The position numbers and the translations under genes were made by a program. Below the pieces are notes generated by a model, which did no database searches, was not told where the DNA came from, and saw only the letters and a program-made list of their open reading frames with translations. Shown here one piece after another: positions 1 through 36,104 of a stretch of 36,104 bases of DNA (within the stretch, counting starts at the first letter, position 1; each line of letters begins with the position of its first letter). This DNA is from Flavobacteriales bacterium (lineage in GTDB: Bacteria; Bacteroidota; Bacteroidia; Flavobacteriales_F; PHOS-HE28), in contig JAGNUG010000029.1 in NCBI GenBank assembly GCA_017987115.1, positions 1-36,104 on the forward strand, read 5' to 3'.

Positions 1-1509
1 GTAGCCACCAGTGCCATCGGGAGTAAGGCCATATCCGGTATCCATACCGGCACCACCGAGATACGTGCTGAACAACAAATTGCTTAAAGAAGGATCCAAT
101 GAAAAAAGAACAGCGTCCTGTAGCCCTGCGTTAAAAGCTTGAAGGGCTCCTGGAGTAACAGGAAAATCCGTAGAGGTAGCAGAAGCCGATACGACACAGT
201 TCCCGGCAGCATCGAGGACGATCTCTCCTCGAAATTCATCGCCATAATTGTTTGCGACCTGATTGTATCCATCCATATCCGCACCACCCAAATAAGTTGA
301 TCCGATGATAGCGGAACCATTGGAGTTGAGGTGGGTAATTACAATATCAGTGATCCCGAAACCTGCTCCATTAAGATCCGGATCATAGGCACCGATACTG
401 GTCGGGTAATCGGGCGAGGAACTTGAACCAAGAACAAATACTTCTTCATTGGCATTTACCACCATGGAATGTGGAAGGTCGTCATCACTACCGCCCAAAT
501 AGGTAGCATAAAGAAGCGCAGAACCATCTGCACTTAACTTGCTGACCACAATATCGGTAAAGCCACCACCGAAGTTCATTTGGAATGAACCAACATTCGT
601 TGGGTATCCCTGCCCGAAAGACCTTGCTCCCGTGAATATATGACCCTGTTCATCGAATGTTGCCGTGTGACCGTAATTCTCTGAACCTCCCACGTCACCT
701 GTTCCGCTAAGAGTGCTCGCCAACAGTAATGGATCGATCACAATGGGCCGCGAATGATCAACATCCATTCCAAAATTGAAACCAACTGAATTTCCGTTCA
801 CCACGAACCCGCACTCGATCTTTTCCTTAGCACCATCCGCGTACCATGCTACCGGTTTCATTTCGATCAATTCCCCAACGCCAGTTCCTAACACTAAAGC
901 ACCATCATTGCGCACGTGGATCCCATCCAAGCCTTTGTACACAAATTCGATCTGATGTAGATCCGCTCCGGCTTCCAGTAGCATATCATATTTATACATA
1001 CCGTTCTCCGAATACCAACGCATATCGACACCGGGCCATAGATCGGAATAAGTGATATCGTAGAAACACGGGATCTCCCCTGCCCATTTGGAAGGATCGT
1101 TCCCTAGAAAATAATTCAAGTGATGCTCCTTTTTTCGACCCGCGTTCAGTCCCGGGTTCATGTTCGCACCCACGAATTCCATTTTCCAAGCATGACCGTA
1201 TACGGTTGGTTGAACACTCGTTCTATTTAAATGTGCCTCGTGCAATAGATCTCCCGCATCGTCCTGAAGTTTCGAGAATGTGATGCCATTCCGTTCAGCG
1301 AACAACGCCAATCCGTTGACTTCCGCGCGATAGAGCACTTTGGAAAGCCATTGGCCTTTGTTAGCAATGAAACTCACACCGGTACTAGCATGTCCCTGAA
1401 TGACATGAGTGTCAGAAGGGTCGTGTTCATGACCGTCCTTCGCACTGGAAGCAAGTATCAACCCTGCAAAAAAAATAACACACCACGACCGAATGAGAGA
1501 GCTATTCAT
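1..1509 (-). CDS. Secreted SBBP-repeat surface protein, N-terminal part (3' end beyond window)
   Basis: The frame is open from the ATG at 1509 to the window edge (503 codons, no stop), so only the N-terminal part is visible. Residues 1-23 look like a signal peptide, followed by a His/Asp-rich stretch (GHEHDPSDTH, about 26-35). A domain shared with the three downstream-numbered paralogs follows: NKGQW near residue 45, LYRAEVNG, HLNYFLGNDPSKW, and VIDPLLLASTLSG near 255. From about residue 260, SBBP-type beta-propeller repeats begin (YATYLGGSDDD, STYLGGADMDGYN, STYLGGAGMD). By analogy with its neighbours the missing part should carry PKD domains and a type B T9SS sorting domain, but that is inference. 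It is probably a cell-surface or secreted adhesin-like protein; substrate unknown. A Bacteroidota-type promoter lies about 145 bases upstream. Confidence 0.85.
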   Translation of the reverse strand, partial: MNSSLIRSWCVIFFAGLILASSAKDGHEHDPSDTHVIQGHASTGVSFIANKGQWLSKVLYRAEVNGLALFAERNGITFSKLQDDAGDLLHEAHLNRTSVQPTVYGHAWKMEFVGANMNPGLNAGRKKEHHLNYFLGNDPSKWAGEIPCFYDITYSDLWPGVDMRWYSENGMYKYDMLLEAGADLHQIEFVYKGLDGIHVRNDGALVLGTGVGELIEMKPVAWYADGAKEKIECGFVVNGNSVGFNFGMDVDHSRPIVIDPLLLASTLSGTGDVGGSENYGHTATFDEQGHIFTGARSFGQGYPTNVGSFQMNFGGGFTDIVVSKLSADGSALLYATYLGGSDDDLPHSMVVNANEEVFVLGSSSSPDYPTSIGAYDPDLNGAGFGITDIVITHLNSNGSAIIGSTYLGGADMDGYNQVANNYGDEFRGEIVLDAAGNCVVSASATSTDFPVTPGALQAFNAGLQDAVLFSLDPSLSNLLFSTYLGGAGMDTGYGLTPDGTGGY

Positions 1510-1652
1510 ATGTTCAATTCCTTTTGACCGCTACAATTGTTCCGATAATAATTCCGCTAATAATAGGGTATGATCGAAACAAGTCAAACAAACTACTAGA
1601 TCTACTGTGTACTATTCAGAAGAAGCTGACCAATGTTCAGTTTTCTGGTACG

Positions 1653-1680
1653 CAAAGCTACATACTTCACTACGAGGCAA
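1653..1680 (-). promoter_or_regulatory. Candidate Bacteroidota sigma-A promoter for the 1..1509 gene
   Basis: On the minus strand, TAGCTTTG (1653-1660) matches the Bacteroidota -7 consensus TAnnTTTG exactly. A TTG (1678-1680) lies 17 bases upstream of it, within the usual range for the -33 element. It sits in the 213-base gap between two paralogs, so the leftmost copy may be transcribed independently. The 5' leader would be about 140 bases. No structured regulatory RNA was recognised in that leader. Confidence 0.4.
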
Positions 1681-1722
1681 TTATACCGATACCAGATAAA
1701 CCAGGAACTATGGAAATATGCC

Positions 1723-4700
1723 TTATCTAACCAAGGTCACGTGTCCATGATGCTCGGCGAATTCATCCGCAGCGCAACGGTCCTTGAACGAGATGATGTA
1801 GAAGTATGTGCCATCAGGAACTGCTGATCCGGTAGCATTGTCCAAACCACCATTCCACCCTTTGTGGATGGACGTGGTCTCGTACATTTTCAGGCCCCAA
1901 CGATCGTATACCTCCATCCGGAAGTCCTGGAATCCGATCCCATCAACCCCGAAAATATCGTTCTTCTGATCACCGTTGGGTGAGAACACATTCGGGATGA
2001 AGTTATCTGCACGGATCGGTGAGATGTGGAAGACATCAACGGTATCCAGCACGGCACAACCTTGAAGATCCGTTGCAATGAAAGAGTACGTATTTCCACC
2101 TTCAACAGGAATACTTTCCTCAGTGGATCCCGTATTCCACAAGATGTTCGAAACACCATAATTCGGTGCTAAGGACCCAACATCCGCACCACAGATGTAG
2201 ATATCCTCCATCGGAGGTGGCAATGTGGCCAAGAATACATCGATGGAATCAGTAGCCGTGCAGAAACCGTCCGTTACGGTTACCGTGTACGTGCCGACCT
2301 CACTTACGGTGATGGTGGAATTCAATGAACCAGTTTCCCATAAATAGGTGTCGAACCCAGTTCCTGCGCTGATCTGCGTTGAGCCATTCGGGCATAAGTA
2401 TCCGGGTGAATCCGGGTCAAATGCCAAACCTGGTGTTGTGAACGTAACAGGCATGGTCGTAGAGTCCGCAGAAATACAGATCCCATCCACGGCAAGCAGA
2501 CCTATTTGATACGTGCCAGGGCCGGCATATTCATGGGTCGGTGCAGTTGCTGTGGAGGTAGCTCCATCACCAAAAGTCCAAGTGAATTGGTTGGCTCCGA
2601 TGGAAGTATTGTTCAGTTGAAGGAAATAGCCATCGCACGTACTCAATGGTGTTGCCTCGAAGGCTGCAAGTGTTGAAGCCGGGTCATAGACATTCAAAGT
2701 AATGTAGGTGGTATCGGAAACGTTGCAGGAATTGGGGTCGTTACCGATCAAAGTTATCAAGTAGGTTCCCACGGAATCATAGGTAACCGTAATGTTCGTG
2801 CCTGTCTGCTGGGGTGAACCGTCTCCGAGGTCCCAGATGAATTCAGGTGCAATTCCTGAAGCCGTTAAGTTGAACGTAGCTGGTACGCAACCGGTAATGG
2901 CATCCGAAGAAACATTGGCCTGCACACCTGCTGTCTCGAAATCGATCTTGAAAACCGCGATATCCCAACCTATCTGATTGGCTGGGGCATATGCCCACGG
3001 AGTTGACTGCATGCTTTGTCCTCCGCTACACACACCTTGGTATACGATCCCGTTCTTATCGAACCGGCTTGTTCCACCATCAACGTGGCTACCTCCATAA
3101 TGTGTTCCGAATAGAATATCGGTAAGACCAACATCAAAGGATGCCAAGTAGAAACTACCTGTTGTATGCAGCGCATCCGCTGTGAGCGGCAAAGCACCGC
3201 TTGCAGCGTAGCCTGAAATATAAATGTGATCACAAACGTCCACCAAAAAAGCAACGGGCGCAACATTGCCAGGGATCATGGTGGTGATCGGCGCTTGTGT
3301 GAGGTCCGCTGTGAGTTTTGCAATGAAGATATTCCCTTGGCCAGTAGCGCCATATGTTCCAGCTGGAGAAACAGGTATTGTCCCGTCCGTTTGTCCGTAG
3401 ATCCATACATCATCAGCGCTATCGAGATCAATGAAATAGGCACCATCGCCACTTGTAGTTCCGAAAAATGACCCAGCGATCTGTGTAGTGAGGTCGCTAC
3501 TGAAACGCATCACGTAGCCATCGCGATCGCCGCCAACATACGCAGAGGCATAACCACCCGTACTAACAGGTAGATCGGTGCTTTCCGTAATACCTGCAAT
3601 GAAGATCTCGCCGTTTGCTGCAATACGCAATCCCATTGCGTTATCATCTGAGGACCCACCGACAAAAGTTGCCGCAAGCATTTGGCTGCACGTGGGATCC
3701 ATCACGAATACAACGCCATCCTGCCCACCAGCCAATGTCGGTTGGAAAGCACCTACCGAAGCTGGAAAATCAGCGGAACTCGTAACGCTGGAGATCACAA
3801 TATTCCCGACTTGATCAACGATCACTTCGCCACGATAGCCTTCACCGTAATTCCCCCACATTTCATTGTACCCATCCGAACCGGAGCCTCCAACGAATGT
3901 TGAACCCTCCAATACTGAACCATCGAAAGAAATGTGGGTCACCGTGATGTCCAGATCAGCATTGGAGTTATCGAAAGCCCCTGGGGTGACAGGAAAATCC
4001 GAAGAACCAGAGGACCCCAGTACGATCAATTCGCCGAGCGCATTGGTAACCAGACTATGCGGGTTCTCCCCACCTGATCCGCCGAGATAGGACGCCCAGA
4101 TCAACATACTTCCGTCCGGAGAATATTTGCTCAGGCTTATATCCGTTCCACCACCTCCCATTGCGGTCTGAAATGCCCCAACCGTTGCAGGATAAGTTGG
4201 ACCGAAATTCCGGCCTGCTGTGAAAATGTTCCCTGCATTGTCGAATGTTGCGCAATGCCCATAGTTGCTGGCGCCTGTTGCACCGGAATACGTTCCTGCG
4301 ATCAATACGGGATCGATCACGATCGTACGGGAAGCATCCACAGCTTGATCAAATTTGAACTTCACTGTATTACCATCAAGAATGAATGAGCACGGTATCG
4401 CCCCACCCTTTTCATCTCCGTAAAATGCAACCGGAGCCAACTCCGTAACTTCACCAACAGAGGTTGTAAGGACCAGTTCACCTTTCTCTCCGATGTTCAT
4501 AGCGTCGAGACCATCATACGCCAGTGCCACACTCATATGGTCCGCACCTGGTTCGAGAACAACGTCATACTTGAAATTGCCGTTCACCTTGGAAAGCACC
4601 ACATCGATCCCTGGCCAAACATCGTGCTGGACCAGACCACCGAAGACCGGCACGTGACCTTTCCAGTTGGACCTATCATTGCCTATGAAATAATTCTCGT

Positions 4701-5073
4701 AATGATCGGCCTTGTCCGTACCTGTGGTCCTGTCAGAATTACCATCCACAAAACGCATACGCCAGGAATGTCCGTTGAAGACCAGTGAATTCTGTTCTTC
4801 GTTCGACAAGAGAGCAATGTCATGCATGCGATCTGCCGCGCTTTCCTCCAACTTGGACCAGGTCCAGCTGTTCCGTTCAACGAACATCATTGCGCCGTTC
4901 ACGCCGGTCCTGTATAGCACTTTGTCCGACCATTGCCCAAGATTCTGAACGAAGGTTTGATGCACGTTCGCGGTTACGGTCGCATTATTTCCATGATCAT
5001 GATCATGCTCATTACCAGCTTGTGCGGTAACCGCAAACGATAGGATCAATGTAGAAGAGATCAATTTTTTCAT
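1723..5073 (-). CDS. Secreted SBBP/PKD protein with T9SS type B (CHU_C) sorting domain
   Basis: I chose the ATG at 5073 (MKKLISSTLILSF...), which gives a clean signal peptide ending AQA; an in-frame ATG at 5088 would add five residues. The protein is about 1116 aa. The mature N-terminus carries EHDHDHG. The family N-terminal domain follows (QNLGQW, LYRTGVNG, ENYFIGNDRSNW). SBBP beta-propeller repeats span about 255-715, ending in a conserved block HVDGGTSRFDKNG. Two PKD domains with W.LGDGS and W.FGDGA cores lie at about 716-890, then two Ig-like repeats (LWETGS, LWNTGS). The C-terminal CHU_C domain (about 1021-1116) has NVFSPNGDQKND, YDRWG and the terminal GHVTLVR. The protein is predicted to be exported by T9SS and displayed or released. 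It lies 41 bases from the next gene upstream in transcription, so those two are probably co-transcribed. Ligand unknown. Confidence 0.9.
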   Translation of the reverse strand: MKKLISSTLILSFAVTAQAGNEHDHDHGNNATVTANVHQTFVQNLGQWSDKVLYRTGVNGAMMFVERNSWTWSKLEESAADRMHDIALLSNEEQNSLVFNGHSWRMRFVDGNSDRTTGTDKADHYENYFIGNDRSNWKGHVPVFGGLVQHDVWPGIDVVLSKVNGNFKYDVVLEPGADHMSVALAYDGLDAMNIGEKGELVLTTSVGEVTELAPVAFYGDEKGGAIPCSFILDGNTVKFKFDQAVDASRTIVIDPVLIAGTYSGATGASNYGHCATFDNAGNIFTAGRNFGPTYPATVGAFQTAMGGGGTDISLSKYSPDGSMLIWASYLGGSGGENPHSLVTNALGELIVLGSSGSSDFPVTPGAFDNSNADLDITVTHISFDGSVLEGSTFVGGSGSDGYNEMWGNYGEGYRGEVIVDQVGNIVISSVTSSADFPASVGAFQPTLAGGQDGVVFVMDPTCSQMLAATFVGGSSDDNAMGLRIAANGEIFIAGITESTDLPVSTGGYASAYVGGDRDGYVMRFSSDLTTQIAGSFFGTTSGDGAYFIDLDSADDVWIYGQTDGTIPVSPAGTYGATGQGNIFIAKLTADLTQAPITTMIPGNVAPVAFLVDVCDHIYISGYAASGALPLTADALHTTGSFYLASFDVGLTDILFGTHYGGSHVDGGTSRFDKNGIVYQGVCSGGQSMQSTPWAYAPANQIGWDIAVFKIDFETAGVQANVSSDAITGCVPATFNLTASGIAPEFIWDLGDGSPQQTGTNITVTYDSVGTYLITLIGNDPNSCNVSDTTYITLNVYDPASTLAAFEATPLSTCDGYFLQLNNTSIGANQFTWTFGDGATSTATAPTHEYAGPGTYQIGLLAVDGICISADSTTMPVTFTTPGLAFDPDSPGYLCPNGSTQISAGTGFDTYLWETGSLNSTITVSEVGTYTVTVTDGFCTATDSIDVFLATLPPPMEDIYICGADVGSLAPNYGVSNILWNTGSTEESIPVEGGNTYSFIATDLQGCAVLDTVDVFHISPIRADNFIPNVFSPNGDQKNDIFGVDGIGFQDFRMEVYDRWGLKMYETTSIHKGWNGGLDNATGSAVPDGTYFYIISFKDRCAADEFAEHHGHVTLVR

Positions 5074-5114
5074 TGTGTAAAAGATCATAGTTGGTATTCG
5101 ACCAATTCACCTTG

Positions 5115-8100
5115 TTAGCGTACGACCATGATATGGCCAAGTTTAGTTGCCTGTTCCGAACGTGAACATTCAGCGTTGTATTCCAATCGGTAGACGTATA
5201 CATCATTCTTCACCGGCGTACCATTGAACGTGCCATCCCACGGTCTGATGGGTGAACCGGTCTCATAGATCTTCTCGCCCCAGCGATTGAAAATGAGCAG
5301 TTCGGTATCGCCTTCTCCGTATCCGGTAATGATGAACGTATCGTTCCTTCCATCACCATCCGGCGTAAACGCGTTCGGAGCGAACAACAATGCGTCCGGA
5401 TCCAATGCTATGACCGTGATAGTATCCATGTGCGGACAATTCAGGTCATCCCAGACAGTGAACGGATAAACCCCTGCACCATATACGGTCTCGGTCCTGT
5501 TCGTACTTCCTGTTTCCCACTGATACGCCGTTCCGGCCATAGGGACGGAAAGAACAACTTCAGCATTCGGGCATGCATTCAACGAATCGGAAAGATCCAA
5601 TAGCAACCCTTCGAATACTTCCACCGAATCCTGGCCAAAACACGTTCCGGTGTAAACGTTCACGACAAATATCCCACCGTGATCCACTGTGATCGTTGGT
5701 GTTGTTTCTCCTGTGCTCCATACATAATAATCCACATCAGAGGTTGCGTCCAATACAGTCGTTTCGCCATAGCAAATGATCGCAGTAGGAACAAGCGTCG
5801 TCGGCAGGTCATTGATCAGCGTTACAGGTAGTGTCATTTGATCGTTCTGACCGCACCCAAGGTCCGTGATCGACAACGTTACGTTGTACGTCCCAGGATC
5901 GGTATAGGTGTGGGACGGGTCGAATGCATCGTACACCGTACCGTCTCCCATGTCCCAGGAATAGCTCAAACTATCTCCAGTACTCAGGTTATTCGTGGTT
6001 ACGTATAGCAATGTACAACTGTCCGTCTGTTGAATTGCAAAATCAGCGACCACCGGATCAATGGGATCGATGGTGACCTGCGTAAAGCTTGTATCGTTCG
6101 GCACACAACCCCAAAGGTCCGTGATGACCAACGTGATATCGAATGTTCCCGGTGTTGTATATGTGTGCGTTACGTTTGAATCGGTATACATGGTGCCATC
6201 GCCCATGTTCCATTCAAAAGCCATGTTCGATCCTACGCTTTGATTATCCGTGGTCGCTAACATTTGCGCACAATCGAATACTTGGTCAATGGTGAAATCC
6301 GCTTGGATCGGTATCAACGGATCAATGGTGATCTGCACATCAGTGGAGTCGATGATATTGCACGTGGAACTATCAACGGCGATGAGCTGGATCGTGTATG
6401 TACCTGCTCCAGAGTAGGTATGGGTAACATCCGTACCCGTCAACTGGGTACCATCACCCATGTTCCAAGTATAGGATGGAGCATTTCCGAATGAAGCATT
6501 CGTTGTTGAAACCACCACGTCATCACAATTCGGCACTTGATCTATCGAAAATGCCGCACCTACCGTATCGGGGGCTGCCATGAATACCTGCTGAAGCAAC
6601 GTATCCGGCTGGGAACAACCTGTGGGGTCATATGTTATGAGCTGAATATCGTAAGTACCGGCCAGGTCATAGTTGTGTGTCACGTTCGTATCGGTGTATT
6701 GCGTACCGTCTCCCATATCCCATTCAAAGGCGATAGGCGAGCCCGTGCTCGTGTTCGTGGTATTGATCTGGAACGTGGAGCAATCTGAATTCTGTGTATA
6801 GGTGAATGAGCCAGTAAGTGTTTGCGCTTGCCCGATCGTAACAGGAAAAGTTATCGTATCCGCCAAATTGCAAGCAAGTGAATCGTATGCGATCAGTGTC
6901 ACGGTATATGCACCAGGCGAAGTGTATGTATAGGATGGTTCGAAAGCTGATACGGTAGGACTTCCATCACCGAAATTCCAGATCCAAACATCACCTGTAC
7001 TGTTGTTCACGAAATCGATCTGGATCGGCGCACAACCTTCGTTCAGCGTTCCAGCACCTGCTGCATTCACGCCAGCTACTTGGAAATCGATCTTGAATAC
7101 GCCAATATCCCAACCAATGGTCTGGTTCGTTGCCCAAGCCCATGGGGTTGTTTGCAAACTTCCCATTCCGCTGCATACCCCTTGATAGATCACGCCATTC
7201 TTATCGAATCGGCTTGTACCGCCATCAACATGGGATCCACCGTAATAGGTACCGAAAAGCAGATCAGCCATATCCACATCAAATGCTGCGAGATAGAACG
7301 ACCCGGACTGATAGAGGGCGTCGGGGGTAACGGGAAGGTCGCTCGGAGAGTTGTATCCGGATATATAAATGTTGTCACATACATCAACCAAAAAGGCGAC
7401 CGGAGCCATTGTACCCCATCCTCCGCCCCCAATGGGTCCTATTGTTGTAGTGATAGGTAACGAAGTAAGGTCTCCTGAAAATTTCGCAATAAAAATTCCT
7501 GCGTCGGGCTGACCATACGTGCCAACGGGCGAAATAGGTATGATCCCTTCCGTTTGTCCATAGATCCACACATCTTCGTTCAAGTCAATATCGAGGAAAT
7601 ATGATGTGTCTTCCTGATCGGTTCCGAAGAACGTACCAGCGATCATTGAGGTCAGATCACTGGTCAATCGGACCACATAGCCATCACGCGAACCTCCAAT
7701 AAAAGCAGGTGAGACCGATCCCGGCGTAGTTGGAAAATTGGAGCTCTCAGTACCACCGGTCACGATCACATCGCCATTCGCTGCGATCCTTAGACCCATG
7801 CCACTATCATCGTCCGTGCCACCCAAATATGTGCTGTATATCAATGAACTACAATTCGGTTGAATGGCAAGAACCACGGCATCTTGACCACCACCCAGCG
7901 TACCTTGTAGACATCCCGCTGTGGTCGGGAAATTCGCAGAACTTGAGAAGCTCGCTACGAGTATGTTGTTCGCGTCATCCAGAAAGATCTCACCACGATA
8001 GGACTCGCCATAATTACCCCACATAGCGTTGAAACCATCATCTGCTGCACCACCGATATAGGTTGAACCGATCACCGAGGAACAATCTGCGCTGAAATGG

Positions 8101-9215
8101 GTAATGACCATATCCGTTCCTCCTGCATTGGCTGAGGAAAGTGCTGCACTGGATACCGGATAATCGCTGGAACTGGTTGAGCCGAGGATGCACAGCTCAC
8201 CCAAGCTATTCACGATCATACTGTGTGGATTCTCACCCGAAGAACCGCCGAGGTACGTTGCCCAGATCAAGTTGCTTCCATCAGGGTTGTATTTGCTGAA
8301 TGACATATCCGTACCGCCACCGCCCATCGTGGTCTGGAATGCACCGACCGTAGCCGGGTACGTAGGTCCGAAATTCCGAGCACCTGAATAGATATTCTCA
8401 GCGCTATCATAGGTTGCACAGTGTCCGTAATTACTACTACCAGTTGCTCCACTCAACGTGCTAGCGATCAGAACAGGGTCGATCGTAACTGGTCGATCGC
8501 GATCATATCCTTCTTCCAGAATGAATCGAAGCTTACCGTCCTGAACTTGGAAATCACACTTCAAGGACTCCTTCGATCCATCGCTATAGAATGCGACAGG
8601 CTTCAATTCCACCACATTTCCTACCGATGTCGACATGATCAGCTGTCCATCGGCATTTACTGAGATCCCGTCCAATCCCTCGAAGTAGAAACCAATATCA
8701 GTCGCGTTGGCATTTGCTTCAAGTAAAATATCATACTTCAAATTTCCGTCGATCGCGTGATAACGAACATCAATACCATCCCATACCTCGTTGTATGTCA
8801 ATTCACCGAAAGCAGGTACATGGTGCTTCCATTTCGAAGGGTCATTACCTAGAAAATAGTTTTCATAACCGGGTTGAAGATCTCCTACAGCCACAGATAC
8901 ATCCTGAGATGGCGCAAGAAATCGCATTCGCCATGCGTGACCTTTGATTACCAGCGCATCGCGTTCTGCTTTGCTCAATGCCGGGCTATCATGGATAATT
9001 TCGCTTGTACCATCTTCATACTTCACCCAAGACATACCGTTCCGTTCCATGAAAACGGAGGCGCCATTCACTCCGGACTTATACAGAACCTGATGATCCC
9101 ACTGACCGATGTTACGGGTAAACCTCACAGCCTCCGATCCGTGATCATGTTCCGCAAATGCGGTTAAGGGCAACAGCGCTACCAAGAGGATCAGGTTGCG
9201 TATCGACCTGTGCAT
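5115..9215 (-). CDS. Giant secreted SBBP protein with five PKD domains and CHU_C sorting domain
   Basis: The start at 9215 (MHRSIRNLILLVALLPL...) gives a signal peptide ending AFA and a mature N-terminus EHDHGSE; an ATG at 9227 is also in frame. The protein is about 1366 aa, the longest of the array. It has the family N-terminal domain (RNIGQW, LYKSGVNG, ENYFLGNDPSKW), SBBP repeats (ATYLGGSSGEN, STYLGGTDDDSG) to about residue 715, then five consecutive PKD domains at about 716-1131. Four of their cores are W.MGDGT-type and one is W.FGDGS. Two Ig-like repeats follow (VWSTGET, QWETGST), then a CHU_C domain (about 1277-1366; NAFTPDGDGRND, FNRWGE, ending GHIMVVR). That C-terminal domain is more divergent from the two flanking paralogs than they are from each other. 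The extra PKD domains look like a local tandem expansion. Predicted surface-exposed T9SS cargo; function unknown. Confidence 0.9.
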   Translation of the reverse strand: MHRSIRNLILLVALLPLTAFAEHDHGSEAVRFTRNIGQWDHQVLYKSGVNGASVFMERNGMSWVKYEDGTSEIIHDSPALSKAERDALVIKGHAWRMRFLAPSQDVSVAVGDLQPGYENYFLGNDPSKWKHHVPAFGELTYNEVWDGIDVRYHAIDGNLKYDILLEANANATDIGFYFEGLDGISVNADGQLIMSTSVGNVVELKPVAFYSDGSKESLKCDFQVQDGKLRFILEEGYDRDRPVTIDPVLIASTLSGATGSSNYGHCATYDSAENIYSGARNFGPTYPATVGAFQTTMGGGGTDMSFSKYNPDGSNLIWATYLGGSSGENPHSMIVNSLGELCILGSTSSSDYPVSSAALSSANAGGTDMVITHFSADCSSVIGSTYIGGAADDGFNAMWGNYGESYRGEIFLDDANNILVASFSSSANFPTTAGCLQGTLGGGQDAVVLAIQPNCSSLIYSTYLGGTDDDSGMGLRIAANGDVIVTGGTESSNFPTTPGSVSPAFIGGSRDGYVVRLTSDLTSMIAGTFFGTDQEDTSYFLDIDLNEDVWIYGQTEGIIPISPVGTYGQPDAGIFIAKFSGDLTSLPITTTIGPIGGGGWGTMAPVAFLVDVCDNIYISGYNSPSDLPVTPDALYQSGSFYLAAFDVDMADLLFGTYYGGSHVDGGTSRFDKNGVIYQGVCSGMGSLQTTPWAWATNQTIGWDIGVFKIDFQVAGVNAAGAGTLNEGCAPIQIDFVNNSTGDVWIWNFGDGSPTVSAFEPSYTYTSPGAYTVTLIAYDSLACNLADTITFPVTIGQAQTLTGSFTYTQNSDCSTFQINTTNTSTGSPIAFEWDMGDGTQYTDTNVTHNYDLAGTYDIQLITYDPTGCSQPDTLLQQVFMAAPDTVGAAFSIDQVPNCDDVVVSTTNASFGNAPSYTWNMGDGTQLTGTDVTHTYSGAGTYTIQLIAVDSSTCNIIDSTDVQITIDPLIPIQADFTIDQVFDCAQMLATTDNQSVGSNMAFEWNMGDGTMYTDSNVTHTYTTPGTFDITLVITDLWGCVPNDTSFTQVTIDPIDPVVADFAIQQTDSCTLLYVTTNNLSTGDSLSYSWDMGDGTVYDAFDPSHTYTDPGTYNVTLSITDLGCGQNDQMTLPVTLINDLPTTLVPTAIICYGETTVLDATSDVDYYVWSTGETTPTITVDHGGIFVVNVYTGTCFGQDSVEVFEGLLLDLSDSLNACPNAEVVLSVPMAGTAYQWETGSTNRTETVYGAGVYPFTVWDDLNCPHMDTITVIALDPDALLFAPNAFTPDGDGRNDTFIITGYGEGDTELLIFNRWGEKIYETGSPIRPWDGTFNGTPVKNDVYVYRLEYNAECSRSEQATKLGHIMVVR

Positions 9216-9392
9216 TGTAATGTCCATGCGTTCAAATTATTGTGTACCAGTTCAAGGGACGCATTGAAGTTACAATTAGTTGCCCGATCGTATCTGTGCT
9301 GATCCTCTGAAACGGGATAAATAAAGGATGGAACGGGACTATACGATAACGTGTCCAGGACCGACCAAAAATCTCACTGGCACCGCAGCCAA

Positions 9393-12300
9393 CTAGCGTA
9401 CCAAGGTCACATGACCCTTATGCGTTGTTAGCGGCTTTGTGTCACACCGGTCCTTGAAAGAGATGATGTAGAAATACGTACCATCCGGAGCTTTATTGGA
9501 GGTATTATCAAGTCCACCGTTCCAACCTGCTGAAGGATTGCTAGCACTGTACATCTCTTGCCCCCAACGGTTGAAGACCTGCATACTGAATTGCTCGACG
9601 GCAAGCCCAGTGACCTGGAATGTATCGTTCTTGCTATCTCCGTTCGGAGAGAACACGTTCGGAACGAAAGCCAAGCCATCTGCCAAAGCAACCAACGTAA
9701 CATTCACGGTATCGAGCACAATACAGCCATACTCGTCCGTTGCTACAAAAGAATAGTCCCCAGAACCTGTTGCGAGAATGGTAGCGGAGGTATCGCCTGT
9801 GTTCCAAACCACACTGCTTGTTACGAACGGCACGCTCAATATCGGACTGTCCCCTGGGCACGTTAACACATCGCCTGCGCTTGGATGAGTTGGTTGTGCA
9901 ACTACCTGGATCGTATCTGAACCTACACAGATCCCATCAGTAACAGTTACCCAATAGTCTCCCGGTTGGGTAACACTGATCGTGCTTGATGTACTTCCAG
10001 TGGACCATGCATAGGTATCGAAACCAGATCCAGCGGACAATTGAACGGAGCTGCCGTTACAGATCGCGACCGGTGAAGGGAGGTCGATCAATGTCGCTGG
10101 AGGATCCAACGTGATCCGTTGTGAAAGGAAGACGGTATCCAAACAGACCAGATCTATTGCTGCAAGCACGACATCATAATTCCCGGGTCCACTGTAAGTA
10201 TGAACGGGATTTGTACTGGCACTTGTTTGGCCATCACCGAAATCCCAGAAGTAGGTCAGATCTCCGACCGTGGTATTGAAGAACTCGGCGGAAAACCCTT
10301 GGCAATCACTACTGGGGATGCCAGCGAATTCGGGTTGTTGATCAAATGGTTCGATAATATTCACCATGACGAACGCAGTATCCGCTCCATTGCACGAAGC
10401 ACTATCCGAACCGATAAGCATTACGTTGTATACTCCAACAGCAGAATATGTATGGACCACTACATCACCGAATTGTATGCCACTACCATCCCCGAGGTCC
10501 CATGTCCAAAGTTCAGCATTCCCATTAGCAGTGAAGGTGATCGGCGACCCCAAGCAACCGGAAAGACCATTTGCGCTTACCTGAATGCTTGCACTCACAC
10601 CCTGCTCAAAATCGATCTTGAACACACCAAGATTACAATTGAAACTGTTGTTCGTGTTGCTCCAGGCGCCCGGTGTCGTGGGAAAGCTACCACCACCACA
10701 ACCAGCGCAAACAGCTTGGTATACAACACCGTCCTTATCGAACCGCGATGTTCCACCATCCACATGTTCCGAAGCCGTACCGCCAAAAAAAGTCGCGTAA
10801 GCCAAAGAAATGGCATCCTGGTTCAGTACCATCAAGTAAAAATCACTTCCATCCGTGGTCGGCTGGAAAGCATCCGCAGTAACAGGAAGACCTGTGGTAG
10901 AGCTTGAAGTAACTCCCCCACCCGCAGGATTGGTGGAACCGCCCCATCCGCTGAAATAGATCTGACCGCAGATACTGACCAGAAAGGCCGAAGGACTGAT
11001 GTTCTCCACCCCGGTACTTCCAATGCGCGTGGACCAGATCGATGTACTCAGGTCATTCGAGAACTTATGTATGAACTGCGAACCATTGGCGTTGTTGTAT
11101 TTGCCCGGTGTGATCGGATAATTCCCGGCTGTTTGGCCAACTACATAAACATCATCCTGGGTATCCAATTGCACGAAATAGCTCTGATCGAATTCCGATG
11201 TACCAAGGTAGGTCGATGAAAGCAAGGTGGATCCGTCCGCAGAGAACCGTGCGATATATCCGTCTACCTGACCTGCAAGAACACCGGAAGCCGGAGTCCC
11301 TGTCATTAATAGATCCGCGCTTTGGGTTCCACCGGTTGCATAGATCTCACCGGTGGAGGATATCTGCACACCAAAACCTGCATCAACGCCTGTACCACCG
11401 TAATATGTAGCCCAGGACATGGTACTTAAGAATGGATCCAAGCGGAACAAATAAGCATCCAGACCACCACCGAACGTACTCTGCACAGCACCTGGTGACG
11501 TGAACAGGTTCGCACTCGTTGTACTGGTGATAATGATCGGGTTCTCAGCAAGATCCATAATGATCTCACCCCTGAATGGATCACCGTAATTGCGCAACAA
11601 CGGTGCAAATTGATTCAACCCATCGTTCCCTGTTCCCCCAACGTAAGTTCCTCCGATCAGGGATGTTGCCGATGCATCCAAATGGATCACGGCAATATCA
11701 CATCCAGCAGTATACGTGAATCCATATGAACCACCGAATGGCGGTGCAGTACCGCCATTGAACATGGTCTCGAATGCACCGGCACTCAATGGAAGGTCGG
11801 TCGAGGATGTGGTACCAAGAATGTACAGTTCATCCGCACTGTTCACGACCATGCTGTGTGGAATATCGTTACCTGTACCACCGATGTACGTACTCCAGAC
11901 CTGAGTCGCTCCTGTTGGGTCGAATTTGGTGATGCCCATATCCACTGTGCCGCCACCGAAACCAGGTTGTTGCACACCCAATGTGGTCGGATAACCGATG
12001 CCAAAAGCGCTTCCTCCACCATAAAGATTCCCGGTCTCATCATAGGTTGCTGTAAGTCCGAAATTATCCGCATTGCTTCCCGAATAGGTACTGAACGTAA
12101 CCACCGGATCAATGACCAGTGGATAGTTCGGATCGATACCATCAGGGAATTCGAACTGCACCCTGCCGTCCTTCAGCACATAACGGGCGGCAACAGGCCG
12201 TTCCGTTCCGTGTACCACCTGCCAAGCCACTGGACGTTGCTCCACCACTCTGCCAGCAGAAGTTTCAATGAACAACATACCCCCTTCGACACGCATCTTA

Positions 12301-12830
12301 TCCTGCCCTTGGTAATGCATCGCTATAAGGGCCGGATCGGCACCTGCAGCCACCAACCAATCATACTTCAATCCATCTTTTCCCGAGACCCTAAGGTCAA
12401 TACCTGGATACATGTCATTCAACATGGCGCCTTCAAAAACCCCAGCACCTGTACCCCATTTTGAAGGATCATTGCCCAAGAAGTAATTCACATAATGTGG
12501 CATACGACCAATACCTTCCTGCGTGTTCATATCGGCTCCAGCGAACTTTACAGAATACGCATGCATTCGCAGTGGCTCCGCATCGTCCGTATTACCACCA
12601 TGGTTCCGGAATTCACCTCCTGAAGTGATCACATAGGTGAATGCTCCCTTTTCAATGAATACTGCGCCACCGTCCGTGCGGGCCCGATAGAGCACCTGAC
12701 CTGGCCATTGCCCTTTGTTCTGGTGGAACTCCAGTCCAGCATATCCCTTATTGGGAGTGTGGACATGGTCGTGAGCCAACAATGAAGAACACCAAAGAAC
12801 AAAGCCAATTAGGAAAAAATTTCGGGTCAT
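9393..12830 (-). CDS. Secreted SBBP/PKD protein with CHU_C sorting domain
   Basis: This 1145-residue protein starts with a clear signal peptide (MTRNFFLIGFVLWCSSLLA). The mature end begins HDHVHTPN. It has the paralog N-terminal domain (QNKGQW, LYRARTDGG, VNYFLGNDPSKW) and SBBP-type propeller repeats (STYIGGTGND, GTYVGGTGNDG, ATYYGGTGVD) at about 240-690, with the conserved block HVDGGTSRFDKDG. Two PKD domains follow at about 744-910 (W.LGDGS, W.FGDGQ), then two Ig-like repeats (AWSTGST, VWNTGDT). The CHU_C type B sorting domain is at about 1050-1145 (NVFSPNGDSKND, FNRWGQ, ending GHVTLVR). It is first in transcription order of the four-gene array; 177 bases separate it from the next paralog. 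Export by T9SS is inferred from the sorting domain. Ligand and role are unknown. Confidence 0.9.
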   Translation of the reverse strand: MTRNFFLIGFVLWCSSLLAHDHVHTPNKGYAGLEFHQNKGQWPGQVLYRARTDGGAVFIEKGAFTYVITSGGEFRNHGGNTDDAEPLRMHAYSVKFAGADMNTQEGIGRMPHYVNYFLGNDPSKWGTGAGVFEGAMLNDMYPGIDLRVSGKDGLKYDWLVAAGADPALIAMHYQGQDKMRVEGGMLFIETSAGRVVEQRPVAWQVVHGTERPVAARYVLKDGRVQFEFPDGIDPNYPLVIDPVVTFSTYSGSNADNFGLTATYDETGNLYGGGSAFGIGYPTTLGVQQPGFGGGTVDMGITKFDPTGATQVWSTYIGGTGNDIPHSMVVNSADELYILGTTSSTDLPLSAGAFETMFNGGTAPPFGGSYGFTYTAGCDIAVIHLDASATSLIGGTYVGGTGNDGLNQFAPLLRNYGDPFRGEIIMDLAENPIIITSTTSANLFTSPGAVQSTFGGGLDAYLFRLDPFLSTMSWATYYGGTGVDAGFGVQISSTGEIYATGGTQSADLLMTGTPASGVLAGQVDGYIARFSADGSTLLSSTYLGTSEFDQSYFVQLDTQDDVYVVGQTAGNYPITPGKYNNANGSQFIHKFSNDLSTSIWSTRIGSTGVENISPSAFLVSICGQIYFSGWGGSTNPAGGGVTSSSTTGLPVTADAFQPTTDGSDFYLMVLNQDAISLAYATFFGGTASEHVDGGTSRFDKDGVVYQAVCAGCGGGSFPTTPGAWSNTNNSFNCNLGVFKIDFEQGVSASIQVSANGLSGCLGSPITFTANGNAELWTWDLGDGSGIQFGDVVVHTYSAVGVYNVMLIGSDSASCNGADTAFVMVNIIEPFDQQPEFAGIPSSDCQGFSAEFFNTTVGDLTYFWDFGDGQTSASTNPVHTYSGPGNYDVVLAAIDLVCLDTVFLSQRITLDPPATLIDLPSPVAICNGSSVQLSAGSGFDTYAWSTGSTSSTISVTQPGDYWVTVTDGICVGSDTIQVVAQPTHPSAGDVLTCPGDSPILSVPFVTSSVVWNTGDTSATILATGSGDYSFVATDEYGCIVLDTVNVTLVALADGLAFVPNVFSPNGDSKNDTFQVTGLAVEQFSMQVFNRWGQEMYSASNPSAGWNGGLDNTSNKAPDGTYFYIISFKDRCDTKPLTTHKGHVTLVR

Positions 12831-12944
12831 AGGATCGGAATTGAATGCACAATATAACGACGCACTTCCACTCCATGTAGTTGTATGCGCTCCAGATCAG
12901 GAAGCGCACCATTCCTAGGATCCCAAAACAGCTATGATCCCGGA

Positions 12945-14690
12945 TCAAGCAAACTGCAGGTCGTACAACTTCCGGTAAGAGCCATTGAGGGCCAATAGTT
13001 CTTGATGATCTCCCTGCTCAAGGATCTTCCCTTTATCAAGCACTAGGATGCGATCAGCTTTTTGAATAGTGCTCAATCGATGTGCGATCACGATACTTGT
13101 ACGGCCTTTAGTGATATGCTCCGTAGCATCCTGTATAAGTTGTTCGCTGATACTATCCACACTACTTGTTGCTTCATCGAGAATGAGGACTTGTGGTTCG
13201 TGTACCGCGGCACGAATGAATGCGATCAATTGGCGTTGACCAACGCTCAGAATACCGCCTCGCTCAGCAACTTCCGTTTCATATCCATTGGGCAATCGCT
13301 CAATAAAATCGTGCGCACCAACGGCCTTAGTGGCTTGGACCACTTGTTCACGCGTTATCCGATGGTCATTCAACGTGATGTTGTTAAGTACGGTATCACT
13401 GAACAGGAACACATCCTGTAGCACAACGGAAACACTCTTCCGGAGTTCGGATAGACCATAATCACGGATATCCTTTCCATCCAACAGAACCCGTCCTTTC
13501 TGGTATTCGTACGCACGACTGAGCACGTTCACGATCGAGCTTTTACCCGATCCCGTGGATCCTACCAATGCGATCATCTCCCCTGCCTTGGCTTCGAAAT
13601 TGATATCCTTCAGCACATGATCATCGTCCTCATAAGCGAACCAAACATGTTCAAAGCGGATATCGCCTTTCATATCCGTGGTACTAGCGGTCCCGGTATC
13701 CTGCAGTGCCGCGTCGGTATCCAGGATATTGAACACCCGTTCACTTCCGACCATTCCCATTTGCAGCACATTGAACCGGTCGGCCAATTGCCTGATTGGT
13801 CTGTACATCATATTGATGAACATGAGATAAACGAATACATCACCCACCGTAGCTGAACCCTGCAACGAATCCTTCACACCCCACCAGACCAGAAAAGCCA
13901 GCGATGTCGCACTAAGGATCTCAACGACCGGAAAGAAGATGCTGTACGCCAAGATGCCACGGATGTGCGCTTTCCGATGCTCTCGATTGATCGCTTGGAA
14001 TTTGGCAAATTCCTGTTTCTCACGTCCGAAGAGCTGCACGATCGTCATCCCTTGAATATGTTCCTGAACGAATGCATTCAAACGCGAAACCTGTGTGCGC
14101 ACATCCTGAAAGCTTTTCTGGATGGAATTCTTGAAGATGTTGGTGCTCCACAAAAGCAATGGGATCGGGATCATGCAGAGCAATGCCAGTTTCCAATTCA
14201 CGACGAACATGACCACTACGACGACCGTCAGTTTCAGAATATCTCCCATGATCATAAGCAGACCTTGGGAAAAAATATCGTCAATGGTCTCAATGTCACT
14301 GATCACGCGGGTAACCAGCGTTCCTATCGGGGTGCGATCGAAGTACCGCATTTTGAATCCCATGACCTTGGTGTAGAGTTTTTGTCGCAGGTCGAACGTA
14401 ACCGCCTGCCCGAGCCACGCAGTCCAATAACTCTGATAGAACTGGATCACCGTTTCGGCCACCAATAATCCGCAAACGATCAACGCTACGTAAAGCAGCC
14501 CTAGCGCATCACCGGTCAATGCGTAGTCATCGATCATATCGCCCATCAGCAGTGGCCTGACGACGCCCATTCCGGCCAAGAGTATGGTCAGCGCGAATGA
14601 TAACCAGAACAACCTCATGTAAGGTTGTACGAATTGGAATACGCGCGCGAAAAGCTTACGATCGAATGCTTTTCCTTTGGTAGTGCTCAT
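12945..14690 (-). CDS. ABC exporter, fused permease and ATPase (MsbA-like)
   Basis: This 581-residue half-transporter has an N-terminal six-helix membrane domain (about residues 20-310) and a C-terminal nucleotide-binding domain. Walker A GSTGSGKSS is near residue 377, the signature LSVGQRQL near 482 (LSVGQ in place of LSGGQ), Walker B VLILDEATSS near 503 and the H-loop IAHRLS near 536. It would act as a homodimer, or as a heterodimer with a partner not present here, in the inner membrane and export a lipid or hydrophobic substrate. The substrate cannot be read from sequence. Its ATG overlaps the truA stop codon in an ATGA arrangement (14687-14690), implying translational coupling. Confidence 0.93.
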   Translation of the reverse strand: MSTTKGKAFDRKLFARVFQFVQPYMRLFWLSFALTILLAGMGVVRPLLMGDMIDDYALTGDALGLLYVALIVCGLLVAETVIQFYQSYWTAWLGQAVTFDLRQKLYTKVMGFKMRYFDRTPIGTLVTRVISDIETIDDIFSQGLLMIMGDILKLTVVVVVMFVVNWKLALLCMIPIPLLLWSTNIFKNSIQKSFQDVRTQVSRLNAFVQEHIQGMTIVQLFGREKQEFAKFQAINREHRKAHIRGILAYSIFFPVVEILSATSLAFLVWWGVKDSLQGSATVGDVFVYLMFINMMYRPIRQLADRFNVLQMGMVGSERVFNILDTDAALQDTGTASTTDMKGDIRFEHVWFAYEDDDHVLKDINFEAKAGEMIALVGSTGSGKSSIVNVLSRAYEYQKGRVLLDGKDIRDYGLSELRKSVSVVLQDVFLFSDTVLNNITLNDHRITREQVVQATKAVGAHDFIERLPNGYETEVAERGGILSVGQRQLIAFIRAAVHEPQVLILDEATSSVDSISEQLIQDATEHITKGRTSIVIAHRLSTIQKADRILVLDKGKILEQGDHQELLALNGSYRKLYDLQFA

Positions 14691-15469
14691 GCGTTGAAGT
14701 CAACTTGTTGGAAGCGGCCCTCAGGAATGATGAACGGATAACGCACATGTTCCAAGTACAGACCACGTGCTGGCGCACTTTTCCCTGCTGCGCTGCGGTC
14801 CTTTGCTGCCAATACATCCTTCATTGAATCAGCAGTCGCATCGCCTTTGCCTATGCGGATGCATGTACCCACAATAGCTCGGACCATATTGCGCAAAAAT
14901 CGATCGGCCTTGATCCGGAAGACATAACCTTCATTCGTTTCTGCCCATTCCGCTTGGCGAACATCACAGATCATGGTCCTATTATCTGCTCCTGCCTTGC
15001 AAAAACTGCTGAAGTCCTGTTTCCCGATCACATAGGAACATGCTTTGTTCATAGCCTCAACATCCAATGCTGGAAACAACATGTACGATCTCTTTGCAAG
15101 GAAGGGGTCCTTCCGGCGATTGATCAGGTATTTATATCCACGCTCAGTGGCGCTGAAGCGGGCGTGTGCATCATCAGGAACGTTGATCATGCGCCGTACA
15201 GCAATACTTTCCGGAAGCATACTGCTGATCCGATGTGCGAAACGCGCATTGATGATACGATCCGTAGGTGCTTCGAAATGCAGGTAATACTCCGTGGCGT
15301 GAACGCCGGTATCCGTGCGGCCGCATCCGACAACATACAGGTCTGGAAGTTGCAATGCTTTGCGTAGCGCCAATTCAATGGTTTCCTGAACACTGGGATC
15401 AGCGGGTTGCCTTTGCCATCCCCGGTATGGTGTACCATCGTATGCGAGTTCCAGAAAATAACGGGGCAT
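14687..15469 (-). CDS. truA: tRNA pseudouridine(38-40) synthase TruA
   Basis: The start at 15469 (MPRYFLELAYDGTPYRGWQR) fits the family; ATGs at 15487 and 15478 would add six or three residues. The protein is 260 aa, normal for TruA. The catalytic motif GCGRTDTGVHA is near residue 52, with Asp as the nucleophile that isomerises U38-U40 in tRNA anticodon stems. LRNMVRAIVGT, characteristic of the C-terminal half, is also present. The downstream ABC exporter overlaps by four bases, so truA leads a two-gene operon. Confidence 0.96.
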   Translation of the reverse strand: MPRYFLELAYDGTPYRGWQRQPADPSVQETIELALRKALQLPDLYVVGCGRTDTGVHATEYYLHFEAPTDRIINARFAHRISSMLPESIAVRRMINVPDDAHARFSATERGYKYLINRRKDPFLAKRSYMLFPALDVEAMNKACSYVIGKQDFSSFCKAGADNRTMICDVRQAEWAETNEGYVFRIKADRFLRNMVRAIVGTCIRIGKGDATADSMKDVLAAKDRSAAGKSAPARGLYLEHVRYPFIIPEGRFQQVDFNA

Positions 15470-15586
15470 GATCTCCATGTGCCACAAGGGCGAAAGGGTG
15501 GCAAAGGTACTGGGAGCTCAGGATCCGCTGAATGAATTCATTTTCAATTCGCTCCTGGATCGATAATTCAAGGTACGATCTCCTGA

Positions 15587-16456
15587 TCACAAGACATAAC
15601 TAACACAGGCACCCACGTCAATTCGCGAAAGGTCAATAAATTCACCATAGTTCAGTAGCTCGCGGCCGATAGGATCACCTTCAATATTCAGATTCTGCAA
15701 AGTGGCTCGTGTGGCACTCGCAAAAAGGCCCATACCCAAACCGATATTGGATCTATATTCCAAGGCACAACCCAACCTTACTCCGTACGTCCTACCCCGC
15801 ACAGTGATCGGCTCTAGGACGACGGCCCTATTTCGATAATCGAGAACACCGCCTGACAAAGATCCACTAACATTCAAGCCTTCTCCAAGTGGCCCACAAT
15901 ACAACACAGATGGACCGTAATACTTAACAACAATATCGTCTTTCACAAGTCCAATTTGCGTCGTTCCATCTTCCATCAGAAATGTCACTGCTTGCGTCGA
16001 ACTTGAAGAGTTAACCATGCCAATTAGTAACCCTACCCCAATACTACTCGATGCCATTATATGAACTTCTCCGAATACACCAGTTGCTACGCGCAATCGG
16101 CGGTTATGTTCTTGTGCCCATTGCGGTAATCTGTCATCGATCTTACCTATGTGGTAACCGAACGCCCCTAACATCGCAACACGAAATATTGGGTGCGATC
16201 TGATATCACGCCTACGAAGATCTCCTGAGAACGAAGTATCATAATAGCGCTTCTGGTAATTTTTCAGAGTTGTGAAAGGTGCATAAGAACTTACCCTTTT
16301 GCTGTCGTAGAGATATGAATAATGTAACCCTTCCTTATCCGAACCGGTGATCTTACAATTCACTGAATCACCATTAAGACGTACGATAAGGTCTTGTGCA
16401 TTCGAGCCAGTTAGAAGTACACCTGACCACAAGATCATGAGTAAAAATGCACGCAT
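15587..16456 (-). CDS. Hypothetical secreted or outer-membrane protein
   Basis: I do not recognise a named family. The start at 16456 (MRAFLLMILWSGVLLTGSNAQ) gives a good signal peptide; an upstream in-frame ATG at 16480 adds eight residues. The mature protein begins DLIVRLNGDSVNCKITGSD, a pattern seen in many Bacteroidota secreted proteins of unknown role. The last 150 residues alternate Gly/aromatic and hydrophobic residues (for example YGVRLGCALEYRSNIGLGMG) and end in a hydrophobic C-terminus, which suggests a small outer-membrane beta barrel. The gene is AT-richer than its neighbours and, with the next gene, separates truA from the phosphoesterase. A lineage-specific gene is likely. Confidence 0.7.
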   Translation of the reverse strand: MRAFLLMILWSGVLLTGSNAQDLIVRLNGDSVNCKITGSDKEGLHYSYLYDSKRVSSYAPFTTLKNYQKRYYDTSFSGDLRRRDIRSHPIFRVAMLGAFGYHIGKIDDRLPQWAQEHNRRLRVATGVFGEVHIMASSSIGVGLLIGMVNSSSSTQAVTFLMEDGTTQIGLVKDDIVVKYYGPSVLYCGPLGEGLNVSGSLSGGVLDYRNRAVVLEPITVRGRTYGVRLGCALEYRSNIGLGMGLFASATRATLQNLNIEGDPIGRELLNYGEFIDLSRIDVGACVSYVL

Positions 16457-16527
16457 CGACCGGCGATATATACAATGCATATGTATTGTAACGAGTCGTA
16501 AATATCGCGTAGCCTAACTTATGTTAC

Positions 16528-17358
16528 CTACTCTACAATAAGCTTTAACGTAGCTTGTCCAAGCACCACGAAGTAAGTACCTGCGATCAGGTGAGATTGT
16601 TCGATCTGTGTCCTCTTTTCGGTCGTAATTCCATTTAATACTGCGCGTCCAGCAACATCACGGATCTGATATGCTTCATTGGAAAGCGTCCCTAATATCA
16701 AAAACTCACCTGTCGTTGGGTTTGGAGCTATTGAAAACAATTGTTTATCCGGAATAGGAATATCAAGTAATAAATCAGTGCAAATGGTGTATGGCACTTG
16801 GTCATCATCGATGTAATTACCGCAGAATGTGTAAACGGGATCAACGCATCCTAGAGGCGTAGTCCAAAATGGGCGATAAATGCCTTCGAGACTGCCAATT
16901 CCTTCGACCCACACATCTTCATTGGACAAGAATAGCCTTTTCCTGGTGTGTCCATTAAGATCAACTGTATCTGTGGATTGCACAACTGCAAAGCCGAAAT
17001 CATAATATTGGTCGTAATAGGCTGTATCACCAACATTTAGGCTAAAGTCGTACAAAACAATTACCGTATCCTGAAGTCCTACTGTACTCCGATACAAAAC
17101 TTGCTGACCAGAAACCGCAATAAATTCATTACCACCACCATTACCAAATTCCCCCCAATCCAGACCCTGAAATTGAACAGTCGGTTCGGCGGAATATGTA
17201 TAGTAAAGCGACATTGTCCATGGCCCGTATGTAGCATCCTGGCACGGCCAATCTTCCGTGAAGATCGCACTAACATTCGGGAACGTCCGATGATTTTGAG
17301 CATAGATCATTTGGGTACAGACCAAACACACTGAGGAGCAAAGGACTTCGATCTTCAT
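16528..17358 (-). CDS. Secreted protein with T9SS type A C-terminal sorting domain
   Basis: This 276-residue protein has a short signal peptide (MKIEVLCSSVCLVCTQMIYAQ) and a central domain of about 170 residues that I do not recognise. That region contains a paired-cysteine stretch (TTPLGCVDPVYTFCGNYIDDD) near residues 168-188. The last 75 residues form a type A sorting domain: FSIAPNPTTGEFLI, then IRDVAGRAVL, an SHLIAGTYFVVL turn and a final KLIVE strand. It would be exported across the outer membrane by T9SS with removal of that domain. Codon use is AT-rich relative to truA. The gene is divergent from the phosphoesterase at 17492, separated by 133 bases. Confidence 0.82.
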   Translation of the reverse strand: MKIEVLCSSVCLVCTQMIYAQNHRTFPNVSAIFTEDWPCQDATYGPWTMSLYYTYSAEPTVQFQGLDWGEFGNGGGNEFIAVSGQQVLYRSTVGLQDTVIVLYDFSLNVGDTAYYDQYYDFGFAVVQSTDTVDLNGHTRKRLFLSNEDVWVEGIGSLEGIYRPFWTTPLGCVDPVYTFCGNYIDDDQVPYTICTDLLLDIPIPDKQLFSIAPNPTTGEFLILGTLSNEAYQIRDVAGRAVLNGITTEKRTQIEQSHLIAGTYFVVLGQATLKLIVE

Positions 17359-17491
17359 CTGTAGAATTCATAAGAAATGATACGCCATTCAGACATCGTC
17401 TACAGCAAATACGTTGCTTCAATTAGTGAGCAATGCAATATACAGTGTTTTGTCCATTACCGTGAATAACATTCCGCTTTCCTTTGCACCA

Positions 17492-17992
17492 ATGCGCATT
17501 GGTTTATTGAGCGACACGCATAGCTGGCTGGATCCACGGATAAAAACTCATTTTGCTGAGTGTGATGAGATCTGGCATGCTGGCGATATTGGAACGGAAG
17601 CTGTTGCGGATGAGCTGGAAAGCTGGAAACCGGTGCGTGCAGTTTGGGGAAATATCGATGGTACCGAATTGCGCAAGCGCTACAAAGAGCATTATCGGGC
17701 GAATTTGGATGGGCTGGATGTGTGGATGACACATATCGGTGGGCGTCCGCCGCGTTACGACCGTTCTGTTACTGAAAAATTAAGAACCAACCCGCCAGGT
17801 CTGTTCATCTGCGGGCATTCACATATCTGTTTGGTGCAGTTCGACCAGAAGCTTCGTTGTCTCTACATGAACCCTGGAGCATCTGGAAGGCATGGATGGC
17901 ACAAGATGCGGACGATCCTTCGTTTTACAATTGAAGCCGGCTCCCCCAAAGATCTGGAACTGATCGAATTGGGGCCGCGCGGTTCGATATGA
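17492..17992 (+). CDS. YfcE/MJ0936-type metallophosphoesterase
   Basis: The start at 17492 (MRIGLLSDTHS) places the first metal motif where the family has it; an upstream in-frame ATG at 17414 would add 26 unrelated residues. The product is 166 aa, the usual length. Metal and catalytic residues are complete: D8 and H10 (SDTH), D32 (HAGDIG), N54 (GNID), H81 (MTHIGG), and H109 and H111 (GHSH). Family members are cytoplasmic metal-dependent phosphodiesterases active on small phosphodiester substrates in vitro; the native substrate here is not known. Head-to-head placement near truA is, from memory, common in Bacteroidota, though here two orphan genes intervene. Confidence 0.93.
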   Translation: MRIGLLSDTHSWLDPRIKTHFAECDEIWHAGDIGTEAVADELESWKPVRAVWGNIDGTELRKRYKEHYRANLDGLDVWMTHIGGRPPRYDRSVTEKLRTNPPGLFICGHSHICLVQFDQKLRCLYMNPGASGRHGWHKMRTILRFTIEAGSPKDLELIELGPRGSI

Positions 17993-18087
17993 AATGGTTC
18001 ATTGAGTACCATCAACACCCCTTGAAACATGCTATTCCGTTAAGTCAGCTCTTCTTCGCGGAAGATCGTTAGAACTATCTTGGCTGC

Positions 18088-18987
18088 ATGTTGAAACGTT
18101 CCGTCGATCTCATTCTGATAACGGGTCTGTCATGTACTTTACATTCAACGGCACACTGTCAAGACACGATCCCCTTCACATTGACAGAGCACAATAACAT
18201 TGTGGTCACAGCGATCTTGAACGAAAAGGACACACTGGAGTTGATGTTCCATACTGATGCTGCGGAGATCGGATTAACACCAGAAGCCGCAGTCAGAGCG
18301 ACCAGTATGACCCCCACGGACTCGGTGCAAGCCATAAGCTGGGGTAGCGATAACAACACTGCCACCTTCAAGCGCAATAATCATTTACGGATCGGTGAAT
18401 TGGCATGGGATGGTCTCACTGTTTGGACGAATTCACGCTCTGGGCATGGGACGGACGGCAAGTTCGGGCCGGACCTTTTCAAAGGCAGCGTAATTGAGAT
18501 CGACTTTGACCATGGTCGAATGGTGATCCATGATCCTCTCCCAAAAATTTCGGATGAATTCACGAAAATGAATATCCGCATCGACAATGGATCCTTGTTC
18601 CTCGAAGGACAACTGGAGATCAATGAAGAGACGATCGATCATACTTTCCTGATACACTCCGGATACTCTGGAACGATCCTGCTCGATGACCAATTCGCGC
18701 GCCTGCACGGCCTGGCAAGCAAACTCCCCGTGACCAGCGAGAGCAAATTGAGCGACTCCTATGGTAATACGTTGAAGACGAAGTTGTCAGTCTTACCAGG
18801 TTTTATTCTCGGAGCGTATTCATTCATAGACATGCCGATAGGTTTTTTCGAAGGTCATCTCGGTGGTGAGCATCGGAGCGTTATGGGAGGAGAACTGTTG
18901 AAGCGGTTCAATATGTTCTTGGACATTCAGCATGCCACCATCTACCTAAGACCAAGTGGATCGTATTCAACCGAATTCATTCAATGA
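18088..18987 (+). CDS. Retropepsin-fold secreted protein lacking catalytic Asp residues
   Basis: This 299-residue protein has a signal peptide (to about TAHCQ, residue 25) and the two-lobed layout of the Bacteroidota aspartyl-protease-like family. Lobe one has FGPDLFKGSVIEIDFDHGRM at about 126-145; lobe two has GGELLKRFNMFLD at about 267-279, followed by IYLRPS. The two positions that should read DTG are altered. The first is MFHTDA (H55-T56-D57) and the second is FLIHSGYSG (H190-S191-G192). In both lobes His replaces the catalytic Asp, so classical aspartyl protease activity is unlikely. It may be a binding or scaffold protein in the periplasm. It stands alone, 95 bases after the phosphoesterase gene. 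Confidence 0.78.
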   Translation: MLKRSVDLILITGLSCTLHSTAHCQDTIPFTLTEHNNIVVTAILNEKDTLELMFHTDAAEIGLTPEAAVRATSMTPTDSVQAISWGSDNNTATFKRNNHLRIGELAWDGLTVWTNSRSGHGTDGKFGPDLFKGSVIEIDFDHGRMVIHDPLPKISDEFTKMNIRIDNGSLFLEGQLEINEETIDHTFLIHSGYSGTILLDDQFARLHGLASKLPVTSESKLSDSYGNTLKTKLSVLPGFILGAYSFIDMPIGFFEGHLGGEHRSVMGGELLKRFNMFLDIQHATIYLRPSGSYSTEFIQ

Positions 18988-19258
18988 CGTATATGAACAC
19001 CATGAATGACAGCACGAATGGTGCGTAGGTAAGAGAACGCACTTCAGTTTCTGTTCAATAATACCCATTGAGCTGTTCGCGAGGATCGATCTGAGCTGTT
19101 GGAATTCTCCCAGCTAACGGGAGAGTATACAGCTGTAGTCCCAGCATTTACTAACTCTTCTTGCGATCCAGTTGCTAAGTTGAACAGCCGATCGTGCATT
19201 TCGTAATGGAACACATACGCAAAGCCCCCGAATGCCGTTCTATTTTCGTTGCCCTGCA

Positions 19259-19564
19259 ATGAAACAGCTTTGGGAAAGAACACCGAAATTTCTACGGAAC
19301 CGCTACGCTGTGGCCGTAATTGTATTGGTCGGGTGGATCACGTTCTTCGACCAGAGTGATATCTGGACGACCTGGAAGAACAGTCGCGAGTTGAGCCACA
19401 TGCGTGATCAACAAGCTTGGTATGCAGAGGAAATTGCACGTACCAAGGAGCATCTTCACGAACTGAACAGCGATAAGGTCCTGTTGGAGAAATTCGCCCG
19501 CGAACGCTATTTGATGAAGCGGGACAACGAGGACATTTTTGTACTCGTTGAAACCCAAAAGTGA
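19259..19564 (+). CDS. Septum formation initiator family protein (FtsB/DivIC)
   Basis: The start at 19259 (MKQLWERTPKFLRNR) is preferred to an upstream in-frame ATG at 19232. The 101-residue product has a short cytoplasmic N-terminus, one membrane helix (AVAVIVLVGWITFF, about 18-31), then a coiled coil (ELSHMRDQQAWYAEEIARTK) and the FtsB/DivIC end motif EKFARERYLMKRDNEDIFVL. In the family this bitopic protein joins FtsL and FtsQ/DivIB in the divisome. The stop codon lies in a 16-base palindrome shared with the stop of the convergent gene at 19571. Confidence 0.9.
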   Translation: MKQLWERTPKFLRNRYAVAVIVLVGWITFFDQSDIWTTWKNSRELSHMRDQQAWYAEEIARTKEHLHELNSDKVLLEKFARERYLMKRDNEDIFVLVETQK

Positions 19565-19577
19565 ATAGGCTTATTCA
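19562..19577. other. Palindrome spanning two convergent stop codons
   Basis: TGAATA-GGCT-TATTCA is a perfect 6-bp inverted repeat. It contains the TGA of the DivIC/FtsB gene (19562-19564) and, on the other strand, the TAA of the SGNH gene (19571-19573). Only six bases separate the convergent genes. It could act as a weak bidirectional terminator, but there is no U-tract on either strand. Confidence 0.35.
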
Positions 19578-20575
19578 GTTGATCCGGGATCCGGCTCACT
19601 TGAGCAGCAGGTTACTAGGGATATTCCGCATAGATCACTGACCAATTTCTCCGTTCTTGCATTGCGTCCCCAAAGCTTCAGGTGGTAGGGCGTATCCAGA
19701 AATGCTGAATCGGGGTAAACGCATTGATCCGGTTTCCCGACCAACGTAATGTTCATTTCTTGAAGCTCTCTGAACAGGGCTTCATCTCGCGGTGCATTAT
19801 AGCTGGAACGCGCTATTGCGGGCCAAACCAATACCACATTTGCACCAACACGTTTTGCCTCAGACCTAAGATCATCCATCAACGGTCTGAACTCAGGTCC
19901 AATGCTCGGGCTTTCAAAACGCATGTGCTCAAGAGGCAGTGTATCAATAACGGGTAAAACGTCATAACCAACCATATCACCATATGCGTTGACCGCATCC
20001 GCGCGATAGATCGGTTCATATTTCATCGCACGTCCCGGATCCATAAATAAAGCCCAACTTGCTCTAAGTCGCAGAACCACAGCACTAAGGAACACCTTCG
20101 GCCATTGATCGTAGCGCATATAGGATAGTGACTTCGGGTAACGCGTAAATGCTGAAGCCAATTCATAGTTGTCAGGATCAGGATCAGTGATAGTAGCCTG
20201 TTCCAAACAAACCATAACGAGATCGTTCTTACTGATCTTACCATGTATCTCTCTGCGCGCGAAGCCGAATCCTAATGCGGCGTGCAGGGACAAATTCACC
20301 ACGGGCCTGCACAAGTTCGCTTCAAGCTGTTCACTATTAATTCCGAATGTAGCGCTGCTCCCACCGATCACGATCACCTTAGGAGAAGCAATGGAATCCA
20401 GGCGTGCATGTTTGTCAATAAGCGCATCGAAATAATTACTTTGCTGGGCATTTGGCAGTAGCCACATCAACAACACACCGCATATAGCCAATACAAGAAC
20501 GAACCACAATACGCGTAGCAGGAACCGCACATAACCCATACTACCGTTCTTAGAACTGGAAGTAGATGAACTCAT
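19571..20575 (-). CDS. SGNH/DltD-like acyltransferase partner protein
   Basis: This 334-residue protein has one N-terminal membrane helix (about 19-40) and a periplasmic domain of the SGNH type. Block I reads VIVIGGSSATFGIN (about 67-80) with the candidate nucleophile Ser. The C-terminal DTPYHLKLWGR (about 295-305) supplies the Asp-x-x-His pair. It follows an MBOAT gene in the same direction and overlaps it by 26 bases if the ATG at 20575 is used; an in-frame ATG at 20539 would remove the overlap. In such pairs (DltB/DltD, AlgI/AlgJ, PatA/PatB) the MBOAT moves an acyl group across the membrane and the SGNH-type protein transfers it to an extracytoplasmic polymer. The acceptor here is unknown. 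Confidence 0.82.
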   Translation of the reverse strand: MSSSTSSSKNGSMGYVRFLLRVLWFVLVLAICGVLLMWLLPNAQQSNYFDALIDKHARLDSIASPKVIVIGGSSATFGINSEQLEANLCRPVVNLSLHAALGFGFARREIHGKISKNDLVMVCLEQATITDPDPDNYELASAFTRYPKSLSYMRYDQWPKVFLSAVVLRLRASWALFMDPGRAMKYEPIYRADAVNAYGDMVGYDVLPVIDTLPLEHMRFESPSIGPEFRPLMDDLRSEAKRVGANVVLVWPAIARSSYNAPRDEALFRELQEMNITLVGKPDQCVYPDSAFLDTPYHLKLWGRNARTEKLVSDLCGISLVTCCSSEPDPGSTE

Positions 20576-21968
20576 GGGTCGATCGCATGTTGATGTTCAG
20601 TACTACGGCGTATATCATGAAAATGTAGATGCACCAACGCAGAACCAAAGCGCGCGGCATCGAAGCCATTGCATACGCATCGGTCCTACTGCGCCATTCC
20701 ACGATAATGAGCATCAGTATGAAAGCCATTTCGAAGCGCCAACAATACAGCACTATGGCACCTAAACTCTCCCCAATATTGAGCACCATATATTTAAAAT
20801 GGTCCAACGCAGCATGGATGGACGTGGCACGGAAGAAGATCCATGCGAACGTCACCAATAAGAATGTTGAAGCGATCTGACGGAATTCGCTGAGCTGTGG
20901 AACCTTTGCCGGCCTTTTGGCTCGATCCTTTTCCGGGATGAAATAAGTGCCGTGCAATGCTCCCCAGGCCATGTAGGTCCAATTGGCACCGTGCCAAAAA
21001 CCGCTCACAGTGAACGTGATCATCACATTGCGCAATCGGCCCCATTTGGTATTGTAGCCACCAAGCGGGATGTAGAGGTAATCCCTGAACCAGGAACTGA
21101 GCGAGATATGCCAACGACGCCAGAATTCAGGGATGCTTCGTGAGAAATAAGGATAGTTGAAATTCTGACTTAGCTTGAAACCGAACAAGCGCGCGCAGCC
21201 GATCGCGATATCCGAGTATCCACTGAAATCGCCATAGATCTGGAATGCGAAGAAGAAAGCCCCGAAGAACAATGTGATACCCGGCGTGGTAGCAGGGTCA
21301 CCAGCGAAAATGGCATCGGAGATGGTAGCACAATTATCTGCGATCACGATCTTCTTGAAGAATCCCCACAGCATTCTACGCAAGCCATCGTTCGCAGCTT
21401 CGATCTCAAAGACCCGCGGACGTTGGAATTGTGTTAGAAGGTCCTTTGCACGCTCGATCGGTCCTGCCACCAACTGCGGGAAAAAACTAACGAAAGCCAG
21501 AAAGGTAACAGGGTCCTTGCCCGGTTTTACATGACCGCGATACACATCGATCACATATCCCAGCGATTGGAACGTGTAGAAACTGATGCCGATCGGAAGG
21601 ATCACGCGAAGCGTTGGCAAATTGGCTTGGAAACCGACCATGGACAGGAGATCGTCCATTCCTTCGATGAAGAAATTGAAGTATTTGAAGAATCCTAAGA
21701 GTGTAAGGTTGATCAAGATACTGAACGTGACCAACCACTTCTTTTGAGCATCCGTTCTGCACCGGACAATACCTTGCCCTAATAAGAGGTCAATCACCGA
21801 ACTGGCGAATAAGAGCGACAAGAAGCGCCAATCCCACCATCCATAGAAAAAGTAACTCGCTGCTAATACAAAGGCATTCTGCAACTTCAAATTGCGCCCA
21901 ACTACGAACCAGTAGATCACAAAGACCACTGGCAAGAACACCATAAAAGCAAAAGAGTTGAAGAGCAT
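20550..21968 (-). CDS. MBOAT family O-acyltransferase (AlgI/DltB-like)
   Basis: This 472-residue polytopic membrane protein opens with MLFNSFAFMVFLPVVFVIYW and ASYFFYGWWDWRF, typical of AlgI-like MBOATs. The midsection has FSGYSDIAIGCARLFGF, followed by SLSSWFRDYLYIPLGG and the active-site region SGFWHGANWTYMAWGALHG (about 320-338), where the His of FWHG is the invariant MBOAT histidine. It probably uses cytoplasmic acyl-CoA to acetylate a surface polysaccharide with the SGNH protein encoded immediately downstream. No polysaccharide synthesis genes are adjacent, so the acceptor cannot be inferred. Confidence 0.93.
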   Translation of the reverse strand: MLFNSFAFMVFLPVVFVIYWFVVGRNLKLQNAFVLAASYFFYGWWDWRFLSLLFASSVIDLLLGQGIVRCRTDAQKKWLVTFSILINLTLLGFFKYFNFFIEGMDDLLSMVGFQANLPTLRVILPIGISFYTFQSLGYVIDVYRGHVKPGKDPVTFLAFVSFFPQLVAGPIERAKDLLTQFQRPRVFEIEAANDGLRRMLWGFFKKIVIADNCATISDAIFAGDPATTPGITLFFGAFFFAFQIYGDFSGYSDIAIGCARLFGFKLSQNFNYPYFSRSIPEFWRRWHISLSSWFRDYLYIPLGGYNTKWGRLRNVMITFTVSGFWHGANWTYMAWGALHGTYFIPEKDRAKRPAKVPQLSEFRQIASTFLLVTFAWIFFRATSIHAALDHFKYMVLNIGESLGAIVLYCWRFEMAFILMLIIVEWRSRTDAYAMASMPRALVLRWCIYIFMIYAVVLNINMRSTHEFIYFQF

Positions 21969-22030
21969 ACCGTTACCGGAGATTCAGCCCGGTGGTTGGC
22001 GAAAATAGCGGAGTTTTCTTTACCCTTTGA

Positions 22031-22246
22031 TCAGAACCGCACGGACATCGAAACCGTAACGGACGTATTGTCCTGTGCTGGACCGAAAGTGCTCTCGAAA
22101 TACTTCTCAGTGCCATGGAAGGTGCGCCCTTCGAAGCGAATGAAAGCATCAGGGATCACCTGCATGTCAAAACCAAGCGAATAACCTAAGGTCGTGAATC
22201 CGTCCGGTGTCTGCAGAACAAGATATGAAAGGGCGACATCGATCAA
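22031..22246 (-). pseudogene. 3' remnant of an outer-membrane beta-barrel protein gene
   Basis: About 70 codons read as the final strands of a Bacteroidota outer-membrane barrel: GFTTLGYSLGFDMQVIPDAF, then RFEGRTFHGTEKYFE and the terminal TSVTVSMSVRF with aromatic last residue. This alternating pattern and the R.EGR.F motif are typical of the C-terminal end of porin-like barrels. No plausible start exists: the frame runs into the 3' end of the prolyl isomerase gene (stop at 22243-22245) in another register, and the only initiator there is a TTG at 22246. I interpret it as a truncated gene whose 5' part was lost. An unrecognised short real gene is less likely. Confidence 0.6.
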
Positions 22247-22725
22247 TGCTGATGCCCACCTTCGCCATGCACATGGCCATGGCTCAGCTCTTCTTCAGTT
22301 GCTTCTCGCACGTCTTTGATATCCACGTTGAAGTGCAGCGTAACACCGGCTAATGGATGGTTCCCGTTCAGGGCAACAACACCATCTTCTATTGAGATCA
22401 CAGTGAATACACCCATTTCGCCACCTTCATTACCTGCTTGGAATTGCATGCCCGGCTCTACTTTTTGATCACCGAAACGATCAGCGGGAACTTTGTGCAC
22501 TAATGAAGGATCGAGATCACCATACCCCTCAGCTGCAGGTACTACCGCCATCAGCTTTTCGCCTGCCGTCTTGCCTTCCATCTGACGCTCCAGACCGGGA
22601 ACGATCATATTCTGGCCTTGTATATAGGCGAACGCATCACGGCCAGCACTGGTATCCAGCAATTTGCCGTCAGGGTCGTTAAGGGTGTAATGGAAAGTAA
22701 CTACGGAGTTCTTGGTGATCTTCAT
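22243..22725 (-). CDS. FKBP-type peptidyl-prolyl isomerase, SlyD-like
   Basis: The start at 22725 (MKITKNSVVTFHYTL) fits the SlyD family; an in-frame ATG at 22770 would add 15 residues. The product is 160 aa. FKBP motifs DGKLLDTS and MIVPGLERQMEG are present, followed by the insert-in-flap chaperone domain (VPADRFGD to ALNGNHPLAG) that separates SlyD from simple FKBPs. NHPLAGVTLHFNVDI closes the FKBP core. The tail HGHVHGEGGHQH is His-rich, as in SlyD proteins that bind Ni or Zn. It is a predicted cytoplasmic folding helper and metal binder. Confidence 0.92.
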   Translation of the reverse strand: MKITKNSVVTFHYTLNDPDGKLLDTSAGRDAFAYIQGQNMIVPGLERQMEGKTAGEKLMAVVPAAEGYGDLDPSLVHKVPADRFGDQKVEPGMQFQAGNEGGEMGVFTVISIEDGVVALNGNHPLAGVTLHFNVDIKDVREATEEELSHGHVHGEGGHQH

Positions 22726-22843
22726 TGTTCGAGTGAATAATTCGCTAAAGTAGAAAACCTCAGCGATCATGCGCTCTTATCGTATCCGATCCGGGATAAC
22801 CGTTGTTCATGAACGACCAGAGCTAGCTTGGATCAAACAAGAA

Positions 22844-23650
22844 CTATTGATCGGTCTGCTTCCTGAAGTCGAAATTGTACGTAATACCAAGTTGTGCGGT
22901 GTGGTTGTTCTCTGCCCGGATTCCATCGGACTTGGGAATATAATGGTTCAGATAGCCCAATTGCACATTGAAGTTCTGATCGGCCCGCCAACCCAGCGCT
23001 GCATAAAGACGATTCTGGTCCATGATATTGGTCCCAACATGTTTGCCGAATTGCAAGAAGGGCTCGGCATATAATGCTAGGAAAAGCGTGTTGTCCAGCA
23101 TATCCTTATGATTGATCGGAATGGAGACAAGCAAGCGATACCGCACTCGTTGCTTAAAGAGAAAATCATCACTGGCAGCATCACCGTTGGTATTGATCGT
23201 CACTTGTTCGAGAAAGCGTTGTTCAAGACGATACCGGTGGTTAAAGTGGAACCGACCTGCCTTGTTATTCAGGATCAGTTGTTGCCAGATACGGTGTTCA
23301 TTGAATGCGGTTGCAATGGGTTGATCTCCATATGGATAGCTCTTTATCCAGCCATAACCAGCGGTCACTTGCGGGCCCGAAGCAAAGTAATGATCAACGC
23401 CGATGCGTGCGAGAGATTGTTGCCAATCCTCAACGAAGTTGGACCTACGCCATTGATACTCCGAATGGATCCCCCACCGATCACTCAAACGATGGTTGCC
23501 GAAGTACATGACCCATGCGTTACTCTGAATTGCTGTTGGCGAAGGCGTTGCAACCTGGGCTTGAATAACCGTTCCAATGAGAAAACAGGAAATGCAACAC
23601 AGAAAGAAGTGAATGCTGTTGTTAGGTTTGGTACTGAGTGTTCTTATCAT
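22844..23650 (-). CDS. DUF2490 family outer-membrane protein
   Basis: The start at 23650 (MIRTLSTKPNNSIHFF) gives a signal peptide ending in IQAQ and is preceded by AAGGAG three bases upstream; an ATG at 23701 is also in frame but gives no signal peptide near the N-terminus. The mature protein has the family layout: WVMYFGNHRLSDRWGIHSEY, then paired HRYRLEQRF and QRVRYRLLVSIPI strands, and the final ENNHTAQLGITYNFDF. Members are predicted small outer-membrane beta barrels with no assigned activity. It precedes the SlyD-like gene in the same direction with a 118-base gap, so co-transcription is uncertain. Confidence 0.88.
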   Translation of the reverse strand: MIRTLSTKPNNSIHFFLCCISCFLIGTVIQAQVATPSPTAIQSNAWVMYFGNHRLSDRWGIHSEYQWRRSNFVEDWQQSLARIGVDHYFASGPQVTAGYGWIKSYPYGDQPIATAFNEHRIWQQLILNNKAGRFHFNHRYRLEQRFLEQVTINTNGDAASDDFLFKQRVRYRLLVSIPINHKDMLDNTLFLALYAEPFLQFGKHVGTNIMDQNRLYAALGWRADQNFNVQLGYLNHYIPKSDGIRAENNHTAQLGITYNFDFRKQTDQ

Positions 23651-23882
23651 CTTCTCCTTCAATTCAGTCCATATGCGATCTTTCCCTTCTCGGTATTCCA
23701 CCTCACTTAATTCGTTCCGGACTTTTGCATTCGCGCAATACTAACTGATGCGGAATTCTTCAATGCACGGGTAACCGTACCGCAAAGAAACTACACCTCG
23801 CACAGCCGTTCCTTCCCAATGCACCCACAGAAATTTGTTCGTATGAATGTAGCAACGTACAACGCTCGATCATAACGCATCC

Positions 23883-23890
23883 TACCTTTG
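23883..23890 (+). promoter_or_regulatory. Candidate -7 box upstream of the CotH gene
   Basis: TACCTTTG matches the Bacteroidota -7 consensus TAnnTTTG and lies 39 bases before the ATG at 23930. I found no TTG at the usual -33 spacing, so only half the promoter is supported. Confidence 0.3.
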
Positions 23891-23929
23891 GAATGGCTGA
23901 TCAACTTCTGAACAGCTCTATACCGTCAA

Positions 23930-26398
23930 ATGTTCAGTTCGATCGAGATCTTGAAAATTCATTTTATCCAGGGATGGTGTGTTCGGATCTCATTATTCCT
24001 GTTGGTGGGATCGACAGCAACCCTAGGTCATGCACAGCTGGTGATCAACGAGGTCTGCAGTAAGAACAACACGGTCCTGGACAATGGCATTGGTGGTCAT
24101 CCGGACTGGGTTGAGGTATATAACGCAGGAACAACCACGCTCTCTCTTGCTGACTTTTATTTGAGCGATGCGATCAACGACCCAGCGCCTTGGCAACTTC
24201 CCAACGTGCAATTGGCACCTGGCGCCTACGAAGTATTCTTGAGCGGCGATAGTGACCAGAACGACCATTGGTTCCCATTCAGTCTTGCGCGCGATGGTGA
24301 ATCGCTTTTTTTATCGGACGCAACAGGGGCGCTGGCAGAAATATTCATCATTCCGTATTTGCAAACTGACCATTCCTATGGTCGTTGGAACGAAAATGAA
24401 TACCGATACTTCGGAACGCCTACACCAGGAACAGCGAATACCACTGTGTCCTATCTTGGATATGCTCAAACGCCACTATTCGACCATGATCCGGGCTTTG
24501 TTGGTCAGGGAACCGTTGTGGCACTTGCTTCAATTCCGAATACTTCCGTTCGGGTAACATTGGATGGATCAGAACCGAACGAGAACTCTCAGGAATACAC
24601 TGGTCCTATTACATTGAACAATACACAGGTCTTAAAAGCTGTTGCGTATGCGCCGGATCTATTGCCATCTGAAACTACCAGCAATACGTATTTCGTGAGC
24701 GAGAATACGGAGTTGGCCGTGGTTTCGATCAGCGTGCATCCGGATAGTCTATTCGATGACGTTCTAGGACTTTATATGCTCGGACCGAATGCTGATCCGG
24801 ATTACCCACACTATGGCGCCAACTTCTGGAGTGAACGAAGTATTGCGGTTCGAGTTGAATATTTCGATGAGCAGCACAATCGCGGATTGGATCAAGTCGT
24901 GGACCTGAAAATGCACGGTGGTAGGGTCTCACGGAACCAACCACAACGTCCGTTGCGATTGACCGCTCGTAAGCAATATGGTTCCGAGCTGATGGAATAT
25001 CAATTCTTTCCGGAAAAAGCACATCTGAATAAATTCCACACGCTGATCTTGCGTAATTCCGGGGCTGATTGGTGCATTGCACAACAACGCGACCAGATCT
25101 GGCACCAGACCGCATTGCATGCCGGGTTGGATATTGATGTGCTGGCCTACCGTCCGGTTGCGGTCTATATCAACGGTGCATATTGGGGATTGATGGAATT
25201 GAGGGAACGGATCGATGATGACTACCTCCAATACAATTATGGAGCGGACCGAGGTGACCTGTTGCTAATGGAGGAAGAGAACGTGAGCATAGTAGGTGAT
25301 ACGATCCACTTCCATGACCTGAAAGAGTACATCTACGGTCATGACATGAACGACCCTGTCCATTATGCATACGTGGATAGCCAATTGGACATCAAGAGCT
25401 TTATGGACTATGCAATTTTGGAGATGTACGCTGGGAATGTGGATTGGCCAAGCAACAATCTAAAATATTGGAAACCTTCAATAACCGAAGGTAAGTGGCG
25501 CTATCTCTTGTATGACCTGGACGCGACGATGAATATTTTCGGATGGATCCCGATCGACCTGGATAGCTTTTATTGGGTTCTGGTCCATAGAGCTGGTTTC
25601 GTGCATGCTGAGATCTTCAGAAGCATGTTGGGGAATGATGAATTCAAGCGCAAATTCCTGAATCGTATGGCGGACCTGCTCAACACAAGTCTTTCAGAAG
25701 AATCATTCGGCAATGAGATCCGTGTGAACCGGGAAAGGATCGAAGCTGAGATCCCGAACCATTTTGCACGGTGGGGCTGTTATATTCCACAATGGGAGGA
25801 CCATGCATACACCGTTATCCCCAGTTTTGCGGAGGTGCGTGGTGACATTATGCGTGAGGATGTATTGAGCACATTCGATCTTCCGAACACTGCGCTTTTG
25901 GAGTTTGAAGTATTCCCCAGTGATGCAGGTTCGATCACATTGAACACATTGGATCCACAAGTACCCTTTACTGGCATCTACTTCAATGAGAACGCAATCG
26001 ACCTGAGCACGACACCAACAGACGGTTATGTTTTCGACCATTGGGAATACGACGCAGAACCGAGCGAACGAATTCTTGAACCGTCGATCCGGCGCTCCTT
26101 CGGAATTGAAGGCAAATTGGTGGCCTATTATCGGAAGGAAGGCGAGTCGTTGTCCGTATTCCCCAATCCTTTCACGGACAGAACAGCAATAAGTCTGTTT
26201 GCGGAAAGAGATGGTGTGGCCGCAGTACGCCTGATCGATGTTGAAGGCCGGATACTCGTGGATCGCAAACAAGACGTCCTACACGGTGTGAATACGATGG
26301 AATTGGACCTCGGCGCGTTGAACAAAGGGCTGTACGTCCTATGGGTCGAAGTGAACGGGCATTTCGTCACTCAGCGCTTGGTAAAGGCAGGGTCGTAG
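23930..26398 (+). CDS. CotH/lamin-tail domain protein with T9SS type A sorting domain
   Basis: This 822-residue secreted protein has a signal peptide with a long n-region (ending HAQ, near residue 36). A lamin-tail domain follows (LVINEVCSKNNTVLDN to FGTPTPGTANT, about 37-170). A chitobiase-like Ig domain comes next (VRVTLDGSEPNENSQEYTGP, about 203-222). The CotH kinase-like domain is at about 265-560: DLKMHGGRVSRNQPQRPLRL, FHTLILRNSGADW, VAVYINGAYWGLMELRERID, and YLLYDLDATMN supplying the late acidic residues. A short beta domain precedes the type A sorting domain (SVFPNPFTDRTAISLF, IDVEGRILV, LNKGLYVLWV). Some CotH proteins phosphorylate secreted proteins. Here the kinase reading is family inference only. 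Confidence 0.9.
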   Translation: MFSSIEILKIHFIQGWCVRISLFLLVGSTATLGHAQLVINEVCSKNNTVLDNGIGGHPDWVEVYNAGTTTLSLADFYLSDAINDPAPWQLPNVQLAPGAYEVFLSGDSDQNDHWFPFSLARDGESLFLSDATGALAEIFIIPYLQTDHSYGRWNENEYRYFGTPTPGTANTTVSYLGYAQTPLFDHDPGFVGQGTVVALASIPNTSVRVTLDGSEPNENSQEYTGPITLNNTQVLKAVAYAPDLLPSETTSNTYFVSENTELAVVSISVHPDSLFDDVLGLYMLGPNADPDYPHYGANFWSERSIAVRVEYFDEQHNRGLDQVVDLKMHGGRVSRNQPQRPLRLTARKQYGSELMEYQFFPEKAHLNKFHTLILRNSGADWCIAQQRDQIWHQTALHAGLDIDVLAYRPVAVYINGAYWGLMELRERIDDDYLQYNYGADRGDLLLMEEENVSIVGDTIHFHDLKEYIYGHDMNDPVHYAYVDSQLDIKSFMDYAILEMYAGNVDWPSNNLKYWKPSITEGKWRYLLYDLDATMNIFGWIPIDLDSFYWVLVHRAGFVHAEIFRSMLGNDEFKRKFLNRMADLLNTSLSEESFGNEIRVNRERIEAEIPNHFARWGCYIPQWEDHAYTVIPSFAEVRGDIMREDVLSTFDLPNTALLEFEVFPSDAGSITLNTLDPQVPFTGIYFNENAIDLSTTPTDGYVFDHWEYDAEPSERILEPSIRRSFGIEGKLVAYYRKEGESLSVFPNPFTDRTAISLFAERDGVAAVRLIDVEGRILVDRKQDVLHGVNTMELDLGALNKGLYVLWVEVNGHFVTQRLVKAGS

Positions 26399-26545
26399 CT
26401 CCAGCATTATACTACTCGGAACGATCTGATCTTCAGGTAGTATTAGAACTGGGCTTCGAATGGCGCATTCGAATCCCACACCCTTATTCCCACAACATGC
26501 AAGGTTAGGCAACCAACTTATACTCCAAAGAAGTTATCCGAATTC

Positions 26546-26576
26546 TTGGTCAGGAACGCATTGGTCCGTAATATTG
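26546..26576 (+). promoter_or_regulatory. Candidate promoter upstream of the PA-domain gene
   Basis: TTG (26546-26548) and TAATATTG (26569-26576) lie 20 bases apart, one mismatch from the Bacteroidota -33/-7 pattern. The start codon is about 60 bases downstream. No other strong match was seen in the 239-base gap between the two plus-strand genes. Confidence 0.3.
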
Positions 26577-26637
26577 TAATGAGAAACATGTGGTGCCCTC
26601 TACCCCATCTCATCCTAATTTACCAAAAACCTTCACA

Positions 26638-28323
26638 ATGAAAAGATCCCTACTCACTGCTTGTGTGGTACTTGGCGCATTCTTGACGAATGCTCAAGTA
26701 ACTACGTTTGTTACTCAACCGGCATCCTTGGAGGGTGCACAAGAATTTACTTGGGCCGACAATTGGGGCCAGACACCGGACCTGAATGATCCCGCGAATT
26801 CAGTGACAGCCTTTGCCGCTTTCGTAGATGACGGCACTGCTGAAGACTCATTGGGCTGTGGTGCGCTTATAAACGGAGCAGACGTTGCAGGTAAGATAGC
26901 TGTAGTATACCGTGGTGTGTGCGAGTTCGGAATGAAAGCGCTGAACGCACAGAACGAAGGTGCATTAGCAGTCGTTATCATCAACAACAGCGGTGCTCCC
27001 GTAGCAATGGGAGCTGGAGCTGAAGGAGGAAACATTACAATACCTGTGGTAATGATCTCTACTGATGCTGGCGCTCTTTTGCACGATGAGATCGTTGCAG
27101 GAAATGTGGAATTCCTTATCGGAAGCGTTCTTGGAGTGTATGAATACAACTTGTTCATCGACAAGAAAACCGCGTTGATCCCACAATACTCTGCTCTTCC
27201 CTCTACGCTGGCGAATGCAACCGGATTTACAATGGATCTGGGTTCCTGGGTGCGCAACTTCGGTTCGTTGGACCAATCGGATGTAGTGGTCAATCTGACG
27301 ATCACACATAACGGAACAGAACTTTATAATGAATCCTCCTCGCCAACTGTAGTGTTGAACAATGACAGTGCATACATGGCCCTTCCGTTATTCACACAGA
27401 ACGATTGGAATGGTTATTACGAAGGATCATATACTGTGAGTTCCACTAACACCGATGGTTTCCCTTCGGACAATACGTATGAGTTCAACTTCCTTGCTGA
27501 TTCATTGTTCACTTACGCAAAGGTTGATCCAGCAACAAAGACACCACTACAGGAGTCTTTTGTTCGTGCAACATTGAACAACCCGAGCTACCAGGTCTGC
27601 GCCTACTTCTCAAGTCCAATGGCTTCCTTGTATCAGATCGAAGGACTTTACACCGGAGCGACCAAATCCGGAAACGCCAGCATGGATGGTGAAGTATTGG
27701 AAGCACGGATCTTTGAGTGGAACGATACGTTCACAGGATGGGCCGATGCGACGACCAATGATATCGCGCAGCTGACCACGGCGGACTATTTCTTCGAGGA
27801 TAGCATTGGCGGTCTTACACTATACATCCCATTCAACGATCCATTCGTAATGGAGAACGACAAGCGCTACCTGTTCTGTGCGTATTCACCTGCAACGGAC
27901 GTGTTCCTTGGAATGGATGGAAGTCTCGATTACACGCGCATTCAAACTGATCTCGACGAGCCCATCTATTTAATGAGCGATAATGGTGCGTGGGGGTCGT
28001 TCGCCGATGCTAGCTATTCCGGAATTGGCGTGAAGATGACTTCTTCCATAGTGGGTATTAACGAGCAGAACCGCGTTGATGTAACGCCTTTCCCGAACCC
28101 AACGAACGACTTCATCATTGTTCCGTTGACAGGACAGAACGGTGCAGCCAACTTGCAGATCTATGATCAGAGCGGCAAAATGGTAGCGCAGCAAAAAGTG
28201 AGTGTGGCCAATAATGGGAGGCTTACTGTTGATGTAAGCGATATCGCGACTGGCACATACCTATTCAACATGAACTTCGAGAACGGCCAATACGCAAGTT
28301 TCCGCGTGGTGGTAACGAAGTAA
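26638..28323 (+). CDS. PA-domain secreted protein with T9SS type A sorting domain
   Basis: The start at 26638 (MKRSLLTACVVLGAFLTNAQ) gives a textbook signal peptide; an in-frame ATG at 26590 would add 16 unlikely residues. The product is 561 aa. A protease-associated (PA) domain lies at about 55-165: LGCGALINGADVAGKIAVVY, RGVCEFGMKALNAQ, and IPVVMISTDAGALL. The middle, about 175-475, is an Ig-like region with no catalytic motif that I recognise. The type A sorting domain closes the protein (VTPFPNPTNDFIIVPL, IYDQSGKMV, IATGTYLFNMNF). PA domains are usually protein-interaction or substrate-gating modules on proteases; no protease domain is visible. A strong terminator follows. Confidence 0.9.
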   Translation: MKRSLLTACVVLGAFLTNAQVTTFVTQPASLEGAQEFTWADNWGQTPDLNDPANSVTAFAAFVDDGTAEDSLGCGALINGADVAGKIAVVYRGVCEFGMKALNAQNEGALAVVIINNSGAPVAMGAGAEGGNITIPVVMISTDAGALLHDEIVAGNVEFLIGSVLGVYEYNLFIDKKTALIPQYSALPSTLANATGFTMDLGSWVRNFGSLDQSDVVVNLTITHNGTELYNESSSPTVVLNNDSAYMALPLFTQNDWNGYYEGSYTVSSTNTDGFPSDNTYEFNFLADSLFTYAKVDPATKTPLQESFVRATLNNPSYQVCAYFSSPMASLYQIEGLYTGATKSGNASMDGEVLEARIFEWNDTFTGWADATTNDIAQLTTADYFFEDSIGGLTLYIPFNDPFVMENDKRYLFCAYSPATDVFLGMDGSLDYTRIQTDLDEPIYLMSDNGAWGSFADASYSGIGVKMTSSIVGINEQNRVDVTPFPNPTNDFIIVPLTGQNGAANLQIYDQSGKMVAQQKVSVANNGRLTVDVSDIATGTYLFNMNFENGQYASFRVVVTK

Positions 28324-28339
28324 TTAGTGCGATCCGACC

Positions 28340-28380
28340 AAGAAAGGCTGCTCCGAAAGGGGTGGCCGTTCTTGTTTTGT
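28340..28380 (+). terminator. Rho-independent terminator after the PA-domain gene
   Basis: A 15-bp stem (28340-28354 with 28359-28373) contains one mismatch and three G-U pairs. It is closed by a GAAA tetraloop and followed by GTTTTGT. The wobble pairs work only on the plus-strand transcript, which fixes the orientation. It ends 57 bases after the stop codon. Confidence 0.75.
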
Positions 28381-28454
28381 GGTAATTGAATGTTCTCCAA
28401 GTCGTCACCACGCGTGACAGACACTGAAAAACTGGATCAACGCCGATCCGAAAG

Positions 28455-28476
28455 GATGACCCCGTCAGTGGTCATC
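28455..28476 (-). terminator. Hairpin just after the cytosine deaminase gene
   Basis: GATGACC (28455-28461) and GGTCATC (28470-28476) form a perfect 7-bp stem with an 8-base loop. It begins six bases beyond the deaminase stop codon at the end of the pyrimidine operon. Downstream on the minus strand is CTTTCGG, a poor U-tract, so termination efficiency is doubtful. Confidence 0.4.
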
Positions 28477-28482
28477 TGCGTT

Positions 28483-28917
28483 CTATTCACCAATATCCTC
28501 GTTCCAAAGCTCCGGTTCAGCGGCGATGAACTCCTCCATCATTTGCACACATTCCGGTAAGTCGAGGTCGATCACTTCCACACCGTGGCTCTCCATGAAC
28601 TCGCGCGCGCCGGAGAACGTACGGCTCTCCCCTACCACAACCTTCTTTATCTTGAATTGCACGATCGTACCAGCGCACATGTAACACGGCATCAACGTGG
28701 AATAGATCGTTGTGTCTTTGTAACTACCGATGCGTCCGGCGTTGTTGAGGCAATCCATTTCGCCATGCAGGATCGGATTCTTCTCTTGCACGCGTTTGTT
28801 GTGTCCTTTGGCGATCAGTTTACCATCGCGCACCAATGCGGAGCCTATAGGTATACCACCTTGTGAGCGTCCCAAGCGGGCTTCGTCGATGGCGGTTTGC
28901 ATGTATTGGTCCTTCAT
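28483..28917 (-). CDS. Cytosine deaminase, FCY1-like (CDA fold)
   Basis: I chose the start at 28917 because its ATG overlaps the stop of the preceding 63-residue gene (ATGA), which implies translational coupling; an ATG at 28968 is in frame. The product is 144 aa. Zinc ligands H51 and E53 (HGEMDC; Glu is the proton shuttle) and C78 and C81 (PCYMC) are intact. Resemblance to yeast cytosine deaminase Fcy1 extends beyond these motifs: GGIPIG, GHNKR, NAGRIGSYKDTTIYSTLMPC, VVVGE, and the C-terminal LWNEDIGE, which matches the Fcy1 ending from memory. Deamination of cytosine to uracil would feed preTA upstream in the operon. A guanine or general nucleobase deaminase is possible but fits the C-terminus less well. 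Confidence 0.85.
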   Translation of the reverse strand: MKDQYMQTAIDEARLGRSQGGIPIGSALVRDGKLIAKGHNKRVQEKNPILHGEMDCLNNAGRIGSYKDTTIYSTLMPCYMCAGTIVQFKIKKVVVGESRTFSGAREFMESHGVEVIDLDLPECVQMMEEFIAAEPELWNEDIGE

Positions 28918-29105
28918 GAACGCCCTCGCATTAATGCAAACAGGTTCCTTACCAATATGCCTAGGCACATTCCGATCGCAATGAGTGAAGCGACTTGAAT
29001 GGGACGAACAGATTCATTGCCCGGCAACCTTGAGTAGTTACCAATGGCCAACGCAAGAATTAGCGCTGGAATAAAGAAAGATCGTATGCGTGCTTTGCGT
29101 TCCAT
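28914..29105 (-). CDS. Small two-helix membrane protein
   Basis: This 63-residue protein starts MERKARIRSFF and has two predicted membrane helices, IPALILALAIGNY (about 12-24) and VASLIAIGMCLGILVRNLFA (about 38-57). A polar loop SRLPGNESVRPIQ joins them, and the tail is basic (MRGRS). I do not recognise a named family. It begins 28 bases after the preA stop and overlaps the deaminase ATG by four bases, so it is embedded in the pyrimidine operon. Basic ends suggest both termini face the cytoplasm. Its role is unknown. Confidence 0.7.
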   Translation of the reverse strand: MERKARIRSFFIPALILALAIGNYSRLPGNESVRPIQVASLIAIGMCLGILVRNLFALMRGRS

Positions 29106-29133
29106 AAAATGTGGTTATTAGGTTTTGTTCTTA

Positions 29134-30483
29134 TCAACCTCTATAGTGCCTCGGCTTCTTCGTCACCAACGCAGCGGCAGGTTCCGGTACCCAATGGTGT
29201 CGCCCTCCTGCTAGTTCATCATCGAAGGTTTTTGGGATGTTGCCTGCGCGGGTGCGATCACCCCAAGTAACGTGTTCCTTGCCATCATCACGGCGTTCCA
29301 TAGTGATGCAATCTTCTACAGGGCACACGATGGAGCAGAGGTTGCAGCCCACACAGTTCTCTTCAATGATGTTCGGGACGCGGATCAATGGGTCGCTCGA
29401 TAGTCCGATGGCTTGGTGCGCACCGTCCTCGCAAGCGGTGTAGCACAATTGGCAACCGATGCATTTATCAGCATTGATCTCGGCTACGACTTTGTACTTT
29501 AGGTTCAGGTCTTCCCAATGCAGGATATTCGGAAGGGCTTTGCCTCGGAAATCTTCAATGGTCTTGAAGCCTTTTTCATCCATGTAGCGCTCCAGTCCGG
29601 ACTTAAGGTCACGGATAATACCGAAACCATAGTGCATCACTGCAGTACAAACCTGCACTGATGTTGCACCAAGCAAGATGAACTCAGCAGCATCGCGCCA
29701 GGTTTCTACGCCACCTATTCCACTGATCGGAATGCCCACTTGCGTATCCTGTGCGCAATTCTTGAGCATGTTCAACGCGATGGGTTTCACGGCAGGACCG
29801 CAGTAACCACCGTTGGTGCTTTTGCCATCGACATTCGGATCTGATACGAACGTATCAAGGTCTACACCGATGACACTTTGGATGGTGTTGATCAACGAGA
29901 TCGCATCGCTACCTCCTACTCTGGCTGCACGCGCAGGTCGGGTGATATCCGAAATATTGGGTGTGAGCTTGGTGATCACCGGGACCTTGGCAACTTCCTT
30001 CACCCACTCAACAATGGTCTGTAACACTTTGGGTTCTTGCCCAACGGCGCTGCCCATACCGCGTTCGCACATACCATGCGGACAACCGAAATTGAGCTCT
30101 ATACCATCGGCGCCTGCGTTCTCCACATCGCGCACTATGTTGTGCCATTCCTCGCGGGTTTCCACCATCAACGAAGCAATGATCGCGTGATCCGGAAAAC
30201 GCTTTTTCACTTCGGAGATCTCGCGGAGGTTGTCTGCAAGTGGTCGGTCGGTAATAAGCTCGATGTTATTGAATCCGACCATGCGGTTATCCCGGTAATT
30301 CAACGCACCGTAGCGGCTACTCACATTCACAACAGGTACACCGAGGGTTTTCCAAACAGCCCCACCCCAGCCCGCATCGAAGGCCTTCATGATCTGGTAC
30401 CCGGAATTCGTTGGTGGCGCGGAGGCAAGCCAAAATGGGTTTGGGCTTTTGATGCCTGCGAGGTTTGTTCTTAGATCTGCCAT
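29134..30483 (-). CDS. preA: NAD-dependent dihydropyrimidine dehydrogenase subunit PreA
   Basis: This 449-residue protein has an FMN-binding dihydroorotate-dehydrogenase-like barrel: NPFWLASAPPTNS near residue 16, ELNFGCPHGMCERGMGS near 128-144, TKLTPNISDI, GGYCGPAVKPIALNML, and GIGGVETWRDAAEFILLGA. A C-terminal ferredoxin domain carries two 4Fe-4S clusters (CIGCQLCYTAC near 341-351 and CVGCNLCSIVCPVEDC near 380). With PreT it reduces uracil and thymine to dihydro forms using NADH. Its ATG overlaps the 3' end of the four-helix-bundle reading frame by 13 bases. In related operons preT and preA are normally adjacent; here a cassette separates them. Confidence 0.95.
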   Translation of the reverse strand: MADLRTNLAGIKSPNPFWLASAPPTNSGYQIMKAFDAGWGGAVWKTLGVPVVNVSSRYGALNYRDNRMVGFNNIELITDRPLADNLREISEVKKRFPDHAIIASLMVETREEWHNIVRDVENAGADGIELNFGCPHGMCERGMGSAVGQEPKVLQTIVEWVKEVAKVPVITKLTPNISDITRPARAARVGGSDAISLINTIQSVIGVDLDTFVSDPNVDGKSTNGGYCGPAVKPIALNMLKNCAQDTQVGIPISGIGGVETWRDAAEFILLGATSVQVCTAVMHYGFGIIRDLKSGLERYMDEKGFKTIEDFRGKALPNILHWEDLNLKYKVVAEINADKCIGCQLCYTACEDGAHQAIGLSSDPLIRVPNIIEENCVGCNLCSIVCPVEDCITMERRDDGKEHVTWGDRTRAGNIPKTFDDELAGGRHHWVPEPAAALVTKKPRHYRG

Positions 30484-31076
30484 TGTTCGATTAGCTGATT
30501 AGCTGATGTGTTGATTAGCTGATGACGCCTGTTGCGATCCGGTGCCTCCGACTTCTTATTGGGCTTATTGGCTTCGTTGGCCTTTCGGTCCAACAATCGC
30601 TTCTTGGATGTGCCAATGATCTTATTGAGTATCCGCATTACACGTTGTATGCGACCGATGATGTCGGAGTCGGCCGAATTATCGTTGGTCGCAATGATCA
30701 CATAGTACCAGTATTCGGCTTCGTCAGCTTCCGTAAGTGCGATCTTCAACTTGTGGACGAAGTCTTTCAGGCTTTCCGTGTTCTGAGCTTCCTTCGAACT
30801 TGCTAGGGGCGAAGATGAAGATCGTTCGAACTGGTCGATCAACCAACGCCGTTGAAGGCCTAGCCTATCCATGTATTTGACCGCAGCTACGGTTAGCCCA
30901 AACGTCTCACGCAAAAGCAAATTGTCCCTGTAAACAGGACTTCCGGTGTATTCATGCTGAGGCTCCGAGACCATCGAACCGCTCATCATTTCCATCCTGT
31001 CCTCAATGACAACATCGCAGCAAATTGCTGCCCAATCCTCGGCATTTCCAGCTATTTCCAGATCATCATCTTCCAT
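30471..31076 (-). CDS. Four-helix-bundle protein (23S rRNA intervening-sequence/Avd-like family)
   Basis: The first ATG is at 31076 (MEDDDLEIAGNAEDWAAICC), giving about 201 aa; a TTG at 31133 could extend it, and ATGs further in are possible because family members usually lack this acidic N-terminus. The core, about residues 50-160, matches the second class of these proteins: NLLLRETFGLTVAAVKYMD, then QFERSSSS, SLKDFVHKLKIALTEADEAE with YWYYVI, and RVMRILNKIIGTSKKRL. The usual RSGTSI segment is degenerate (RSSSSP). The last 40 residues are low complexity (KANEANKPNKK, then HQLINTSANQLIEQ) and are translated from an intergenic repeat. Homologs are encoded within 23S rRNA intervening sequences and in diversity-generating retroelements; no reverse transcriptase is nearby. 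Biochemical role unknown. Confidence 0.72.
   Translation of the reverse strand: MEDDDLEIAGNAEDWAAICCDVVIEDRMEMMSGSMVSEPQHEYTGSPVYRDNLLLRETFGLTVAAVKYMDRLGLQRRWLIDQFERSSSSPLASSKEAQNTESLKDFVHKLKIALTEADEAEYWYYVIIATNDNSADSDIIGRIQRVMRILNKIIGTSKKRLLDRKANEANKPNKKSEAPDRNRRHQLINTSANQLIEQWQI
30489..30523. repeat. AGCTGAT-type repeat, left arm flanking the four-helix-bundle gene
   Basis: Three AGCTGAT units with short spacers occupy the junction between the four-helix-bundle coding core and the preA ATG. The 23-base core at 30501-30523 is complementary to 31151-31173 with a single mismatch, so the two copies are inverted repeats separated by 627 bases. This arm is also translated as the tail of the four-helix-bundle protein. 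Confidence 0.85.
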
Positions 31077-31142
31077 GGTAGTCCCTATTTCGCTTTGTGT
31101 CCTGCTGAAGTTCCTCGATTTTCCGAGAACCAAGCTTCGCCT

Positions 31143-31180
31143 ATCAGCTAATCAGCTGATCAACACATCAGCTGATCATC
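31143..31180. repeat. AGCTGAT-type repeat, right arm flanking the four-helix-bundle gene
   Basis: On the minus strand this run begins inside the preT stop codon (TGATCAGCTGATG) and holds three AGCTGAT units. The core at 31151-31173 pairs with 30501-30523 at 22 of 23 positions; pairing continues outward for about eight more positions with two mismatches. In a preT-preA transcript the arms could form a stem enclosing the four-helix-bundle gene. Confidence 0.85.
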
Positions 31181-32519
31181 TCTTCAAATACGCATCGATC
31201 CCATGCGCCGCCTTTTTCGCTTCTGCGGCAGCATTCACCACTTCCACACCACCGTTCACCGCATCGCCTGCTGCAAAATACTTTGGGTTATTGGTCTGGA
31301 AATGATCGTTCACAACGAGTCGTCCACGATCATCGAGGATGCGGCTCTTATGCTCCAATTTCACTCCGCTGATCTGTTCCAAAAGCTCAACCTGTTTCCC
31401 CTGGCCTGTTCCGAGTAGCACCATGTCACAAGACTCAACGAACTCACTTCCCGCTAAGGCTTCGATCTTACCGTACGCTGCTTTATTGCGGATGAATTTC
31501 ACGCCGGTCACAGAACCATTGCCCATGATCTCAACAGGTGTAACGTTGAACAATGCCTTCGCACCACTCTTCTTAGCAAGGTCGAATTCGAACGAGTAAG
31601 CGCCCATTTCATCCGACCCACGACGGTATGCGATGGTCACGCTTTCTGCTCCCATGCGGCAACTTTCGCTAGCAGCATCCATTGCAGTATTTCCTCCGCC
31701 TAGCACGATCACCTTGTTCCCGATCGGTGTTTTGTGGTGCTTCTGGCGGAGTTCCTCCACGTACTCCAACGCTCCTATAACTCCTTTTTTATCTTCGCCG
31801 GGCACGCCTAAAGTTGAAGTTGCTCCGAGACCAATGCCAATAAAGATCGCGTCATACTCTTTCTCCAATTTTTCAAGATCCACGCGGCCTGCAACTGGTT
31901 TGTTGTAAGTGATAGTGAATCCGAATTGCTCTTGCAGATAGATGATCTCGTCAACCGCCTGTTCGTTGGTCAACTTATACGGAGCAACGCCATGAACACA
32001 GAGGCCGCTGGGTTGTGCTTTCGCTTCGTGGATATCCACGGCATGTCCGAGCATCCTTAACTCGCAAGCAGCGGAAATTCCAGCAGGACCTGCACCGATC
32101 ACTGCAACTTTCCTACCGGTGTCTTTTCCTGTTCTGAATAGTTTCTTCTTGGTACGGATCACCTCAGCGGTAGCATGCGATTGCAAACGTCCGATCTCGA
32201 TCGGTTTAACATCGCTATGATTGTAGACACAAGCACCTTCGCACAGCTCCTCCGTCGGGCACACATTGCCGCAAGCATGTCCCATCCAATTGCTGTCGTA
32301 GATCGTCTTTGCAGCACCTTCATTGGTTCCATTATTGATCTGCCGAATGAACTGCGGTATATCGATCCCGGTGGGACACGCATTCACACAAGGTGCATCG
32401 TAGCAATACAAACACCGAGAGCTCTCGTAATACGCTTCGGTATCGGTCATCAACGGTTTCTTCGGATGGAAATTCTCTTTGAACTCCACATCACTTGTCG
32501 GTCTCTTGTACTCTGCCAT
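31176..32519 (-). CDS. preT: NAD(P)-dependent dihydropyrimidine dehydrogenase subunit PreT
   Basis: This 447-residue flavoprotein belongs to the glutamate-synthase small-subunit family. Two N-terminal Cys-rich motifs bind 4Fe-4S clusters (CLYCYDAPCVNACP at about 36-49 and HACGNVCPTEELCEGACV at about 81-98). The FAD site VIGAGPAGISAACEL is near 139, the NADPH/NADH-type site VIVLGGGNTAMDAA near 268, and the late FAD motif FAAGDAVNGG near 420. It takes electrons from NADH and passes them to PreA for uracil/thymine reduction. The start MAEYKRPTSDVEF is unambiguous. Upstream is the beta-ureidopropionase gene; downstream the stop is immediately followed by a repeat. Confidence 0.95.
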   Translation of the reverse strand: MAEYKRPTSDVEFKENFHPKKPLMTDTEAYYESSRCLYCYDAPCVNACPTGIDIPQFIRQINNGTNEGAAKTIYDSNWMGHACGNVCPTEELCEGACVYNHSDVKPIEIGRLQSHATAEVIRTKKKLFRTGKDTGRKVAVIGAGPAGISAACELRMLGHAVDIHEAKAQPSGLCVHGVAPYKLTNEQAVDEIIYLQEQFGFTITYNKPVAGRVDLEKLEKEYDAIFIGIGLGATSTLGVPGEDKKGVIGALEYVEELRQKHHKTPIGNKVIVLGGGNTAMDAASESCRMGAESVTIAYRRGSDEMGAYSFEFDLAKKSGAKALFNVTPVEIMGNGSVTGVKFIRNKAAYGKIEALAGSEFVESCDMVLLGTGQGKQVELLEQISGVKLEHKSRILDDRGRLVVNDHFQTNNPKYFAAGDAVNGGVEVVNAAAEAKKAAHGIDAYLKR

Positions 32520-32538
32520 GGTTGAATTTCTTGAATGC

Positions 32539-32596
32539 GCTACTGGCTATTGGCCTTTGGCTGATCATCATTATCCGGACCCACATAGCCAGTAGC
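32539..32596. repeat. 12-bp perfect inverted repeat between beta-ureidopropionase and preT genes
   Basis: GCTACTGGCTAT (32539-32550) and ATAGCCAGTAGC (32585-32596) are exact inverted repeats 34 bases apart. Additional TTGGCT/AGCCAA fragments lie in the loop and beside the arms. They occupy most of the 108-base spacer. The sequence could form an intra-operon mRNA hairpin; it lacks a U-tract and is not a typical terminator. Confidence 0.75.
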
Positions 32597-32627
32597 CAAC
32601 AGCTACGGACCAGTAGCATTATTCTAT

Positions 32628-33494
32628 CTATAACTCCGTTAGTCTTCCGTACGTCTCCGGCCTACGATCACGATAGAATTGCCATGTACTTCTTACCTCC
32701 TCGATCATGTCCAGATCGAAATCGGCAATAAGCAATTCATCATCGTCACGGCTTGCTTGAGCGAAGATCTGACCGCGTGGATCAACGAAATAAGACTGGC
32801 CATAGAACTTACCTAGGTTCCATGGTTTCTCCTCACCAACGCGATTAATGCAACCCATGAAATAACCATTCGCAGCAGCATGCGCCGGTTGCTCCAGTTT
32901 CCACAAGTACTCGCTCAAGCCGGCAACGGTTGCAGAAGGATTATAAACGATCTCCGCACCGTTCAGTCCTAAGCACCGTGCACCATCGGGGAAATGACGG
33001 TCGTAGCAGATGTAAACACCCACTTTCGCATACTTCGTTTGGAAGACCGGATAGCCAAGATTGCCCGGTTTGAAGAAAAACTTTTCCCAGAAACCGGTGG
33101 TATGTGGAATGTGGTTCTTACGGTATTTTCCGAGATATGTACCATCCGCATCGATCACAGCAGCTGTGTTGTACAGCACACCTGCCGACTCCTTTTCATA
33201 GATCGGTACGATGATGACCATGTTGTACTTCTTCGCATAGGTCTGCATCAGTTCCGTGGTAGGACCGGGTACACTCTCCGCGCTCTCGTACCACTTCTTG
33301 TCCTGGCCTGGACAGAAATACGGCGTGTTGAAGATCTCCTGCAAACACAGGATCTGCACACCTTTCTTCCCCGCTTCTTCGATCATCGGGATGTGCTTCT
33401 GCACCATCGCGTTGATGATCTCTGGAATGGTTCCTTCACCCTCGGTCATGGGAAGGCTCATTTGGATAAGACCGCTTTTGATCTTTCTAGGCAT
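32628..33494 (-). CDS. Beta-ureidopropionase (N-carbamoyl-beta-alanine amidohydrolase)
   Basis: This 288-residue nitrilase-superfamily enzyme has a complete catalytic triad: E53 (CLQEIFNTPYF), K126 (YRKNHIPH) and C163 (YICYDRHFPDGAR). EIVYNPSAT and HAAANGYFMGCINRVG also fit beta-ureidopropionases, which hydrolyse N-carbamoyl-beta-alanine to beta-alanine, CO2 and ammonia. The position in an operon with dihydropyrimidinase and PreTA supports that substrate over related N-carbamoylputrescine amidohydrolases. It is cytoplasmic. The start MPRKIKSGLIQMSLPMT is natural for the fold, whose first strand begins immediately. Confidence 0.93.
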   Translation of the reverse strand: MPRKIKSGLIQMSLPMTEGEGTIPEIINAMVQKHIPMIEEAGKKGVQILCLQEIFNTPYFCPGQDKKWYESAESVPGPTTELMQTYAKKYNMVIIVPIYEKESAGVLYNTAAVIDADGTYLGKYRKNHIPHTTGFWEKFFFKPGNLGYPVFQTKYAKVGVYICYDRHFPDGARCLGLNGAEIVYNPSATVAGLSEYLWKLEQPAHAAANGYFMGCINRVGEEKPWNLGKFYGQSYFVDPRGQIFAQASRDDDELLIADFDLDMIEEVRSTWQFYRDRRPETYGRLTEL

Positions 33495-33557
33495 GGGGAT
33501 CTGCTATTAGTTGTCCGTTCGGTAGTCGAGTGCCAATGTATGAAGCAAGTTGTTTAT

Positions 33558-33612
33558 TTGGGCGTGCCGGCTCCCAGAGCATCGCCGTCCGGCTTTCCGC
33601 TGCAAGTCCGCA
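33558..33612 (+). repeat. Intergenic repeat element, copy 1 (3' side of TonB-like gene)
   Basis: A roughly 55-base element runs from TTTGGGCGTGCC to GGCTTTCCGCTGCAAGTCC (33590-33608). An imperfect copy in opposite orientation lies at 34585-34640, so the two bracket the TonB-like gene. From memory, GGCTTTCCGCT(G/A)CAAGTCC-type elements recur between genes in many Bacteroidota genomes. Confidence 0.75.
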
Positions 33613-33623
33613 CTAACGAATGG

Positions 33624-34457
33624 CTATACACCCAAAGTGAAATTGATCGGAAGAACCAGCTTGGTCCTAACTAGATCTTCGCCACTCTTTCCGGGCTTCC
33701 ACGCAGGCATTATTCCGATGACCCCCAGAACCTCGCTGTCGAAGTTCTTGGAACCCTTAACGCTCCGCACTATCCGCGGGTCGAAAATGGCGCCATCTAT
33801 CCCGACAACAAACTCGACGAACAGCCGCCCGCCGATGCCATTGTCATGTTCCCACTTCGGGTATGCCAGATTCCTTCTAAGGAACGCAAACAAGCTGTCC
33901 TGACCTCCAGGAAATTCTGGCATGACCTCTGGCAAACGCTCGACGTGATCCGACCCATATGAAGCGTTGTCATCGAGAATGATGTCACCCACTATGGGTA
34001 GTGGGACCGGGACCTCTTCAGATCTGAGATTCCTGTGTTGGCCCGACGAATCCATACCACTTTCAGATGCCAATTCACCTGCCAACGAATCAGCCCGAGC
34101 TATAGTGTCGCCGGTTGGAATGTTGTCTTTTTCAATATCAGGGGGAGCCCCACATCCGGCAATGGTCCATCCTCCAATTGCCAAGAGATAATAGGCAAGG
34201 TTGGAGGCGCGGTTCGCCTGAAGACTGCGCCAGATGCAGACCTCAACGAATTCGTGGAATATATCTACCTGATCACGGCGAACGCGCCCGCAGACCGGAT
34301 TCCCTTTGTGTTCCGTCAAGTAGTAGATCAATTCCGTCTTCGTCTTCTCAGTGAAATCCACGACTTCCTTATCACACTGGAAACAATGTCGTCCGAACAT
34401 GCCAACCCGCATGTTCTCCCAGTGTTCTGAACAAGAGAAAGTGATTCTCGGCTCCAT
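33624..34457 (-). CDS. TonB C-terminal domain protein with N-terminal Cys-rich module
   Basis: This 277-residue protein opens with a cytoplasmic module (FSCSEHWENMRVGMFGRHCF, then CDKEVVDFTEKTKTEL; about 8-43) that carries three Cys in a C...C..C arrangement seen in other Bacteroidota proteins and may bind metal. One membrane helix lies near residues 84-101 (NLAYYLLAIGGWTIAGCG), then a disordered acidic stretch. The C-terminal TonB-type domain is at about 175-277: PEFPGGQDSLFAFLRRNLAY, GRLFVEFVVGIDGAI, and MPAWKPGKSGEDLVRTKLVL. TonB proteins couple the proton-motive force to outer-membrane receptors; no ExbB/ExbD or receptor is nearby. It has no obvious place in pyrimidine breakdown and is flanked by inverted repeats. 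Confidence 0.85.
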   Translation of the reverse strand: MEPRITFSCSEHWENMRVGMFGRHCFQCDKEVVDFTEKTKTELIYYLTEHKGNPVCGRVRRDQVDIFHEFVEVCIWRSLQANRASNLAYYLLAIGGWTIAGCGAPPDIEKDNIPTGDTIARADSLAGELASESGMDSSGQHRNLRSEEVPVPLPIVGDIILDDNASYGSDHVERLPEVMPEFPGGQDSLFAFLRRNLAYPKWEHDNGIGGRLFVEFVVGIDGAIFDPRIVRSVKGSKNFDSEVLGVIGIMPAWKPGKSGEDLVRTKLVLPINFTLGV

Positions 34458-34551
34458 GATCGTTGAACTACTGAATGAACGGATGCGATGTGAAGTTCGG
34501 TATCAGGCGGGCCTGACAATAATGTTGGAATGTGCAGGTGCTTTGCGTGAG

Positions 34552-34642
34552 CGATTGCAGCGGAAAGCCCGCAAGCCGTCTTCGGCGAGGACTTGCAGCA
34601 GAAAGCGCGACCCGAGGCTTTGCGAGGGGCACGCCCCAATCA
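34552..34642 (-). repeat. Intergenic repeat element, copy 2 plus partial tandem unit (5' side of TonB-like gene)
   Basis: On the plus strand, GATTGCAGCGGAAAGCCCGC (34553-34572) and GGACTTGCAGCAGAAAGCGC (34589-34608) are two related direct units. The second continues to GGGGCACGCCCC, matching in reverse the GGGCGTGCC end of copy 1. GGGGCACGCCCC is itself a palindrome (stem GGGG/CCCC). The element lies between the hydA stop and the TonB-like start. Confidence 0.75.
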
Positions 34643-34676
34643 GCTAATTGGCTAATCATCTCCATCAGCTGATCGC
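34637..34676. repeat. AGCTGAT-type repeat immediately after hydA
   Basis: On the minus strand the hydA TGA is followed by GCG and then by ATCAGCTGATG, a variable spacer and AGCCAATTAGCTGATT. This aligns, with a one-base length difference, to the run that begins in the preT stop codon (31143-31178). The same element therefore follows at least two genes of this operon. Confidence 0.8.
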
Positions 34677-36056
34677 TCACAACATCCCACTCACCTTGTT
34701 CCGCTTAATGAATTGGCCATAACCCTTCTTGATCTTCACCTCCCCTTTGTCAACTGCGACCTGGCCTCGGAGGATCACTGTCTTCACTTTTCCGGTGAGT
34801 TGCATGCCTTCGTAGCCGCTGTAATCCACGTTCATGTGATGTGTTTTCGCACTCAAGGTGTGTTTCTCATTCGGGTCAAGGATCACAATGTCCGCATCGC
34901 TGCCAATACCGATCATGCCTTTGCGCGGGAACAGGCCGAAGATCTTTGCAGGATTCGTAGCGGTTACTTCCACGAACTTGTTCAATGAGATCCGTTTTTT
35001 GTTCACCCCTTCGCTGAAAAGCAGTTCCATTCGGTGCTCTATCGCCGGATGTCCGTTCGGGATCTTCGAGAAATCCGCAGAACCCATCGCTTTCTGCGCC
35101 ATCATAAAGGGGCAATGATCAGTTGCAACAACCTGTATCGAACCTTGCTCGATCGCACCCCATAACGCCGCCTGATCCTTCTTCTCACGCAACGGCGGAC
35201 TCATGACCCACTTCGCTCCATCGGGCTGTTCGTAGAGCGAAGCATCCAACAACAAATACTGAATGCAGGTCTCGGCCAATACCCGTTGGTTACGTCGTGT
35301 AGCATCACGCACATGGTTCAGCGCGCCTTCGCATGTCATGTGTACGATATACGCCGGAACACCCGTGTGCCAAGCCATATCAGCGAACCGACCACTGGCT
35401 TCAGCTTCGGTGATCTCTGGTTGACTGAGGTAGTGGTAAAGCGGCGCCATCTTCCCTTCAGCGCGGTGTTTCTGAACAAGGAAGTCGATCATGTCGCCAT
35501 TGGTAGCATGCACGGTTACAAGGCCACCGTTTGCTTTCACTTCGTTCATCAGACCAACCATTTGGCGGTCATCGATCATTAGCGCACCCTTGTATGCCAT
35601 AAAAGTTTTGAAGCTGGTGATGCCTTCCTGCTCGATCATCTCCTTCACTTCTTTCTTGGTCTCATCATTGAAATCGGTAACGGCCATGTGCCAACTCAGG
35701 TCGCCGAAAAGATTGCCATGCATACGGCCTTGCCATTGTTCCAGCGCATGTCGCAAACTTTTCCCTTGTGTCTGCAATATGAAATCGATCACGGTAGTCG
35801 TACCGCCATGCAACGCAGCTCGCGTTCCGGTCTCGTAATTATCGCTGCTGTAGGTGCCCATGAACGGCATGTCCAAATGCACATGCGGATCGATCCCTCC
35901 GGGCAATACGAACATGCCTTTTGCGTCGATCACTTCCGCTCCATCCGTAGCAAGACCATGGCCAATGGCCTTTACATGTTCGCCCTCGATAAGGACATCG
36001 GCGCGGTGGAAGTCCGCCGCAGTTACAACGGTTCCGTTCTTTATCAGTATGCTCAT
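34677..36056 (-). CDS. hydA: Dihydropyrimidinase (D-hydantoinase family)
   Basis: This 459-residue cyclic amidohydrolase has the full binuclear metal site: H58 and H60 (DPHVHLDMPF), the carboxylated lysine K150 (SFKTFMAYKG), H183 (TVHATNG), H239 (YIVHMTCEGAL) and D313 (VVATDHCPF). The MSPPLREKKDQ and SADFSKIPNGHPAIEHRM segments are typical of dihydropyrimidinases. It opens dihydrouracil and dihydrothymine to N-carbamoyl-beta-amino acids, the substrate of the enzyme encoded at 32628. It is the first gene of the operon visible here; only 48 bases precede it and I see no clear promoter in them. Length and start (MSILIKNGTVVTAADF) are standard. Confidence 0.96.
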   Translation of the reverse strand: MSILIKNGTVVTAADFHRADVLIEGEHVKAIGHGLATDGAEVIDAKGMFVLPGGIDPHVHLDMPFMGTYSSDNYETGTRAALHGGTTTVIDFILQTQGKSLRHALEQWQGRMHGNLFGDLSWHMAVTDFNDETKKEVKEMIEQEGITSFKTFMAYKGALMIDDRQMVGLMNEVKANGGLVTVHATNGDMIDFLVQKHRAEGKMAPLYHYLSQPEITEAEASGRFADMAWHTGVPAYIVHMTCEGALNHVRDATRRNQRVLAETCIQYLLLDASLYEQPDGAKWVMSPPLREKKDQAALWGAIEQGSIQVVATDHCPFMMAQKAMGSADFSKIPNGHPAIEHRMELLFSEGVNKKRISLNKFVEVTATNPAKIFGLFPRKGMIGIGSDADIVILDPNEKHTLSAKTHHMNVDYSGYEGMQLTGKVKTVILRGQVAVDKGEVKIKKGYGQFIKRNKVSGML

Positions 36057-36104
36057 AGTTCAAAAGTTGTCAGTATCACCGGCTCCAAGTTAACTTGTTG
36101 GAGA

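Follow-up and report, generated by a model that had tools for sequence, protein, structure and literature searches.

The stretch of DNA analysed here (the window) comprises 36,104 nucleotides from a Flavobacteriales bacterium (assembly GCA_017987115.1, contig JAGNUG010000029.1). On its minus strand, preT, a small gene for a four-helix-bundle (4HB) protein and preA form an operon, in which the 4HB gene is enclosed by two inverted arrays of short repeat units (Table 1). The placing of this gene between preT and preA in the initial annotation is borne out, as its neighbours code for PreA and a PreT-type flavoprotein, and so is the family assignment made there: the gene matches PF05635 (E 6e-9) and TIGR02436 (E 4.6e-13), the latter with 49.3 bits against a family cut-off of 24.

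Table 1. Positions of genes and arrays in the preT-preA region of the window
Feature	Position	Strand	Remarks
preT-like gene, NAD(P)-binding flavoprotein subunit (PreT-type, GltD-like)	31176..32519	-	upstream neighbour; stop codon in first repeat unit
Left array (5' side, operon sense)	31142..31181	-	8-nt units GATGATCAGC TGATGTGT TGATCAGC TGATTAGC TGAT
4HB gene (23S_rRNA_IVP / TIGR02436)	30471..31076	-	ATG at 31076, stop at 30471; profile matches
Right array (3' side, operon sense)	30489..30526	-	ATCAGCTAATCAACACATCAGCTAATCAGCTAATC; inverted vs left array
preA	29134..30483	-	downstream neighbour; ATG 30481-30483, 5 nt beyond right array

The flanks had been described as inverted repeats, of which one begins in the preT stop codon and the other ends shortly before the preA ATG. 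The pairing of 30501-30523 with 31151-31173 is indeed exact at 22 of 23 positions and extends at most to 32/38 positions between 30486-30523 and 31151-31188; the preT stop TGA (31176-31178, minus strand) sits within one arm, and the other arm stops just short of the preA start. The inverted-repeat score of 23.5 was reached by none of 2000 dinucleotide shuffles (0/2000; maximum 15.5). Beyond this description, the arms, at 30489-30523 and 31143-31177, prove to be arrays of the 8-nt units GATTAGCT, GATGTGTT and GATCAGCT and not a plain 23-mer, the unit consensus of the window's 4HB subfamily being RATNNGNN. The predicted fold of the whole element as single-stranded RNA pairs both arms (z -3.2). 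The 4HB frame of the window runs through the right array into preA, its last ~16 codons being encoded by the array, whereas in the relatives G016 and G044 it terminates ahead of the array; the run into preA is a derived state. Elsewhere in the window, at 33626-34457, a gene for a TonB C-terminal domain is bracketed by another inverted repeat, GGGCGTGCCCCTCGC...CGCTTTCTGCTGCAAGTCC, also with a score of 23.5.

The 4HB Protein

The 4HB protein is kept by purifying selection in Flavobacterium, as follows from the low dN/dS (median about 0.06 over 126 pairs of copies). Its AF2 model (pLDDT 86) matches 2RLD, 2GSC and Avd of diversity-generating retroelements, with TMt of 0.66-0.75 against Avd (4DWL, 8UB7) in Foldseek, and the protein has no known catalytic domain. 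The crystal relatives 2RLD and 2GSC contain five chains each; PMC3936711 cites the 2GSC paper under a title that names an assembly of five four-helix bundles. A pentamer that would read about five repeat units is an attractive idea.

Inverted Arrays Around 4HB Genes

To score bracketing, the 450 bp before and the 450 bp after a gene were compared for their best inverted match, with a threshold of 16. About 23 genomes of the genus yielded 70 4HB genes suitable for this test, of which 53 score at least 16, as compared with 4/141 neighbouring ORFs (Fisher p 7e-30) and 2/178 random intervals. Two of the four neighbouring ORFs that reached the threshold are such elements themselves, one being a 4HB gene and the other a similarly arranged GxxExxY gene. 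About a quarter of the 4HB loci of the genus score below 16, and of the four 4HB genes in the genome of the window, one (L004 on C152 of G000, a weak 4HB match with a 273-aa frame) has no flanking arrays.

Outside the genus, 80 named loci of the window's subfamily were collected from other Bacteroidota and 79 of them were scored with the same threshold; 54/79 pass, with 8-nt units, against 0/180 random intervals, although these are not 79 independent events because many of them share one junction, that between hmgA and hpd. On plasmids of Cyanobacteriota, Azospirillum and Gemmatirosa, 14 of 16 relatives score above the best of 50 shuffles, and their array units include TAGGGAG, AAGCTAA, GACAGGT, GGGCAGG and TCAGGAG. 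Inverted arrays were also found at 4 of the 5 tested loci from IMG/VR; no 4HB matches were found in the phage collection. The same layout with family-specific units recurs in well over a hundred relatives from several phyla. The association between repeats and gene family supposed in the initial annotation, including the presence of other repeat-flanked 4HB genes in relatives, proved to be very strong across phyla. Among open-licence papers, none was found that connects IVP genes with inverted arrays of short units, and this absence is weak evidence.

The arms have a median length of 4 to 4.75 units. Among 46 periodic arms of the genus, the period is 7 in 35 and 8 in 8 (7 or 8 in 43/46), while in the window's subfamily it is 8 in 56/57; random 30-mers are almost never periodic. 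Unit families of the genus include AGTCNNN, GGCAGNN, GTTGTCN, NGATCAGA, AGCCNNN and CGTAGNN. The similarity of arms follows that of proteins with a Mantel r of 0.556 (maximum of 2000 null values, 0.114), and r is 0.287 (null maximum 0.109) once near-orthologues are removed. The unit sequence is specific to the 4HB protein subfamily.

Host Sites

The genus sample consists of 45 genomes, including that of the window (G000), and preA was found in about a dozen of them. The preT-preA junction is empty, with a spacing of a few nucleotides (e.g., TTGAAGAAATAGGCCATGGCAG), in G014, G012, G022, G041, G040 and G053 and is filled with gene and arrays in G000, G016 and G044, where the 4HB genes of G016 (59% identical) and G044 (48% identical) lie between GATTAGCT-type arrays. 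An array without a gene occupies it in G060 and an unrelated gene in G003. Such presence and absence among relatives is the outcome for which the initial annotation had proposed to look. Nearby, between a CN-hydrolase gene and preT, a further 4HB gene flanked by NNTACCC 7-mer arrays is present in G012, G022 and G003, and G014 has a 4HB gene with GACAACC arrays downstream of preA. Between the window's genome and G016, preA is 94% identical and the 4HB protein 62% identical (aligned ORF). Empty and filled junctions are too diverged for exact placement of the ends, so that no target-site duplication is definable.

The hmgA-hpd junction houses 44 loci of the window's subfamily. In 60 further genomes this junction is filled, empty, occupied by remnants or by other content, unrelated genes among it; it is empty in the window's genome (L245), only the outer ends of both arms remain in G012 (L248), and inverted arrays without a gene are found at L272 and L255. 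At L283, a different 4HB subfamily with its own NNTTAGA arrays occupies the same place. The elements are gained and lost at the same operon junctions, and one junction can hold different subfamilies. These loci are not independent, because many hmgA-hpd copies within Flavobacterium appear to be vertically inherited. Several Flavobacterium copies (L150, L153, L158, L177) have two hairpins, with a full inverted array pair both before and after the 4HB gene rather than one pair enclosing it. Two other genomes have a DUF4160/DUF2442-like gene pair at hmgA-hpd (L264, L267) with no obvious arrays.

Further copies, like that of the window, lie between protein genes. Co-direction with both neighbours was found for 59/64 named elements vs 173/272 controls and for 34/55 genus elements vs 95/242 controls, a bias that fits either an RNA-linked process or the survival of copies at sites where the gene is expressed by way of the host operon. 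Two copies on cyanobacterial plasmids (L285, L286) are antisense between two same-strand genes, namely those for the beta and alpha subunits of ribonucleotide reductase and secretion genes, and show that co-direction is not a strict rule. Cyanobacterial plasmids also carry 4HB genes inside CRISPR operons, between cas6 and cas4 or cas10 and cmr3 (L289, L290, L294), with inverted arrays at L289 and L290 and a weaker match at L294 (score 14.5). A survey of cas loci counted 18 IVP genes, which co-occur with Cas4/Cas6 (PMC3936711). Because the copies in CRISPR operons carry the same arrays, this reported association may reflect ordinary insertion only.

Gene-less Hairpins and Arrays

Copies without a gene were sought in the 45 genomes with the pattern GATTAGCTGATTAGC, allowing at most one mismatch, and with the reversed pattern as a control. 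There were 40 matches in 13/45 genomes, as compared with 1 for the reversed pattern, and the inspected loci beyond preT-preA proved to be hairpins or single arrays without a 4HB gene. Many of these dispersed hairpins share an inner GGAAATGCC/GGCATTTCC motif, which also follows the left array of the G016 element. Of the GATTAGCT matches, 18 belong to the three genomes that have a 4HB gene of the GATTAGCT type, and the remaining 42 genomes together account for 22, a skew that favours a cognate link, uncorrected for kinship of the genomes. In G041, G022 and G012, GATTAGCT hairpins are present and a GATTAGCT-type 4HB gene was not found.

Two such sites vary among all relatives. The icmF linker of this genome (L008/L301) contains an in-frame GATTAGCT hairpin (fold z -5.35), and in relatives some linkers are built of other 7-mer-derived repeats, e.g., ATSHEPRATSHEPRAAS. 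The leader of an acyl-CoA carboxylase gene (L423-L452) has GATTAGCT arrays, GATCAGA arrays or none, depending on the species. This variability prevents insertion points and target duplications from being placed exactly at either site. At L437, a CCTGCCTGCCGGCAGGCAGG palindrome lies within the array of this leader.

A Second Gene Family

Genes of the family PF13366 (GxxExxY, PDDEXK_3) in the same relatives (L074:6159-6576; L337-L366) are bracketed in a similar manner, with 19/30 scoring at least 16 (Fisher p 5e-14 against the controls of the 4HB genus test). Their array units are about 8-10 nt long, e.g., CACAGATTA, CGCAGAGA and CGCCAAGA. This suggests that the inverted-array architecture is not bound to one protein fold.

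Interpretation

In our opinion, the window locus is probably a member of a class of small insertion elements that has not been described before; they would be prone to gain and loss, and a 4HB oligomer would recognise the repeat code of its own element. Such an element would comprise a single 4HB gene, of the S23/IVP/Avd fold, enclosed by arrays of a 7- or 8-nt unit that are inverted relative to each other. The oligomer may read about 4-5 units as single-stranded RNA or DNA or as a paired hairpin; the co-variation of proteins and units is what suggests this recognition. Reading of the units would favour insertion or retention of the element and, in trans, of gene-less hairpins, whereas cutting and joining would be carried out by host or borrowed enzymes. 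An element of this kind would be mobile. Since most surviving copies sit in the gap from the stop codon of one gene to the start codon of the next in the same transcription unit, the 4HB gene is presumably expressed from the host operon and the arms should be able to pair as an mRNA stem, at which the mRNA may be cleaved. The array code, the gene-less hairpins and the antisense copies speak for an element at the level of DNA no less than for RNA processing.

A broader generalisation is plausible, and we put it forward tentatively. According to it, 4HB (IVP) genes and, separately, GxxExxY/PDDEXK_3 nuclease genes might be the protein parts of tiny selfish elements distributed across phyla, having a 7-10-nt end code read by their own oligomeric protein. 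The short tandem repeats of cyanobacteria, xanthomonads, Beggiatoaceae and Bacteroidota would then be footprints of these elements, and intervening sequences (IVSs) of 23S rRNA would be a special case in rRNA.

Several other explanations should be considered. In the IVS of Coxiella, according to the passages of PMC4990558 on this element, RNase III cuts a 28-bp stem that encloses an S23 ORF, and by comparison the arms might pair in preT-preA mRNA, RNase III might cut the stem and the 4HB protein might act on the released RNA or on its processing. The predicted pairing of the arms, which is seen for the complete element (z -3.2) as well as for the icmF hairpin (z -5.4), and the co-direction above that of control genes (59/64 and 34/55) agree with such an RNA element. 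The same passages make no mention of repeat-coded arrays in IVSs, and the antisense cyanobacterial copies L285 and L286 weaken this and any other purely transcript-bound scheme. We regard it as unlikely. The IVS analogy of the initial annotation stands in respect of layout, with complementary arms predicted to pair around an IVP/S23p ORF, and fails in respect of rRNA, since the window copy lies between the protein genes preT and preA, not inside a 23S or 16S rRNA gene.

TRAP is a regulatory protein that binds spaced trinucleotide repeats, and a 4HB protein might in a similar way bind arrays in mRNA leaders or junctions and tune the downstream gene, the insertion-like pattern reflecting how a useful cassette turns over. 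Purifying selection on the protein, arrays adjoining start codons, gene-less arrays in leaders such as that of the acyl-CoA carboxylase gene and the long residence at hmgA-hpd could all be understood in this way. A host regulatory module is nevertheless rather improbable, as the host genes are functionally unrelated (preT-preA, hmgA-hpd, scoA-scoB, CRISPR operons, RNR), close relatives have nothing in the same junction and the array family at one site varies between species. A non-autonomous, MITE-like DNA transposon that carries the 4HB gene as a passenger and depends on an unrelated transposase for its movement would account for terminal inverted repeats, miniature gene-less copies and presence/absence; it is very improbable, given that passengers would not retain subfamily-specific ends across several phyla and that a cognate transposase or duplication was not identified. 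Repeats that arose by chance or simple slippage and flank a small gene by coincidence hardly deserve consideration: 7-nt short tandem repeats are common in bacteria (PMC4692102), but the neighbour-ORF and random-interval controls, the dinucleotide shuffles and the inverted self-matching arrangement contradict such an origin.

If the insertion-element reading preferred here is true, this is a new kind of minimal mobile element, odd small genes in operons, including CRISPR operons, would be explained without a function there, and a protein combined with its cognate array would provide a direct assay for Avd-fold proteins. To our knowledge, no function has been assigned to IVP/S23 proteins, which are very widely distributed and for which two structures are solved; tandem repeats of 7-8 nt, for their part, are widespread and unexplained. 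The present finding joins the two via a testable code, in which the protein subfamily predicts the repeat unit, and gives a lead on what orphan 4HB proteins do.

Comparison with Known Systems

The element would belong to a new class, partly RAYT/REPIN-like and partly IVS-like, because it differs from IVSs in location and from the other candidates in lacking the reverse transcriptase of diversity-generating retroelements, the transposase of insertion sequences and the Y1 transposase of RAYTs. In RAYT/REPIN systems, a gene has its own inverted short repeats, gene-less paired copies are dispersed in the genome and the repeat type tracks the protein type. The element shares own flanking inverted repeats, dispersed gene-less copies and repeats that track the protein. 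However, its gene codes for a four-helix bundle, not a Y1 HUH tyrosine transposase, its ends are multi-unit arrays and there is no homology. Like an insertion sequence, the element has terminal inverted repeats, but only a 4HB gene, and no transposase, is inside. A retroelement with a reverse transcriptase in cis was rejected, no RVT_1 being found in this genome (about 96% complete).

With 23S IVSs that contain an S23p/IVP ORF (Leptospira, Coxiella; PMC4990558), it has in common a 4HB-family ORF within pairing arms and sporadic presence/absence; it differs in its location in an mRNA operon, arms made of arrays of 8-nt units, many copies and gene-less hairpins. Avd of diversity-generating retroelements (4DWL, 8UB7) has the same fold as the 4HB protein, whereas the element has no reverse transcriptase, template repeat or variable repeat. 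23S_rRNA_IVP genes reported from cas loci (PMC3936711) represent the same family between cas6-cas4 and cmr2-cmr3; co-occurrence was noted there, and inverted arrays are added here (L289, L290; L294 weaker). Cyanobacterial STRR and heptanucleotide repeats (Calothrix, Nostoc) share intergenic tandem 7-nt units, often in convergent pairs, and other heptanucleotide repeats are GGGAATC in Xanthomonas (PMC4692102) and TAACTGA in Beggiatoaceae (PMC4679880). These two papers draw no tie to a protein, whereas the arrays on cyanobacterial plasmids studied here bracket 4HB genes.
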